The translations under genes and the position numbers were made by a program. Under the pieces are notes generated by a model that saw only the letters and a list, made by a program, of their open reading frames with translations, made no database searches and had not been told where the DNA came from. A stretch of DNA of 64,000 bases from an uncultured Pelagibacteraceae bacterium (GTDB lineage: Bacteria; Pseudomonadota; Alphaproteobacteria; Pelagibacterales; Pelagibacteraceae), in NCBI GenBank assembly GCA_902513955.1, contig CABXOW010000004.1, positions 1-64,000 of the forward strand. The letters run 5' to 3'. How positions within the stretch are numbered: position 1 is the stretch's first letter; the number at the start of each line of letters is the position of its first letter. Positions 1-64,000 of this stretch are shown in pieces.

Positions 1-119
1 TCAGATATACGCTCGTTACCAACTATTTTAATTTTTTCTAAAGTATTAGAAAATGCATAAGTTGAAAAAAAGATAGAAGTAAAAATAATTATCTTAAAAA
101 AATTCTTTATTAAACGCAT
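1..119 (-). CDS. bamA: BamA, outer membrane assembly factor (N-terminal fragment)
   Basis: Only the first 39 codons are inside the window; the gene runs off the left edge. The start ATG lies at 117-119. The translation shows a short basic N-terminus, a hydrophobic stretch and a signal-peptide-like end (STYAFS), then a segment reading IKIVGNERIS, which resembles the opening strand of the first POTRA domain of BamA. BamA inserts beta-barrel proteins into the outer membrane. The gene begins 5 bases after the dxr stop codon, on the same strand. In many Proteobacteria rseP sits between dxr and bamA; it is absent here. The identification rests on a short fragment plus gene order. Confidence 0.68.
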   Translation of the reverse strand, partial: MRLIKNFFKIIIFTSIFFSTYAFSNTLEKIKIVGNERIS

Positions 120-124
120 CATAA

Positions 125-1288
125 TTAATGAATTATCTTATTAATTTTTTTTCGAATATAGTTATCCAAAGAAATTATCGTCCTAATATTACCTGGGTTT
201 TTTTGACTATATTTTTTAAATTCTTTCATATTTATTAATTTTTGAAGAATTTTCATTATATCATTAAAATTAATCTTTTTTAATAAAAAAAGATTCACTA
301 ATTCATCGTTAGCTAAAACAATGATAGTTTCTAGCAATGAATCTTTATTTTGAAGTTTTTTTATAATTTTAATTGAAGGAAATTTATCTGTATCAGCTTT
401 TTTGAAATCTAAAAAATTAAGTTTATTTAAATTTAATTTATCTGTTTTAATTATTTTTTTTTGTTTATCGTATAGTGAATTAAAAATAGGTATCCTCATA
501 TTGGTGTCATGCGCAATGATTTTAATCATACCATCATTAAATTTAGTAATTGCATGGATATAAGACGATGGATGGACCAATATATCTAACTTATTATAAT
601 TTAAATTAAATATTTTTTTTGCTTCTATAATTTCGAAAACTTTATTCATCATTGTTGCTGAGTCTATAGATATTTTTTTTCCCATTTTCCAATTTGGATG
701 ATTTACAGCTTCAGAAATTTTAACAGATTTAAATTTTTTCTTAGGTATATTGTTTAAAGGTCCTCCTGAAGCAGTTAGATATATTTTTTCTACATTTGAT
801 ATATCATTTCCCCTTAAAGAATAAAAAATTGAAAAATGTTCTGAGTCTACTGGAATAAATGTTGTTTTAAATTTTTTCAAATCTCTTTTTATGAGATGCC
901 AACCACAGATAATTGCTTCTTTATTCGCTATTGCTATTTTTTTTGTATGTTTAATAATCTTTATAGTTGGTTCTAACCCATTAATCCCAGAAATAGAACT
1001 CATCACATAATCAATTTTATTTTTAAAAATTTTATTAAGTGAATTAAAGTTATTAAAGATATTAATTTTATGAGAAAATATTATTTTTTTAAATTTTAAA
1101 TAACTATTTTTATTTGTAATTATAATATTTTTAACTTTAAATAATTTAGTCTGTTTTGAAAGTTCCTTATAATTTTTATCCCCTGTTAATAAAATTATTT
1201 CAAAATTCTTCTTATCTTTTCTTAATATTGTAATTAAATTTTTTCCAATCGAACCAGTTGAACCTAGTATAGCTAATTTTTTTTTCAT
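125..1288 (-). CDS. dxr: 1-deoxy-D-xylulose 5-phosphate reductoisomerase
   Basis: This enzyme makes 2-C-methyl-D-erythritol 4-phosphate from deoxyxylulose phosphate with NADPH, the committed step of the MEP isoprenoid pathway, in the cytoplasm. The 387-aa length is normal for the family. The N-terminal NADPH motif GSTGSIG is at residues 9-15. Metal-binding Asp148 and Glu150 lie in VDSEHF, and Glu219 lies in NKVFEIIEA, matching the positions known in the E. coli enzyme. The substrate-loop motif LTASGGPL is at 171-178. It follows cdsA with one spacer base and belongs to the rpsB-to-bamA string; uppS in the same string uses the isoprenoids it supplies. Confidence 0.96.
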   Translation of the reverse strand: MKKKLAILGSTGSIGKNLITILRKDKKNFEIILLTGDKNYKELSKQTKLFKVKNIIITNKNSYLKFKKIIFSHKINIFNNFNSLNKIFKNKIDYVMSSISGINGLEPTIKIIKHTKKIAIANKEAIICGWHLIKRDLKKFKTTFIPVDSEHFSIFYSLRGNDISNVEKIYLTASGGPLNNIPKKKFKSVKISEAVNHPNWKMGKKISIDSATMMNKVFEIIEAKKIFNLNYNKLDILVHPSSYIHAITKFNDGMIKIIAHDTNMRIPIFNSLYDKQKKIIKTDKLNLNKLNFLDFKKADTDKFPSIKIIKKLQNKDSLLETIIVLANDELVNLFLLKKINFNDIMKILQKLINMKEFKKYSQKNPGNIRTIISLDNYIRKKINKIIH

Positions 1289-1289
1289 G

Positions 1290-1988
1290 TTAAATAAATT
1301 TCAATAGAAAATAAGAAAAAGGTAAAGCAAATATAATTCCGTCAACTCTATCAAGAGCGCCTCCATGACCAGGTAAAATTTTTCCTGTATCTTTAATTTT
1401 AGCTTTTCTTTTGAGATAAGAGATAAATAAATCGCCCAATTGACTTACAAGAGATACAAGTAAAACAAACATCATATTATTTAAAGTAAATTCTAAATCA
1501 AAATTACTCAAATTAGAAAATACTATTAATGGGAATATACAAAATATAAATGATCCTATTGTTCCTGAAATAGTTTTATTAGGACTAATTATTGTTAATT
1601 TTTTTCCACCTATGGTTTTACCAAATACATATCCACCAATATCTGTTAAAAAACATATGCTAATTACATAAAGAAAAAAAGTTGGACTTTCCAGTCTATG
1701 AATTTCGTATGAATACTGACAAAATATAAAAAAAATATAATAAACAATGACTACATTTATCAATAAAAACTTATAATTAAATTTTTTTGCGGTATGATCG
1801 TTCTTATTAAATTTCGTGAATGATGGGCCTACTAATTTTGAAAATATATTGCTGGCTTCCACACAAACAATTCCACCAAGTATTATAATTGATATTATAA
1901 AAATAAAATGATGACTGTAATTCACTATTAAAAAAATAGCTGACAATATAATAGAAGTAATTGTTCTTTTTAATAAATTTTTTGACAT
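1290..1988 (-). CDS. cdsA: phosphatidate cytidylyltransferase (CDP-diglyceride synthase)
   Basis: The protein converts phosphatidic acid and CTP to CDP-diacylglycerol, the precursor of membrane phospholipids. It is an integral membrane protein of 232 aa with several hydrophobic segments, somewhat shorter than the E. coli protein. The C-terminal family signature is present: SPNKTISGTIG in the middle, then GDLFISYLKRKAKIKD and PGHGGALDRVDG, which carry the conserved Asp and Gly-His-Gly-Gly residues of the CTP and metal site. The stop-start junction with uppS shares one base (position 1988), which suggests translational coupling. Confidence 0.93.
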   Translation of the reverse strand: MSKNLLKRTITSIILSAIFLIVNYSHHFIFIISIIILGGIVCVEASNIFSKLVGPSFTKFNKNDHTAKKFNYKFLLINVVIVYYIFFIFCQYSYEIHRLESPTFFLYVISICFLTDIGGYVFGKTIGGKKLTIISPNKTISGTIGSFIFCIFPLIVFSNLSNFDLEFTLNNMMFVLLVSLVSQLGDLFISYLKRKAKIKDTGKILPGHGGALDRVDGIIFALPFSYFLLKFI

Positions 1989-2662
1989 TAAATGTTACCA
2001 AAATTTCTTTTTATTCTTTTAAACTTTTTAATTATTTTAATATAATCTTTTTCTTCAAAATCAGGCCATAATTTTTTTTCAAAAAAAATTTCAGCATAAG
2101 CTAACTGCCATAATAAAAAATTACTCAATCTTTTTGTGTTACCTGTTCTAATTAATATTTCAGGATCAGGAGTATTTTTAGTTTGTAAATATTTTGATAA
2201 ATTCATTTCATTTATTTTATCATTATTTTTATTCATTTTTTTTAATGCATTAATTATTTCAAATTTTGAGCCATAATTTAATGCAAGATTAATTTGGAGA
2301 GTTGTATTTTTTAATGTTTTTTTTTCAGATAAATTTAAGAGTTTATTTAATTTTTTTGAAAAATTTTTAGCGCCAATTACGTTGAGCTTTATATTTTGTT
2401 TATTAAGATCTTCTATTCTATTTAGAAGGAAATTTTCTAGTAAATTAAATAAATAATTTATTTCTTTCTTCGGTCTTTTCCAGTTTTCAGTAGAAAAAGC
2501 ATATAAAGTAAGATACTTAATTTTTTGATTTATGGTTTCTTTAATTATTTTTTCAACTGTATTAAGACCAGCCTTATGACCTTGATTTCTTGAACTTTTA
2601 TTTTTTAAACCCCACCTTCCATTACCATCCATTATAATGGCCACGTGATTAAGCGGGTTCAT
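1988..2662 (-). CDS. uppS: undecaprenyl (isoprenyl) diphosphate synthase, cis-prenyltransferase
   Basis: This cytoplasmic enzyme adds isopentenyl units in cis configuration to farnesyl diphosphate, giving the C55 lipid carrier for peptidoglycan and other envelope glycans. The diagnostic motif MDGNGRW is at residues 11-17, with catalytic Asp12. Later family motifs include LYAFSTENWKRP, IRTGNTKRLSNF and the C-terminal LAYAEIFF and WPDF. The 224-aa length fits the family. One base separates it from frr upstream, and it overlaps cdsA downstream by one base. Confidence 0.95.
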   Translation of the reverse strand: MNPLNHVAIIMDGNGRWGLKNKSSRNQGHKAGLNTVEKIIKETINQKIKYLTLYAFSTENWKRPKKEINYLFNLLENFLLNRIEDLNKQNIKLNVIGAKNFSKKLNKLLNLSEKKTLKNTTLQINLALNYGSKFEIINALKKMNKNNDKINEMNLSKYLQTKNTPDPEILIRTGNTKRLSNFLLWQLAYAEIFFEKKLWPDFEEKDYIKIIKKFKRIKRNFGNI

Positions 2663-2663
2663 T

Positions 2664-3215
2664 TTATATAGTCATTATTTCTTTTTCTTTTAAAGAAACC
2701 TTTTCGTCAACAATTTTAATGTGATCATCCGTAATTGTTTGAACATTTTTTTCAGATGATTTTTCAACATCTTCACCAATTTCTTTTGATTTTAAAAGTT
2801 TTTTTAATTCTTCATTAGCTTCTCTTCGAATATTTCTAATAGAAACTTTGCATTTTTCACCGATTGATTTTATAAGTTTTTTTAACTCTGTTCTTCGTTC
2901 CTCATTAAGTTCTGGAACAGGAAGTCTGATTAACTGACCATCTATTTGAGGATTTAAACCCAAATCAGATTTTTTAATTGCCGCATCAACTAAAGGGACA
3001 TTATTTGCATCCCAAACTTGAATATTAATCATTCTAGGTTCAGGTGTTGTTATGCTACCAACTTGGTTTATAGGCATTTGCTGACCATAAACATCGACTT
3101 TAACTAAATCCAACATGGCAGCATTTGCTCTACCAGTTCTTAGCGAAGATAATTCTTTTAAAAATACCTCAATGGCTTTATCCATTTTGATATTGTATGA
3201 CTTTTCGTCAAACAT
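2664..3215 (-). CDS. frr: ribosome recycling factor
   Basis: RRF works with EF-G to split the post-termination ribosome. The 183-aa length is typical, and the conserved core LSSLRTGRANAAMLD near the N-terminus is plain, as are IRLPVPELNEERR and KVSIRNIRREAN. The start codon follows directly on the tsf stop codon with no intervening base (TAAATG read on the minus strand). In most bacteria pyrH (UMP kinase) lies between tsf and frr; here it is cleanly absent. Confidence 0.97.
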   Translation of the reverse strand: MFDEKSYNIKMDKAIEVFLKELSSLRTGRANAAMLDLVKVDVYGQQMPINQVGSITTPEPRMINIQVWDANNVPLVDAAIKKSDLGLNPQIDGQLIRLPVPELNEERRTELKKLIKSIGEKCKVSIRNIRREANEELKKLLKSKEIGEDVEKSSEKNVQTITDDHIKIVDEKVSLKEKEIMTI

Positions 3216-4067
3216 TTATTCTCCGATCTTTATTCTATAAAACTCTTTTATCTTTAAATCTGCAATTGAGAGTTCTTTAACTATATCTTGTACCTTCTTT
3301 TTAGGTTCCATCACCCAAGCTTGGGATAATAGAGAATTTTCCTCTTTAAATTTATTCATCTTACCTAAGCTAATTTTTTTTGCAATATTCTCTGGTTTTC
3401 CTGAATTTTTTAACTCTTCAGTTACAAGTTCTTGCTCTTTATCAATAACTGATTGATCAATTAGATCAGCAGTAAGTGCTAATGGATTAGAAGCAGCGAT
3501 ATGCATAGATAATTGTTTTCCAAAATTTTTAACAGTATCAGAGTTTTCTTTTGTTTCTAAAGATACAATAACTGCTAATTTTGAAATATTATCTTTAACG
3601 ACTGTGTGCAAATAATGATTATTAACAGTCCCGGCATTTTTAATTGTTTTAGCTTTACCAATAGTAATTTTTTCACCAATTTTAGCAATTAATGACACTA
3701 CATTATTTTCTACAGTTTCACCATTTTTCATTTTAGAACTTTTTAAATCATCAAGATTTGAATTTTTTTCATTATTAAGTTCACTTAGTTCTTTTACAAA
3801 ATTTGTAAAATCTTCATTTTTTGCAACAAAGTCTGTCTCACAGTTAACTTCTATAACTGAAGTTTTGGTATTATTACCACTTATTGCAACAACACCTTCC
3901 TTAGCATCTCTAGACATTTTTTTAGATGCTTTTGAAATTCCTTTTACTCGTAAAATTTCAATAGCCTTTTCAATATCTCCTCCAGACTCTTTAATTGCAA
4001 GATTGCAATCTTTAAATCCTGCTCCTGTTGCCTCTCTTAATTTTTTAACATTTTCAATATCACTCAT
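3216..4067 (-). CDS. tsf: translation elongation factor Ts
   Basis: EF-Ts exchanges GDP for GTP on EF-Tu. The protein has the N-terminal UBA-like segment ([19 protein letters not shown]) and the core signature [13 protein letters not shown], the part that contacts EF-Tu. Length is 283 aa, normal for the family. It follows rpsB with a one-base gap and is followed immediately by frr. Co-transcription with rpsB is almost universal, and the leader before rpsB would then control both genes. Confidence 0.97.
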
Positions 4068-4068
4068 A

Positions 4069-4887
4069 TTAATTTAATGTCTCCTTTTTATCTTTAGAAA
4101 ATTTTTGTTCTAGTTTTTCTCTATCTATCTCTTGAACAGTTTTTCCTTGAGTTGTTTTTTTAGTATCTTTTACAGCATCCTTTTTAGGTTCAGGTGTTGG
4201 TATTGAACTTTTTGCATTATTGATAGTTTCTTTAATCAGATTACAATAAAGATCTATAGATCTACGAGCATCATCATTTCCAGGTATTGGATAATCGATA
4301 TTATCTGGGTTAGAATTACTATCAAGAATTGCAATTATGGGTATTCCTAATTTTGTCGACTCTGCGATTGCTAAAGATTCATAATTTGTGTCAATTATAA
4401 AAACTAAATCAGGAGTTTTTTTCATTTCAGCTATTCCACCTAATGATCTCTCAAGTTTATCTTTTTTGACACTCATTTTTAAAAGTTCTTTTTTTGTGAA
4501 GCCTCTATTTTCCGCAACTAGATCGGCTTCATATTTTTTCATTTTTTTAATTGAACCTGATATAGTTCCCCAGTTAGTAAGCATACCACCAAGCCATCTA
4601 TAATTTACAAAATACTGATCTGTTTCTTTAGCAACTTCAGCAATAGCTTCTGAAGCTTGTTTTTTTGTTGAAACAAATAAAATTTTGCCGTTATTTGTAA
4701 TTGTTGAATAAATTTTCTCTAAAGCAACTTTTGTAAGTTCTAAAGTTTGTGTTAAGTCCATTATATGAATTGAGTCTCTTTTTCCAAAAATGTATTTTTT
4801 CATTTTTGGATTCCATCTTAAAGTTTTGTGTCCAAGATGAACGCCTGCTTCTAATAATTGTTGTATAGTTATGTTTGGTATTTTCAT
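4069..4887 (-). CDS. rpsB: 30S ribosomal protein S2
   Basis: The protein opens with [20 protein letters not shown], the classic S2 signature, and carries the later motifs [14 protein letters not shown] and [15 protein letters not shown]. It sits in the small ribosomal subunit. The body ends near residue 228, after which about 45 mostly charged residues form a C-terminal tail ([13 protein letters not shown] and onward) that is probably disordered. Its start codon at 4885-4887 lies just downstream of a structured leader whose predicted pseudoknot uses bases directly before the start, so S2 autoregulation is a reasonable guess. Confidence 0.97.
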
Positions 4888-4980
4888 ATTTATTCCCGGT
4901 TAAGCCACCACAGTAATTTCCAATTAAGGACCGGAGGTATAAAACCAACAACTGTGTGCGTGTTAATTTAAATTAGGCTT
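4888..4980 (-). promoter_or_regulatory. structured 5' leader of rpsB with predicted pseudoknot
   Basis: This leader is less AT-rich than its surroundings. Read on the minus strand, CACAGT (4956-4951) can pair with ACTGTG (4914-4909) as a perfect 6-bp stem. The loop segment TCCGGT (4935-4930) can pair with ACCGGG (4900-4895), five Watson-Crick pairs and one G-U, just 8 bases before the ATG. The two helices interleave, so they form an H-type pseudoknot that would cover the ribosome-binding region. The loop also holds ACCTCC, which imitates the 16S anti-Shine-Dalgarno end. Ribosomal-protein leaders upstream of rpsB are known in bacteria; membership of a known family is inferred. Confidence 0.6.
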
Positions 4981-5009
4981 TATTTACTAATAATTAGTGA
5001 AATTAACAA
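4981..5009 (-). promoter_or_regulatory. sigma-70-type promoter for rpsB-tsf
   Basis: On the minus strand TTGTTA (5009-5004) is followed after 17 bases by TAAATA (4986-4981). Transcription would start near 4975, giving a leader of about 90 bases that contains the whole predicted pseudoknot. The spacing is ideal, but both hexamers differ from consensus and the background is AT-rich. Confidence 0.45.
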
Positions 5010-5016
5010 GTTTTAT

Positions 5017-8000
5017 TTAGTTTATAGTGCTAGATATTTCTCTTTTTCTTAAAAGATTAAGTAATTTGCGGTCAAGATTCCTTGTATTTTTAAGTTTAAA
5101 TTCTAAGGTTTTGTTATCAACAGTCATACTTATATTTACCTCCGTTTTACCATCTTCGGTTAAAATTTTTGAAATTTCGTCCAGATTTTCATGAGAATCA
5201 ACCTCAAAAAATACTTTGTTAATTGGACTATTAAATAGATCCATCATAGATCCTATTTTTTGTACATTAATTCTTTTAAATCTATTTTCATCATTTGATA
5301 TGTTTTTTACCAAAGTTAAAAGTAACGAGTTACCTTCTTTTAAAATTTCACGGTTTAATTCTAAAATATCAGAGAAAATAAATATTTCAAAAACACTACT
5401 TAAATCAGTTAATTTTAATACAGCATAAGAATTACCTTTTGCAGTTTTTCTTTCTTGGACTTTTAACAAAGTTGCTGCAATATTAGCTTCTCTTGTTTTA
5501 TCATTAGAATTAAAATTTGAGAAATCAACAATCTTATAATCATCAAAAATTTCCGTGAATTGATTCAATGGATGATCTGATATAAAAAATCCAACTGCTT
5601 CAAATTCTTTAGATAGGCGTTCTTCAAATTTCCAATCCTCTATCTCGTTAATAATATTATTTTGTGAAGTTTCTTCTTCAGAAAATAAATCTATTTGATT
5701 TGCTGATTTATTTTCAAATATATTTTTAGTTTTAAGAATAAAGTTAGGTATTGAGTCAAAAAGTGATTGCCGATTTTTATTTATACTATCAAAGGCTCCA
5801 GCTTTAACTAAACCTTCTAGCTGTAATTTGTTCATATCTTTAGGATTAACTCTATTTAAAAAATCATTTATAGATTTAAATTTACCATTCTCAGTTCTTT
5901 CCTTAACAACATTAGAAATAGCTTCATATCCAACAGCTTTTATACCACCTAAAGCATAATAAAATTTATCATCAATTGTTCTAAAATCTGCAAAACATTC
6001 ATTAATATCAGGTCTTACAACATCAACATTCAATCTTTTTAATTCTTCATAAAATTCACTCAACTTATTTTGATTTGAAATATCCATTGTCATTGATGCT
6101 CCAATAAATTCTTTAGGATAATAAGTTTTTAAGAAGGCAGTTTGATAAGATATTATTGCATAAGCAGCAGCGTGACTTTTATTAAAACCATATTCAGCAA
6201 AAGGTTCAATCTTTAGAAAAATTCCTGCCGCTACGTCTTTTGCTATTCCATTTTTTAATGCCCCAACAATAAAACCTTGTTTTTGTTTTTCTAATTCTGC
6301 TCTTTTCTTTTTTCCCATTGCTCTTCTAAGAAGATCAGCTTGACCTGCAGTAAAACCAGATAATTTTTGAGCAATTTGCATTACTTGCTCTTGGTATATA
6401 ATTACACCATATGTTGGTTTTAGAATGTCTTCTAACAAAGGATGGAGATAATCTGGTGTTTGTCTTCCATGTTTACAATCGTTATAGGTTGGTATATTGC
6501 TCATTGGTCCAGGTCTATAAAGAGCAACTAAAGCAATAATATCTTCAATGTGATTAGGTTTCATCTGAACTAGCGCTTCTCTCATTCCGGCACTCTCAAC
6601 CTGAAACAATCCAACTGTGTTACCACTTGATAATAAATCAAATACTTTTTGATCCTCGTAACTGATATTTTCTATATCAAAATTTTTATCAATTTTTTTG
6701 ACTAATTTTTGAGTATTATTAATTACAGTTAATGTTTTTAATCCTAAAAAATCAAATTTTACTAATCCTGCATTTTCTGCAGAATACATGTCAAATTGGG
6801 TAGATGGTAATAACAAATTTGCTGAAACGTCTTTGTATAACGGAACAACTTCTGTAAGTTTTTTATCAGCAATAACAACACCAGCAGCATGTGTTGCAAC
6901 GTTACGATTTAACCCTTCGAGTTTTAATGACAGATCAGTTAATTTTTTTACTCTAGGGTCTTCATTTACAAGTTTTTGCAATCTTGGTTCGCCTGCAATA
7001 CATTGAGATAGACTTTGTGGTCTAGATGGATCAAACGGTATCATTTTTGAAATACTGTCAACAAAACCATAAGGTAAACCTAATACTCTTCCTACGTCTC
7101 TAATTACCATTCTAGCTTTTAGTTTACCAAAAGTAATGATGTGAGCGACACTATCTTTATATTTTTTTGTTAAATATTCAAAAACTAGATCCCTTTTTTC
7201 CTCACAAAAATCTATATCAAAGTCAGGCATTGAGATACGATCAGGATTTAAAAATCTTTCAAAAATTAGATTAAATTTGATTGGGTCTACATCCGTAATT
7301 GAAAGACACCAAGCAACCAAAGATCCAGCCCCAGAACCTCTGCCAGGGCCAACAGGAATATCGTTATTTTTTGCCCATTTAATATAATCAGATACAATAA
7401 GAAAATAACTAGAATATTTCATTTCTATTATAATTGACAATTCATGCTCTAATCTATCCTTATAATCTAAATATGTTTTGTTGTTTTCGAGGTCATTAGC
7501 TTTAATTCCAAAAATTTTATCAAATTTAATTCTTAAACCGTGTAAAGAATCTTTTTTCAAAACATCATCTGCATTTCCTCCTTTTTCTGAACTAATGTTT
7601 GGTAAAATTGGTTTTGAAAACAAAGGTCTAAAACTGCATCTTAAGGGAAAGTTATAGTTATTTTCTAAAGCTTCTGGCAAATCTGCGAACAATTCTGACA
7701 TTTCTAAATTAGTTTTAAGATAATGTTGATTGGTTAATCTTATTCTATCTTTTTCGTTAACGTATGTTTTGTTACCAATACAAATTAATGCATCATGAGC
7801 TTCGTGCATATCTTGATGAAGATAAAATACTTCATTTGTTGCAATTATAGGTATTTCTAATTCTAAAGATTTATTAAGGTTAAATTTTTCAAAACCTATT
7901 TCATTTTGATCATTATGACGTTGTATTTCTATATAAAATCTATCACCAAAAGTAGAATTAAGTTTTTTGTAAAGATCATGTATTTCACTAAATTTACCCT

Positions 8001-8433
8001 TGTTAAACAATTCACCAAATAGTCCGAAAACTGTTCCTGAAAAAATAGTAACACCTTCATTATCTTCTAATAGATTATTGAAATCAACATGTGGATCAGA
8101 AAGTTCATCATTTTTAAGAAAAGAGAGAGATGAGAGTTTAATTATTCTTTTATAACCTTCTTCATTTAAAGAAAACAAAGGAAGTAAACCAATAGTGTCA
8201 CCAAATTTAAATTTAATTTGAGTTCCAATAATTGGCTGTGTTCCAATTTTTGAAATTTTTTCAGCAAATTCCAATGCTCCACATAGATTTGTAGTATCGC
8301 AAAGAGCTAATGACTTAATTTTATTAGATTTTGAGAAATCTTGTAAATCATCAATTTTTACTGCTCCTTCGCATATTGAATATTGAGTATGAATTTTAAG
8401 ATGATTAAAATTTTGAATTGAAGACTCAGGCAT
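5017..8433 (-). CDS. dnaE: DNA polymerase III alpha subunit
   Basis: This is the replicative polymerase of the chromosome. The 1138-aa protein starts with a PHP domain (HLKIHTQYSICEGA near the N-terminus). The palm has the catalytic pair in SMPDFDIDFC (Asp404 and Asp406, corresponding to Asp401 and Asp403 in E. coli), preceded by the VGPGRGSGAGSLVAW motif. A helix-hairpin-helix region and a C-terminal OB-fold (EANIAATLLKVQERKTAKGN) follow. It overlaps lolD by 8 bases at its 5' end, so its expression is probably tied to the lol genes. Confidence 0.97.
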   Translation of the reverse strand: MPESSIQNFNHLKIHTQYSICEGAVKIDDLQDFSKSNKIKSLALCDTTNLCGALEFAEKISKIGTQPIIGTQIKFKFGDTIGLLPLFSLNEEGYKRIIKLSSLSFLKNDELSDPHVDFNNLLEDNEGVTIFSGTVFGLFGELFNKGKFSEIHDLYKKLNSTFGDRFYIEIQRHNDQNEIGFEKFNLNKSLELEIPIIATNEVFYLHQDMHEAHDALICIGNKTYVNEKDRIRLTNQHYLKTNLEMSELFADLPEALENNYNFPLRCSFRPLFSKPILPNISSEKGGNADDVLKKDSLHGLRIKFDKIFGIKANDLENNKTYLDYKDRLEHELSIIIEMKYSSYFLIVSDYIKWAKNNDIPVGPGRGSGAGSLVAWCLSITDVDPIKFNLIFERFLNPDRISMPDFDIDFCEEKRDLVFEYLTKKYKDSVAHIITFGKLKARMVIRDVGRVLGLPYGFVDSISKMIPFDPSRPQSLSQCIAGEPRLQKLVNEDPRVKKLTDLSLKLEGLNRNVATHAAGVVIADKKLTEVVPLYKDVSANLLLPSTQFDMYSAENAGLVKFDFLGLKTLTVINNTQKLVKKIDKNFDIENISYEDQKVFDLLSSGNTVGLFQVESAGMREALVQMKPNHIEDIIALVALYRPGPMSNIPTYNDCKHGRQTPDYLHPLLEDILKPTYGVIIYQEQVMQIAQKLSGFTAGQADLLRRAMGKKKRAELEKQKQGFIVGALKNGIAKDVAAGIFLKIEPFAEYGFNKSHAAAYAIISYQTAFLKTYYPKEFIGASMTMDISNQNKLSEFYEELKRLNVDVVRPDINECFADFRTIDDKFYYALGGIKAVGYEAISNVVKERTENGKFKSINDFLNRVNPKDMNKLQLEGLVKAGAFDSINKNRQSLFDSIPNFILKTKNIFENKSANQIDLFSEEETSQNNIINEIEDWKFEERLSKEFEAVGFFISDHPLNQFTEIFDDYKIVDFSNFNSNDKTREANIAATLLKVQERKTAKGNSYAVLKLTDLSSVFEIFIFSDILELNREILKEGNSLLLTLVKNISNDENRFKRINVQKIGSMMDLFNSPINKVFFEVDSHENLDEISKILTEDGKTEVNISMTVDNKTLEFKLKNTRNLDRKLLNLLRKREISSTIN

Positions 8434-9103
8434 GTGAAGGTTTTATATTACCATCACTAATCTCCAATAGTAAATCTGCCTTATTAGCAAAAAATCTATT
8501 GTGGGTTGCAAATATTATCAGTCTGTTAGATTTTTTTTGATTTTCTAAAAGTTGAAAAATTTCTTTTGCTGTATTTATATCCAAACTACCAGTTGGTTCA
8601 TCAGCAAGAATAATTTCTGGATCATTAATAATCGCTCTTGCAATAGCTACTCTTTGAGACTCTCCACCAGATAATTGTGATGGAAAATGATTTGATCGAT
8701 TTGTTAATCCAATTCTTTTTAATAATTCTTTGGCTTTTGTAATCGCTAAATCTTTATCATTATTTACTGATAAGTTTGCCAAGTATATATTTTCTAAGGC
8801 AGTAAAATCAGGAAGTAAATTATTTTGTTGATAAACAATACCAATATTTTTAGCTCTAAAAATATCATTATTATTTTTATTATTAAAATTTATTTGTTCG
8901 TTATTAAATCTAATTAATCCTAGCGTAGGTCTATCTATTAAAGAAATTAGATTGAGTAAAGTTGATTTTCCAGATCCTGAAGGACCCATTAAAGCATAAA
9001 TTTTTCCTTTATTAAAATCATAAGATAAATTTTTTAATACCTTAATCTTTTTTTCAATATCAAAGTTTTTTGAAATATTTTTTAATTGAAGAAATTTATT
9101 CAT
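8426..9103 (-). CDS. lolD: lipoprotein-releasing ABC transporter ATP-binding protein
   Basis: A 225-aa ABC ATPase. Walker A GPSGSGKST is at residues 40-48, the signature LSGGESQRVAIARA lies past the middle and Walker B ILADEPTGSLD follows. With the permease encoded just upstream it would extract lipoproteins from the inner membrane for passage to LolA. It overlaps the permease gene by 8 bases and dnaE by 8 bases. The MacB and FtsE subfamilies share these motifs, so the LolD name depends on the partner gene. Confidence 0.88.
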   Translation of the reverse strand: MNKFLQLKNISKNFDIEKKIKVLKNLSYDFNKGKIYALMGPSGSGKSTLLNLISLIDRPTLGLIRFNNEQINFNNKNNNDIFRAKNIGIVYQQNNLLPDFTALENIYLANLSVNNDKDLAITKAKELLKRIGLTNRSNHFPSQLSGGESQRVAIARAIINDPEIILADEPTGSLDINTAKEIFQLLENQKKSNRLIIFATHNRFFANKADLLLEISDGNIKPSHA

Positions 9104-10331
9104 ATTTTAGTGCTTGTATGGGATCCAATTTTGCTGCTTTAAACGCTGGAAATATTGATACAATTATTGTTATTAGAATTGAGCATACTGATATCAATAA
9201 TATAGACGTAGGATTAATTTCTGATGGCATTTTGCTCAAAAAATAAATTTCTTCAGGAAATAAACTAATATTAAATGTTGAACTTAAAAATTGTCTAAAA
9301 TTTTCTATATAAACTGAGAAAGTTACTCCTAAAAGAATTCCAAAAATAGTTGCTGAAGTGCCAATTATTAAGCCTATTAAAAAAAAGATTTTTACAATAG
9401 ATTTATTTAGTACACCTATAGATTTTAAAATAGCTATATCTCTAGTTTTATTCTTAACTAAAATTGTTAATCCAGAAATAATATTAAATGCTGCGACTAT
9501 AATTATTAAAGATAAAATTATAAACATAACGTTACGTTCAACCTTTAACGCAGAAAATAATGAACTGTTCATATCGGCCCAACTATAAACAAATTCTTTA
9601 TCAAAAATTTTTTGAACTAAATGTTTTTGAGACTCAATGTTGTTGGGATTTTTTAAATAAATTTCTAGATTTCTATCTTTAGTTTCATATCCAAAAAATT
9701 CATCTAATGTTTCTATATTAATAAGGGCTATATTGTTATCAAAATCAGCTAAACCACTATTAAATATTGAAGTTATTATAAATGTTTTTTGTTTTGGCAT
9801 GCTTCCAATTATTGTTTCAACACCCGATGGAGACATTAGTGTAATTTTATCACCAATTTTAAGATCTAATGCAAAACTTAGTTCGTTACCTATTGATATA
9901 TAATTCTTACTTAACTTTAATCTTTTTCCTTTAAATTCGTTATTTTTTATAATTTCTAATTTTGAAAAATCTTCATCCTCATAACCTCTCAAAACAATTC
10001 CTTTAGATGTGTTGTTTTTAAATATTATTGCCTCACCTGAATTACTAAAAATGATATTTTCTGAGATTAATTTTAAATCTTTGTTATTTAACTTACTTTG
10101 GTCAATACCTTTGTCTTCATATGATTTCACAGTTACATGAGAATTAAATCCAACAATTTTATTAATCAATTCTGTTCTAAAACCATTCATTACCGACATG
10201 ACAATAATTAAAACAGCAACACCAAGACTTATTCCTATAAATGAAAATATTGAAATCACATTTAAAAAGCCATCTTTTTTTCTAGCTTTTAAAAATCTAA
10301 AAGTAATTTCTTTTTCTAAAGTAGAAATCAA
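9096..10331 (-). CDS. lolC: lipoprotein-releasing system permease, LolC/LolE family
   Basis: This 411-aa inner-membrane protein has one N-terminal membrane helix after the motif LEKEITFRFLKARKKDGFLN, a long periplasmic domain (about residues 45-265) and three C-terminal helices with the FtsX-family segment NIISGLTILVKNKTRDIAILKSIG. Only one permease gene accompanies lolD, so the complex may be a homodimer (LolF-type) unless a second copy lies elsewhere. It overlaps proS by 4 bases (ATGA) upstream and lolD by 8 downstream. Confidence 0.87.
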   Translation of the reverse strand: MISTLEKEITFRFLKARKKDGFLNVISIFSFIGISLGVAVLIIVMSVMNGFRTELINKIVGFNSHVTVKSYEDKGIDQSKLNNKDLKLISENIIFSNSGEAIIFKNNTSKGIVLRGYEDEDFSKLEIIKNNEFKGKRLKLSKNYISIGNELSFALDLKIGDKITLMSPSGVETIIGSMPKQKTFIITSIFNSGLADFDNNIALINIETLDEFFGYETKDRNLEIYLKNPNNIESQKHLVQKIFDKEFVYSWADMNSSLFSALKVERNVMFIILSLIIIVAAFNIISGLTILVKNKTRDIAILKSIGVLNKSIVKIFFLIGLIIGTSATIFGILLGVTFSVYIENFRQFLSSTFNISLFPEEIYFLSKMPSEINPTSILLISVCSILITIIVSIFPAFKAAKLDPIQALKYE

Positions 10332-11662
10332 TTTGAATTTTTTTGTTTGTTTATAATTTCAATAATTTTATTTAATGGTAAATTTTGAGTTTCTCCACCC
10401 GCTTCCTTGAACTCTAGTAAATCGCCATCACTCTTTTTGCCAATAATTATTTGATATGGTGCTCCAATTAAATTCATTTTTTTGATTTTTGATGAAAAAT
10501 TTTCATCAGTGTCATCAATAATTGCATCAATATTATTTTTAATTAATTCTTTATTAATATTGTTTGCCTTATCTAAAGAAGTCGTATCATTTTTATTTAT
10601 CATAGGTATCAAAGCAATATCATAAGGAGCAACAGACAATGGCCATTTCATGATTTCATTTTTATCGTCATATTTTGCTTCAATTATAGCCCCTACTAAC
10701 CTTGATACACCAATTCCGTAAGAACCCATTTTAACAAAATCTTTTTTTCCACCAGGTAAATCAATAGAGGCACCCATTGCTTTTGAATATTTGTCTCCAA
10801 AATAAAAAATGTGCCCTACCTCAATACCTTTGGTTATCAATCTATTTTCTTCAGTTACAATTTTTTCAAATTCATCTTTGTTAAATTTTTCATCTGTTAC
10901 CGCATAATATTGTTCGTACATTTTTCTCATTTGCTCTAATGAAGATTTTTCTAATTTGGTATCATCACTATTTAAATCAAAAATTCTTTTATCAGTAAAA
11001 ATTTTACTCTCACCTGTATCTGCTATAATTATAAATTCATGTGATAGATTTCCACCTATTGGTCCAGTATCTGCTGCCATAGGTATTGCAGTTAATGATA
11101 ATCTTTTAAAAGTTCTTAAATAAGATAAAAAAAATTTATTATAAGAATAAAAAGCTTCATCATCTGTAACATCAAATGAATATGCATCTTTCATAAAAAA
11201 TTCTCTACCTCTCATAATTCCAAATCGAGGTCTTATCTCGTCTCTAAATTTCCATTGTATGTGATATAAAAGTTGAGGTAAGGATTTGTAAGATTTTATT
11301 GACGATCTAAAAATTTCAGTAACTTGTTCTTCATTGGTAGGACCATAAAGCATTTCTCTATTTTGACGATCTTTAATTCTAAGCATCTCTTCGCCATAAT
11401 CATCGTATCGACCACTTTCTTTCCAAATTTCACTTGATTGAATTGTAGGCATTAATATCTCATGCGCGCCAATTTTGTTTTGTTCTTGACGAACTATATC
11501 TTCAATTTTTTTCATGACTTTAAAGCCAAGTGGTAACCAAGAATAAATACCTGCGGAAGCTTGTTTTATCATTCCTGCTCTCAACATTAATTGATGAGAT
11601 TTAATTTTAGCTTCAGAAGGGTTATTCTTTAAAATTGGTATAAATGATTTTGATATAAACAT
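10328..11662 (-). CDS. proS: prolyl-tRNA synthetase, short alphaproteobacterial type
   Basis: A class II aminoacyl-tRNA synthetase that charges tRNA-Pro. Motif 1 (LMLRAGMIKQASAGIYSWLP), motif 2 (FRDEIRPRFGIMRGREFFMKD) and motif 3 (MGSYGIGVSRLVGAIIE) are all visible, followed by an anticodon-binding domain (PYDIALIPMI). At 444 aa it lacks the roughly 180-residue editing insertion of the E. coli enzyme, as is usual for alphaproteobacterial ProS. It overlaps the lolC-type gene by 4 bases. Confidence 0.95.
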   Translation of the reverse strand: MFISKSFIPILKNNPSEAKIKSHQLMLRAGMIKQASAGIYSWLPLGFKVMKKIEDIVRQEQNKIGAHEILMPTIQSSEIWKESGRYDDYGEEMLRIKDRQNREMLYGPTNEEQVTEIFRSSIKSYKSLPQLLYHIQWKFRDEIRPRFGIMRGREFFMKDAYSFDVTDDEAFYSYNKFFLSYLRTFKRLSLTAIPMAADTGPIGGNLSHEFIIIADTGESKIFTDKRIFDLNSDDTKLEKSSLEQMRKMYEQYYAVTDEKFNKDEFEKIVTEENRLITKGIEVGHIFYFGDKYSKAMGASIDLPGGKKDFVKMGSYGIGVSRLVGAIIEAKYDDKNEIMKWPLSVAPYDIALIPMINKNDTTSLDKANNINKELIKNNIDAIIDDTDENFSSKIKKMNLIGAPYQIIIGKKSDGDLLEFKEAGGETQNLPLNKIIEIINKQKNSN

Positions 11663-11699
11663 CTTTGTTAATAATATTTCTTAAATTTGATTATTCAAA

Positions 11700-13358
11700 T
11701 TAAATATTTACTAAATTGATATTTGTAAAAGGTTTTTTTCCTGTTTTTTCTTTTGAAAATTTTCTACAAGCAATTTTAAGTGCATCAATTAAATTATTTT
11801 CTTGTTGCTTGTTTCCAATTTTAAATGATTTGGTTGTTTTTTTAATTTCTTGTTCTAAACCATAAATAAATTCATCTTTTTCAGTAATAGGTAAGCCTCT
11901 ATAAGAAAGTACAGGATTGTTATGAATATTTCCTTTATTGGTAATCATAATAGTTACTTCTAAGTACCCATTAGCACTTAAGTTTTTTCTATCTTTTATT
12001 GATTGTGAGTCACTATCAACACTTACATTACCATCTAAATATAATCGACCACTTGGAGCTTTATCATATACCTCAGGTTTTTTTCCAGGATATAATTTAA
12101 CAATATCACCATTTTCAACCTGAACTGGGTGTGGAACTTGCATTTCTTTAGCAAAATTAATGTGTTCAATCATATGTCTATGCTCGCCATGAACTGGAAT
12201 AACACATTTAGGTTTTACCCATTGATACATATCTTTAAGATCTTCTCTGTTGGGGTGACCTGAGACATGAATAAATTCTGTTTCTTCTGAAATCACTTCA
12301 ATGCCGTCTTTAACTAATTGATTGTGTAATTTGTACAGTTTTTTTTCATTACCAGGAATAATTTTAGATGAAAATATAACTGCATCTCCTTGTTCTATAA
12401 AAACATCTGGATGCACATAGCTTGAAATTCTCATCATTGCTCCCATAGGCTCACCCTGACTACCTGTACATAAATAAACTATTTTTTCTCTTGAAAAATT
12501 TTTAGCTTCTCTTGGATCAATAGGTTCTATGGTGTTTTTTAAATAACCACATTGACGTGCAGCTTTATAAATTCGATGCATTGATCTTCCAACTAAAGAA
12601 ATTTGTCTCCCTGTTTTTTCAGCACAATAAAAAGCTGTCTCCATTCTAGCGACATTAGATGCAAAAGAAGTAATAATAATTCTTTTTTTTAATCGAGACA
12701 TAATATTCAACATATTTTTTCTAACATCTAATTCTGATCCTGATCTGCCAGCACTAAAAACATTTGTTGAGTCACAAATCATTGCAAGAACACCTTCTTC
12801 ACCTATTTCTTTTAATCTATTTTCATTAATTTTATCTCCAATCAATGGGTTTGGATCAACTTTCCAGTCACCTGTATGTAAGATGACTCCAACAGGAGTT
12901 TTAATTCTCAGACCATTAGGTTCTAATATTGAATGTGTAAGAGTTATATATTCAATTTCAAAAGGATCTAAAGACACTTTTCCATTTAATTCTACAATCT
13001 TTAAATCTTTTGTTATGTCTATTTGTTTTTCTTTAAATTTTTCTTTTATAAGAACTGCTGTAAATGGAGTTGCAAATATTTTACATTTCAATAACGGCCA
13101 AAGATGTGCTATTGCACCTATGTGATCTTCATGAGCATGGGTTAAAACGATTCCTAGCAAATTATCTTTTCTTTCAACTATAAATCCTGGATCTGGATAA
13201 ATTAAATCAACACCAGGAATAGTATCATCAGCAAATGTTACCCCTATATCAACCATTATCCACTTATGATCACTTGGCTGTCCATAACCAAATAGATTCA
13301 TATTCATTCCTATTTCACCAGATCCACCTAGTGGACAAAATAATAATTCATCTTTCAT
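11700..13358 (-). CDS. rnj: ribonuclease J family metallo-beta-lactamase RNase
   Basis: A 552-aa beta-CASP RNase acting in mRNA turnover and rRNA maturation. The metal-binding HAHEDH motif is at residues 74-79, further ligands lie in LHTGDWKVD and CDSTNVFSAGRSGSE, and the beta-CASP part has CTGSQGEPMGAM and HVSGHPNREDL. The C-terminal domain (TIMITNKGNIHNNPVLSYRG) matches RNase J rather than a hydrolase. It lies one base downstream of coaX. The dual endo- and 5'-exonuclease activity is known for the family, not shown here. Confidence 0.93.
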   Translation of the reverse strand: MKDELLFCPLGGSGEIGMNMNLFGYGQPSDHKWIMVDIGVTFADDTIPGVDLIYPDPGFIVERKDNLLGIVLTHAHEDHIGAIAHLWPLLKCKIFATPFTAVLIKEKFKEKQIDITKDLKIVELNGKVSLDPFEIEYITLTHSILEPNGLRIKTPVGVILHTGDWKVDPNPLIGDKINENRLKEIGEEGVLAMICDSTNVFSAGRSGSELDVRKNMLNIMSRLKKRIIITSFASNVARMETAFYCAEKTGRQISLVGRSMHRIYKAARQCGYLKNTIEPIDPREAKNFSREKIVYLCTGSQGEPMGAMMRISSYVHPDVFIEQGDAVIFSSKIIPGNEKKLYKLHNQLVKDGIEVISEETEFIHVSGHPNREDLKDMYQWVKPKCVIPVHGEHRHMIEHINFAKEMQVPHPVQVENGDIVKLYPGKKPEVYDKAPSGRLYLDGNVSVDSDSQSIKDRKNLSANGYLEVTIMITNKGNIHNNPVLSYRGLPITEKDEFIYGLEQEIKKTTKSFKIGNKQQENNLIDALKIACRKFSKEKTGKKPFTNINLVNI

Positions 13359-13359
13359 T

Positions 13360-14106
13360 TTATCTAATTAATTTTAAGACCTTAATAAGACCGTTAATTG
13401 TGATATCTTTATTATGACTAACTTCCGTATTTATTGAGTTTTTAAATAAATCAGAAAATCCTCCAGTAATTATTACTTTAAAAGACTTTCTAGTTTCTTT
13501 CTTAATTAAATTAATAATATTGTCAATTAAACCTGCATAACCCCAAAAAAAACCAGATCTAACTGCAGAGATTGTATCTTTACCAATAACATTTTTAATT
13601 TTTTTTAAATTAATTTTAGGAATTAAAGTTGCTTTATCAGAGAGAGTATTTAAAGAAAGTTTAATACCGGGAGCTATAATTCCTCCTGAATATGTATCTT
13701 TAATTAATACATCAAATGTAGTTGCTGTTCCAAAATCAAGAATAATAAAGTTATTTTTATTATTCATTAAACTTATAGCATTAACTAATCTGTCAGATCC
13801 GACTTGTTTATAATTAACTTTAATTTTTATCATAGATTTTAAATTTAAATTTTTAACTTCGTAACATTTAGTTTTTGTTTTTTTTAAAAGAAATTTTTTA
13901 ATTAAATTAAAAGATTTTGGCACTACGCTGCAAAATAAAATTTTTTCGATCTTTTTATAATCTAATTTAAAATTACTAAAAAATTTATTTAATTTAATGT
14001 GATTTATATTTTTAGTCAAAAAAACTATCTTTTTAATGATTCTATTTTTTGAAGAAACTAAGCAAATCTTAGTTTCAGTGTTACCTATATCTCCAATTAT
14101 ATACAT
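13360..14106 (-). CDS. coaX: type III pantothenate kinase
   Basis: This cytoplasmic enzyme phosphorylates pantothenate, the first step of coenzyme A synthesis. The ASKHA-fold phosphate motif GDIGNTETK lies at residues 5-13 with Asp6, followed by GSDRLVNAI, LDFGTATTFDVL and YSGGIIAPGI, all typical of CoaX. The 248-aa length fits. It sits between birA and rnj, an arrangement of nuoN-birA-coaX-rnj that recurs in Alphaproteobacteria (from memory). Confidence 0.93.
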   Translation of the reverse strand: MYIIGDIGNTETKICLVSSKNRIIKKIVFLTKNINHIKLNKFFSNFKLDYKKIEKILFCSVVPKSFNLIKKFLLKKTKTKCYEVKNLNLKSMIKIKVNYKQVGSDRLVNAISLMNNKNNFIILDFGTATTFDVLIKDTYSGGIIAPGIKLSLNTLSDKATLIPKINLKKIKNVIGKDTISAVRSGFFWGYAGLIDNIINLIKKETRKSFKVIITGGFSDLFKNSINTEVSHNKDITINGLIKVLKLIR

Positions 14107-14112
14107 TTATAT

Positions 14113-14661
14113 TTAATTAAATTTATTACTAATTTTATACATTCTTGTTAAATTTTTTTCAAAAATTACTTTTAATTCATTTTCAAAATTTGATTTATTG
14201 ATATGTTTATTTGTTAATTCAAGTAGATTTGTTGTTGGATAATTTTTAATTTTAGGACTTTTAACTAAATTAATACCAATACCTATTATTAAAAATTTCT
14301 TATCAAATATTGGGATAATTTCTTGTAATATTCCACTTATTTTCTTTTTATTAATCAATAGATCATTTGGTTTTTTGAATATAATCTTTTTTTTATAATA
14401 GTTATTCAAAATTTTTTTAACCAACAAACAATTAATTTTAGTTAAAGCAGCTAAGGAGATATTTGTATATTTTAATTCATGAAAAAAACTTACAAATAAA
14501 TTTCCTTTATAAGAAGCCCATTTATTTCCATGTTGTCCTTTTCCACCAATCTGAATATCTGAAACAATCATGCCAGATTTTAAATTAGAACTTTTAATAA
14601 TTCTAATTGCAGTATCATTTGTACTTTTAACTTTTTTGAATTTTAGCTTTTTAAATTTCAT
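14113..14661 (-). CDS. birA: biotin--[acetyl-CoA-carboxylase] ligase, catalytic domain only
   Basis: The enzyme activates biotin with ATP and attaches it to the biotin carboxyl carrier protein. The catalytic loop is GGKGQHGNKWAS, followed by NLFVSF, KKPNDLLINKKKISGIL (active-site Lys) and IGIGINL. At 182 aa it lacks the N-terminal winged-helix DNA-binding domain and most of the C-terminal SH3-like domain of E. coli BirA, so it cannot act as the biotin-operon repressor. It overlaps nuoN by one base. Confidence 0.9.
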   Translation of the reverse strand: MKFKKLKFKKVKSTNDTAIRIIKSSNLKSGMIVSDIQIGGKGQHGNKWASYKGNLFVSFFHELKYTNISLAALTKINCLLVKKILNNYYKKKIIFKKPNDLLINKKKISGILQEIIPIFDKKFLIIGIGINLVKSPKIKNYPTTNLLELTNKHINKSNFENELKVIFEKNLTRMYKISNKFN

Positions 14662-16079
14662 TAAATAATATTAATTCTTGACACTACATCAATCAATTGA
14701 CCTGGGAAAATGAAGTATAAAAGAATTAATATTGTTGAAAATGTAAGTGAAAATTTTAACCAAAAACTATGATCATCATCATATTTTTCTTTTTCTTTAT
14801 CAAAATAAATTACCTTAATAATTCTTAAATAGTAAAAAGCGGCTACAACAGTTGATAATAAGCCTACAATTGCTAAGAAATACATCGACTGTTCTATAAC
14901 AGCTTTAAAGATGTAAAATTTTGCAAAAAAGCCAGCAAGTGGTGGAATTCCTGCCAAAGAAAACAGTATAACCAATAATGATAAGGATAATAAAGGATGG
15001 TTTTTAGATAAACCTGAAAGATCTTCTATCTCTTCATAATATTGGTTATTTCTTCTTAACATTAACAAACAAGAAAAAAGCGCTAAATTCATAATTATAT
15101 AAATTGATATATATATTATTGAACTTTGAATCCCCTCATTAGACCCTGTTGCTAATCCTGCTAATATATAACCAATATGACCTATAGAACTATAAGCAAT
15201 TAGTCTTTTAATATTAGTCTGTCCAATAGCGGCTATAGCGCCAAAAAGCATAGAGGCTATTGATAGAAAAATTATAATCATTTGCCATTGATCAATCAAA
15301 TTTAAAAAAGGTACATATAAAAATCGAATGAAAACTGTTAATGCTGCAATTTTAGGAACCATTGTAAAAAACAACGTTACAGAAGTTGGAGACCCCTCAT
15401 AAACATCTGGAGCCCACATATGAAATGGTACAGCAGAAATTTTAAATGCTAGTCCTACTAAAATAAAAACAATACCAAAAGTTAAAACATATTCATTTGA
15501 ATTCAACTGAGATGAAATTACATCAAAATTTGTTGAACCTGAAAAACCATAAATCAACGAACAACCGTATAAAAGTAAACCTGAAGATAATGCACTTAGT
15601 ATAAAATATTTTAAACCAGCTTCAGAAGATTTTAATTGGTCTCTATTAAATGTAGCCAAAACATATAGTGCCAATGACTGTAATTCAAGGCCCATATAAA
15701 ATACTATTAAGTCATTTGAGCTTATCATAACCATCATTCCCAACACAGAACTTAGTATTAAAATTGGATATTCAATTTTATAAATTTTGAATGTTTTAAG
15801 ATAATTTGATGAAATTACTAAAACTAGAAATGCACCCAAAAGTGTAATGATTTTCATTAATGAGGCCATATAGTCAATTACAACACTATCATTAAATAAT
15901 GTTATTCGATTAACTATAAAAGTTTCGTTAAAAGTAATAACTGCTGTAATTAAAAGAATTAATACAGAAGCATTAAATATTAATTTTGAGCTATTTTTAA
16001 TAAAGACACCCAAAATTAATAAAAACATTATTGAGAGTGAAATAAAAATTTCAGGTAATACTAAGTTTAGATTTTCCAT
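14661..16079 (-). CDS. nuoN: NADH-quinone oxidoreductase subunit N
   Basis: NuoN is one of three antiporter-like proton-pumping subunits of complex I. The 472-aa protein is hydrophobic from end to end, about 14 membrane helices. The quinone-oxidoreductase core motifs are present: GLELQSLALYVLA (with the conserved Glu), LKYFILSALSSGLLLYG, FKISAVPFHMWAPDVYEGSP and IGQTNIKRLIAYSSIGHIGY with conserved Lys residues. It is the last gene of the operon and overlaps birA by one base. Confidence 0.95.
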   Translation of the reverse strand: MENLNLVLPEIFISLSIMFLLILGVFIKNSSKLIFNASVLILLITAVITFNETFIVNRITLFNDSVVIDYMASLMKIITLLGAFLVLVISSNYLKTFKIYKIEYPILILSSVLGMMVMISSNDLIVFYMGLELQSLALYVLATFNRDQLKSSEAGLKYFILSALSSGLLLYGCSLIYGFSGSTNFDVISSQLNSNEYVLTFGIVFILVGLAFKISAVPFHMWAPDVYEGSPTSVTLFFTMVPKIAALTVFIRFLYVPFLNLIDQWQMIIIFLSIASMLFGAIAAIGQTNIKRLIAYSSIGHIGYILAGLATGSNEGIQSSIIYISIYIIMNLALFSCLLMLRRNNQYYEEIEDLSGLSKNHPLLSLSLLVILFSLAGIPPLAGFFAKFYIFKAVIEQSMYFLAIVGLLSTVVAAFYYLRIIKVIYFDKEKEKYDDDHSFWLKFSLTFSTILILLYFIFPGQLIDVVSRINII

Positions 16080-16080
16080 A

Positions 16081-17562
16081 TTATTTATTAATTAAATTTA
16101 AATTATACATATCTATTAAATCATTAACTGAAACCTCTATAGTGTTAATTAATGGATCTGGATAAAAACCAAAAAACAATGTTGGTACGGCTAAACAAAT
16201 TAATATAAAATATTCAGATTTATTTAAATCAACCATTTTTTTTAAGTCTGTATTAATTAATTTTCCAAAGACGACTCTTTTATAAAGCCATAGCATGTAT
16301 GCTGCTCCAAAAATTACTCCTAAACTAGCTATAACTGCCACAAGAAAATTATCTTTAAAAGTACCCAACAAAATTAAAAATTCCCCAACAAATCCACTAG
16401 TTCCTGGCAAACCAAGAGCCGCAAGTGTAAATAACATAAATAAAATTGAGTATTTTGGAATGATTGTAACTATGCCCCCATAAGAACTAATTAATCTTGA
16501 GTGCATACGATCATAAACTACTCCGACGCATAAGAATAAAGCAGCAGAAACTAATCCATGGCTGATCATTTGAATTATACTGCCTTCAATACCTTGTTGT
16601 TGAATAGTGAATATACCCAAGGTTACAAAGCCCATATGGGCAACAGATGAGTAAGCAATAAGTTTTTTCATGTCTTCCTGGATTAAAGCTATTAGAGAAG
16701 TAACGATAATAGCAATTACACTTAAAGTATAAATTAAAGGTGTGAACACTTCTGATGCAACTGGGAAAAGACCTAAAGAAAATCTAATGAACCCATATCC
16801 TGCCATTTTAAGTAATATAGCTGCTAGTAAAACTGATCCTGCAGTAGGAGCTTCAACGTGTGCATCAGGTAACCATGTGTGAACTGGCCACATTGGTGTT
16901 TTTACTGCAAACGAACTAAAAAAAGCTAACCATAATAAATTTTGATATTTTGTATCAATACCTAACTCATAAAGTTTTATTACATCCGTAGTTCCTGAAA
17001 TCCAATAAATTGATATGATCGCAACTAACATTAAAACCGAACCAAGCAATGTATATAAAAAGAATTTAAAAGCTGAATAAACTCTTTTTGGCCCTCCCCA
17101 AATACCAATGATCAAAAACATTGGAATTAAGCCCGCTTCAAAAAATAAATAAAAAACAACTAAATCAAGAGCACAAAAAACTCCTATCATAAAGCTTTCC
17201 ATTATTAATATAGCAATAAGAAAATCTCTTAATCTAGTTTTGACAGAATTATTTACAGAAATAATACATAAAGGTGTTATGAACGCAGTTAATACAACAA
17301 ATAAAATTGAAATACCATCAACACCTAATTTATAATTTATAAATCCATCAATCCAAGTTCTATCTTCTATAAATTGAAAATTAGAAATAGTTTGATCAAA
17401 AGAAAACCATAAATATATAGAAATTAAAAAATTTGCAATTGAAGTAAACAAAGAAACATATTTTGCAGTTAAATTATTTCCATTTTTATTTTTAGTAAAA
17501 AATAAAAATAAAGCTCCAACTATTGGCAATAAAATCAAAGAAGATAGAATGGGAAAATTCAT
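16081..17562 (-). CDS. nuoM: NADH-quinone oxidoreductase subunit M
   Basis: Second antiporter-like subunit of complex I, 493 aa, about 14 membrane helices. The conserved Glu lies in FYLFFEAGLIPMFLIIG, the central Lys/His region is KTPMWPVHTWLPDAHVEAP, and the later motif is QEDMKKLIAYSSVAHMGF. One base separates it from nuoN and its start overlaps the nuoL stop by one base, so the three pump subunits are probably translated together. Confidence 0.96.
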   Translation of the reverse strand: MNFPILSSLILLPIVGALFLFFTKNKNGNNLTAKYVSLFTSIANFLISIYLWFSFDQTISNFQFIEDRTWIDGFINYKLGVDGISILFVVLTAFITPLCIISVNNSVKTRLRDFLIAILIMESFMIGVFCALDLVVFYLFFEAGLIPMFLIIGIWGGPKRVYSAFKFFLYTLLGSVLMLVAIISIYWISGTTDVIKLYELGIDTKYQNLLWLAFFSSFAVKTPMWPVHTWLPDAHVEAPTAGSVLLAAILLKMAGYGFIRFSLGLFPVASEVFTPLIYTLSVIAIIVTSLIALIQEDMKKLIAYSSVAHMGFVTLGIFTIQQQGIEGSIIQMISHGLVSAALFLCVGVVYDRMHSRLISSYGGIVTIIPKYSILFMLFTLAALGLPGTSGFVGEFLILLGTFKDNFLVAVIASLGVIFGAAYMLWLYKRVVFGKLINTDLKKMVDLNKSEYFILICLAVPTLFFGFYPDPLINTIEVSVNDLIDMYNLNLINK

Positions 17563-19475
17563 TATTTAATAATTAAAAAGGTTAATAAAGCTGAAAAACC
17601 TAAAAGCATTACAAAAGCATATTGATAAATAAAACCACTTTGAAATTTGCTCGCTTTAATTGAACATTTTTTTATAAAAGAAGAAATCCCATCAGGTCCA
17701 AAACCATCAATCAATTTGCCATCACAAAATTTCCAAAAAAATAAACCTAATTTTTTAGAAGATTTAATAAAAATGACGTCATACAGTTCATCAAAATACC
17801 ATTTGTTAATTAAAAAATTATACAATGGCTTATTCATATTTGCTATTTGGCTTGGCAATTCTTTGTTTTTGACAAATAAATAGTAAGCAATTGGAATAGA
17901 TAATAGAACTAAACAAGGTGTTAAAAGTAAAAACCAAGTAGGAGGATGTTCGGTGCTTAATGGAACTAAAAACTTAATTGATTCAGCCCAAAAATGAATG
18001 CTTCTTCCATGACCAACAAATAAATCTTTAAATAAAAATCCAGCAAATATAGCGCCTATTGATAATATAATTAAAGGCACCAACATCACTAATGGTGACT
18101 CATGAGTTTTTTCAATCTCAACTTCTTTATTATTATATTCTCCATGAAAAGTTTTAAAAATCAATCTCCATGAATATATTGAAGTTAAAAAAGCTGTAAA
18201 AATTCCTATTCCAGCAGCATAATAACCAGTAGTATTACCTTTAAGATAAGCGAATTCTATAATTGCATCCTTAGAGTAAAAACCAGATAAAAATGGAAAT
18301 CCTGTTAAAGCGAGTGTTCCAATTATCATTAAAGTGTATGTGTAAGGTAATTTTTTCCAAACACCTCCCATATTATTTATATCTTGCTCATCTTTAAATG
18401 CATGTATTACAGATCCAGAACCTAAAAAAAGTAAAGCCTTAAAGAATGCATGAGTAAATAAATGAAACATGGCAACATTGTATGCTCCAACACCAGCTGC
18501 AAAAAACATATAACCAAGTTGGCTACAAGTAGAATAGGCAATAATTTTTTTAATATCTGTTTGAACTAAAGCTACTGTTGCAGCAAAAAATGCCGTAGTC
18601 ATTCCAATAATTGTAATTAAATTTAATATTAGTGGTGAGTATTCATAAATTGGTGAACATCTAACAACTAAGAATACTCCAGCAGTTACCATTGTTGCTG
18701 CATGAATTAGAGCTGATACAGGAGTTGGTCCTTCCATTGCATCAGGTAACCATGTGTGTAATAAAATCTGAGCAGATTTACCCATGGCGCCAATAAATAA
18801 AAGTAAACAAATTAAATCTATTGCTTTAACTTCTAAACCTAAAAATAATAAATTTTTATCTGTTATAGTTGGGATTTGTTGAAAAACTTCAGAATAATTA
18901 ACTGTTCCAAATAAATAAAAAATTAAAAATATACCTAGAGCAAAACCAAAATCACCTACTCTATTAACCACAAAAGCTTTAATTGCCGCAGCATTTGCGC
19001 TTTCCTTTTTAAACCAAAAACCAATTAAGAAATAAGAACATAGGCCAACTCCTTCCCAACCAAAAAATAATTGTATGAAGTTGTCTGACGTTACGAGCAT
19101 TAACATTGCAAAAGTAAACAATGATAAATAAGCCATAAATCTAGGTTTGTGAGGATCATGTGACATATAACCAATAGAATATATATGAACTAAAGATGAG
19201 ACTAACGTAACAACAACAAGCATAACTGCTGATAATGGGTCAATTAACATTGACCAATTAACATCCAATGATCCTGAATTAATCCAAGTTGCTATGACAA
19301 TGTTTTCTTCATATTGGTTAAATATTACTTGATAAAACACAAAAATAGAAAGAAGTGCTGAAATTGAAACCAAGCCACTTGTTAAATATTCGGAATTTCT
19401 ATCTCCTATATATTTGCCAAAAAAACCTGATATTATAGAAGCTATAAGAGGAAGAAATAAAATTAAAATTTCCAT
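17562..19475 (-). CDS. nuoL: NADH-quinone oxidoreductase subunit L
   Basis: The distal proton-pumping subunit of complex I. The 637-aa protein has the Nqo12/NuoL core with FFGWEGVGLCSYFLIGFW, LHTWLPDAMEGPTPVSALIH and VQTDIKKIIAYSTCSQLGY. The extended C-terminal part should form the long lateral helix that braces the membrane arm, with a final membrane segment at the end of the protein. It follows nuoK with a two-base gap. Confidence 0.96.
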   Translation of the reverse strand: MEILILFLPLIASIISGFFGKYIGDRNSEYLTSGLVSISALLSIFVFYQVIFNQYEENIVIATWINSGSLDVNWSMLIDPLSAVMLVVVTLVSSLVHIYSIGYMSHDPHKPRFMAYLSLFTFAMLMLVTSDNFIQLFFGWEGVGLCSYFLIGFWFKKESANAAAIKAFVVNRVGDFGFALGIFLIFYLFGTVNYSEVFQQIPTITDKNLLFLGLEVKAIDLICLLLFIGAMGKSAQILLHTWLPDAMEGPTPVSALIHAATMVTAGVFLVVRCSPIYEYSPLILNLITIIGMTTAFFAATVALVQTDIKKIIAYSTCSQLGYMFFAAGVGAYNVAMFHLFTHAFFKALLFLGSGSVIHAFKDEQDINNMGGVWKKLPYTYTLMIIGTLALTGFPFLSGFYSKDAIIEFAYLKGNTTGYYAAGIGIFTAFLTSIYSWRLIFKTFHGEYNNKEVEIEKTHESPLVMLVPLIILSIGAIFAGFLFKDLFVGHGRSIHFWAESIKFLVPLSTEHPPTWFLLLTPCLVLLSIPIAYYLFVKNKELPSQIANMNKPLYNFLINKWYFDELYDVIFIKSSKKLGLFFWKFCDGKLIDGFGPDGISSFIKKCSIKASKFQSGFIYQYAFVMLLGFSALLTFLIIK

Positions 19476-19477
19476 AA

Positions 19478-19789
19478 TTAGCCTTTTAATTGATCTATTT
19501 CTTCAACTCTAATAGTTCCCGAGTTTCGATAATAAACTACTATAATTGCTAATCCTATAGCTGCCTCAGCTGCTGCTACTGTTAGGATAAATAAAGTGAA
19601 GACTTGTCCTGCTAAATCACCAAGAAATATTGAAAATGCAACTAGATTTATATTAACAGCTAGTAATATTAGCTCTATGCTCATTAATATTACAATAATA
19701 TTTTTTCTATTAAGAAAAATTCCAATAATACCGATTGAAAAAATAATAGCACCTAACGTTAAATAATGTCCTAAACCAATTTCAGTCAT
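19478..19789 (-). CDS. nuoK: NADH-quinone oxidoreductase subunit K
   Basis: A 103-aa membrane subunit with three helices, carrying conserved Glu residues in [10 protein letters not shown] and [11 protein letters not shown] that belong to the proton path. The ATG at 19787-19789 is chosen because the protein then starts [12 protein letters not shown], as NuoK does in other bacteria, and overlaps the nuoJ stop in an ATGACTGA junction. A TTG 27 bases upstream would add nine residues and is less likely. Confidence 0.94.
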
Positions 19790-20414
19790 CAATTTTAACT
19801 CCTTTATTAGTTTCAACCTCTAATAATTCAACACCTTCAGATCGCTCTCTAGATATTTGTTTTAAATAACTTTGTTTCTTAACACCTTCTCTTTTTCTAA
19901 AAGTTAATACAATTGCGCCAATCATTGCGATCAATAAAATCATACCACTTAGTTGAAATACATGAATATAGTCTGTGTATAATATTTGACCAAGTGAGTG
20001 TGTATTGCTCACACTAAAGTTATTTGTAGTATTATTTATATCAAATAGATCGGGTTTATATTTCCATCCACCAATAACAATTATTAATTCAAAAAATATA
20101 ATTGTACTGATTATTAAACCTACAGGAATATGTCCTGAACTTTCTTGGGAAGCAAACCATTGGTTTTTTTGTTGAGCTACATTTAGCATCATAACAACAA
20201 ATAAAAACAATACCGCTACAGCTCCAACATAAACAATTAGCATTATCATGCCCAAAAATTCAGCACCTATCATTATGAAAAGACAAGATATGCTTATAAA
20301 ATCTAAGATTAGAAAAAAAACAGAATGGACAGTGTTTTTAGAAACTGTAACCATAATTGCTGAGATCACAGCTATTATTGAAAATGTATAAAAAAAAATT
20401 GAATGAGCTATCAT
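19782..20414 (-). CDS. nuoJ: NADH-quinone oxidoreductase subunit J
   Basis: A 210-aa membrane subunit of complex I with about five helices. The family segment [25 protein letters not shown] in the first half is the helix with the pi-bulge known in NuoJ. The C-terminal tail after about residue 175 is charged and should lie outside the membrane. It overlaps nuoK by 8 bases and follows nuoI with a four-base gap. Confidence 0.94.
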
Positions 20415-20418
20415 TGAT

Positions 20419-20904
20419 TTATCTGTATGGGTTATCAGCTTTAATATTTGCAGCTAAAATATTCTCCCATCTATCTCCATTATCTAGAAGTTTTTCTTTT
20501 GTGTAATAAAGCTCTTCTCTTGTTTCCGTTGAAAATTCAAAATTTGGACCTTGCACAATTGCATCAACAGGGCAGGATTCTTCACATAAACCGCAGTAAA
20601 TACATTTCATCATATCAATGTCGTATCTAGTTGTTTTTCGACTTCCATCTTCTCTTGCGGCTGACTCAATTGTAATTGCTTGTGCAGGACAAACAGCCTC
20701 ACACAATTTACAAGCAATACATCTTTCTTCTCCATTTGGGTATCTTCTAAGAGCGTGCTCTCCTCTAAAACGAGGACTTATTTTACCTTTTTCAAATGGA
20801 TAATTAATGGTTTTCTTTGATTTAAATAATTCTTTGATTGCAATTATTAAACCTCCAACGAAGTCTGTCATAAATATTGTTTTAAAAAATCTTGATAACT
20901 TCAT
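20419..20904 (-). CDS. nuoI: NADH-quinone oxidoreductase subunit I (2 x 4Fe-4S)
   Basis: A peripheral-arm subunit that carries clusters N6a and N6b. Two ferredoxin-type motifs are visible: [15 protein letters not shown] and [15 protein letters not shown], four cysteines each. The N-terminus has the amphipathic stretch that anchors it at the membrane arm, and [14 protein letters not shown] precedes the first motif, as in other NuoI proteins. Length is 161 aa. Confidence 0.97.
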
Positions 20905-20906
20905 AA

Positions 20907-21905
20907 TTAATTTATTGGTAAAAGGTTAAAATAAAATAGGTAACTTGCAGTTAAAACTACCCAAGTTAAAGACAATGGTAAGAAAACTTTCCAACCTAAT
21001 CTCATTAATTGATCGTATCTATATCTTGGAACAATAGCTTTAACTAAAGCAAATAAAATAAAGAGTAATAATATTTTTAATATTAACCATATTGCGCCTG
21101 GCACTAATGTAAATGGATAGATTTCTATAGGAGACATCCATCCGCCTAAAAATAAAATTGAACCCATTGCACACATTAATAAAATATTAGCGTACTCACC
21201 TAACCAAAACATTGCATACATCATTCCAGAATATTCAGTTTGATATCCAGCAACTAGTTCTGCTTCTGCTTCAGGTAAGTCAAAAGGAGGTCTGTTTGTT
21301 TCAGCTAACGCTGAAATAAAGAAGATAACAAACATTGGAAATAATGGAATAATGAACCATAGGTTTTGCTGAGATTCAACAATATCGTTTAAATTTAAAG
21401 ATCCCACACATAGCAATACATTAATAATTATTACACCTATAGAAACTTCATAAGATACCATTTGAGCGGCAGATCTTATAGCTCCAAGAAAGGGGTATTT
21501 TGAATTAGAAGCCCAACCACCCATAATAATTCCATAAACGCCTAAAGATGAAACTGCAAATAGATAGAGTATTCCAACATTAATATCAGCTAAAACTTGA
21601 GTTGCACTAAAAGGTATTACTGCCCATGAAATCAAAGCTAATGTCATGGTTACAATAGGAGCTAATATAAAAATTACTTTATTTGAAGTAGATGGGATAA
21701 TTATTTCTTTAAAAATATATTTTAAAGCATCGGCAAGTGATTGAAATAAACCAAATGGCCCAACAACGTTAGGACCTTGTCTTTTTTGAACAAATGCCCA
21801 TACTCTTCGATCTAACCAGACTATCATAGCAACAGATACAAGAACAGGTACTAATAAAAATAAAATCTTATAAACTTCTTGAAAAACTATGTTGAAGTAC
21901 TCCAT
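20907..21905 (-). CDS. nuoH: NADH-quinone oxidoreductase subunit H
   Basis: A 332-aa membrane subunit at the quinone chamber, about eight helices. Typical motifs are [22 protein letters not shown] near the N-terminus, [20 protein letters not shown] with the conserved acidic loop, and FLGGW and [20 protein letters not shown] at the C-terminus. It sits between nuoG and nuoI with one- and two-base gaps. Confidence 0.97.
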
Positions 21906-21906
21906 T

Positions 21907-23946
21907 TTATCCTTCAGTTCCTGTAGATTTAAGATTTAACTTTGATTTATTACATTCAATCATTGTTTTTGAAGCTCGAGCTATTGCATTAGAAAAATAA
22001 TAGTCTTTAAGATTAATTTTTAAAGTTTCATTTTGAAAATTGTCTTCATTAATATCGTGATTTTGATCATTTATATTATTTTGTTTTTCTTTTTGTAAAT
22101 TAAGATAATTAAACATGCTGCTTTCTAATTCATCTTTGTCATTAAAGAGTTTTCTATTATTCATAACTTCAGCAAGTTCATTAAAAATTTGCCAATCTTC
22201 TTTTGCGTCACCAGGAGGATATGAAGCTTTGTAAGCTTTTTGGATTTTACCTTCTAAATTTGTGAAATAACCGTCTTGTTCAGTATAAGCAGATCCTGGT
22301 AAAATAATATCAGCTATTTCAGCTCCTTTATCACCATGACTACCTTGATAAATTATGAATTCATCTTTTTTATCAAAATTTAAATTGTCTTGCCCTACTA
22401 AATAAACAATATCAAATTTATGTGTTTTCAAATCATTTAGTAAATTATTATCACTATTAATTATACCAAGATCAAAATTTCCAACAGATGCTGCATCACA
22501 AGATAAGATATTTAAAGGGTTCCAGTCATCAGAAAATTTATTATTTTTTGACAAAAATTCTTTTATTTTATTAAATAACAATTCAGATGATTTTAATCTC
22601 AATAACGACTCACCAATTATTATCATTGGTTTTTTTGAATTAATAATATCTTTAGATAATCCGTGTGATCCTTCAAAAATATCATTTAATGTTTGTGTTT
22701 GACCGTCCAAGCTATGATATTGATAGGTTAAATCACCAACATCATTTAATGAAATAATTTTTGTATTATTGTTTAAATAGGCTTTCCTAATTCTAGCATT
22801 TAAAATAGTTGCTTCATATCTAGGATTTGTTCCTGCTAACAATATTAAATCTGTTTCTTCGATTCCATTTATAGATGAGTTAAATAAATAATTTTCTCTT
22901 TTTGAAGTATTAACAAATCTGTTATCTGATCTTGACTCGTAATTTTTAATATCTAATGTTCGGTCAAAAAATTCTTTAAAAATGTAACCAGTTTCCATAT
23001 TTGTTAAATCACCCACTAAGCCACAAATTTTTTCTTTTGTTGTGTTTTCAAATTTAGATTTAATAATTTTATAAACTTCATCCCATGAGGCTTTTTCAAA
23101 TTTACCGTTATATTTGATAAAAGGTGAATCTAATCTCTGATGAAGCAAACCGTCACAAGCGTATCTTGTTTTATCTGATATCCATTCTTCGTTTATATTC
23201 TCATTTATAATTGGAAGCACTCTTTTGACCTCCCAATCGTATGTGTCCACTCTTACATTTGAACCAATTGCATCCATCACATCGATTGACTCAGTTTTTT
23301 TTAATTCCCAAGGTCTCGCTTCAAATACGTAAGGTTTTGAAGTAAGAGCTCCTACTGGACAAAGATCAACAACATTTGCAGATAATTCTGATTGCATTGA
23401 TTGTTCTAAATATGTAGTGATTTGCATATCTTCCCCTCTACCAATTGCCCCGAGCTCCGGAACACCAGCTATTTCAGTTGCAAACCTTACACACCTTGTG
23501 CAATGGATACACCTTGTCATTTGAGTTTTGATTAAAGGTCCCATATTTTTCTCAGGAACTAATCTTTTATTTTCTTTAAATCTTGATTTATCAACACCAT
23601 AATACATTGATTGGTCTTGAAGATCACACTCACCACCTTGATCACACACAGGACAATCTAAAGGATGGTTTGCTAATAAAAATTCCATAACACCTTTTCG
23701 TGCTTTTTCAACAAATGGGGTGTTGGTTTTTATATTCATTCCATCTGCTGCTGGCATTGCACATGATGCTATTGGTTTGGGAGATTTTTCCATTTCAACC
23801 AAACACATTCTACAATTTCCTGCTATAGATAATTTTTCATGATAACAAAATCTAGGTATCTCTACTCCAGCTTTTTCACAGGCTTGAAGTACAGTTAACC
23901 CTTCTTCAACTTCTACATCAATATCATTTACTTTAATTTTAAGCAT
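21907..23946 (-). CDS. nuoG: NADH-quinone oxidoreductase subunit G
   Basis: The largest peripheral subunit, 679 aa. The N-terminal part holds a 2Fe-2S domain ([15 protein letters not shown] and a later Cys), the His/Cys-ligated 4Fe-4S site ([16 protein letters not shown]) and a second 4Fe-4S site ([10 protein letters not shown]). The rest is a molybdopterin-oxidoreductase-like domain without the cofactor, with [19 protein letters not shown] near the end. The last 60 residues are Asn- and Lys-rich. It overlaps nuoF by 8 bases. Confidence 0.96.
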
Positions 23947-25270
23947 TTTTTTTATCTAACAAATGTTGATCAATCAAATATGGAATACTATTTTTTTTCT
24001 GAACGATAGGATCCAAGTTGTTTCTTTTCTCTATTTCTTTTTTAAAATGTCTAAGTAATCCTTGTACTGGCCACGACGAGCCTTCACCAAAAGCACAAAT
24101 TGTATGTCCTGCTATTTGATTTGTTACATCACCCAACATTTCAACTTCATCCTTGGTTGCATCTCCTTTTGCCATTCTTTCAAGCATGCGCCACATCCAA
24201 CCTGAACCTTCTCTACAAGGTGTACATTGACCACAACTTTCATGTTTATAAAATCTAGCTATTCTTGCCATGCATTTAATAATGTCTTGATCTTTATTTA
24301 TAACAACTATACCAGCTGTACCTAATCCACTTTTTTCAGTCATTAGAGAGTCGAAATCCATAGTAAGTGTTTCACATTTATCCTTTGGGATTAATGGCAT
24401 TGAAGAACCACCAGGTATCACAGCTTGTAAGTTGTCCCAGCCACCAACTACACCGCCAGCATGAACTTCAATTAACTCTCTTAGAGGTATATTCATTTCC
24501 TCCTCAACATTACAAGGTGTGTTAACATTTCCAGATATACAAAAAATTTTAGTACCTGTGTTTTTTTCTCTTCCTAAAGAAGAAAACCATTTACCTCCTC
24601 TTCTAAGTATTGTTGTTACTACGGCTATAGTTTCAACATTATTAATTATTGTTGGACATCCATATAAACCAATTAGAGCGGGAAAAGGTGGTTTCAACCT
24701 TGGTTGACCTTTTTTACCTTCAATACTTTCAAGTAAAGCTGTTTCTTCACCACAGATGTAAGCTCCAGCTCCATAATGAATATAGATATCTAGGTCCCAG
24801 CCAGTTCCTGCTGCATTTTTACCAAGTAAATTTTTTTCGTAAGCTTCATCAATAGCAGCTTGAAGTTTTTGACCATCTACAAAATATTCTCCTCTTATAT
24901 AAATATAACAAACATGAGCTTGAACAGCGTATGATGTTATCAAACAACCTTCTATTAATTTGTGTGGTTCAAATCTTAAAATATCTCTGTCTTTACAAGT
25001 GCCTGGTTCAGACTCATCACCATTAATTACTAGATAGTGCGGTCTCGAACCTAATTCTTTAGGGGCAAATGACCATTTTAAACCTGTCGGGAAACCAGCT
25101 CCACCTCTACCTCTTAATTGTGATTCTTTTATCTCGTTTATTATCCAATTCCTACCATTTGCAGTAATTTCTTTTGTATTAACCCAATCACCTCTTTTTT
25201 GAGAAGAGACAACGTCAGAACCCATATCATTATATAAATTTTGAAATATTCTATTTTGATCTTTAAGCAT
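23939..25270 (-). CDS. nuoF: NADH-quinone oxidoreductase subunit F (NADH- and FMN-binding)
   Basis: This subunit oxidises NADH and holds FMN and cluster N3. It shows the NADH/FMN motifs [17 protein letters not shown] and [15 protein letters not shown], then YIYIRGEY and [19 protein letters not shown]. The 4Fe-4S ligands are in [12 protein letters not shown] plus a distal Cys in [10 protein letters not shown]. The ATG at 25268-25270 is preferred because it gives a normal N-terminus and an 8-base overlap with nuoE. A GTG 15 bases upstream is possible. Predicted length 443 aa. Confidence 0.96.
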
Positions 25271-25871
25271 TTTTAAAATCCACAAGTGTTTTTCTATTAT
25301 TTTTTGGTTCGTTATTTACTCGGCCTCTGTATGAACCTGGCTTAGGTGTTTCTCCATTTAAAATTTTATCTAAAATTTCTAAAGTTATTTCTTTATCTAA
25401 ATCTTCAAAATAATCATCATTGATTTGCATCATTGGTGCATTTACACATGCTCCTAAACATTCAACTTCCATCCATGAACAACTTTTATTAGTGGATAGT
25501 TCATTTTCATTTTCTGATATCTTTTCTTTACAAGCTTCAACTAATTTATTTGCACCTCTAATCATGCATGGGGTAGTAGTACAAACTTGTACGAAATACT
25601 TTCCTACAGGTGATAAATTATACATTGTGTAAAATGTAGCTACTTCATAAACCTTTATGTAAGGCATACCTAAAAATTTAGCGATATATTTCATTGCCGC
25701 TAAAGGTATCCAATTATTATTTTGTCTTTGAGCAATATACAATAATGCCATTACAGCACTCTGTTGTTTACCTTCTGGATATTTTGCAACAATACTATTA
25801 GCTGTCTCTAATGATGAAGAATTAAATTCAAAACTTTCTGGTTGATCTTTAGCTGGTCTTCTTAAACTCAT
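25263..25871 (-). CDS. nuoE: NADH-quinone oxidoreductase subunit E (2Fe-2S)
   Basis: A thioredoxin-fold subunit carrying cluster N1a. The four ligands are in [10 protein letters not shown] and [10 protein letters not shown]. The N-terminal helical part includes [18 protein letters not shown], typical for NuoE. The 202 aa include a C-terminal extension with [12 protein letters not shown]. It overlaps nuoD by 4 bases (ATGA). Confidence 0.96.
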
Positions 25872-27043
25872 CTGTCTACCTCACCAAAAACTATATCTAA
25901 TGATCCTAAAACCGCTGGCACATCTGCTAACATATGCCCTTTAATTAAATAATCCATTGACTGTAAATGTGAGAAACCAGGTGCTCTAATTTTACATTTA
26001 TAAGGTTTGTTTGATCCATCAGATATTAAATAAACACCAAATTCTCCTTTGGGAGCTTCTACAGCGGTGTAAATTTCATCTCTTGGTACTCTATAACCTT
26101 CAGTAAATAATTTAAAATGATGAATTAATGCCTCCATCGACTCTTTAATTTCTGATTTTGTTGGTGGGCTAATTTTTCCATCTAGAGATTTAATCGGTCC
26201 TTTTTCCATTTTGGATAGACATTGTTTAATTATAGAAACACTCTCTTTCATCTCTTCAATTCTGCACAAATATCTATCGTAACAATCTCCATTTTTTCCA
26301 ACTGGAACTTTAAAATCCAAATTTTCATAGCAGTCATAAGGTTGGGATTTTCTTAAATCCCAAGGAACTCCTGAGCCTCTTATCATTACTCCAGAAAATG
26401 AATAATCTAATGCGTCTTGCTTTGTAACAACTCCTATATCAACATTACGTTGTTTAAAAATTCTATTATCAGTTAACAGACTTTCTAAATCATTAATTAT
26501 TTTTGGAAAGCTTTCACAAAACTTAGAAATATCATCCTCAAGTCCTTTTGGTAGATCTTGATGAACTCCACCAGCTCTAAAATAATTTGCATGAAGCCTT
26601 GATCCAGATGCTCTTTCATAAAATGTCATTAATGTTTCTCTTTCTTCAAATCCCCATAATGATGGAGTTAAAGCTCCTACATCAAGTGCTTGTGTTGTAA
26701 CATTTAAAATATGACTTAAAATTCTTCCTATTTCACAAAATAGAACTCTTATATATTGTGCTCTAATTGGGACATCAATTTTAAGAATTTTTTCTACAGC
26801 TAAAGCAAAAGCATGTTCTTGATTCATTGGAGCTACATAATCTAATCGATCAAAATAAGGTACTGCTTGCATATAAGTTTTATTTTCAATTAGTTTTTCA
26901 GTGCCTCTATGCAATAAACCTATATGAGGATCAGCTTTTTCTACAACTTCACCATCAAGTTCTAAAATTAATCTCAAAACTCCGTGCGCAGCGGGATGCT
27001 GGGGCCCAAAATTTAAATTTAAGTTTTTAATTTTTTTTGTCAT
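25868..27043 (-). CDS. nuoD: NADH-quinone oxidoreductase subunit D
   Basis: The 49-kDa-type subunit, which forms the quinone-reducing site with NuoB. The motif [15 protein letters not shown] is near the N-terminus, with its conserved His, and later [20 protein letters not shown] and [19 protein letters not shown] are family hallmarks. It has 391 aa. It overlaps nuoC by 17 bases and nuoE by 4. NuoC and NuoD are separate proteins here, unlike the fused form of E. coli. Confidence 0.97.
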
Positions 27044-27632
27044 TACTGTCTATTTCTTCTTTTATATATTTTGTACCTTCCCAAGGACTTTCATAGTCAA
27101 AGTTTCTATAGTTTTGCTCTAGTTTTACGGGTTCACTAATAACCTTTTTTTCATCTTCGCTATATCTAACTTCTATATGACCTGTAAGTGGAAAATCTTT
27201 TCTTAACGGATGACCTTCGAAACCATAGTCAGTTAATATCCTTCTAAGATCAGGATGGTCCTTAAAAGAAACACCGTACATATCAAATACTTCCCGCTCC
27301 ATCCAATTTGCAGAAGGAAAAATACTAGTTAAAGATGGAATAACTTCATTCTCTGAAATTGAGTATTTCAAAACTAATCTCTGGTTAAATTCATGACTTA
27401 AGAACAGATAAACTACATCAAATCTTTGATTTCTCTCAGGATAATCAATAACTGTGATATCTATGAGTTGTCTAAATTTAGTGTCATTATTTGTTTTTAA
27501 AAATAGAGAAATATCTAAAAAATCATCTTTATCTGTCTCAAGATAGATTTGATTGTGTTTAATTTCTGTTTTATTAATTTTTGTAGTTAATTCTGAATTA
27601 ATTTTTTTTTCTAAATCCTCTAAATTTTTCAT
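27027..27632 (-). CDS. nuoC: NADH-quinone oxidoreductase subunit C
   Basis: The 30-kDa-type peripheral subunit, 201 aa. The family signature [28 protein letters not shown]-like region is present ([10 protein letters not shown] and HPDLRRIL), followed by [12 protein letters not shown]. The N-terminal third is less conserved. It overlaps nuoD by 17 bases and follows nuoB after a two-base gap. Confidence 0.96.
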
Positions 27633-27634
27633 AT

Positions 27635-28150
27635 CTATCTAATAAACGATCCTTTATTTCTAATTTTTTTTTGAAGTTGTAAAATTCCATAAAGTAAAGC
27701 TTCGGCTGATGGTGGGCACCCAGGAACATATACATCAACTGGAACAATTCGATCACAACCTCTCACAACTGAGTATGAATAATGATAATAACCACCACCG
27801 TTTGCACAGCTACCCATCGAAATAACATATCTTGGTTCTGGCATTTGGTCATAAACTTTTCTTAAGGCTGGAGCCATTTTATTGGTTAATGTACCTGCAA
27901 CGATCATAACATCAGACTGTCTAGGTGAACCCCTAGGCGCTGCACCAAATCTTTCTAAATCATATCTTGGCATAGCTGTTTGCATCATTTCCACAGCACA
28001 ACAAGCTAAACCAAATGTCATCCAATGAAGTGATCCTGATCTTGACCAATTAATTAAATTATCAATTGAAGTGGTTATGAAACCATTTTTGCTAAAATCT
28101 TCAGCAAGTTGTTTAAACTCCTCTGGAACTTGATCTATCTTGTTATTCAT
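27635..28150 (-). CDS. nuoB: NADH-quinone oxidoreductase subunit B (cluster N2)
   Basis: NuoB carries the terminal cluster N2, which passes electrons to quinone. The tandem cysteines are in [10 protein letters not shown], with further ligands in [16 protein letters not shown] and [15 protein letters not shown]. Length is 171 aa. It starts 14 bases after the nuoA stop codon. Confidence 0.97.
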
Positions 28151-28164
28151 TATGGTTTATAATT

Positions 28165-28533
28165 TTATTCCCAGTCTAAAGCGCCTTTTTTCCATTCATA
28201 TATAAAACCTATAGTTAGAATGAATAAAAAAATCATCATTGAAGAAAAACCTAATAATCCGATATTGCCAAGTGAGATTGCCCAAGGAAATAAAAAGGCT
28301 ATTTCCAAGTCAAATATGATAAATAAGATTGCAACTAAATAAAATCTAACATCAAACTCGAGTCTAGAATCCTCGAAAGGTTCAAATCCACATTCGTAAG
28401 CTGATAGTTTTTCTGGATCAGGTTTTTTTGGCGATAGAATAAAATTAATTACCACAAAAGCACAACTTAACCCAAGAGCTATAACTAAAAATATTATTAT
28501 TGGTAAGTAATCTTTAAGAAAATCAGATAACAT
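28165..28533 (-). CDS. nuoA: NADH-quinone oxidoreductase subunit A
   Basis: First gene of the nuo operon. The 122-aa protein has three membrane helices and the conserved loop [20 protein letters not shown], followed by [21 protein letters not shown] with conserved acidic residues. The 158 bases between it and tRNA-Asp hold a duplicated element and a perfect palindrome that may act in its transcription. Confidence 0.96.
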
Positions 28534-28603
28534 GGAAATCTATATATCAGTTTTTATTTTATGTTGAAGCATTGATACGTCATATTTTTAATAAAAAAAA
28601 AGA

Positions 28604-28656
28604 TAACAAAATCAGTTATTTACAGCATTTAAATTAAAAAAGTTAACAAAATCAGT
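28604..28656. repeat. direct repeat pair upstream of nuoA
   Basis: The 13-base word TAACAAAATCAGT occurs at 28604-28616 and again at 28644-28656, 40 bases apart. On the minus strand each copy reads ACTGATTTTGTTA and is followed by a T-rich run and then AT-rich sequence. Each contains TTGTTA with a loosely -10-like hexamer 19 bases downstream. Tandem promoters of the nuo operon or a duplicated binding site are both possible; neither is shown. Confidence 0.6.
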
Positions 28657-28664
28657 AGTTTATC

Positions 28665-28680
28665 ATTGAATTAATTCAAT
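28665..28680. repeat. 16-bp perfect palindrome between tRNA-Asp and nuoA
   Basis: ATTGAATT followed by AATTCAAT is an exact inverted repeat without spacer. It lies 12 bases past the 3' end of tRNA-Asp. It could be a protein-binding site, or help end or process the tRNA transcript. Being pure AT with two G-C pairs, it may also be chance in this background. Confidence 0.5.
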
Positions 28681-28691
28681 TACGATATAAG

Positions 28692-28768
28692 TGGCGGGAG
28701 TGAAGGGACTCGAACCCTCGACCTATCGCGTGACAGGCGATCGCTCTAACCAACTGAGCTACACCCCC
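28692..28768 (-). tRNA. tRNA-Asp (GTC)
   Basis: The minus strand folds into a complete cloverleaf: acceptor stem GGGGGTG with CACTCCC, including one G-U pair, a normal D arm (GCTCAGTTGGTTAGAGC), anticodon loop CTGTCAC with anticodon GTC, and T arm GGTTCGAGTCC. The 3' CCA is encoded at 28694-28692. Length 77 bases. It lies 13 bases downstream of tRNA-Val and is probably cut from the same transcript. Confidence 0.96.
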
Positions 28769-28781
28769 ACTTCATTTTTTT

Positions 28782-28857
28782 TGGTGGGTAGTAAAGGACT
28801 CGAACCTTTGACCCCCTCGGTGTAAACGAGATGCTCTACCAACTGAGCTAACCACCC
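28782..28857 (-). tRNA. tRNA-Val (TAC)
   Basis: The minus strand gives acceptor stem GGGTGGT with ACTACCC, D arm GCTCAGTTGGTAGAGC, anticodon stem CTCGT with loop TTTACAC and anticodon TAC, and T arm GGTTCGAGTCC. The 3' CCA is encoded. Length 76 bases. It precedes tRNA-Asp on the same strand. Confidence 0.96.
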
Positions 28858-28968
28858 ATACCCAAAAATACAGAGATTTATATCTTTTAGTACAATAACG
28901 TCAAGTTCTATTAATATTCAAAAAATAGCTAAAATTCGTAAGTTTTTAAATTTATTATTTTAGAAAAA

Positions 28969-29112
28969 TCACTTATTTGTTGTTAAAAAAATTAAAAAAC
29001 CACTTCGCCAATTGTTTTTATTTTTAAAATTCTCTTCTTCTAAATTAGTAATAGGTTTAAATAAATATAATAAAGTTAAAATAACAATAATTAAAAAAAT
29101 ACTAATTTCCAT
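28969..29112 (-). CDS. small membrane protein, 47 aa, unknown
   Basis: A 47-codon reading frame between lon and tRNA-Val on the same strand, ATG at 29110-29112 and stop TGA at 28969-28971. It starts MEISIFLIIVILTLLYLF, a single strong membrane helix, followed by a polar segment NLEEENFKNKNNWRSG and a hydrophobic C-terminus. No family is recognised. Its start is 17 bases past the lon stop. In many Proteobacteria hupB (histone-like protein) follows lon; this peptide is not HU. It may be an expressed small protein or chance. Confidence 0.45.
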   Translation of the reverse strand: MEISIFLIIVILTLLYLFKPITNLEEENFKNKNNWRSGFLIFLTTNK

Positions 29113-29128
29113 GATAAAAATTTAGATT

Positions 29129-31507
29129 TTACTGGATACTAGCCTGAGATTTATCATCTTTTTTAGAAATATCAACCTCAACCCATTCTGTTGGTTTTAA
29201 CTCTTTTGTTAAAGCAACTTTTAAAACCTGATCAGCATATTCAACTGGTGTAATTTTAATATCATCAATTATTTTCTTTGGCATATCAATTAAATCTTTT
29301 TCATTTTCAATTGGTATTAATACCTCTTTAATTCCAGCCCTATGAGCTGCTAAGAGTTTTTCTTTTAATCCTCCAATTGGTAATACTTGACCAGTTAGAG
29401 TAACTTCACCTGTCATAGCAATATCTCTTCTGACTGGAATTCCAGTAATTGATGAAACAATAGAAGTTACCATCCCAATTCCAGCTGATGGGCCGTCTTT
29501 AGGTGTAGCTCCCTCAGGTACGTGAATATGAAAATCTTTTTTTTCAAACAAAGGAGGAATAATTCCATATTCTAAACATTTGGATCTTACAAAAGATTTT
29601 GCAGCTTTGACAGACTCTTGCATCACATCACCAAGCTTACCTGTAATTTGCATTCTACCTTTGCCTGGCATTGTCACAGTTTCAATTTTTAAAATTTCCC
29701 CACCATATTCTGTCCATGCAAGTCCAGTTACAATCCCTATTCTATTTTCTGACTCTAGTTCACCAAATTTGAATTTAGCTATACCAAGAAAATCAGATAA
29801 ATTTTTATTATTTATATTTACTTCTTTCTCTTCTCCTGCAACTATTTTTTTTACAACTTTTCTAGCTAGTTTTGAAATTTCTCTTTCTAAGTTTCTTACT
29901 CCAGATTCTTTTGTGTAACTTCTTATAACTTCCTTAATGATGTCTTCATCTAATTTCATCTCTTCATCTTTCACACCATTATCTTTAATTTGTTTGGGTA
30001 AAAGAAATTTGTTAGCAATATTTATTTTTTCATCTTCAGTATACCCCGCAAGCCTAATTACTTCCATTCTATCTAAAAGTGGTGGAAGGATATTTAATGT
30101 ATTTGCTGTTGTAACAAACATTACATCAGACAAGTCATAATCAACCTCAAGATAGTGATCATTAAATGTGGTATTTTGTTCTGGATCTAAAGCTTCTAAT
30201 AAAGCAGATGATGGGTCTCCTCTATAATCATTTCCAATTTTATCTATTTCATCTAATAAAATTAGTGGATTTTTTGTTCCAGCTTTTTTCATCATTTGAA
30301 TTATTTTTCCAGGTAACGATCCAATGTAAGTTCTTCTATGACCTCTAATCTCTGCTTCATCTCGCATACCACCTACAGACATTCTAACAAACTCTCTATT
30401 GGTCGCTTTTGCAATTGATTTTCCCAATGAAGTTTTGCCTACGCCTGGAGGGCCAACTAAACATAAAATTGGTCCTTTAATTTTTTCCATTCTTTTTTGT
30501 ACTGCAAGAAATTCTATTATTCTCTCTTTAACTTTTTCTAATCCAAAATGGTCTTTATCTAGAATATTTAGAGCTTTTGTTAAATCAATATCAACTTCAC
30601 TTTTTTTGTGCCAAGGAAGATCTGTCATCCAATCTAGATAATTTCTAACAACTGTTGCTTCAGCTGACATTGGGCTCATATTTTTTAATTTTTTTAGTTC
30701 TTGCAGGCATTTCTTTTCAACTTCTTTTGGCATTTTAGCTTTTGTTATAGCTTTATTAAGACTTACTGTTTCATCTTTACCGTCTTCAATTTCACCTAAT
30801 TCTTTTTGTATAGCTTTTAACTGTTCGTTTAAATAATACTCTCTTTGAGTTTTCTCCATTTGATTTTTAACTCTACCTCTAATTTTTTTCTCAACACCTA
30901 TGATGCTTGTTTCATTTTCCATTATTTTGATAATGTCATTTAATCTTTTCTTCACATCAGCTGTTTCAAAGATTTGTTGTTTTTCAGAGATAGTTGTATT
31001 GATATGAGAAGCTATATTATCAGCAATTTGAGATGGGTCTTTAAGTTGTTTGATGGTATTAATAGTTTCATTAGAAACTTTTTTATTAATAGAGGTTAAT
31101 TTTTCCAATCTTCTTAATGCGGTTGCAGCAAGTGGAAACAAATCTTCATCTTTAGAAATAACGTCACTATAATGAGAATATACACATGTTATAAATTTAT
31201 CATTATCTTTAAAATCTAATATTTTTACTCTTTTAATACCCTCAACTAGAACTTTAACAGTTCCGTCAGGAAGTTTTAAAAGCTGAAGAATATTTCCTTC
31301 ACATCCATTCATAAATATGTCTGTTTTTTTAGGGTCATCAATTTCGGAGTTTTTCTGTGTAACTAAAATTATCTTTTTATCCTTTTTCATTACCTCATTC
31401 AAAGCAGAGATGGATTTATCTCTCCCAACAAATAGAGGAATTACCATACCTGGGAACACTACGATGTCCCTTAATGGTAATAGAGGTAATGTTATTTTAA
31501 CTTCCAT
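29129..31507 (-). CDS. lon: ATP-dependent protease Lon
   Basis: A 792-aa cytoplasmic AAA+ protease that degrades misfolded and selected regulatory proteins. The N-terminal substrate domain starts with LPLLPLRDIVVFPGMVIPLFVG. The ATPase has Walker A GPPGVGKTS and Walker B ILLDEIDK. The C-terminal protease domain has the catalytic Ser in PKDGPSAGIGM and the catalytic Lys in IGGLKEKLLAAHRAG. Length matches E. coli Lon. It is transcribed after clpX in the same direction; there is a 60-base gap. Confidence 0.97.
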   Translation of the reverse strand: MEVKITLPLLPLRDIVVFPGMVIPLFVGRDKSISALNEVMKKDKKIILVTQKNSEIDDPKKTDIFMNGCEGNILQLLKLPDGTVKVLVEGIKRVKILDFKDNDKFITCVYSHYSDVISKDEDLFPLAATALRRLEKLTSINKKVSNETINTIKQLKDPSQIADNIASHINTTISEKQQIFETADVKKRLNDIIKIMENETSIIGVEKKIRGRVKNQMEKTQREYYLNEQLKAIQKELGEIEDGKDETVSLNKAITKAKMPKEVEKKCLQELKKLKNMSPMSAEATVVRNYLDWMTDLPWHKKSEVDIDLTKALNILDKDHFGLEKVKERIIEFLAVQKRMEKIKGPILCLVGPPGVGKTSLGKSIAKATNREFVRMSVGGMRDEAEIRGHRRTYIGSLPGKIIQMMKKAGTKNPLILLDEIDKIGNDYRGDPSSALLEALDPEQNTTFNDHYLEVDYDLSDVMFVTTANTLNILPPLLDRMEVIRLAGYTEDEKINIANKFLLPKQIKDNGVKDEEMKLDEDIIKEVIRSYTKESGVRNLEREISKLARKVVKKIVAGEEKEVNINNKNLSDFLGIAKFKFGELESENRIGIVTGLAWTEYGGEILKIETVTMPGKGRMQITGKLGDVMQESVKAAKSFVRSKCLEYGIIPPLFEKKDFHIHVPEGATPKDGPSAGIGMVTSIVSSITGIPVRRDIAMTGEVTLTGQVLPIGGLKEKLLAAHRAGIKEVLIPIENEKDLIDMPKKIIDDIKITPVEYADQVLKVALTKELKPTEWVEVDISKKDDKSQASIQ

Positions 31508-31567
31508 GGTGATAATATGGATATAATATTTTATATTGCAATAGATTTTTGTTAATTATTAAGGATA

Positions 31568-32836
31568 TTAAGCTGCTGATGGCTTATTTGACTTTAATTT
31601 ACCATCGTCTTTTGCATGTACCAATATGGGTTGAGTCTGACCTTTGGCGGCTCCTGCGTCAACTATAACTTCTTCTATATTTTCTTGACTTGGTAAATCG
31701 TACATAGTTTTTAGTAAAATATTTTCTAAAATTGATCTCAATCCTCTTGCACCAGTTTTCTTTTTAATTGCTTTTTGAGCTATTTCTTTTAGAGCATTTT
31801 CTTTAAAAATTAATTTTGCTCCATCAAGTTTAAATAATTCTTGGTATTGTTTTGTTAATGAATTTTTTGGTTCTTGTAAAATTTTAATCAAAGATTTTTC
31901 ATCTAAATCTTCTAGTGTTGCTATCATAGGGAGCCTACCTATAAATTCAGGAATTAATCCAAATTTTAATAAGTCCTCTGGTTCTAATGTTTTCATCCAT
32001 TCACCTGTTTTTTTATCTTGTGTATTTTTAACATCAGCACCAAAACCTATTGATGTACCTTTGTCTCTTTGAGAAATAATTTTATCTAAGCCAGCAAAAG
32101 CACCGCCGCAAATAAATAATATATTTGTTGTGTCGACTTGTAAAAATTCTTGTTGTGGATGTTTTCTGCCTCCTTGAGGCGGAACACTTGCAATTGTTCC
32201 CTCCATAATTTTTAGTAATGCTTGCTGAACACCTTCACCTGAAACATCTCTGGTTATTGATGGATTTTCTGATTTTCTACTAATTTTGTCAACTTCATCA
32301 ATATAAACAATTCCTCTTTGTGCTTTTTCAACATTATAGTCTGATGCTTGTAATAATTTTAAAATTATGTTTTCAACATCTTCACCAACGTAACCTGCTT
32401 CTGTCAAAGTTGTTGCATCTGCCATGGTAAAAGGAACATCTAAAATTCTAGCCAGAGTTTGAGCTAACAATGTTTTTCCACATCCTGTTGGACCAACTAA
32501 TAATATATTTGATTTTGCTAGCTCAACATTTTTGCTAGTTTTGCTCTCATAATTTAATCTTTTGTAATGATTATGAACAGCAACAGATAAAACTTTTTTT
32601 GCATGAGGTTGACCTATTACATAATCATCAAGGACCGAACAAATTTCTTTAGGGGAAGGAAGACCATCTTGATGCTTTACAAAAGTATCTTTGTTTTCCT
32701 CTTTAATGATATCCATACATAATTCAACGCACTCATCACAAATAAAAACTGTAGGTCCAGCAATTAACTTTCTTACTTCATGTTGGCTCTTTCCACAAAA
32801 AGAGCAGTAAAGAATATTTTTATTATTTGTTGTCAT
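31568..32836 (-). CDS. clpX: ATP-dependent Clp protease ATP-binding subunit ClpX
   Basis: The AAA+ unfoldase that feeds substrates to ClpP. The zinc-binding domain has Cys11, Cys14, Cys33 and Cys36 (CSFCGKS and ICDECVELC). Walker A GPTGCGKT and Walker [11 protein letters not shown] follow, as do the pore loop [11 protein letters not shown] and the ClpP-contact IGF loop (GTSIGFGAD). 422 aa. A 91-base gap with promoter-like sequence separates it from clpP. Confidence 0.97.
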
Positions 32837-32900
32837 AATATTTTTTTAACGAATCAATTAAATTACTTTATTATAGAAGACTCCTACTAATCAAGTTTGG

Positions 32901-32909
32901 ATTATATCA
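32901..32909 (-). promoter_or_regulatory. extended -10 promoter for clpX
   Basis: The minus strand reads TGATATAAT at 32909-32901, a perfect extended -10 element (TGnTATAAT). Transcription would start near 32894, giving a leader of about 58 bases before clpX. A second TATAAT lies at 32875-32870. No good -35 hexamer was found, which extended -10 promoters can do without. Confidence 0.4.
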
Positions 32910-32927
32910 TATTCAATATATGGTAGT

Positions 32928-33539
32928 TTAAGATCTTTTTTCTACTACTTCGTCTATCAAGCCAAAATTTTTCGCAACTTCTGCTGTCATAAAGTTGTCT
33001 CTCTCTAACGCAGACTTAACATTATCCACAGATTTACCTGTATGTTTAGAATAAATTTCATTTAATCTTTTTTTTAGTGATGAGACTTCATTTGCGTGTA
33101 TCTCTATATCTGTTACTTGGCCTTGAAAACCTGCTGAAGGTTGATGAACCATAATCCTTGAATTTGGAAGTGAAAATCTTTTACCTTTAGTTCCTGCTGC
33201 AAGCAAAAAAGATCCCATTGAAGCTGCCTGACCGATACATAAAGTTGAAATATCTGGTTTGACGTATTGCATAGTATCATAAACTCCAAGTCCAGCAGTG
33301 ACAAGCCCACCTGGACTATTTATATATAGATAGATTTCTTTTTTTGGGTCCTCTGCTTCAAGAAATAACAATTGAGCCGTAATTAATGACGCAACATTAT
33401 CATTTATCTGCCCAGTTAAAAAAATAACTCTTTCTTTTAAAAGTCTTGAGTATATATCAAAAGCTCTTTCGCCTTTATTTGATTGTTCCACTACCATTGG
33501 AACTAAAGTATTCATGTGTTCAGATAATTTTATTGTCAT
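32928..33539 (-). CDS. clpP: ATP-dependent Clp protease proteolytic subunit
   Basis: The serine peptidase of the ClpXP machine, 203 aa. The catalytic triad is visible as Ser107 in GQAASMGSF, His132 in [11 protein letters not shown] and Asp181 in ERDNFM. The gene follows trigger factor and precedes clpX, the order tig-clpP-clpX-lon common in Proteobacteria. Confidence 0.97.
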
Positions 33540-33571
33540 CAGATGATTCGTATTACTTATACAACTTGAGA

Positions 33572-35077
33572 TTACTTTTTGCTAACTTTTTTTATTGCAG
33601 GCTTTGATTTTGAGGCTTTTGCTACAGGTTTTGATTTTGAGGCTTTTGTTAAAGGCTTTGATTTTGAGGTTTTTGCTGAAGGTTTTTTTTGCTTATCAGA
33701 TCTTGTATCAATTTTTTTCTTGGTATCTTTTTTTTTATCCTTTTCATTATGGTTGTGATCATGGTTGTGATCAAGGTTGTGATCGTGATTATGAGCTTCT
33801 TTTAAAATCTTTTCAGCATCATCTTTTGAAATTTCTTTTTTATTTGGTTTGGCTTTTTCTTTAATTAAATCTAAAATCTTTTCTTCATAAACAGTTCCTC
33901 TTAAGCTAGCCACAGCTGAAGGATTTTTTTGATAGAAATCCATTACCATTTTTTCTTGTCCAGGCATCATTCTTAATTGCTTTTGAACTTCAGCTTGAAT
34001 TTCTTGTTCAGACACTTGAACCTTATTTTGTTCCCCGAATTCATTTAATATTAATCCAGTTTTAATTCTAGTTTTTGCAGTTTCAGTAAATTTAGTTTTA
34101 TTTTTTTTAGCCTCAGCTTCATCCATACCTTGTGAGAGAATTTTAACTTCTTCCTCAATCAAATTTTCAGGAATTTCATTTACTTTAATTTTTTCTATTT
34201 CTTTTAATATTTGAGTTTTAGATAATTGATCTAGTGAATTTTTATATTCATCATTTATTTGTTTTGATATTAACTTCTTAAGATCATTTAAATCTTTAGC
34301 ACCTAAATTTTTTGCAAAATTATCATCAATTTTTACATCTTCAGGATTTTTTATATTTAAAATTTTACAATTAAATTTAGCTGCTTTGTTTATTAATTCT
34401 TTTTCAGGAAAGTTGTCTGGTAAAACTGCATCTACAATTTTTTCATCGTCTTTTTTGACACCAATAAGCTGTTTATCAAAACCTTTTAAAAATAAATCTT
34501 TTCCAAGCGTTAGTTGTGTATTTTTACCCTCACTGCCTTTAAATTCTTTACCATCAACTGTAGCTTGATAATCTAATGTTACTAAATCGCCCTCTTTTGC
34601 TTTTGTGTCAAGGCTTGCTTCTTTGAAGTTAGGTTGATTTTTTGCCATTTCTTTAATTCTTTTATCTGTTTCGTTGTTATCAATTTTAACAGAATATTGG
34701 TCAAATTTTATACTTTCTATCGATTTTATATTTACTTTTGGTAATTCTGTTACTGATAAAATATATTCTAACTCTTTATCTTCACCGTAAGTTTTTAAAT
34801 CAAGTTTGGGTTGCCCTGCAGGTTTAATTTTATTTTCTTCAAGAGCCTTGGTTGAGGTTTCTTTTAATACTTTATCTAAAACTTCTCCAAATACAGCTTT
34901 ACCAAATTGTCTTTTTAAAACTTCTTTTGGAACTTTGCCTGGACGAAAACCTTTTAGATTGACAGTTCCTTTGATTTCCTCATATTTTTCATCCATATAA
35001 GAGTTCATTGTCTCTTTATCGATTAAAACCTTAAGATCTTTATTTAAGCCTTTTATATTTTTTACTGTAACTTTCAT
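33572..35077 (-). CDS. tig: trigger factor with His-rich and Lys-rich C-terminal tail
   Basis: Ribosome-bound chaperone with peptidyl-prolyl isomerase activity. The N-terminal ribosome-binding motif ([20 protein letters not shown]) is clear, followed by the FKBP-like domain ([20 protein letters not shown]) and the helical chaperone domain. The ATG at 35075-35077 is used because a longer frame would run into tRNA-Leu; this gives 501 aa, against about 430 usual. The excess is a C-terminal tail: a histidine-rich stretch ([14 protein letters not shown]) that could bind metal, then lysine-rich text with three SKSKP units encoded by a 27-bp tandem repeat. Confidence 0.95.
33600..33680. repeat. 27-bp tandem repeat, three copies, in the 3' end of tig
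   Basis: Three head-to-tail 27-base units (33600-33626, 33627-33653, 33654-33680) each begin GGyTTTGATTTTGAGG and differ at only a few positions. On the coding strand each unit encodes nine residues around SKSKP. The intact frame implies expansion within the protein tail. Nearby, 33746-33796 has shorter quasi-repeats of GGTTGTGATC encoding the histidine-rich part. Confidence 0.9.
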
Positions 35078-35086
35078 AATTTTTAA

Positions 35087-35171
35087 TGGTAGGGCGAAAA
35101 GGACTCGAACCTTCACATCCGAAAATATTGGTTCCTAAGACCAACGCGTCTACCAATTCCGCCATCGCCCC
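35087..35171 (-). tRNA. tRNA-Leu (TAG)
   Basis: An 85-base tRNA with the long variable arm of class II tRNAs. The minus strand has acceptor stem GGGGCGA with TCGCCCT (first pair G-U), D arm GGCGGAATTGGTAGACGC, anticodon stem TTGGT/ACCAA with loop CTTAGGA and anticodon TAG, and T arm GGTTCGAGTCC. The 3' CCA is encoded. It ends 9 bases before the start of tig. Confidence 0.95.
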
Positions 35172-35272
35172 ACAAATTACGAGGTTTTATATATTATTGA
35201 AACTATTTGTCCAATGACATTTATTAAAAAATTAACTATTTATCTAGTGATTGTTATATTAATTTAAAAAAA

Positions 35273-35524
35273 ATGATTGTTTCACCTTGTATTAGTATTT
35301 GTAAAACAGATCCATCAACTGGCTATTGTTATGGTTGTGCAAGAACAATCAAAGAAAAAAAAATCTGGAAAGAGCCCGAAACAACTGATGAATGGAAGAC
35401 AAATAATATTAAAACCATCAGGGAAAGACTTGTTGGATGGCAGCTAGAAAGTTTTAACGAGTCATATGAACATAAAATAAACAATGGCATATCTTTATTT
35501 AAAAAAAATTTAAAAAATGAGTAA
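35273..35524 (+). CDS. DUF1289 family small cysteine protein
   Basis: An 83-aa protein starting IVSPCISICKTDPSTGYCYGCARTIKE. The four cysteines in the pattern C-x3-C-x8-C-x2-C followed by R-T match DUF1289, often annotated as predicted Fe-S protein. The cluster has not been shown to my knowledge. The C-terminal half is helical and charged. It is the first rightward gene in the window, and its stop codon overlaps the start of a second, interrupted reading frame. Confidence 0.85.
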   Translation: MIVSPCISICKTDPSTGYCYGCARTIKEKKIWKEPETTDEWKTNNIKTIRERLVGWQLESFNESYEHKINNGISLFKKNLKNE

Positions 35525-35690
35525 ATCAACAATTGTAGTTATAATTTATATTATAGGCTTAATTTTCGGAGCCCTTGTTTTAAATATGTGAGACGCAGAA
35601 ACTAGTCCAAAAGCTTTACTTAGTATAAGTTGGACAACTTTACTTTTAATAGGGTTATTTTTTATTAATTATTCTTTTTGTTTTTTTTAG
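35517..35690 (+). pseudogene. two-helix small membrane protein interrupted by in-frame TGA
   Basis: ATG at 35517-35519 overlaps the DUF1289 stop codon. The frame reads MSKSTIVVIIYIIGLIFGAL (a membrane helix), then NM, TGA at 35589-35591, then DAETSPKALLSISWTTLLLI (a second helix) and stops at TAG 35688-35690. The two halves look like one 57-residue protein with two membrane helices. TGG to TGA would be a single change, restoring Trp. TGA is a real stop elsewhere in the window (GMC gene, nuoJ), so this is a nonsense mutation, a sequence error or readthrough. No function is known. Confidence 0.55.
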
Positions 35691-35802
35691 ATAAATTTTT
35701 ATTTTTAATATTAAACTTATTATTAGTAATGCTACTTCTATGTTTTGCGTAAGCTTGTTTTTGTGCTTGTTTCATTGCTTTTTTTGAAGACATATTATTC
35801 AT
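35665..35802 (-). CDS. small basic protein, 45 aa, unknown
   Basis: A leftward 45-codon frame converging on, and overlapping by 26 bases, the interrupted frame. It is rich in Lys, Gln and Asn (for example SKKAMKQAQKQAYAKHR), strongly basic and without cysteine or a membrane helix. Two ATG codons in frame (35800-35802 and 35791-35793) could start it. It has no recognised family. A short basic product could bind nucleic acid, but expression is not shown. Confidence 0.4.
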   Translation of the reverse strand: MNNMSSKKAMKQAQKQAYAKHRSSITNNKFNIKNKNLSKKNKKNN

Positions 35803-35839
35803 ATTCTAATACTCTATTTCTAATCTATCAATTACTTTA

Positions 35840-36520
35840 ATGAATATTAAATTTAAAAACCTTAATCACACAATTGTTAAATGTAAAAAATGCCCTAGGT
35901 TAAGTAATTTTATTAAAAAAATTTCTACAGAAAAAAGAAAACAAAATATTAATGAAAATTATTGGGGTAAACCTGTAACTGGATTTGGTGATACAAATGC
36001 TAAACTTTTAATTTTAGGACTAGCTCCAGCTGCACATGGTGGAACAAGAACTGGACGAGCTTTTACTGGAGATAAATCAGGAGAATTTTTATTTAAATGT
36101 CTATACAAGGCTAAAATTTCTAACCAACCATTTTCTGAAAACATAAATGATGGGCTTAAAATAAACTCTACCTATATTACAAATATTTTAAAATGTGTTC
36201 CTCCTAGAGACAAACCTTTAAATAAAGAACTTAATAATTGTTCTAACTATTTTGATGCAGAAATTTTTAATCTAAAAAGATTAAAAATAATTATTACATT
36301 AGGAAAGGTCGCTTTTGATAATTGTTTAAAATTTTATAAAAGAAAATATAATTTTGATTCAAAAATGACGTTTAAACATGGTAAAACTTATTCTTTACCT
36401 AATAATATAACATTAATTCCATGCTACCATCCTAGTCCTAGAAATGTAAATACAAAATTAATATCTCAAAAAATGATGATAAGTTTATTTAGAAAAGCAA
36501 ATAAAATATCTACAACCTAA
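35840..36520 (+). CDS. uracil-DNA glycosylase, family 5 (UDGb-like)
   Basis: Removes uracil, and in this family other deaminated bases, from DNA. The 226-aa protein has motif 1 GLAPAAHGG (residues 60-68) followed by RTGRAFTGDKSG, and motif 2 YHPSPRN near residue 196, with His197. Four cysteines fit the family's 4Fe-4S site: Cys15, Cys18, Cys119 and Cys134. Motif 1 lacks the Asp or Asn of families 1-4, which is the mark of family 5. The 3' end overlaps the convergent thioesterase gene by 11 bases. Confidence 0.88.
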   Translation: MNIKFKNLNHTIVKCKKCPRLSNFIKKISTEKRKQNINENYWGKPVTGFGDTNAKLLILGLAPAAHGGTRTGRAFTGDKSGEFLFKCLYKAKISNQPFSENINDGLKINSTYITNILKCVPPRDKPLNKELNNCSNYFDAEIFNLKRLKIIITLGKVAFDNCLKFYKRKYNFDSKMTFKHGKTYSLPNNITLIPCYHPSPRNVNTKLISQKMMISLFRKANKISTT

Positions 36521-36932
36521 TACTATTGCAAAAATAAGGTTTAAAATTCTCAAAAATTACATCTGGCACTTTAATAGGTTTGCCTTTTTCATTAACAAAA
36601 ACTAGATGCACTTTTGCCTCAACAATAATATTTTCTCCTTTTGTTATAAATTGATTCATTAAAAAAGATGTTTTAGTTACTGATTTAATAAAGGATCTAA
36701 TATTCAATTCGTCCTCTAAGTATGCTGATTTTTTGTATTCAATATTACATGATTTAACTATTATAAGCGTTCCAAATTTATTTTTTAATTGAAGATTACT
36801 TAATCCTATACTTGCTAGTGCTTCAGTTCTTGCTCTTTCAAGATATTTAAGATAATTAGCATAATAAACAACACCCCCAGCATCAGTGTCTTCATAGTAA
36901 ACTTTAACATTATGATAAAAATTTTCATGCAT
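36510..36932 (-). CDS. ybgC: acyl-CoA thioesterase, YbgC/4-hydroxybenzoyl-CoA family
   Basis: A 140-aa hotdog-fold protein. The signature YYEDTDAGGVVYYANYLKYLERARTE is complete, including the catalytic Asp (Asp17). YbgC proteins hydrolyse acyl-CoA or acyl carrier protein thioesters and are commonly encoded in the tol-pal cluster. Here the gene stands alone, without tolQRAB nearby. Substrate is unknown. Confidence 0.9.
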   Translation of the reverse strand: MHENFYHNVKVYYEDTDAGGVVYYANYLKYLERARTEALASIGLSNLQLKNKFGTLIIVKSCNIEYKKSAYLEDELNIRSFIKSVTKTSFLMNQFITKGENIIVEAKVHLVFVNEKGKPIKVPDVIFENFKPYFCNSIRL

Positions 36933-36989
36933 ATTGATATTCTATCAAAAAAAAAAAAATTTAATACAAACTAAGGTATAATAACTATT

Positions 36990-37130
36990 ATGAAAGTATA
37001 TATCATTTGGTTAATTGGTGTAATCATATGGAATTTTGGATTCCCTAATGCTGCGCCGATAGAAGATGTGATTGTAGCTATTCTTTTGTCTTTTTTAAGT
37101 ATAGGCTTAAAAAAATATCTAAAATTTTAA
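36990..37130 (+). CDS. small membrane protein, 46 aa, unknown
   Basis: ATG at 36990-36992, stop TAA at 37128-37130. The peptide begins MKVYIIWLIGVIIWNFGFP (helix one), has a short loop with acidic residues (APIED), then a second helix (VIVAILLSFLSIGL) and a basic end KKYLKF. The helix-loop-helix plan and the basic end look like a genuine small membrane protein. It ends one base before the convergent DUF3047 gene. No family recognised. Confidence 0.55.
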   Translation: MKVYIIWLIGVIIWNFGFPNAAPIEDVIVAILLSFLSIGLKKYLKF

Positions 37131-37781
37131 TTAATTTGCTGAAAAATAAATATTTTGAAAATAGCTAACAGCTTTCATTTTTGAATTGTCAGTATCAGAC
37201 ATTATAGCAATACCATCTAATTCATTTACATCTAAATTATGAAATTTTTTAAAATCTTCTTTAACATTTGCTTTTACTGTAACCCATTCATCTAAATTTT
37301 CTTTTGTTGTGGCTAAAACATTATCAATAGATTTTTTGGTATATGGGCTTGGTGAGTTAAATCCTATCACATTATTGCTTGAAAAAACGTAATTAATTGC
37401 TCTGTTTGACAATGGTGTGGCCCCTGTTTTTTTAATTACAAATACTCGAGCTGCAAAATCATGACCTTTTTTACTGTTTTCTTTAATATCAGGTAAATCT
37501 TTTTCTACTTTCCAAGTAATATTTATAAATGGCGTTTTATTTAAATCAATTTTTATCTTTTTTCCTAATCCAGAAGCTGCATTATCTGCTATTGCCTTTA
37601 AGAAATTTCCATTTTCATTAATTCCTATAGAATAAAGAGTTTTATTGTTAGCTCCTCTAACTTTTCTGACTTCAAGATCAGAAAGTTCTAATTTAGTAAA
37701 TTCAAAAACTTTTATCTCATTTGCCGAACAGAAAGATATTAAGCTTAAAATTAAAAATAAAAATTTAAAAAATAACTTCAT
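37131..37781 (-). CDS. exported DUF3047 family protein
   Basis: A 216-aa protein with a clear signal peptide (MKLFFKFLFLILSLISFCSA, cleavage probably after residue 20). The body matches DUF3047: FINITWKVEKDLP, HDFAARVFVIKK, INYVFSSN, WVTVKANVKEDF and IAIMSDTDNSKMKAVSYF. A beta-sandwich periplasmic protein of unknown role is expected. It lies 85 bases downstream of the alcohol dehydrogenase gene, same strand. Confidence 0.8.
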   Translation of the reverse strand: MKLFFKFLFLILSLISFCSANEIKVFEFTKLELSDLEVRKVRGANNKTLYSIGINENGNFLKAIADNAASGLGKKIKIDLNKTPFINITWKVEKDLPDIKENSKKGHDFAARVFVIKKTGATPLSNRAINYVFSSNNVIGFNSPSPYTKKSIDNVLATTKENLDEWVTVKANVKEDFKKFHNLDVNELDGIAIMSDTDNSKMKAVSYFQNIYFSAN

Positions 37782-37866
37782 AATAAAAATTGTTAATACA
37801 TTATTTTAACAAATTTAAACAAGATAAATTTACTGCTCTTAAAATTATAAATTTATAAAAACTAAT

Positions 37867-38871
37867 CTAGGGAATTAAAACAATCTTTGGAGCTGAACAT
37901 GTGCCATCATGGATTTGTTTGAAGGCATCACCTCCTTTTTTTAAATCTCTATACTCAATCCAATCTAAGTTCCCAATATCTTTATTGGCTAAAATTTTAA
38001 TTGTGTCTCTAAAATCTTGGTTTGTATAACAATATGTTCCTATAAAAGTAATTTCCTGAAGTGTTGCTTTTCTAAAATTAAATTCACCTGCTGGTTGAGT
38101 AAGTCCAATATGTATAATTGAACCACCAGGTTTTACAACGTTTATAGCTTGTTGCCTAGAAACCACTAATCCAACAGTATCAAACACAATGTCAAAACCA
38201 TCAGAATTAACATCTTTGTTTGTAGGACTAACAAATTTTGCTTCAACATGTTTTGAGCATTCATCTAATCTTAATTGATTTGGATCTGACATAACTAAAT
38301 TTTGACATTTTTTTATTTTTGCTAACATAAGTGAGCACAACAATCCTATCGCACCAGCTCCTTGAACTAAAATTCTACAATCTTTAATATCTTTTTTTAG
38401 AGATTTTTCTCCAATTTGAACAGCGTGATAAGCTACAGCTGTTGGTTCTGCAACGGCTGCCTCAGTGACATTTAATTTTTCAGGCACATCATAAATATTA
38501 GTGTTTGGAACCGTAATTAATTCAGCAAAAGCACCTTGTCTTTCATAAGGTCTATTCATACCCAAAAGAACTCTATTAGGACAAAGATGTTCTCTTTTGG
38601 CTAAGCAAAACTCGCATTTGCCACAAGTTATTAGTGGATTTAAAACTGCAGTTTTATTTTTTAATTTACCATTAATTATCTTACCACTTACTTCATGACC
38701 CAAAATTAATGGTGGGACTCTTCTTTCATCTTTGCCGTGATACGCATGCATGTCTGAACCACAAATACCAGAAGCCTGGACCTCAAGAATGCTTTCACCA
38801 TCTTTTTCTATAGGATCTTTTTCTTCTCTATATGTTAATTCTTGAACACCAGTGTAGACTAAAGCTTTCAT
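37867..38871 (-). CDS. zinc-dependent medium-chain alcohol/polyol dehydrogenase
   Basis: A 334-aa MDR-family NAD(P)-dependent dehydrogenase. Catalytic zinc ligands are Cys37 (GICGSD) and His59-Glu60 (LGHE), and the structural zinc site has four cysteines (Cys83, 86, 89, 97 in CGKCEFCLAKREHLC). The Rossmann motif is GAGAIGLLC. Closest in style to the threonine/sorbitol/galactitol dehydrogenase branch; the substrate is not clear. It follows the NCS1 permease with one spacer base, so the permease may import its substrate or a precursor. Confidence 0.9.
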   Translation of the reverse strand: MKALVYTGVQELTYREEKDPIEKDGESILEVQASGICGSDMHAYHGKDERRVPPLILGHEVSGKIINGKLKNKTAVLNPLITCGKCEFCLAKREHLCPNRVLLGMNRPYERQGAFAELITVPNTNIYDVPEKLNVTEAAVAEPTAVAYHAVQIGEKSLKKDIKDCRILVQGAGAIGLLCSLMLAKIKKCQNLVMSDPNQLRLDECSKHVEAKFVSPTNKDVNSDGFDIVFDTVGLVVSRQQAINVVKPGGSIIHIGLTQPAGEFNFRKATLQEITFIGTYCYTNQDFRDTIKILANKDIGNLDWIEYRDLKKGGDAFKQIHDGTCSAPKIVLIP

Positions 38872-38872
38872 T

Positions 38873-40330
38873 TTATTTTTTTGCGAGAAAGTAATATGTT
38901 AAAAAAGAAACTATTACACCTATTATAAAAGCATAAGATTGTAAAAACATAAGATTAGAATTCCAAATTGTTGATGCAGAAAAAATAAATCCTAAGAGTA
39001 AAGAATAAGCACCCTTGATATGCCATCCTCCTGAATAATAGTAAATGCTCTCAATTTCTTCAGAATAAATATCCTTATTGCTTAAATTACATTTTTTTAT
39101 CAGGTAATAGTCAGCAATCATTAATCCAATTATAGGACCAAAAAAAGAACTAAAAGTATCTATAAAAGACAGAATTCCGATTTGACTTAATACTGTAAGC
39201 CAAAATAATCCAATTAAAAAACCAATAATGGATATTATATAGCTGGCACTCTTTAAAGTAAGAGTGTTTGGTAGAAAATTAATAAGTGAGTACTGAGATG
39301 GAATAAAATTAGCTACCAAATTAGTAGAAGCTGAAGCTACAATGATAAAAAAAAGAACAACAACTGTAATTTGTAAATCATCAAATTTACCAATTATATC
39401 TGTTGGATTGGTTAAAATTCTATCCATATCTCCAAATTTTTGATTTAAAAAAACATCAGAGCCAACAACAATAAAAACTGCAAAAAATGAGAATATAATT
39501 AAATTTAAAATTAAACTTAAATTTCCTTTTTTTAAATTTTGTTCATCTTTAACGTATCGAGTATAATCTCCAAAACTAATTATTATAATTGAGAAATAGG
39601 CAAATATTGTACCTGTTACAGTTAAAAATGGTGCCAAATTATTAATATCTAGAAAATTACCAAAATTTAAAATTTCAGTAAATGCTTGGGTTGTAACTTT
39701 TACATCGCTTAAAAAGACAATGAAAAAAAATAAAATCATACCTAAATAAACTGTAATAGCTGAAATATTAACCAACTTCTTATTAAATTGAATACCGACA
39801 CTAAACATTTTCGCTTGAAAAATTATAACTATACTGAACGATACCCAATCAATAATATTTAATCCAAGTAAAAAAGTAAGAAATATTTCTTGTTCTAAAA
39901 AAGAATTATCAATTGAAAATATTATAATTCTAATCATATAACCTATGACTTTTGATAAAAAATATGTTTGAATACCAAACATAAATATACCAACAACACT
40001 TCTTAAAAGCCCAAAAAACTTAGCCCCTCTAAATCCTAATGAAGATCTTAAAAGAACAGCAAAAGGTAAGCCAAATTTTTGAGAAGGTTTACCAATTAAA
40101 TTAGATAAGAAATAAACAAGTATTGATCCTAAAATACTCCCAAAAAAAATAATAAAAGCATTAAGACTATAAATTGTATACATCGAAGCAATCAAAGAAA
40201 AACCTATGATACTCTGAATATTTACTCCCCAAAAACAAAAGAGATCTTTCCAATTCCATGTTTTGTAATTTGGGTTAACCGTAACCAGGTCCCAATTTGA
40301 AAGAGAATATTTAACTTTTGGTTGATTCAC
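38873..40330 (-). CDS. NCS1 family nucleobase/hydantoin/vitamin permease
   Basis: A 485-aa inner-membrane transporter with about 12 helices. The N-terminal NWDLVTVNPNYKTWNWKDLFCFWGVNI and the GFSLIASMYTI region, followed by KFGLPFAVLLRSSLGFRG, are characteristic of the cytosine/purine, uracil, thiamine and allantoin family (LeuT fold). Substrate cannot be read from sequence. It is one base upstream of the alcohol dehydrogenase gene and 26 bases downstream of dctM. Confidence 0.87.
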   Translation of the reverse strand: MNQPKVKYSLSNWDLVTVNPNYKTWNWKDLFCFWGVNIQSIIGFSLIASMYTIYSLNAFIIFFGSILGSILVYFLSNLIGKPSQKFGLPFAVLLRSSLGFRGAKFFGLLRSVVGIFMFGIQTYFLSKVIGYMIRIIIFSIDNSFLEQEIFLTFLLGLNIIDWVSFSIVIIFQAKMFSVGIQFNKKLVNISAITVYLGMILFFFIVFLSDVKVTTQAFTEILNFGNFLDINNLAPFLTVTGTIFAYFSIIIISFGDYTRYVKDEQNLKKGNLSLILNLIIFSFFAVFIVVGSDVFLNQKFGDMDRILTNPTDIIGKFDDLQITVVVLFFIIVASASTNLVANFIPSQYSLINFLPNTLTLKSASYIISIIGFLIGLFWLTVLSQIGILSFIDTFSSFFGPIIGLMIADYYLIKKCNLSNKDIYSEEIESIYYYSGGWHIKGAYSLLLGFIFSASTIWNSNLMFLQSYAFIIGVIVSFLTYYFLAKK

Positions 40331-40355
40331 TAAAATTATAATAAACTAATAATTT

Positions 40356-41690
40356 CTACTGTCCATAAAGATAGGTTGGTAACCATAAAGCAATTTTAGG
40401 GAATGAAATTATTAGAATTAGTCCAATTACTTGAATTACCATAAATTGCATCATTCCATAGTATATATCTTTTAGATCCCACTCTGGAACTACACCTTTT
40501 AAAAAGTAAGCTGATAGCGCAACTGGAGGTGAGAGCCAGGCGGTCTGGAGATTTACTGCGACTAAAATAGCAAACCATGTTAGATTAAATTCTAAGGCTT
40601 CTACCAAAGGTAAGATTATAGGTACAATAATCATCACTATTGGAACCCATTCTAAAGGCCAACCTAATAAAAAAATCATTGCCATTATGATGGCTAAAAT
40701 TAAATATTTATTCATTTCAAGACCTAACAAAAAATCAGTTAATAACATTGGTGTTCCAAGTCTTGAAAAAACTGCTCCAAAAAAATTAGATGCTGCAACT
40801 AAAACCATTATTAAAGCAGAAATTTCTAAAGTTTTAACCAAAGCATCTTGCAGCTTTTTAAGAGTTAATTTTTTATATCCTAAAGCTAAAAGTAATGAGC
40901 CCATAGCACCACATCCTGCTGCTTCTGTAGGGGTTGCAAAACCAAACAAAATACTTCCAAGTGCAGCAAATACTAATAAAGCTGGTGGAACTAATCCAAT
41001 AAAAAACTCTTTCCAGACAGCTGTCATACTAGAGGCTCGTAATTCAGGAGGTAAAACTGGTCCTAAACTTGGATCCATCCAACATCTTATAGTTACATAA
41101 CCTGCATATAGTGTTGCTAAAAGAATTCCTGGTATAATCGCTGCAGCAAATAAATCTATAACTGGAATTTCCATAATAGGTCCCATTACAACAAGCATAA
41201 TGCTTGGTGGAATTAAAATTCCTAAAGTACCACCAGCTGTAATTGTTCCGGCTGCCAAACGAACATTATAACCAGATTTATTCATAGATTTAGCTGCCAT
41301 TATTCCTAATATTGTAACTGAAGCACCTACTATTCCAGTTGCTGCAGCAAATACTACAGAAACAAATAAAACTGCGTAATATAAAGAACCTCTAACTTTA
41401 GCTAACATTAATTGAAATGCTGAAAATAATCTTTCCATTAAACCAGCTTGTTCCATCATAATTCCCATAAATACAAAGAGTGGGACAGCCGCGAGAGTTT
41501 GTTCGGTCATGACCATCGAAAACTGCAAGGTCATTAAATAAAATACTAATTTTCCAAAACCTAAGTATCCAAAAACAAAACCTAAAAATATCAAAGTAAA
41601 AGATATTGGAAAACCAATAAATATAGAAAACAACATAACACCAATCAAAATAAAGCCTAAAATTGCTGGATCGATGAATTCTGCTAACAT
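40356..41690 (-). CDS. dctM: TRAP transporter large permease DctM
   Basis: The 444-aa, roughly 12-helix ion-coupled membrane component of a TRAP transporter. It has the DctM core: FPISFTLIFLGFVFGYLGFG, QTLAAVPLFVFMGIMMEQAG, GIVGASVTILGIMAAKSM, AGGTLGILIPPSIMLVV and TPTEAAGCGAMGSLLL. The ATG at 41688-41690 is used: it shares one base with the dctQ stop (TAATG) and gives the expected start LAEFIDPA; an upstream in-frame start would add six residues. Confidence 0.95.
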   Translation of the reverse strand: MLAEFIDPAILGFILIGVMLFSIFIGFPISFTLIFLGFVFGYLGFGKLVFYLMTLQFSMVMTEQTLAAVPLFVFMGIMMEQAGLMERLFSAFQLMLAKVRGSLYYAVLFVSVVFAAATGIVGASVTILGIMAAKSMNKSGYNVRLAAGTITAGGTLGILIPPSIMLVVMGPIMEIPVIDLFAAAIIPGILLATLYAGYVTIRCWMDPSLGPVLPPELRASSMTAVWKEFFIGLVPPALLVFAALGSILFGFATPTEAAGCGAMGSLLLALGYKKLTLKKLQDALVKTLEISALIMVLVAASNFFGAVFSRLGTPMLLTDFLLGLEMNKYLILAIIMAMIFLLGWPLEWVPIVMIIVPIILPLVEALEFNLTWFAILVAVNLQTAWLSPPVALSAYFLKGVVPEWDLKDIYYGMMQFMVIQVIGLILIISFPKIALWLPTYLYGQ

Positions 41691-42301
41691 TATTCTTCTC
41701 CAGGCCACTGGGATTTAGTTGAAGCCCAATAACTTTTTAATAATTCAGAAATTCCTTGAATTAGTAAAAATACAATTCCAATTAACAAACATGTTTTTAT
41801 TGGCCACATATAAGGCATCCAAGTTGTATCCATGCCTCTTTCACCTCTCATAATTGATTCCTGAACAAATCCAGTCGTCATATACAAGAAAACAATTAGT
41901 CCCGGAAAATAAAACAAAAGATATAACCAAAAGTCAATCATACCTTGTGTTTTTATTTTAAAATTTCTATATAAAAAATCTGCTCTTATATGAACACCTT
42001 TAGATAATGCATATCCAGCTCCCAACATAAATAAGGCCCCATAAAAAAATCTACTCATATCATAGGCCCAAATAGTTGGTGCAAGAAATAATTTTCTTGC
42101 AAAAACTTCATAAACCATACCTAGGATTAAAGGGATTGTTATCCAGCAAACAATATTTCCAACCCATTTACTAAATAAATCAATTCTTGTAATTGTTAAT
42201 GCCATCCATCTTGGCATATCATCTGGCATTTTGCCTGAACCACCACGCCTTTCGGCAATCATTTCATCTGAAATATCTAATTTGGTTGGTTCATTTGACA
42301 T
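41690..42301 (-). CDS. dctQ: TRAP transporter small permease DctQ
   Basis: A 203-aa membrane protein with about four helices after a hydrophilic N-terminus of some 30 residues. Segments ARKLFLAPTIWAYDMSRFFYGALFMLGAGYAL and HIRADFLYRNF are typical of DctQ. It couples the binding protein to DctM. A terminator hairpin lies between this gene and dctP. Confidence 0.92.
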   Translation of the reverse strand: MSNEPTKLDISDEMIAERRGGSGKMPDDMPRWMALTITRIDLFSKWVGNIVCWITIPLILGMVYEVFARKLFLAPTIWAYDMSRFFYGALFMLGAGYALSKGVHIRADFLYRNFKIKTQGMIDFWLYLLFYFPGLIVFLYMTTGFVQESIMRGERGMDTTWMPYMWPIKTCLLIGIVFLLIQGISELLKSYWASTKSQWPGEE

Positions 42302-42314
42302 AAAAAATTCTCTG

Positions 42315-42353
42315 AAAAAAAAACTAAAGCGACCTGTTAAGATCGCTTTAGTT
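42315..42353 (-). terminator. intercistronic terminator after dctP
   Basis: The arms 42322-42332 and 42343-42353 form a perfect 11-bp stem (AACTAAAGCGA with TCGCTTTAGTT) with a 10-base loop. On the minus strand it is followed directly by nine T residues (42323-42315). This is a classic intrinsic terminator placed 23 bases after the dctP stop and before dctQ. It probably stops most transcripts, so that binding protein exceeds permease. Confidence 0.85.
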
Positions 42354-42375
42354 ATAATTATTTATTACCTATATA

Positions 42376-43470
42376 CTACTTTAATGTCGCTGCGTGAGCC
42401 ATTCCTAGCTGCGCATTTGACATTTGAGCACCTGCCCAGAAAGGAACTGCTGTATCAGCAAATTTTTTCTGAGAGTCCCATACTTTTTTGAAAAATGCAT
42501 TTTTTTCTGCATTTTTATTTAAAGTAGCATTAGCTGCTGCCATGTACTCAACAAAGTAATCTTTAGGAGTATCATGCAATTGAACACCATGTTTGGTAGT
42601 CAATTCATGTAAAGCTTCTCCGTTTACAAGAATTCTTCTTGCTAAAGATTTCATTAATGATGCATCTGCTGCAACTTTTAATGAAGTTTTCTCATGGTCA
42701 GATAATTTGTTGTATTTAGTTCCATTTATATAAAAGTCAGCATTAACCACTACTTGGTGTAAACCTTGTAGGTAGTAATGTTTAAGAACTTTTTGAAAAC
42801 CAAAAACCATGTCAGGCTTAGGACAACACCATTCAGCAGCATCAATAGTTCCTGCTTCAAGTGCTGGAAGAATATCTCCACCACCCATAGCAACTGATGC
42901 AATTCCGATATCTTTATAAGTTTGTCCTGGGATTCCTGGAGGAGTTCTGAATTTTAATTTTCTGAAATCATCCATGTTTTTAATTGGCTCTGGAAACCAT
43001 CCTAAAGCTTCTGGTCCAACTGGTTGAAGCATGAAACCTTTGATGTCTCTTTTCATTTCTTTCCAAAGTTGATCATAAAGTTGCTCTCCACCACCTGATA
43101 AGAACCAAGATAAGAATGCGATATTATCTATACCAACACCTGCACCTGCTACTGGAGATCCAAATAACATTGCAGCCGGGTGTTCACCTGACCAATAGTG
43201 AGTCCAAGCAAATCCACAATCAATTAAACCTTTGTCAACAGCATCAAGAGTTTCTTTAACCCCTACAACTGTTCCTGCTGGCATAATTTCGAATTTTAAT
43301 GAACCACCTGTTAATTTAGTAACTGTGTCAGTAAAGTCTTTAAGCATGATAACTTCGTCACCTTTTGCGTTTAAAACTGTCTGACATTTAAATGTTTTTG
43401 CAGCGTTTGCATTTGATATAAAACCAAAAACAAGAGTGATCGCAAATAGCATTGAAACGATTTTTTTCAT
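42376..43470 (-). CDS. dctP: TRAP transporter substrate-binding protein DctP
   Basis: A 364-aa periplasmic solute-binding protein with a signal peptide (MKKIVSMLFAITLVFGFISN, cleaved near NANAA). The fold markers are KLKFRTPPGIPG, AMGGGDILPALEAGTIDAAEW and the following CCPKPDMVFGFQK. It resembles the branch that binds 2-oxo acids and other monocarboxylates (TakP-like); the ligand is an inference. GAGGGAAA lies just before the start as ribosome-binding site. First gene of the dctPQM operon. Confidence 0.9.
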   Translation of the reverse strand: MKKIVSMLFAITLVFGFISNANAAKTFKCQTVLNAKGDEVIMLKDFTDTVTKLTGGSLKFEIMPAGTVVGVKETLDAVDKGLIDCGFAWTHYWSGEHPAAMLFGSPVAGAGVGIDNIAFLSWFLSGGGEQLYDQLWKEMKRDIKGFMLQPVGPEALGWFPEPIKNMDDFRKLKFRTPPGIPGQTYKDIGIASVAMGGGDILPALEAGTIDAAEWCCPKPDMVFGFQKVLKHYYLQGLHQVVVNADFYINGTKYNKLSDHEKTSLKVAADASLMKSLARRILVNGEALHELTTKHGVQLHDTPKDYFVEYMAAANATLNKNAEKNAFFKKVWDSQKKFADTAVPFWAGAQMSNAQLGMAHAATLK

Positions 43471-43612
43471 TATTTTCCCTCTTTATTGTTAAATTTAACG
43501 AACGGCATACTTGCAAAATTATCTTTGGGATACAAGCAAGAAATAAGATATTTTTTTTTAAAAAAACCTTTAAATAGCTTAATAATTTAAAATAATTTAT
43601 AAGACTTCTAAA

Positions 43613-45217
43613 ATGGAAAATTTTGATTTTATAATTATTGGCGCTGGTTCTGCAGGTTGTGTTTTAGCAAATAGATTGTCTTCCAATCCAAATAATAAAG
43701 TTCTTCTTTTAGAAGCTGGAGGAAAAGATAACAATCCATGGATACATATACCTGGTGGGTATTTTAAAACAATGCACAATCCTAAAACTGATTGGTGTTT
43801 TAATACTGAAAATGAAGCTAATTGTGATAATAGACAGATGGTTTATCCAAGAGGAAAAACATTGGGTGGCAGTTCTTCAATCAATGGAATGCTTTATATT
43901 AGAGGTCAATCTAACGATTACAATTATTGGAGGCAACTTGGAAACGTAGGTTGGTCATGGAAAGATGTTCTTCCTTATTTTAAAAAATCTGAAGATTTTC
44001 AATTTGGTGAAAATGAGTTTCACGGATCAGGTGGACCAATAAAAGTTGAAAAAATAAGATCAACTTTTAAAGTTTTAGATTTATTTTTAGAAGCCGCAGA
44101 AGAGTTTGGGTATAAAAATACTGAAGATTTTAACAGTGGTAACAATGAAGGTATGGGATATTTTCCTCTTACTGTTAAAAATGGTTTTAGATGTAGTACT
44201 GCTGTTGGTTATTTAAACCCAGTAAAAAATAGAAAAAATTTAAAAATTATTACAAAGGCTCATATAAAAAATATTGATTTTGAAAACAATAAAGCAACAA
44301 ATGTTAACTATTGGATAAATAATAATTTAATCTCAGTTAAAGCAAATAAAGAAATAATTTTAAGTGCAGGTACTATTGGTTCTCCTCATATTTTGCAAGC
44401 TTCAGGTATTGGTCCTGGAGAACTTTTAAAAAATAATAATATTAATGTCATTAAAGATCATCAAGGAATAGGAAGAAATCTTACTGATCATTTAATGCTT
44501 AGACCTGTTTATAAAGTAAAAAATTTAGAAACTTTAAATGACATCTATTATAGTATTTCCAAAAAAATTATTACTGGATTAAATTTCTTTTTATTTAGAA
44601 AAGGACCTTTGACAGTTGGGGCTAGTTATTTGTGTGGTTTTATTAAAAGTGATTCTCATTTAGAAACTCCAAATTTACAATTTCACGTTTCTCCAGCAAG
44701 CACAGATTATTTAGGTAAATCTTCTCTTCATAAATTTCCTGGTTTTACTCCAACTATAACAAATGTAAGACCAACTAGTAGAGGTTCTATAGAATTAAAA
44801 TCTCCCGATACAAGAGTGTCACCGAAAATAAAAATGAATTATTTATCAACAGATGAAGATAGAGAAATAGCAGGAAAATCTTTAAAAATTGTTCGTAATA
44901 TTGTTATGAATTCTAAAGCTTATAAAGATTATCACCCAGAAGAATTAAGACCTGGGATAAATATTACTGATAATGAAACTTTAGCTAAAGAAGCTGGTAA
45001 ATTTGCTAATACTATATTTCATCCTGTAAGCACCTGCAGAATGGGAAATGATGATAATGCTGTTGTAAATGATAGATGCATTGCTCATGGACTAGAAAAT
45101 TTAAGGATAGTTGATGCTTCTGTAATGCCTAGTATTACTTCAGGAAATACAAATGCGCCAACAATTATGATTGCAGAAAAAGCTTCAGATATGATAATTG
45201 AGGATAGCAAAGCATGA
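43613..45217 (+). CDS. GMC family FAD oxidoreductase (choline dehydrogenase-like)
   Basis: A 534-aa flavoenzyme. The FAD motif GAGSAG is at residues 10-15, the GMC signature 1 region is YPRGKTLGGSSSINGMLYIRG, signature 2 is near GTIGSPHILQASGIGPGE, and the C-terminal active-site motif is FHPVSTCRMG, with a distal Asn in SGNTNAPT. It oxidises an alcohol to an aldehyde; BetA is the best-known member, but no betaine aldehyde dehydrogenase or BetI is nearby, so the choline role is unproven. Its stop overlaps the TerC gene (ATGA). Confidence 0.9.
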   Translation: MENFDFIIIGAGSAGCVLANRLSSNPNNKVLLLEAGGKDNNPWIHIPGGYFKTMHNPKTDWCFNTENEANCDNRQMVYPRGKTLGGSSSINGMLYIRGQSNDYNYWRQLGNVGWSWKDVLPYFKKSEDFQFGENEFHGSGGPIKVEKIRSTFKVLDLFLEAAEEFGYKNTEDFNSGNNEGMGYFPLTVKNGFRCSTAVGYLNPVKNRKNLKIITKAHIKNIDFENNKATNVNYWINNNLISVKANKEIILSAGTIGSPHILQASGIGPGELLKNNNINVIKDHQGIGRNLTDHLMLRPVYKVKNLETLNDIYYSISKKIITGLNFFLFRKGPLTVGASYLCGFIKSDSHLETPNLQFHVSPASTDYLGKSSLHKFPGFTPTITNVRPTSRGSIELKSPDTRVSPKIKMNYLSTDEDREIAGKSLKIVRNIVMNSKAYKDYHPEELRPGINITDNETLAKEAGKFANTIFHPVSTCRMGNDDNAVVNDRCIAHGLENLRIVDASVMPSITSGNTNAPTIMIAEKASDMIIEDSKA

Positions 45218-45789
45218 CAGAACAAGTTTTAATTTTTTTTCAAATTGTATTCATTGATTTGGTATTGGCTGGTGATAATGCAATAATTATTGGAATGGTA
45301 GCCTCTCAATTTCCTTTAGATCAAAGAAAAAAAATAATCTTTTGGGGAATTGGTGCAGCAGTTATTTTAAGAATATTATTTACATTAATTACAGCTTATT
45401 TGCTTCAAATTACAGGTATTCGATTAATAGGAGGTTTGCTACTTTTATATATTTGCTACAAGTTATATGTAGATGTAGTTCAAAACCAATCTAACGAAGA
45501 AAATAAAATTAAAGTTGATAATTCAAGTTTTTTTAAAGCAATTACGACTGTAATTATTGCCGATGTTAGCATGAGTTTAGATAACGTGTTAGGAGTAGCT
45601 GGTGCTGCAAAAGATCACTATATTCTTTTGATTTTTGGCTTAGTTTTATCAATAATATTAATGGCTACGGCAGCAACTTTAATTTCTAATTGGATAAAAA
45701 AATATAAATGGATAGCTTGGATAGGTTTAGTTGCTATACTTATAGTTGCAATAGACTTGATATATACTGATATAAAACTATTTTTATAA
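45214..45789 (+). CDS. TerC/YjbE family integral membrane protein
   Basis: A 191-aa protein with about seven helices. The two internally related acidic motifs of the TerC family are present: FIDLVLAGDNAIIIGMVA and IADVSMSLDNVLGVAGAA. TerC-type proteins have been linked to metal (manganese) export and tellurium resistance. Nothing in the neighbourhood shows which metal applies here. It overlaps the GMC gene by 4 bases. Confidence 0.88.
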   Translation: MTEQVLIFFQIVFIDLVLAGDNAIIIGMVASQFPLDQRKKIIFWGIGAAVILRILFTLITAYLLQITGIRLIGGLLLLYICYKLYVDVVQNQSNEENKIKVDNSSFFKAITTVIIADVSMSLDNVLGVAGAAKDHYILLIFGLVLSIILMATAATLISNWIKKYKWIAWIGLVAILIVAIDLIYTDIKLFL

Positions 45790-45790
45790 A

Positions 45791-46549
45791 ATGTACTTAC
45801 AAAAAATAAATTTAAAGAATAAATATGCTCTAGTAACAGGAGCTGGCAAAGGTTTGGGAAGAGCTTGTTCGATAGCGTTAGCTGAAGCTGGTGCAACAGT
45901 AATTGCACTAAGCAGAACGTCATCAGATTTAGATAAATTAGAAAAACTAATAAAAAGAATTAAAGGTAAAATTATTAAAGTTCCATGTGATGTGATGAAT
46001 TATGAGGATTTAAAAGAAAAGATAGATAAAATTAAGATTATAGATGTGCTAGTAAATAATGCAGGAACCAATATTCCTGAGCCTTTTGAAAAAATTAAAC
46101 AAAAAAGTATGAACTACTTAGTTGATCTTAACCTTAAAGCTGCTTTCAATGTAGCTCAACTTGTAGTTAAAAAGATGTTAAAAAATAAGAAAAGACCAGG
46201 TTCAATAATTAATATGTCCTCTCAGTTAGGTCATGTGGGTATGAGTGGAAGAAATGTATACAATATGACAAAATTTGGAATTGAAGGATTAACTAAAGGT
46301 ATGGGTGTTGAGTTAGCAAAGAAAAATATCAGAGTTAACTCTGTTGCTCCAACTTTTGTGGAAACACCAATGGTTAAAAATTTTTTTAAAAACAAAGAAT
46401 TTAAAAAACTTGCTTTAGGTAATATTCCATTAGGAAAAGCTGCAACAGAAAGCGATATAGCAACAACTGTTTGCTTTTTAGCATCTTCAGCTTCTTCGAT
46501 GATAACTGGAACTTCAATAGTAATAGACGGTGGATGGACAGCTCAATAA
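45791..46549 (+). CDS. short-chain dehydrogenase/reductase
   Basis: A 252-aa classical SDR. Cofactor motif TGAGKGLG is at residues 16-23, NNAG near residue 90, and the catalytic Ser (143 or 144), Tyr157 and Lys161 lie in SSQLGHVGMSGRNVYNMTK. The end MITGTSIVIDGGWTAQ is typical. It resembles gluconate 5-dehydrogenase and 3-oxoacyl reductase branches; substrate unknown. It is tightly packed between the TerC gene and the M23 peptidase gene, which starts within its last 16 bases. Confidence 0.9.
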   Translation: MYLQKINLKNKYALVTGAGKGLGRACSIALAEAGATVIALSRTSSDLDKLEKLIKRIKGKIIKVPCDVMNYEDLKEKIDKIKIIDVLVNNAGTNIPEPFEKIKQKSMNYLVDLNLKAAFNVAQLVVKKMLKNKKRPGSIINMSSQLGHVGMSGRNVYNMTKFGIEGLTKGMGVELAKKNIRVNSVAPTFVETPMVKNFFKNKEFKKLALGNIPLGKAATESDIATTVCFLASSASSMITGTSIVIDGGWTAQ

Positions 46550-47337
46550 TTTATAGATTTCTTTTAGTATTATTATTTTTCACAGCATCACAAGTTAACG
46601 CAATAGAGTTTAAAGGAAAATTTATACAAGGTCATTTTATCTTGGGAAAAACTGATCCTGATGCAAAAATTATTGTCGAAAAAAAAGAAGTGAAAGTATC
46701 TAAAGATGGTTTTTTTGTTTTTGGAATTGATAGAGATAGAAAATTCGATTTAACTTTTTCTAAAATTATAAATGGTAAAAAATCAAAGATAATAAAAAAA
46801 GTTTTAAAGAGAAAATACAATATTCAAAGAATTGACGGACTTGAGGAAAGCAAGGTAACTCCACCTGAATCAGTATATAAAAGAATTAAAAAAGAAAATA
46901 ATGCAATTGGTGAAGCAAGGGCTATCAATTCAGATCTACTTTTCTTTAAAGAAAAATTTATTATGCCAGTAGAAGGTATAATTAGTGGCGTCTACGGCAG
47001 TCAAAGAATATTAAACGGCAAACCTAGATGGCCTCATTATGGAATTGATATAGCTGCAAAGCAAGGAACAATGATTAAATCCTCCGCGGCTGGGATAATA
47101 ACAATGGCTGAAGATGATTTGTATTATACAGGTGGCACAATTATAATGGATCATGGCCATGGTATTTCAACGATATATTCTCATCTTGAAAATGTTTTAG
47201 TTTCAATAGGTGATCAAATAAATCAAGGAGATGTAATAGGAACTGTTGGATCAACTGGTAGATCAACTGGACCACATCTTGATTTTAGAATTAATTGGTT
47301 TCAAACTAGACTTGATCCAATGTCAGTATTAAAATAA
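46534..47337 (+). CDS. M23 family peptidoglycan peptidase, exported
   Basis: A LytM-type peptidase predicted to act on peptidoglycan in the periplasm. The ATG at 46534 is chosen because it yields a signal peptide (SSIIYRFLLVLLFFTASQVNA), giving 267 aa; an upstream in-frame start would put 21 polar residues before it. The catalytic domain has HYGIDIAAKQGT (first His and Asp ligands), STIYSHLENVLVSIGD and TGPHLDFRINWF. The usual HxH is HxD here, a variant I recall as recurring in proteobacterial M23 proteins ending in DP. Confidence 0.87.
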   Translation: MDSSIIYRFLLVLLFFTASQVNAIEFKGKFIQGHFILGKTDPDAKIIVEKKEVKVSKDGFFVFGIDRDRKFDLTFSKIINGKKSKIIKKVLKRKYNIQRIDGLEESKVTPPESVYKRIKKENNAIGEARAINSDLLFFKEKFIMPVEGIISGVYGSQRILNGKPRWPHYGIDIAAKQGTMIKSSAAGIITMAEDDLYYTGGTIIMDHGHGISTIYSHLENVLVSIGDQINQGDVIGTVGSTGRSTGPHLDFRINWFQTRLDPMSVLK

Positions 47338-47347
47338 TAGTCTCTTT

Positions 47348-48499
47348 ATGGCACTTCATTTTAGTAAAGAAGAATTATCTAAAAGAAAACAAGATGTTTT
47401 AAAATCTATGAAAAAACAAAACTTAGATGCTCTTTTAATGTTTAGACAAGAGTCTATGTATTGGCTCACGGGTTACGATACATTTGGGTATGTTTTTTTT
47501 CAGACTCTAATACTAGATAAAAATGGAAATATTATTTTGTTAACTCGTGCGCCTGATTTAAGACAAGCTCAGAATACTTCTAATATTGAAGATATAAGAA
47601 TTTGGGTTGATAAAGATGGAATAAATCCAACTGACGATCTTAAAAAAATTTTAAATGAACTTGATTTAATAAATAAAAATATTGGGATTGAATATGAAGC
47701 TTACGGAATGACAGGACGTAACGCTTTAAGATTAAACAAATCTTTAGAAAATTACTGTAAAGTTGAAGATCAATCAGAATTGATTACAAAATTAAGAGTC
47801 ATAAAATCTAATGAAGAATTGGTATATGTTAAAAAAGCAGCTGAATTAGCTGATAGAGCGCTAGATCAAGCTTGGAAATACACAAAAGCTGGTGCAAGCG
47901 AAGCAAAAATTTTAGCAGAAATGCAAAAAGCTGTTCTTGAAGGTGGTGGCGATTATCCCGCTAATGAATATATCATTGGCTCAGGAGATAATGCCCTACT
48001 CTGTAGATACCAAGCTGAAAAAAGAAACTTATCAAATATAGATCAACTAAGTTTAGAATGGGCTGGTACTTTCAAACACTATCACTCTGCAATGTTTAGA
48101 ACTATCCCTATTGGAAAAGCAAACCTTAAACATTCTCAAATGCATGAAGCTTGTGTTGAAGCATTAACAAATTGTGTAGAAACTTTAGTTCCTGGAAAAA
48201 CAGCTGGAGAAGTATTTGATGTTCACGCAAAAACTTTTGATAATTTAGGTTTTAATAAAGCAAGAATGAATGCCTGTGGTTATTCTTTGGGTTCAACTTT
48301 TTCTCCTAATTGGATGGACTGGCCTATGCTATACACGGGTAATCCATACGTAATAGTACCTGGCAACATCTTTTTCTTACATATGATATTGATGGATTCT
48401 ACCAATGAATTAGCCATGAATTTAGGTGAAACTTATTTAGTTACTGAGAATGGTAATGAACGATTAGGTAAACAAAAGTTGGACTTAGTAGTTCTTTAA
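47348..48499 (+). CDS. M24 family hydrolase, ectoine hydrolase (DoeA)-like
   Basis: A 383-aa pita-bread-fold protein with an N-terminal creatinase domain and a C-terminal M24 domain. The five metal ligands of aminopeptidase members are mostly replaced: Glu237 in LEWAG, Ala248 in HSAMFRT where the second Asp should be, Tyr in GYSLG for the His, and His in FFLHMIL for the first Glu. Only the last Glu (GETYLVTENG) remains. This pattern, with SPNWMDWPM, matches my memory of ectoine hydrolase DoeA/EutD. It is probably an amidohydrolase rather than a Xaa-Pro peptidase. It starts 10 bases after the M23 gene. Confidence 0.75.
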   Translation: MALHFSKEELSKRKQDVLKSMKKQNLDALLMFRQESMYWLTGYDTFGYVFFQTLILDKNGNIILLTRAPDLRQAQNTSNIEDIRIWVDKDGINPTDDLKKILNELDLINKNIGIEYEAYGMTGRNALRLNKSLENYCKVEDQSELITKLRVIKSNEELVYVKKAAELADRALDQAWKYTKAGASEAKILAEMQKAVLEGGGDYPANEYIIGSGDNALLCRYQAEKRNLSNIDQLSLEWAGTFKHYHSAMFRTIPIGKANLKHSQMHEACVEALTNCVETLVPGKTAGEVFDVHAKTFDNLGFNKARMNACGYSLGSTFSPNWMDWPMLYTGNPYVIVPGNIFFLHMILMDSTNELAMNLGETYLVTENGNERLGKQKLDLVVL

Positions 48500-48557
48500 A
48501 TTTTATCTATTATTTTATCTAATAAAGTTTATTGAACAAGTCTAATAAGTAAATTTT

Positions 48558-49862
48558 TTAAATTTCTGATCGTGCTCTAATCCTTTCATAAAATAATCTC
48601 ATTTTAACACCTAAATTCAAAAACGGTTCTGGTGGTAACAAAGTTGGTTTATTTCTAGCTTCAATAGTTTCTATTTCTTTTGTATTTTTATTATTTGCTT
48701 TTAGAGCAATTTGTTCTCCAAATAAGATACCAACACCTATACCTGAGCCATTATAACAACCTGCAGCAAAAATATTGGTATCAATTTTTTCAAATATTTG
48801 AGAACTATTTCTTGTTCTTGATACAATTCCTGACCATGTTGATTGAATAATATCATTTGGTAATTGTGGAAATCTTTTTTTTATTCCAATTCTTTGATTT
48901 ATCGATCTTTTTTCTAAATTTGACTTAGACATTTTAAATGGATTGTGAACTTCAGCAGTATTTCTAATCAGAATTCTTCTATCTTTAGTCATTCTAATTG
49001 TTGCTCCCATCGGTCTTACTGGTAATACACCCCATTCTTTTGGCTCACCAATAGATTTAAATTCTTCATCAGTTAATGATCTTGTCATGCTTGCAGTTAA
49101 AGTAATTGGAAAATTATAGTTAGATTTAATCCCTAAAGATTTTAAAAAGCCATTCGTAGCAAAGATAATTTTCTTAGCATTTATTTTTCCATTTTTAAAA
49201 TTACATGAAATAAAATCTTTGTTCTTATTCCAATTTATTAAACATGAATTTTCATATAAACACACGTTACTAGGTAACACGTCAATCATTGATCTAACAA
49301 GTTTACCAGGATGTAATAAAATTCCTCCTCTTGTATGAAGAGCAATATTATAAAAATTAGTGCCTAGTCTTTTTGATAAATCTTCTCTTTTCAATAAATT
49401 ATGTTCAAAACCTAATTGAGAGAGTGTATTGGAAAAATTTATTAAAATCTTTTCATCTTTTGGTTTTGAGGATGCAAAAAATTTTCCACATTCGTTCCAT
49501 TCGCAATCTACCTGATGTTCATTAATAAATTTTTTTACAATTTTTATCCCCAAATCATAAATATCAGCTTTTTTTTTATAATTTTCTAATTCTTTATTTG
49601 AAGTGAATCCATCATTTAGAGTGGTATCAACTAGATAACCTGAATTTCTGCTACTTGCCCCCTCACCTGCTAACTGAGCATCTACTAATATAATTTTTTG
49701 ATTTGGATATAATTGACCTAATTTTCTTGTTGCAGATAAACCTGTATAACCCGCTCCAATTATTAGCCAGTCACAATCTTCGTTAGATTTAAGAGTTTTA
49801 ATATTGGTACGAGGAGTTAAATCTTTAATCCAACTACAGCGATTATCGTTAATCACTTCCAT
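48558..49862 (-). CDS. DAO-family FAD-dependent amine oxidoreductase (TauY candidate)
   Basis: A 434-aa flavoprotein with the FAD motif GAGYTG at residues 36-41, then GEGASSRNSGYL, typical of the D-amino-acid oxidase/gamma-glutamylputrescine oxidase group, and a C-terminal FAD segment FAAGCYNGSGIGVGILFGE. It lies 39 bases downstream of xsc on the same strand. The large subunit of taurine dehydrogenase (TauY), which makes the Xsc substrate sulfoacetaldehyde, belongs to this superfamily, so TauY is an attractive guess. No small TauX partner gene is visible, so the substrate may be another amine. Confidence 0.6.
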   Translation of the reverse strand: MEVINDNRCSWIKDLTPRTNIKTLKSNEDCDWLIIGAGYTGLSATRKLGQLYPNQKIILVDAQLAGEGASSRNSGYLVDTTLNDGFTSNKELENYKKKADIYDLGIKIVKKFINEHQVDCEWNECGKFFASSKPKDEKILINFSNTLSQLGFEHNLLKREDLSKRLGTNFYNIALHTRGGILLHPGKLVRSMIDVLPSNVCLYENSCLINWNKNKDFISCNFKNGKINAKKIIFATNGFLKSLGIKSNYNFPITLTASMTRSLTDEEFKSIGEPKEWGVLPVRPMGATIRMTKDRRILIRNTAEVHNPFKMSKSNLEKRSINQRIGIKKRFPQLPNDIIQSTWSGIVSRTRNSSQIFEKIDTNIFAAGCYNGSGIGVGILFGEQIALKANNKNTKEIETIEARNKPTLLPPEPFLNLGVKMRLFYERIRARSEI

Positions 49863-49901
49863 AAAATAACCTTACGATAATTGTTTAATATTTTAAAGAT
49901 C

Positions 49902-51686
49902 TTAAGAATTTAAAGAAGGCTGCTTCTTCATATCTGCTTTGTTGATACCAGCTACTTTTACGGGTTTCTTCATAGCATCTCTTCTGAATGGTTCACCAAG
50001 TTCTTGGTTAAGAATTACTTCAATAAATGTTGTAATTCCTTTCTTTTGATCTTCACAAGATTGTTTTATAGCATTAGTGGTTTCTTCCATTGTTCTAACA
50101 GTTACACCTTTAAGACCACATGCATCAGCTACTTTTGCATAACTTAATTCTGGATCTAATTCAGTGCCAACAAAATTATCATCAAACCAAAGAATAGAGT
50201 TTCTTTTTTCTGCTCCCCATTGATAGTTTCTAAAAATAACCATAGTAATAGCTGGCCATTCTTCTCTAGAACAAGAGCTCATTTCATTCATACTAATACC
50301 AAAAGCACCATCACCTGCAAAACCAATTACGGGTGTATCTGGACAACCAATTTTTGCACCTAAAATTGAAGGGAAACCATATCCACATGGACCAAATAAT
50401 CCTGGAGCTAAATATTTTCTTCCTTTTTCAAAAGTTGGATAAGCATTCCCAATTGCACAATTATTTCCAATATCACTTGATATAATAACATCGTCAGGCA
50501 TACCAGTTTGTATTGCTCTCCAAGCTTGTCTAGGAGACATTCTATCTGAGTCTCTTTTTCTTGCTTCCTCATTCCAAACTGTTCCTTCATCATCATCCTC
50601 ATGATCAAGACTTGATAATTTTTGTAACCAAGCAGATTTAGTTTGATGAATAATATCTTTTCTTTTTTGTCTATCAGTATCACCTGCTCTTGGTGAAAGT
50701 TGAGCTAGAATTTGTTGTGAAACTAATTTAGCGTCACCACAAATTCCAACAGTAACTTTTTTTGTAAGACCAATTCTGTCTGAATTCATATCAACTTGAA
50801 TGATACTTGCCTCTTTTGGCCAGTAATCCATTCCATAACCCGGTAAAGTTGAAAATGGATTCAGTCTTGTTCCTAATGCCAACACAACATCGGCTTTTTG
50901 AATTAATTCCATACCAGCTTTTGAACCATTATATCCTAATGGACCAGCGGCCAATGGGTGACTTCCAGGAAAACTATCATTATGCTGATAACCAGAACAA
51001 ACGGGAGCGTCTAATTTTTCAGCAAGTCTTTTACATTCCTCTATTGCACCACCAATAACAACGCCAGCTCCAGATAGTATTACCGGAAATTTTGCTTTGG
51101 ATAATAAGTCAGCTGCTTTTTTAATAGCATCAACACCACCTGCCTGTCTTTCCAGTCTAACAATTGGTGGTAGATCGATATCAATAACTTGAGTCCAATA
51201 ATCTCTTGGTACATTTATTTGTGCTGGAGCGGATCCTCTAATGGCTTTTTCAATAACTCTATTTAAAACTTCTGCCATTCTTGAAGGATCTCTTACTTCT
51301 TCTTGATAGCAAACCATGTCTTTAAATAAATTCATTTGTTCGACTTCTTGGAAACCACCTTGGCCCATTGTTTTGTTTGCAGCTTGAGGTGTTACTAACA
51401 AAAGAGGTGTATGGTTCCAATAAGCTGTTTTAATAGGTGTAACTAATCCTGTAATTCCTGGTCCATTTTGTGCAACCACCATTGACATTTTACCAGTAGA
51501 TCTAGTGTAACCATCTGCAATTAATCCACCATTAGTTTCATGGGCAACGTCCCAGAAAGTAATTCCTGCGTCTGGAAAAATATCTGAAATTGGCATAAAT
51601 GCTGAACCAATTATTCCAAAAGCATGTTCTATACCATGCATTTGTAAAACTTTTACAAAAGCTTCTTCTGTTGTCATTTTTGTCAT
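49902..51686 (-). CDS. xsc: sulfoacetaldehyde acetyltransferase
   Basis: A ThDP-dependent enzyme that splits sulfoacetaldehyde with phosphate into acetyl phosphate and sulfite, the key step in taurine and isethionate breakdown. The 594-aa protein has the acetolactate-synthase-type three-domain plan. The Xsc-like N-terminus reads HGIEHAFGIIGSAFMPISDIFPDAG, followed by WDVAHETNGGLIADGYTR, and the ThDP-binding motif GDGAFGISMNEM with NYQWGAEKRN. AGAGG lies 10 bases before the start. Two ATG codons three residues apart could serve. Neighbouring suyAB, tauE and apr genes support the assignment. Confidence 0.93.
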   Translation of the reverse strand: MTKMTTEEAFVKVLQMHGIEHAFGIIGSAFMPISDIFPDAGITFWDVAHETNGGLIADGYTRSTGKMSMVVAQNGPGITGLVTPIKTAYWNHTPLLLVTPQAANKTMGQGGFQEVEQMNLFKDMVCYQEEVRDPSRMAEVLNRVIEKAIRGSAPAQINVPRDYWTQVIDIDLPPIVRLERQAGGVDAIKKAADLLSKAKFPVILSGAGVVIGGAIEECKRLAEKLDAPVCSGYQHNDSFPGSHPLAAGPLGYNGSKAGMELIQKADVVLALGTRLNPFSTLPGYGMDYWPKEASIIQVDMNSDRIGLTKKVTVGICGDAKLVSQQILAQLSPRAGDTDRQKRKDIIHQTKSAWLQKLSSLDHEDDDEGTVWNEEARKRDSDRMSPRQAWRAIQTGMPDDVIISSDIGNNCAIGNAYPTFEKGRKYLAPGLFGPCGYGFPSILGAKIGCPDTPVIGFAGDGAFGISMNEMSSCSREEWPAITMVIFRNYQWGAEKRNSILWFDDNFVGTELDPELSYAKVADACGLKGVTVRTMEETTNAIKQSCEDQKKGITTFIEVILNQELGEPFRRDAMKKPVKVAGINKADMKKQPSLNS

Positions 51687-51735
51687 AAATCTATAACCTC
51701 TTTAAAGTAAAAATTTAAACTATTTTAAAATTCGT

Positions 51736-51763
51736 TTGTTAATTTTTCCGATTAATATATAAG
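51736..51763 (+). promoter_or_regulatory. promoter for suyAB
   Basis: TTGTTA (51736-51741) is followed after 16 bases by TATAAG (51758-51763). Transcription would start near 51770, about 33 bases before suyA. It overlaps the opposite-strand promoter for xsc almost completely. Confidence 0.35.
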
Positions 51764-51779
51764 ATTTTAGAAATTTCAA
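51752..51779 (-). promoter_or_regulatory. promoter for xsc
   Basis: On the minus strand TTGAAA (51779-51774) is followed after 16 bases by TATTAA (51757-51752). It overlaps the rightward promoter for suyA, so the two would compete for polymerase. The region is AT-rich and the call is tentative. Confidence 0.35.
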
Positions 51780-51802
51780 ACAAACAAATCGACACAAGAA
51801 AT

Positions 51803-52087
51803 ATGGCTACAGATATTATAATTCATGACAAAAAAGATAACGTAGGGGTAGTTGTTATTGAAAAAATCACTCCAAAACAAGACTGTGCTTGCTGGATAAT
51901 GGAAGATGACAGTTCAGCTAACATTCAATCTCTAGATGAAATTCCTTTAGGACATAAAATTGCAATGGTTGATCTAAACGAGGGAGACACAATCCTTAAG
52001 TATGGTCATGACATAGGTAAAGTGGTTAAATCAATTAAAAAAGGTGAACATGTTCATGTTCACAATGTAAAAACAAAGAAGTGGTAA
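51803..52087 (+). CDS. suyA: (2R)-sulfolactate sulfo-lyase subunit alpha
   Basis: A 94-aa SAF-domain protein of the UxaA (altronate dehydratase) N-terminal family. The segments [33 protein letters not shown] and [11 protein letters not shown] match SuyA, with the His-x-His near the C-terminus. SuyAB removes sulfite from 3-sulfolactate to give pyruvate. The large subunit follows after four bases. Altronate or galactarate dehydratase subunits look similar; the xsc, tauE and apr neighbours favour the sulfonate role. Confidence 0.85.
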
Positions 52088-52091
52088 TAAT

Positions 52092-53258
52092 ATGGAAATT
52101 CCAAAAAGTTTTTTAGGTTATAAGAGAGAAAATGGCAGAGCTGGTACACGAAATCACGTAATTATTCTTCCAGTTGATGACATTTCAAACGCATGTGCTG
52201 AAGCTGTAGCAAACAATATAAAAGGAACAATCGCTCTTCCTCATTCTTACGGAAGACTTCAATTTGGCGCTGATTTAGAACTTCATTTTAGAACTATGAT
52301 TGGAACTGGATGCAACCCAAATGTTGCTGCGGTAATTGTTATTGGTATTGAGCCAAAATGGACTAAAAAAATTGTTGATGGTATTGCTAAAACTGGAAAA
52401 CCAGTTGAAGGATTTCATATAGAACGTACTGGAGACATTGGTACTACTATGAATGCATCTAAAAAAGCTCAAGAATTTGTAATGTGGGCTTCTGAAAAAC
52501 AAAGAGAAGAATGTCCAATGAGCGATTTGTGGATTTCTGTAAAATGTGGAGAGTCTGACACGACTTCTGGTTTAGCTGCCAACCCAACTGTTGGTAATCT
52601 AATGGATAAATTAGAACCAATGGGTGTTCATTTGTGTTTTGGAGAAACTTCTGAGTTAACAGGTGCTGAACAAGTTTGTGCTACAAGAGGTGCAACTCAA
52701 GAAGCTTCCGACAAATTTTTGAAAACTTGGAATGATTATAATGATTTTATTTTAAAGGAAGCGACAGATGATCTTTCAGAAAGTCAACCAACAGCTGGAA
52801 ATATTGCTGGCGGACTTACTACCATTGAAGAAAAAGCATTTGGAAATTTTCAAAAAATTGGAAATTGTAAATTTATTGATGTTTTAGAACCTGCAGAGGA
52901 ACCCGCTAAAGGTAAAGGTTTGTACTTTATGGATACTTCTTCAGCTGCTGCTGAGTGTGTAACACTTCAAGCGGCAGCAGGTTTTAATATTCATTTATTT
53001 CCAACAGGTCAAGGTAACATTGTTGGTAATCCTATTGAACCTGTTGTTAAATTAACAGCTAACCCATTAACTGTAAAAGGTATGGGTGAACACATTGACT
53101 GCGATGTGTCAAAAATTCTGTCTAGAGAAATGAATTTATCAGAAGCAGGAGATGAACTAATCAAAACAACTTTAAGGGTAGCTAACGGAAGATTAACTTG
53201 TGCAGAGGCTTTAGGTCACAAAGAATTTGTAATGACTAAACTTTACAGAAGTGCATAA
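52092..53258 (+). CDS. suyB: (2R)-sulfolactate sulfo-lyase subunit beta
   Basis: A 388-aa protein of the UxaA large-subunit family, which forms the catalytic part with SuyA. It begins [21 protein letters not shown], a hallmark of the family, then shows [35 protein letters not shown] and the C-terminal [22 protein letters not shown]. Cysteine residues in the KCGES and CNPN segments may bind iron, as in related dehydratases. Its stop codon lies inside a terminator-like hairpin. Confidence 0.87.
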
Positions 53259-53281
53259 AATTTAAGTGCACTTTAATTTTT
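53249..53281 (+). terminator. terminator-like hairpin at the end of suyB
   Basis: AAGTGCA (53249-53255) pairs perfectly with TGCACTT (53267-53273) across an 11-base loop that contains the suyB stop codon region, followed by TAATTTTT. It would end suyAB transcripts before the convergent tauE gene. The stem is short at 7 bp. The downstream arm also forms a 10-bp palindrome (AAGTGCACTT, 53264-53273). Confidence 0.5.
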
Positions 53282-53310
53282 AAAACTTTAACAAAATTTA
53301 TTTAGTAAAT

Positions 53311-54390
53311 TTAAGATTTCAACATTATTTTTTTTCTTAAATTTGAAAAAAATCTTCTTATAAAAGCAGCACAAACACCTAGAAAAATTGCAAACATAAT
53401 TGAAAACAATCCATAAAAGAATGGCATATCTTTAGAAAATTCTAGAATAAATAATGAGAAGAAGTTTAAATCTTTATTTTCAATTTTAATTATTTCTTCC
53501 AAAACTTTTTCTGTAAAAAAAGTATCGTACGCAATAGCTATTCCAACTATTAACAATAATATTGCCAACAAAGCTTTTAAACCAGAACTATCAATTCTTT
53601 CTCCAAGTTTTTGGCCAACTTGTACACCTATTATTGAACCAATAACTAACATCAGAACTAATAATAAATCTATTGATCCATAATTAAATGAGTGCAAAAA
53701 AGTTACAATGACACTCACAAAAATAGTTACAAACAAGGAAGTGCCAGGAACTAATTTTGTTGGCATCTTAATTATATAAATCATTGCAGGAACTAAAATA
53801 AAAGCACCACCTATTCCCATTATAGCTGCAATAAAACCGACTAATAAACCTATTAAAATTGGTGTAAATATACTTTCGTATAATTTTGACTTAGGAAATC
53901 TCATTCTTAAAGGAAGACCGTGTATCCAATAATGCACGTGTAGTTTCTTTTTTATAATAATATTTCTCTTTGTTCTGTCTATTTCTCCAAGACTTTCAAC
54001 TAACATTAACGTGCCGATTATCGCAAGTATATACATGTAAGCTAATGAAATAACTGTATCTATTTTACCTAAATCTTTAAAATATGTAAAAGTTAATATC
54101 CCCAAAGTTGTGCCAATTGTTCCACCAATAACAATCATGAAACCCATTTTGTAATCTAAAGTATTTTTTAAATAGTGAGTTGTAGATCCTGATACAGATG
54201 TAGCTAAAATATTATTTGCTTCATTTGCAACCGCATATGCTGGTGGAACACCTAAAAAAATTAAAAAAGGTGTCATTAAAAATCCACCACCCACACCAAA
54301 TAATCCTGAAAGAATTCCAACTATTGCACTTAACAAAAGTATTTCGATAGGATTAATAAAAACTTGGGCTATCGGTAAATATACTTCCAT
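53311..54390 (-). CDS. tauE: TauE/SafE family sulfite exporter
   Basis: A 359-aa membrane protein with about eight helices and two homologous halves, each opening with a Gly-rich motif: LSGLFGVGGGFLMTPFLIFLG and VGFIAAIMGIGGAFILVPAM. The long middle part and C-terminal extension are usual for the alphaproteobacterial TauE. The family exports sulfite, sulfoacetate or related anions. Encoded next to suyAB, xsc and apr genes, sulfite export is the likely role. It converges on suyB with 52 bases between. Confidence 0.85.
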   Translation of the reverse strand: MEVYLPIAQVFINPIEILLLSAIVGILSGLFGVGGGFLMTPFLIFLGVPPAYAVANEANNILATSVSGSTTHYLKNTLDYKMGFMIVIGGTIGTTLGILTFTYFKDLGKIDTVISLAYMYILAIIGTLMLVESLGEIDRTKRNIIIKKKLHVHYWIHGLPLRMRFPKSKLYESIFTPILIGLLVGFIAAIMGIGGAFILVPAMIYIIKMPTKLVPGTSLFVTIFVSVIVTFLHSFNYGSIDLLLVLMLVIGSIIGVQVGQKLGERIDSSGLKALLAILLLIVGIAIAYDTFFTEKVLEEIIKIENKDLNFFSLFILEFSKDMPFFYGLFSIMFAIFLGVCAAFIRRFFSNLRKKIMLKS

Positions 54391-54418
54391 AAAAATTTAA
54401 AAGTTATTAAAAAACAAC

Positions 54419-54589
54419 TTAGTTAAATGTTATAAATGTTCCAACTATAATAATACCCCAATAAGCAGTAAGACTAGTAACTATTCCTACTTTAATAAAA
54501 GTAGCTTTAAGGTTTGAGAATTTGTTTGTGATTTTTAAGTTAGAAAATAGCATTACAACCGTGAATACACCTAGTAATCTATTTGTCAA
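54419..54589 (-). CDS. candidate small membrane protein, 56 aa, unknown
   Basis: An open frame of 56 codons with a TTG start at 54587-54589 and stop at 54419-54421, 29 bases upstream of tauE on the same strand. It has two hydrophobic stretches (RLLGVFTVVMLFSNL and VGIVTSLTAYWGIIIVGTFI) joined by a basic linker. There is no clear ribosome-binding site and the TTG start is uncertain, but the amphipathic pattern and position inside the tauE-apr string suggest a real gene. No family recognised. Confidence 0.4.
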   Translation of the reverse strand: MTNRLLGVFTVVMLFSNLKITNKFSNLKATFIKVGIVTSLTAYWGIIIVGTFITFN

Positions 54590-54620
54590 ATAAATATTTG
54601 AATTTTAATAATTTTTTTTA

Positions 54621-54971
54621 CTAGTAGATAGTAGCTCCAAAAACCTTAACCACGTCATCCTCTAGTCCAAGAACAAGTCGACCCAAAAACTCTCCTGAAA
54701 TTTCTTTATTTGCTTGTTTTATTAAGACAGTCACATGAACGCCTCTTCTAAGGCAACCAAATGGTTCAAATGTTTCTTTTAAATTGGTGATTATCTTATT
54801 ATTGGCCCATTGTTTGCCTAGCTCAACCTCATTTGCTCCAAACAACATTTGCGTAGAAAAATCTTTAGTAAAACCACCATAATCTTTAAGATTTGACGAT
54901 CTAACTAGATTATCCCAAATAGGTTTAGCTAATTTATATATTTCATCATCATTTTTAGACAAAAAATCCAT
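54621..54971 (-). CDS. unknown 116-aa protein in the apr operon
   Basis: A soluble protein, 21 bases downstream of aprA on the same strand. It has a helical N-terminal half (EIYKLAKPIWDNLVRSSNLKD) and a beta-rich C-terminal half (VHVTVLIKQ, EISGEFLGRLVLGLEDDVVKVFGATIY). It has a single Cys in FGCLRRG, no membrane helix and no signal peptide. I do not recognise a family. Position suggests a role in sulfite oxidation or in regulating or assembling AprBA, but that is inference. Confidence 0.75.
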   Translation of the reverse strand: MDFLSKNDDEIYKLAKPIWDNLVRSSNLKDYGGFTKDFSTQMLFGANEVELGKQWANNKIITNLKETFEPFGCLRRGVHVTVLIKQANKEISGEFLGRLVLGLEDDVVKVFGATIY

Positions 54972-54992
54972 AAGGAATATTTAAAGAGTTAC

Positions 54993-56852
54993 CTATGAAA
55001 CTTTTTTCTTCTCGTTCTCATCCACTATATGGTAGACAGGAACTTTTTCCATACTAAATTTACCGGTTTTAGGGTCTCTTCTAGAAACTGTTAGACAATG
55101 CCAATTATCATCGTCAAGCTTCATATGGTCACCTCTGTAATAATATCCTGGCCACCTAGTTTCTTCCCTAAACATCGTGTGTTCTGTTACACATTGAGAA
55201 GTAAGAGCTCTATGTTTTAGCTCCCAAGCTCTCATTAATTGATGGTAATCTTCAGCTCCAACATTTTCAAGATCTTCCTCTAACCAGGCTAATAGCTCTA
55301 AACCTCTTTTAAGCATATTAGCATTAGTCATGTAATTAGTTGCTATACCACCAACATATTCATCCATAATTCTTTGAAGTCTTTGAAGACCTTGAATTGG
55401 AGAAATAAAACTAGGAGAAACAGTACCCCCAGTAATTTCATTGCTTCCTACTGTGTAATTTTCTAACGGTTTATAAACTTTAGCTTTAAAATCTTCACAT
55501 TGTTTATCAGATACTTTTAAACCTTCAGCTTTTTTATCTTCAATGTACTTAACTGCAGCTTTAGCAGCTAATCTACCTTCGGTGAATGAACCTGATGAAA
55601 ATTTATGAGCACTTCCACCTACTGTATCACCTGCTCCAAATAATCCATCAATCGTAAGCATTCTATTGTATCCCCAGAAATAATCTGGTGGAGATAAATC
55701 TTCTGGACCACTTACCCAAGCTCCTGAACAAGTAGCATGAGAACCCATAACATATGGTTCTGATGTAGTTAATTCTGGGTTTGTATATTTTGGGTCAATG
55801 TTTTGAGATGCCCAAACAACTGCTTGACCAACAGTCATACCTAAGAAGTTTTCCCAGCCAACAGTTTCTAAATGTGGGTCTTGGAATGCTTCGGTTGTAA
55901 CCATATGAATTGGTCCGTCACCTGCCATCGTTTCTTGAATAAAAGCATGATTTCTTAAACATGTCGGAGTTGGATGATGATCAATATACTCACCAACTAG
56001 TTCTTTAGTTTGATCGTACCACTTTTTCTCATAATTCTCGCCATTTGCATTTTGAGTATAAGTTTTTAAATGTAAAAAATATGCACCAACTGGTCCATAA
56101 CCATCTTTAAATCTACATAACACAATTCTATTTTCCATTTGTGTCATTTTTGCTCCAGCAGCAATTGGTAATGCATAAGCTGAACCATTACTCCAAGGTG
56201 CATACCAAGTTCTACCCATTCCTTCTCCAACTGCTCTTGGTTTAAATATGTGAGAAGCTCCACCTGCTGCAACTATTACAGTCTTTGCTCTAAATACATG
56301 AAAATCTCCTGTTCTCATGTTAAATCCAACAGCTCCGCCAACTCTATTTTCTTGAGCTTCATCCATTAAAAGATGAGTAATCATAATTCTGTTATAAATT
56401 TTATCTGCTGATTTTTTTGCTGCTTCAGCAACAATTGGTTTGTAACTCTCTCCATGAATCATAATCTGCCATTTACCTTCTCTAAGATATCTACCAGTTT
56501 CTTCATTTTTCATCATCGGTAGCCCCCATTCATCAAACATATGAACTGTTGAGTCTACATGACGTGCCATATCATAACCTAAATCTTCTCTAACCATTCC
56601 CATTAAGTCATTTCTTGCATATCTTACATGGTCTTCAGGTTGGTTTTCATCCCATTGCATTCCCATGTAGCAGTTGATTGCATAAAGACCTTGAGCAACA
56701 GCTCCACTTCTATCAATATTAGCTTTTTCAACACAAATTATTTTCATATCTCTTCCCCAGTGCCTAGCTTCAAAAGTAGCTCCAGTTCCAGCCATACCAC
56801 CACCAACAACTAGAATGTCACAATCTTCATAATGTGTTTTATGTTTAGCCAT
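54993..56852 (-). CDS. aprA: adenylylsulfate reductase alpha subunit
   Basis: The FAD-containing catalytic subunit that interconverts adenosine 5'-phosphosulfate and sulfite plus AMP. The 619-aa protein shows the FAD motif ILVVGGGMAGTGATFEARHWG near the N-terminus, NIDRSGAVAQGLYAINCYMG, and the substrate-site segment GMTVGQAVVWASQN, with HKFSSGSFTEGRLAAKAAV. In a heterotroph without dsr genes the enzyme should run toward sulfite oxidation. It overlaps aprB by one base (TAATG). Confidence 0.95.
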   Translation of the reverse strand: MAKHKTHYEDCDILVVGGGMAGTGATFEARHWGRDMKIICVEKANIDRSGAVAQGLYAINCYMGMQWDENQPEDHVRYARNDLMGMVREDLGYDMARHVDSTVHMFDEWGLPMMKNEETGRYLREGKWQIMIHGESYKPIVAEAAKKSADKIYNRIMITHLLMDEAQENRVGGAVGFNMRTGDFHVFRAKTVIVAAGGASHIFKPRAVGEGMGRTWYAPWSNGSAYALPIAAGAKMTQMENRIVLCRFKDGYGPVGAYFLHLKTYTQNANGENYEKKWYDQTKELVGEYIDHHPTPTCLRNHAFIQETMAGDGPIHMVTTEAFQDPHLETVGWENFLGMTVGQAVVWASQNIDPKYTNPELTTSEPYVMGSHATCSGAWVSGPEDLSPPDYFWGYNRMLTIDGLFGAGDTVGGSAHKFSSGSFTEGRLAAKAAVKYIEDKKAEGLKVSDKQCEDFKAKVYKPLENYTVGSNEITGGTVSPSFISPIQGLQRLQRIMDEYVGGIATNYMTNANMLKRGLELLAWLEEDLENVGAEDYHQLMRAWELKHRALTSQCVTEHTMFREETRWPGYYYRGDHMKLDDDNWHCLTVSRRDPKTGKFSMEKVPVYHIVDENEKKKVS

Positions 56853-57322
56853 TAATAATAAACTCCTTTTTTAAATGAATCTTTAGGAACAGTTGGTAAT
56901 TCCTTTTCAGTGTTTAAACCCTCAGGTTCTAAATAAAGTCTTTGAGAATTTATTTCACCTTGATTAGGTTTTTCACCTTCAGCAAGTTTTGGAATAAATT
57001 TACCCCAAGGTTTAGTTGTAATTGGTGAAACAAAATCTTTGGTAGTTCCATTTCTAAACTTAATTTTCCACGAAATAGTTCCTTTTTCTTCTTCGCGTCT
57101 TACTCTCACACTATGTCCCATTGGAGCAAAGTCTGCATAACCTCTAACATCAATAGCATGATTTGGGCATGCTTTAACACAAGAATAACATTCCCAACAA
57201 AAATTTGGTTCTATATTTTTTGCACGTCTAATATTTTCATCAATATGCATTATATCTGATGGACAAATATCTACGCAATGACCACAACCATCACATCTAG
57301 TCATATATACAAATGTTGACAT
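56852..57322 (-). CDS. aprB: adenylylsulfate reductase beta subunit (2 x 4Fe-4S)
   Basis: The iron-sulfur partner of AprA, 156 aa. Two ferredoxin-type clusters are ligated by Cys10, 13, 16, 20 (RCDGCGHCVDICP) and Cys42, 45, 48, 52 (FCWECYSCVKACP). The C-terminal tail beyond residue 60 wraps around AprA in known structures. It passes electrons toward the membrane through AprM encoded upstream. Confidence 0.95.
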   Translation of the reverse strand: MSTFVYMTRCDGCGHCVDICPSDIMHIDENIRRAKNIEPNFCWECYSCVKACPNHAIDVRGYADFAPMGHSVRVRREEEKGTISWKIKFRNGTTKDFVSPITTKPWGKFIPKLAEGEKPNQGEINSQRLYLEPEGLNTEKELPTVPKDSFKKGVYY

Positions 57323-57348
57323 AATTTTATTTATTTCCTTTCGTCATA

Positions 57349-58149
57349 TTAATAATGTTTTGGTTCTTCTCTTTTCATACCTAATCCAAACTGTTTAGGT
57401 GCATCAGCTTCTGGAGGTAAATTATCTCTAGATCCATCAGCTTCAGCTAAATTTTTTTGTATTGCAGCTCCAGGTTTATAAAACATGTGTGCAAATTTTG
57501 ACCAATATACTCCTCCAAATAGAATTAGATTTGATACAATAAATAAAACTAAAAAAACTTTATCATCCCATCTATTATTTAAATTTAAAGATTGTAAATA
57601 AGACCAAATTAAACCAGTTAAAGAAGAAGCAACAAGCGCAAGTACAAATAAATCTGCTTTAATAATTCTATACCAAGGTTGAGCTTCTGAATAAACATCC
57701 ACTCTTAAAAAAAACCAAAACCAACCTCCACCAATAACTGTCATGATAGCACCAACATGCCAAATGATAGGCCAAAAAGATGGTGTTTCTGAAGATGAAG
57801 TTGAGTAACAAAAAATCATTATTGCCGATCCAATCCAGAATAAAATTGTTCCATACATTCCAAGTAAATGAGCTGCTCTTCTTTTTCCTGCCCCTAATTC
57901 AGATGTTGTTGCTATATCACTAACAATAGTTTTAGAAATAACTGATATTTTTTCAGTAGTATTTAAAGTTTTTGTTGCGGATAGTTTTGCTTTTTTTGCA
58001 TTGTCAAAAAAATATTTAACATTTTTTTTATGAATAATATCTAAGAGAGTTCCGACAACTATTAGTAATACCATTAAAACAACAAAAGACTGCATATATA
58101 TTGGTGATACAGTTTCTGCTAAAATAGAAAATGGATTTGTTACGAGCAT
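57349..58149 (-). CDS. aprM: AprM, membrane anchor of adenylylsulfate reductase
   Basis: A 266-aa integral membrane protein with about six helices and conserved His residues in helices (HLLGMYGTILFWIG, IWHVGAIMTVIGGGWFWFFL, WSKFAHMFYKPGAAIQK). It resembles the cytochrome b-like gamma subunits of nitrate and heterodisulfide reductases. In some sulfur oxidisers and in SAR11, aprM precedes aprBA and its product is thought to send the electrons from sulfite oxidation to quinone. It is the first gene of the operon; a good promoter lies 58 bases upstream. Confidence 0.88.
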   Translation of the reverse strand: MLVTNPFSILAETVSPIYMQSFVVLMVLLIVVGTLLDIIHKKNVKYFFDNAKKAKLSATKTLNTTEKISVISKTIVSDIATTSELGAGKRRAAHLLGMYGTILFWIGSAIMIFCYSTSSSETPSFWPIIWHVGAIMTVIGGGWFWFFLRVDVYSEAQPWYRIIKADLFVLALVASSLTGLIWSYLQSLNLNNRWDDKVFLVLFIVSNLILFGGVYWSKFAHMFYKPGAAIQKNLAEADGSRDNLPPEADAPKQFGLGMKREEPKHY

Positions 58150-58206
58150 GTTACCCTTATGTTAAATTTTTTAGTAAAATTAAAAAGTTTTTCTAATCTA
58201 CTTAAT

Positions 58207-58235
58207 TCTATAGTTCAACCCAAACTATTGGTCAA
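58207..58235 (-). promoter_or_regulatory. sigma-70-type promoter for aprM-aprB-aprA
   Basis: On the minus strand TTGACC (58235-58230) and TATAGA (58212-58207) are separated by exactly 17 bases. Transcription would start near 58200, 50 bases before the aprM start. Both hexamers are close to consensus. This is one of the best-formed promoters in the window. Confidence 0.6.
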
Positions 58236-58260
58236 TGTGTCTTTAATAACAACCTATAAT

Positions 58261-58659
58261 TTATATTTTACGTTTATAATGCTGTTTTTTTGCAATTACT
58301 GATCTTACACCTCCTTGAGGATTATCAACATCACCTTCTCTTCTTGGTATCAAATGAACATGACAATGCATAATTGATTGTCCAGCTTCTTTTCCAGCGT
58401 TAGTTCCAACATTAAATGCTTTTACACTTTTATCTTTTTCTATAACTTCTTGTTTGACAATCTTAATCAAATCATTACACGCAATTAATTCTTCATTAGA
58501 TAATTCAAAGTAATCCATTACATGTCTTTTTGGAATTATTAGGCAGTGGTGTTCAGATACAGGATAAGTATCATAACTTGCGTAAGCCAACTCATTTTCA
58601 TGGGCTATACCACTAATTTTTGAATTACAAAAAAGACAAGGATTATTAGGATCTTTCAT
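58261..58659 (-). CDS. HIT family nucleotide-binding protein
   Basis: A 132-aa histidine-triad protein. The active site is HCHVHLIPRR near residues 97-106, and the family motifs CLFCN at the start and HHCLIIPKRHV are clear. HIT proteins hydrolyse purine nucleotide phosphoramidates and dinucleotides. The N-terminal CLFC pair may bind zinc. Its start overlaps the aminotransferase stop by one base. Confidence 0.93.
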   Translation of the reverse strand: MKDPNNPCLFCNSKISGIAHENELAYASYDTYPVSEHHCLIIPKRHVMDYFELSNEELIACNDLIKIVKQEVIEKDKSVKAFNVGTNAGKEAGQSIMHCHVHLIPRREGDVDNPQGGVRSVIAKKQHYKRKI

Positions 58660-59435
58660 TATTTATATATATATTTTGGGCAATTGTTAACTGCAGATTT
58701 ATAATTTTTTAAAAGAATACGGTAATGTTTTAAACTATTTCGCTTCCATTTAATTTGATCAATTTTTTTAACTGATGCAACTCCTTTTCCAGAACCAATT
58801 AAAATAATTTCATCATACTCATTTAAAGAATTCACAAAAATTTCTTTTTTTATAATTTCTTTAATTTTTAAATTAAAAAATTTATATGTAATTCCTTTAT
58901 AAAATTTATCAGTTGGTGAAAAAACTTTATTGTTTTTAATAAAAAGCAAATTTGAAGTACCAGTTTCAAAAATTTTATTATTTGAGCATAATCCGATATC
59001 AGATTTAGAATTATCAAATTTTGATAGATGTTTTAAAATATCTTTATATTTTAAATTTTTAAATTCAGGTTTTTGTCTTTTTAAATTAACTAATTTTAAA
59101 TTAAAATTCATTTTTGGTTTCATACGGTTACGTAATGAAATAGATATAGTTTTTTTGTTAATAGCAATTCTCAATAAATGATTATATTTTTTTTTCGTAA
59201 CTAAATTTTTTTTTAATAATTTAAAGATATCAGATCTTATCGATGACTTTTTAATAGAATAAGCTTTCATAGATTTAATTAAATTATTAATATGTTCCTT
59301 AAAAAAAAGAATTTTTGGTGGATTTCCAAAAATCCACATCGTTGTAAACACTCCATGATCGCCCCAAAGATCTTTAAATTCAATTTCTTTAAGATCTTTA
59401 AGCTGATAAGATTTTTTTAATAAGAAATTTACCAT
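58659..59435 (-). CDS. pabC: class IV aminotransferase, aminodeoxychorismate lyase-like
   Basis: A 258-aa fold-type IV PLP enzyme. The PLP Lys is expected in the KDILKHLSKFDNSKSDIG segment, with the conserved KIFETGTSNLLF and the phosphate-binding KGITYKF. Encoded after pabA and pabB, it should release p-aminobenzoate from aminodeoxychorismate for folate. The gene overlaps pabA by 38 bases, unusually long for this window; no better downstream start is obvious. D-amino-acid or branched-chain aminotransferases share the fold. Confidence 0.78.
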   Translation of the reverse strand: MVNFLLKKSYQLKDLKEIEFKDLWGDHGVFTTMWIFGNPPKILFFKEHINNLIKSMKAYSIKKSSIRSDIFKLLKKNLVTKKKYNHLLRIAINKKTISISLRNRMKPKMNFNLKLVNLKRQKPEFKNLKYKDILKHLSKFDNSKSDIGLCSNNKIFETGTSNLLFIKNNKVFSPTDKFYKGITYKFFNLKIKEIIKKEIFVNSLNEYDEIILIGSGKGVASVKKIDQIKWKRNSLKHYRILLKNYKSAVNNCPKYIYK

Positions 59436-59955
59436 TTAAAGTTAAAAATGACTCTGGGTGAAATTGAAATCCATATATTTTATCAATGTTATTTTCAAAA
59501 GACATTGCGGCTCCTGAAATAACACATCTCATCGTTATATCAAAATTTTCTACAATAAAAGGTTCTTTTAATTTTAAAGAATGATAACGCCCTACTTTAA
59601 ATTTTTGTCCATCTTTAAATAGTTTGCTTGATTTATTAACAATTACTTCTGATTGAAAACCGTGATAAATCTTATCTTGTTCAATTATTTGTGCTCCTTC
59701 ACTAAATAATATTTGCTGAAACCCTAAACAAATACCTATTATCTTCTTTTTTCTCTTAAATTTTTTATAGATTTTTGATGAAAGAGGGTAATCTTTCGGC
59801 GAACCAGGTCCTGGTGAAAAAATTATTGTTGATGCTTGATTTAATTTTGATTTATTAATTTTGCTAAAATCATCACATTCTACATCTTCAAATAATGAGA
59901 ATTGATGTACTACATTGTGAGTAAACGAGTCTTTATGGTCAATTACATATATCAT
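59398..59955 (-). CDS. pabA: glutamine amidotransferase, PabA/TrpG family
   Basis: A 185-aa class I glutaminase that supplies ammonia to PabB. The catalytic triad is Cys76 in GICLGFQ, His166 and Glu168 in FQFHPES. The FSPGPGSPKDYP motif follows the family. It is followed by the lyase and preceded by pabB with a 4-base overlap (ATGA). The same subunit could serve anthranilate synthase. Confidence 0.9.
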   Translation of the reverse strand: MIYVIDHKDSFTHNVVHQFSLFEDVECDDFSKINKSKLNQASTIIFSPGPGSPKDYPLSSKIYKKFKRKKKIIGICLGFQQILFSEGAQIIEQDKIYHGFQSEVIVNKSSKLFKDGQKFKVGRYHSLKLKEPFIVENFDITMRCVISGAAMSFENNIDKIYGFQFHPESFLTLNGKFLIKKILSA

Positions 59956-61115
59956 TTATATAAATCAATTAATGCTTTAGCCTTAATAAAATTTTCGTTA
60001 AATTCATGTTTGGCATTGCTATCAATTACAACTCCTGAGGCAACTGAAATTTCAGATATATTTTTGTAATTTAATATTGATCTAATAATTATATTAAATC
60101 TCATATCTCCATTAAACTTAATAAAACCAAAACTTCCTGTATAAATATTTCTATTCTCTTTTTCCTGATTATTTAGGAGGTTAAGAGTACTTATTTTTGG
60201 ACATCCGATAACAGAGCCTCCCGGCATCATTGCTTTAATTATATCAATATTATTTATGTTTTTTTTTAATTTACCAATAACTAAACTAACGTAATGATAA
60301 AGATCTTTGTACTCTTCAACTGTTTTTTCTTTTTTAAGCTTTACACTTCCTGATTCACATATTCTTGAAAGATCATTTCTTTCCATATCTACAATCATAT
60401 TGTGTTCTTTGGTCTCTTTAATATTGTTTCTAAAAAAATTTAATGCTTTTGTTTTGTTAATCTTTTTAGTTTTTCTTAAAGTGCCAGCTATTGGTTTTGT
60501 TGATATAGATAAACCTTTTTTGTTGATTAAATTTTCAGGAGAACAGCTAATAATTGAATAATTTTTATCCTTAATCATGAAAGCTTCTGGTGCTAAATTA
60601 GTTTTTGTAAGTCTACAAAAAAAATCTAAAGGATCAATTTGCGATTTGTTCTTATATTTTGTGCATATTTTAATTTGGTATGTCTCACCAGCTCTTATTT
60701 TCTTTTTAAACTTATCAAAAATCTTAGTATATGATTTCTGGTTTATATTTATCTTAAATTTTTTATCTACTTTATGAGAAGAATTAAGATCATAAATTAG
60801 ATCTTCTTTTAGAATAATTTTAGTTTCTGGTTTATAAAATATTCCCTTAGGAAAATTAATACTTTTTTGCTGAGGTAGCTTAACTCCAATTAAATTATTT
60901 AATAATTCATAACCAAAAAAACCAATTAATAAATCTGTGTTTTTGTATTTTTTCTTTATCATATACTTTTGATTTAAAAACTTAATAATATTTTGATTAT
61001 TCAAAATTATCTTTTTTGAAAAATTAGTAAAAAGATCAAAACCTTTATTTGATTTGTAGATTATAAAAGGTTTCTTTGAATTATTAATGTTGTTTAAATA
61101 ATTTTTTTTATTCAA
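59952..61115 (-). CDS. pabB: aminodeoxychorismate synthase component I (PabB-like)
   Basis: A 387-aa chorismate-binding enzyme, shorter than E. coli PabB because the N-terminal region is reduced. Core motifs: RAGETYQIKICTKY, CSPENLI, KEHNMIVDMERNDLSRIC, YHYVSLVIG and MMPGGSVIGCPKI. The residue in the usual PIKGT motif of PabB, where Lys forms a covalent intermediate, is Ala210 here (KPIAGT), as in TrpE. Gene context (pabA, class IV aminotransferase) still favours p-aminobenzoate synthesis, but anthranilate synthase activity cannot be excluded. Confidence 0.82.
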   Translation of the reverse strand: MNKKNYLNNINNSKKPFIIYKSNKGFDLFTNFSKKIILNNQNIIKFLNQKYMIKKKYKNTDLLIGFFGYELLNNLIGVKLPQQKSINFPKGIFYKPETKIILKEDLIYDLNSSHKVDKKFKININQKSYTKIFDKFKKKIRAGETYQIKICTKYKNKSQIDPLDFFCRLTKTNLAPEAFMIKDKNYSIISCSPENLINKKGLSISTKPIAGTLRKTKKINKTKALNFFRNNIKETKEHNMIVDMERNDLSRICESGSVKLKKEKTVEEYKDLYHYVSLVIGKLKKNINNIDIIKAMMPGGSVIGCPKISTLNLLNNQEKENRNIYTGSFGFIKFNGDMRFNIIIRSILNYKNISEISVASGVVIDSNAKHEFNENFIKAKALIDLYK

Positions 61116-61119
61116 TTTT

Positions 61120-62340
61120 CTAAGTTGTTTGAAGTCTTGGAACTTGTTTTTCTATTATTGGTAAATGTATCAAGCCTGCAAAAATTGATAAAGCAATAGA
61201 TATATACCATGCATAATCATATGACCCATACAAGTCATGAAACACGCCTCCCAGGTAAGCTCCCAAAAAGGATCCAACTTGATGACTTAAAAAAACTATT
61301 CCATATAATAATCCTATATACTTTGTTCCAAAAATGAAGCCAACTAATCCCATTGTTGGTGGAACTGTTGAAAGCCATAAAAAGCCAAATGTAATACCAA
61401 ATAAAACTGCAATGATTGGGTTTGGTGGAAAAAAAATAAAAATACCTATAACCAAGCCTCTTGCTAAATAAATTGTACTCAAAATTAATTTTTTACTTAA
61501 TTTTTGAGCTAAATATCCTGATGTTAATGTACCAGCAATATTAAACAATCCTATCATTGACAAAATTGTTACAGTACACCACTCAGGTAATCCTCTGTCA
61601 TTAATATAAATTGGAATATGCGTAGCAACTAAAGCGATATGCCATCCACAAACAAAAAAACCTAAAGTTAAATATATAAAGCTTTTACTTTTAAAAGCTT
61701 CTTGAAGTGCCTCTTTTGGTGTTTGTTTATCGTCTATTATTCCACCAACAACATCTTTTGGTGTTGTTAAATAAAAAGCTAATATTAAACCTGCTAAAAT
61801 AAAAGCTGCAAATATTAAAAGGGTATTTTCCCATCCAAATTCAACAAGTGCATATCTTGTAAATACAGGAGATACAAAATAACCAAATGAACCAGCAGCA
61901 GTAACAATACCAATAGCAGCAGTTCTATTAGACTGAGGAAAATGTTTTGCAACAACAGAGACTGGAATACTGATTGCAGTTCCTCCAAGTGCAACTCCTA
62001 TTAATACACCAATACCAGTTACAAAATAAAGACCAGTATTATATTCTGAAACCAACATCAAAATACCAAGTAGATAAAAAATAAAACCAATAAATACGGC
62101 GATGTGACCACCATATTTGTCCGTAATAACACCGAACCAAGGTGCAAAAGCTCCCCATAAAAACATTTGAAGACCTAAAGCAAAACCAAACTGTGAAAGA
62201 GTTATTCCTAGATCGGTTGAAAAATTAAAATAAAACATTCCAAATGTTTGTCTTATTCCTAGGGAAATAATTACAATTAAACAAGCTGAAATCAAAGTAA
62301 TTAAAACTGTTTTGTTTTTAATAAATTTTTTAGTAGACAT
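61120..62340 (-). CDS. MFS transporter, monocarboxylate/oxalate-formate antiporter type
   Basis: A 406-aa, 12-helix major facilitator. The N-terminal segment IRQTFGMFYFNFSTDLGITLSQFGFALGLQMFLWGAFAPWFG resembles oxalate:formate and monocarboxylate MFS proteins, and the loop 2-3 motif is DKYGGHIAVFIGF. A second-half motif is SGYLAQKLSKKLI. Substrate unknown. It lies four bases before the pabB start and may share its transcript with metC upstream (7-base gap). Confidence 0.85.
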   Translation of the reverse strand: MSTKKFIKNKTVLITLISACLIVIISLGIRQTFGMFYFNFSTDLGITLSQFGFALGLQMFLWGAFAPWFGVITDKYGGHIAVFIGFIFYLLGILMLVSEYNTGLYFVTGIGVLIGVALGGTAISIPVSVVAKHFPQSNRTAAIGIVTAAGSFGYFVSPVFTRYALVEFGWENTLLIFAAFILAGLILAFYLTTPKDVVGGIIDDKQTPKEALQEAFKSKSFIYLTLGFFVCGWHIALVATHIPIYINDRGLPEWCTVTILSMIGLFNIAGTLTSGYLAQKLSKKLILSTIYLARGLVIGIFIFFPPNPIIAVLFGITFGFLWLSTVPPTMGLVGFIFGTKYIGLLYGIVFLSHQVGSFLGAYLGGVFHDLYGSYDYAWYISIALSIFAGLIHLPIIEKQVPRLQTT

Positions 62341-62347
62341 TCAAAGA

Positions 62348-63523
62348 TTACTTTAAATGTTTTAGTGATTGCTTAATATCAGCGATAAGGTCACTAGGAT
62401 CTTCAAGTCCAATATGCAATCTAACAAGATGTTCGTTTTTTGCCAATTTTAAGTAACTTCTATTTCCTTGTTCTCTTATATTTTGATGAAGAGCTAAACT
62501 TTCAAACCCACCCCAACTGTAACCATGACCAAATAGTTTTAAATTATTTACGAACTTAATAACTGATTTTTCGCTTTTCGCTTTAATTCTCAATCCCATT
62601 AATCCAGATGCACCTGAATAATATTTTTTCCACATTCTGAAATTATAAGAGTCTTTCTTATATGGGTATAATAATTTGATATTTTTGAATTTAGATAAAA
62701 ACTTGGCGACTTTTTTTGCATTTTCTCTATGACGATCTAATCTTACATCAAGCGTTCTTAATCCTCTTGTAATCAGATAAGCATCATCAGGTCCTAATCT
62801 CAAGCCTGTAATTCTTTCAGCAGCTTTAACTTTTGAAAAAACTTTTTTGCTAACCGCTAAACTACCACCCATCACATCAGAATGTCCTGAATAATATTTT
62901 GTGGCTGAGACAATAGACATATCAAAGCCTAGTTTAATTGGTTTAAGGAAATATGGAGTTCCCCATGTATTATCTATGGCTGTTAGAATTTTATTTTTCT
63001 TTGCTATAGAAATAATTTTTCCAAGATCTTGAAAGTCAAAAGTATTACTACCGGGATTTTCTACAAAAATTAATTTTGTTTTTTTTGTAATGCTTTTTTC
63101 TAAAGTTTTAAGATCATGCGGATCGTAAAATATTGTTTTGATTTTAAATTCTTTTAAAAAATCTTGAGAAAGTAATCTTGTAGGGCTGTAAACTGGATCA
63201 GCAACTATAATTTCATCTCCAGGTCTGGTTACACTAAATATTGCAAGAAATACTGATCCAAAACCAGTGGGTGTTAAAAAGGTATAATAACTCTCTTCTA
63301 GTTTTGATAAGATTTGCTGTAATATGTGAGTTGTAGATGTTCCTTGACGTCCATAATCAAAATGTCCACCGGTAGGATTTTTTTTTGCTTTATCTTGAGT
63401 TTTTCTAATATCTTGCATTGATTTAAAAATAATCGTTGATGCTCGAACAATTGGTGGATTTACTGACTGATTATGAAAGTCTTTTGCTGTGTGTTTTAAA
63501 AATGTCTTAAAAGAATTGCTCAT
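62348..63523 (-). CDS. metC: cystathionine beta-lyase (Cys/Met metabolism PLP enzyme)
   Basis: A 391-aa PLP enzyme of the gamma family. The Schiff-base Lys209 is in SIVSATKYYSGHSDVMGG, the PLP-phosphate region is TPTGFGSVFLAI, the cofactor Asp is in TAIDNTWGTPYF, and the C-terminal SWGGFESLAL motif carries the substrate Arg and Ser environment. It would cleave cystathionine to homocysteine, pyruvate and ammonia for methionine synthesis. Gamma-synthase or methionine gamma-lyase activity is possible from sequence alone. Confidence 0.85.
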   Translation of the reverse strand: MSNSFKTFLKHTAKDFHNQSVNPPIVRASTIIFKSMQDIRKTQDKAKKNPTGGHFDYGRQGTSTTHILQQILSKLEESYYTFLTPTGFGSVFLAIFSVTRPGDEIIVADPVYSPTRLLSQDFLKEFKIKTIFYDPHDLKTLEKSITKKTKLIFVENPGSNTFDFQDLGKIISIAKKNKILTAIDNTWGTPYFLKPIKLGFDMSIVSATKYYSGHSDVMGGSLAVSKKVFSKVKAAERITGLRLGPDDAYLITRGLRTLDVRLDRHRENAKKVAKFLSKFKNIKLLYPYKKDSYNFRMWKKYYSGASGLMGLRIKAKSEKSVIKFVNNLKLFGHGYSWGGFESLALHQNIREQGNRSYLKLAKNEHLVRLHIGLEDPSDLIADIKQSLKHLK

Positions 63524-63531
63524 AATAAAAT

Positions 63532-63560
63532 TTGATATGTTTATAAGACAATGCTATATC
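63532..63560 (+). promoter_or_regulatory. promoter for the 27-aa basic peptide gene
   Basis: TTGATA (63532-63537) and TATATC (63555-63560) are 17 bases apart. Transcription would start near 63567, about 32 bases before the ATG. It lies in the gap between the divergent metC and this small gene. Confidence 0.5.
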
Positions 63561-63598
63561 CCATAAAAAACGTCAATAAAATTAATAAATAGGATTTA

Positions 63599-63682
63599 AT
63601 GAGTTACCCAAAGAAACATAGAGGTAGAAGAAAACAAGGCTCTAAAAAGCGAAGAGCTAAGAGAAAAAATAAAAAGAAATAA
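63599..63682 (+). CDS. 27-aa strongly basic peptide, unknown
   Basis: ATG at 63599-63601, TAA at 63680-63682, preceded by AGGA four bases away and by a good promoter. The peptide starts MSYPKKHRGRRKQGSKKRRA and continues with only Lys, Arg and Asn; about 17 of 27 residues are basic. It is reminiscent of very small ribosomal proteins such as Thx or L34-like tails, but matches none that I can name. It converges with mnmA, with 5 bases between the stop codons. Binding to rRNA is a reasonable guess. Confidence 0.6.
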   Translation: MSYPKKHRGRRKQGSKKRRAKRKNKKK

Positions 63683-63687
63683 TTCCT

Positions 63688-64000
63688 CTATTCTTTAATC
63701 CAGCCACCCCCAAGAACTCTATGACCAAACTGATCTTTGCTGTAGAATACACATGCCTGCCCTGGTGATATACCATCTTCAGAATTAACCAAATTTACAT
63801 GTGCAGTATTGTTTTCTTTTAGTTCAACTTTTGCTTCAAGAAGATTTCCTGTAGATCTAACTTTAACAAATATATTTTGATCTAGATCTTTTTTATCAGT
63901 TAATAAGTTTAGATTTTTAAGAGATATACCTTTTTTTCCAAGGTTTTCTTTTGGACCAACTATTATTTCGTTATTATCTGAATTAATCTTAAGAACATAC
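63688..64000 (-). CDS. mnmA: tRNA-specific 2-thiouridylase MnmA (C-terminal fragment)
   Basis: The last 103 codons of a gene entering from the right edge. The translation ends VNLVNSEDGISPGQACVFYS and then GHRVLGGGWIKE, with YVLKINSDNNEIIVGPKENL near the edge; these are the C-terminal beta-barrel motifs of MnmA (the PGQACVFY and LGGG segments are diagnostic). MnmA thiolates U34 of tRNA-Lys, -Glu and -Gln. The catalytic N-terminal part lies outside the window. Confidence 0.88.
   Translation of the reverse strand, partial: YVLKINSDNNEIIVGPKENLGKKGISLKNLNLLTDKKDLDQNIFVKVRSTGNLLEAKVELKENNTAHVNLVNSEDGISPGQACVFYSKDQFGHRVLGGGWIKE

Follow-up and report, generated by a model that had tools for sequence, protein, structure and literature searches.

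A probable SAR11 copy of the rpsB leader motif with its pseudoknot close to the start codon

The RNA element directly 5' of the gene for ribosomal protein S2 (rpsB) in the 64,000-nt stretch of Pelagibacteraceae DNA analysed here (the window) is very probably the form taken in SAR11 by the rpsB motif (Rfam RF01815), an mRNA leader that acts in cis and serves control by S2. The element, which occupies positions 4960-4888 of the minus strand with rpsB beginning at 4887, is largely ordinary and is already known in this clade, since the motif was described, pseudoknot included, in 'Ca. Pelagibacter ubique' by Meyer et al. in 2009 (excerpt of PMC2704228) and an unannotated rpsB RNA was met again in SAR11 strain HIMB5 in a 2019 paper (excerpt of PMC6429828). 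A modest new point concerns its placement: in the SAR11 leaders some 7 nt separate the pseudoknot from the start codon and a Shine-Dalgarno-like motif is usually missing, whereas the rpsB leaders of other Alphaproteobacteria have about 16 nt and such a motif.

The leader lies in a 129-nt gap on the minus strand between the stop of dnaE (5017) and the start codon of rpsB, an ATG at 4887-4885. NCBIfam matches above cut-off identify dnaE upstream of the leader and tsf, frr and uppS downstream of it, and past uppS the best matches, both below cut-off, are cdsA and dxr. The features of the locus, in the order of transcription, are as follows.

5004-5009, minus strand: putative -35 box TTGTTA, within CTTGTT at 5010-5005 (recurring boxes in relatives)
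4981-4986, minus strand: putative -10 box TAAATA, after a 17-nt spacer (recurring boxes in relatives)
4951-4960, minus strand: 5' strand of P1, CGC-A-CACAGU, with bulged A4957 (RF01815 alignment and covariation)
4944-4946, minus strand: 5' strand of P2, GGU (SAR11 alignment; Ca. P. ubique is likewise reported to have a P2 of 3 bp)
4936-4938, minus strand: 3' strand of P2, ACC (SAR11 alignment)
4930-4935, minus strand: 5' strand of the pseudoknot, UCCGGU, in J2-3, with the conserved core CCGGU (leader comparison)
4928-4929, minus strand: 5' strand of P3, CC (SAR11 alignment; a 2-bp P3 as for Ca. P. ubique)
4920-4921, minus strand: 3' strand of P3, GG (SAR11 alignment)
4906-4914, minus strand: 3' strand of P1, ACUGUGGUG (RF01815 alignment and covariation)
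4895-4900, minus strand: 3' strand of the pseudoknot, ACCGGG, at -13 to -8 relative to the start codon (sequence and leader comparison)
4888-4894, minus strand: spacer of 7 nt without a Shine-Dalgarno-like motif (sequence)
4069-4887, minus strand: rpsB, ribosomal protein S2 (TIGR01011, 309.8 bits, cut-off 76.3)
3216-4067, minus strand: tsf, elongation factor Ts, adjoining rpsB downstream (TIGR00116, 247.9 bits, cut-off 104.05)

The initial annotation, made from the sequence alone, had described the leader as an island of G and C in AT-rich DNA downstream of a matching promoter. The island is there, with 42.5% GC at 4888-4960 (a value attained by 3.8% of 73-nt windows) against 29.3% for the window as a whole and 16.1% for 4961-5016. 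The promoter fared less evenly. Its boxes recur among relatives, CTTG followed after 17-22 nt by GTAAA, GTATA, GTATT, TATATA or TATAA being present in 107 of 168 SAR11 upstream regions compared with a mean of 1.9 and a maximum of 6 in 100 shuffles, where the pattern was written after the sequences had been viewed and the shuffles ignore the relatedness of the genomes. A generic scan, on the other side, reported no promoter at 5009-4981, and a two-box scored scan also failed to find one, the mean score falling below that of the shuffles and none exceeding their 95th percentile. The conserved boxes support the putative promoter, as support and not as proof, and a transcript start would be expected near 4975, which would leave the leader whole.

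The genes downstream call for a separate remark. Of the 103 loci having tsf, 102 have frr following it at a distance of 3-25 nt (in the window the junction is at 3215-3216), while in proteobacterial operons pyrH sits between the two. A search for pyrH (UMP kinase, TIGR02075) gave no above-cut-off match in the whole genome from which the window comes, nor in any of 41 genomes searched in the genus, that genome included, 8 of which are at least 90% complete; among 14 control genomes, 10 exceed the cut-off. Weak TIGR02075 matches lie within longer open frames in 40 of the 41 genus genomes, and these frames are candidates only. UMP kinase is usually essential, for which reason a loss or replacement of pyrH in the genus would deserve attention.

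The assignment to the rpsB motif has to be reconciled with a low score. RF01815 aligns with the leader over the full model (positions 1-132) at 31.6 bits (E 1.2e-4), which stands against the assignment in that the cut-off of 40 bits is not reached, and it is for this reason that a default Rfam scan of the window gives three tRNAs and no leader. The 40-bit score is, however, a detection cut-off and not a trait, since Ca. P. ubique, the organism used to define the motif, itself stays under it: two named strains score 32.9 and 35.7 bits. With stricter filters, which lose some weak matches, no genome among the 197 sampled from the family attains the gathering score and 119 match at E <=0.001, and under the same filters 48 of 190 genomes of the class pass and 117 match. 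We think that the low score is due to the minimal P2 and P3. Annotation at the RF01815 cut-off omits the leader in the very clade where the motif was discovered. A cross-genus covariance model, for which 37 leaders were taken from the family's other genera, gives the window leader 86.5 bits (E 9.1e-18), with the next match in that genome at 15.7 bits (E 1.27). Of 147 genomes in the order, 121 have a match to it, in a single place each.

For comparison we gathered 169 SAR11 leaders, from 109 of 110 loci (one without a start was left out) and 60 further regions, with some of the loci belonging to the same contig; this is part only of what exists, as the S2 gene was found in 156 of 197 family genomes, and 30 of those loci together with the 60 regions were taken. 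Among the 169 leaders 132 are distinct, and removal of near-duplicates gave an alignment of 81 rows. The stem on which the initial annotation was built, CACAGU (4956-4951) with ACUGUG (4914-4909), can be read from the sequence as claimed, although at 6 bp it was drawn too short: C4960-G4906, G4959.U4907 and C4958-G4908 continue the helix below A4957, which is the bulged A in P1 of the Rfam consensus. G4959.U4907 was rejected as a conserved pair, with 18 of 81 rows non-standard and 1 changed on both sides, and is rather a step that varies while the C-G pairs flanking it are invariant. The alignment check that had been proposed for the two helices gave a clear answer for P1, which covaries strongly across the 81 leaders, and the outcome that would have refuted the initial annotation, an absence of covariation from either helix, did not occur. 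The inner six pairs of P1 are formed in 98.8% of cells, 58 cells having changes in both strands, and their covariation of 0.394 compares with 0.155 when shuffled (0 of 500 shuffles reach it) and with at most 0.145 for slid versions of the helix. RNAalifold recovers P1 unaided, and the covariation of the whole structure is 0.165 against 0.100 shuffled.

The leader of Ca. P. ubique is reported to have P1, a P2 of 3 bp, a P3 of 2 bp and a pseudoknot in J2-3 (excerpt of PMC2704228), and a three-stem junction with short P2 and P3 is present in the window leader as well. In the SAR11 alignment the 3-bp P2 is paired in 91.8% of cells; P3, which reaches up to 5 positions in relatives, is paired in 66.2% of cells, and of the two P3 pairs of the window one is formed in 75 of 76 rows and the other in 64 of 76. 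At about 73 nt, with its pseudoknot at the start site, the SAR11 leader offers a minimal natural version for studying repression by S2.

The second pairing of the initial annotation, TCCGGT (4935-4930) with ACCGGG (4900-4895), is likewise present, with the exception that its outermost pair, U4935.G4895, is not conserved and goes unformed in 30 of 80 rows. The remainder of the pseudoknot is near-invariant in the 81-row alignment, where we find one compensated row and four core failures that we read as an alignment shift, and its covariation there (0.025, against 0.057 shuffled) is below that of the shuffles, a result that counts against the rpsB-motif assignment; within this alignment the support for the pseudoknot therefore comes from conservation and not from covariation.

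The compensatory changes expected of a helix are met in a wider set of 236 leaders, consisting of the 169 from SAR11, 20 from a sister family of the order and 47 from other Alphaproteobacteria, after three had been trimmed out (these read CCGGU/ACCGG by eye). In this set the 5' strand was picked for its resemblance to CCGGU, with no regard to the 3' strand. The core CCGGU/ACCGG is found in 223 leaders and in 2 more assigned by reading, and the variants are CUGGU/ACCAG in 5, CCUGU/ACAGG in 2 and CCAGU/ACUGG in 1, with the remaining departures comprising 2 with one G-U and 1 mismatch. Thus 8 of the 11 departures from the core are compensatory changes, which affect two of the pairs and take three forms, these being counts of sequences and not of events, as two of the variant leaders share a family and two others are both from SAR11. 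The sampling was not random, the other Alphaproteobacteria being the 30 best-scoring class matches and 20 hand-picked leaders and the sister family being represented by 20 of the matches to our own model, and most non-SAR11 leaders were found with RF01815 or with that model, both of which favour consensus letters. Taken together, the comparison of sequences indicates that the knotted fold before rpsB is real and conserved, and the larger genome set confirms that the structure of the S2 leader is under selection.

The position of the pseudoknot strand just 5' of the start codon, which had been put at eight bases, is also confirmed, the distance in the window being 7 bases. The 3' strand lies 5-11 nt before the start codon in all 169 SAR11 leaders (median 7) and at 7-9 nt in the 20 of the sister family, and a Shine-Dalgarno-like motif is present in 8 of the former and none of the latter. 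Among the other Alphaproteobacteria the median spacing is 16 nt (46 of 47 leaders, one being without an ATG in the stretch) and 42 have a Shine-Dalgarno-like motif; for these and for the sister family the first ATG served as the start, wrongly so in at least one leader. Shine-Dalgarno use is generally low in the window, at 13 of 53 long ORFs with the first ATG as start, and a search for the 16S 3' end returned three places with one mismatch and no perfect one. In three leaders of one SAR11 genus a TTG is aligned at the place of the rpsB start codon. A literature search, with most subscription papers outside its reach, found the SAR11 spacing in no title or abstract.

In E. coli, excess S2 represses translation of rpsB-tsf, with S1 helping, through conserved leader features that include a bulge, and the ribosome-binding site lies outside the operator, the details of the mechanism being called unclear (excerpt of the review PMC10931766). 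By analogy, autoregulation of SAR11 rpsB by S2 is likely. S2, probably together with S1, would on the E. coli pattern bind the leader once there is more S2 than newly made 30S subunits can absorb, and would hold the leader in its pseudoknotted form; the geometry of the SAR11 leader suggests that, with the pseudoknot strand in the usual place of the Shine-Dalgarno sequence, the 30S subunit could then not load, so that synthesis of S2 would drop and that of tsf would follow. We put forward such a block at the start site tentatively, giving it somewhat less than an even chance. The SAR11 spacing, in combination with the rarity of Shine-Dalgarno motifs, makes direct occlusion plausible, and because the E. 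coli ribosome-binding site is outside the operator we propose it for SAR11 only.

The pseudoknot may instead be an activating platform for the ribosome, bound by S1, with S2 repressing through its engagement of S1 or of the platform. Pseudoknots are high-affinity targets of S1, and S2 needs S1 for effective repression (excerpt of PMC10931766), both of which would fit such a role. Since 161 of the 169 SAR11 leaders are without a Shine-Dalgarno-like motif, something else may recruit the ribosome, and the pseudoknot is kept within 5-11 nt of the start. A strand at -13 to -8 held in a helix ordinarily hinders 30S loading, however, and we regard the platform as rather unlikely, if far from negligible.

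Two other readings of the loop were rejected. That the pseudoknot strand has its functional partner in the alternative hairpin UCCGGU/AUUGGA, forming a switch, is very unlikely: the hairpin is part of the minimum-energy structure, but it is paired in 65.8% of cells, shows no excess of covariation over shuffles and has two of its six pairs mostly as G-U where they are formed. Less probable again is that the loop works through the mimicry of the anti-Shine-Dalgarno sequence pointed out in the initial annotation, its CCUCC either sequestering purine-rich sites or acting as a competitor of 16S rRNA. CCUCC is the join of a P2 strand and the pseudoknot strand; the window has it, as do 123 of 169 SAR11 leaders, but it is missing from the other 46, from all of the sister family (0 of 20) and from 43 of the 47 other alphaproteobacterial leaders (present in 4), and the covariation of its alternative pairing with GGNGG does not exceed that of shuffles, so that mimicry has to be given up.

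The lone sequence gives modest to weak evidence for structure, and it is the relatives that decide. When the 129-nt gap is shuffled, a perfect stem of 6 bp combined with a GC-rich pseudoknot of 6 bp arises in 1.3% of cases for mononucleotide shuffles (2000) and in 6.3% for approximate dinucleotide shuffles (300), and the fold energy of the leader is no better than that of shuffles (z -0.32, with 72 of 200 shuffles as stable). That the pairing is an accident of a GC-rich patch without RNA function is, in spite of these tests, next to impossible in view of the covariation of P1, the compensated changes in the pseudoknot, the presence of the pseudoknot strand in every one of the 169 leaders, which were gathered through the S2 protein and not through the RNA, and the match to the cross-genus model.

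The window leader resembles the rpsB motif of RF01815 in the gene that it precedes, in P1, P2, P3 and the J2-3 pseudoknot, and in the dnaE-rpsB gap, for which a table of Meyer et al. gives the same 129 nt with the rpsB motif in Ca. P. ubique (excerpt of PMC2704228), and it differs in falling under the Rfam cut-off. Compared with the rpsB leaders of other Alphaproteobacteria, the SAR11 pseudoknot is nearer to the start codon, and most of the SAR11 leaders lack a Shine-Dalgarno-like motif. It is possible, though we lean against it, that the SAR11 leader was rebuilt, with the Shine-Dalgarno sequence mostly lost and the pseudoknot strand moved about 9 nt closer as the presumed direction of change, and that control is exerted by direct occlusion or recruitment at the start site and not remotely as reported for E. 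coli.

The E. coli rpsB operator is the other known system. The E. coli K-12 leader (189600-190000) matches the Rfam family t44 (RF00127) at 83.5 bits, and the t44 model gave no match in 4780-5120 of the window among the 2 matches listed, with E up to 10. By eye, t44 and the rpsB motif look like one S2 leader element split into two families, and no clan is given for either. Both leaders stand before rpsB and share by eye the frame CACACAC...GUGGAGGCAUAACC with a bulged A; the E. coli leader can be read with the same CNC-A-C / GGNGG-N3-AACC frame as SAR11, in which a possible GGGGU/ACCCC takes the place of the CCGGU/ACCGG pseudoknot. The E. coli leader is unlike that of SAR11 in its longer P1, in its assignment to a separate Rfam family and in a pseudoknot strand that ends 24 nt before the start codon.
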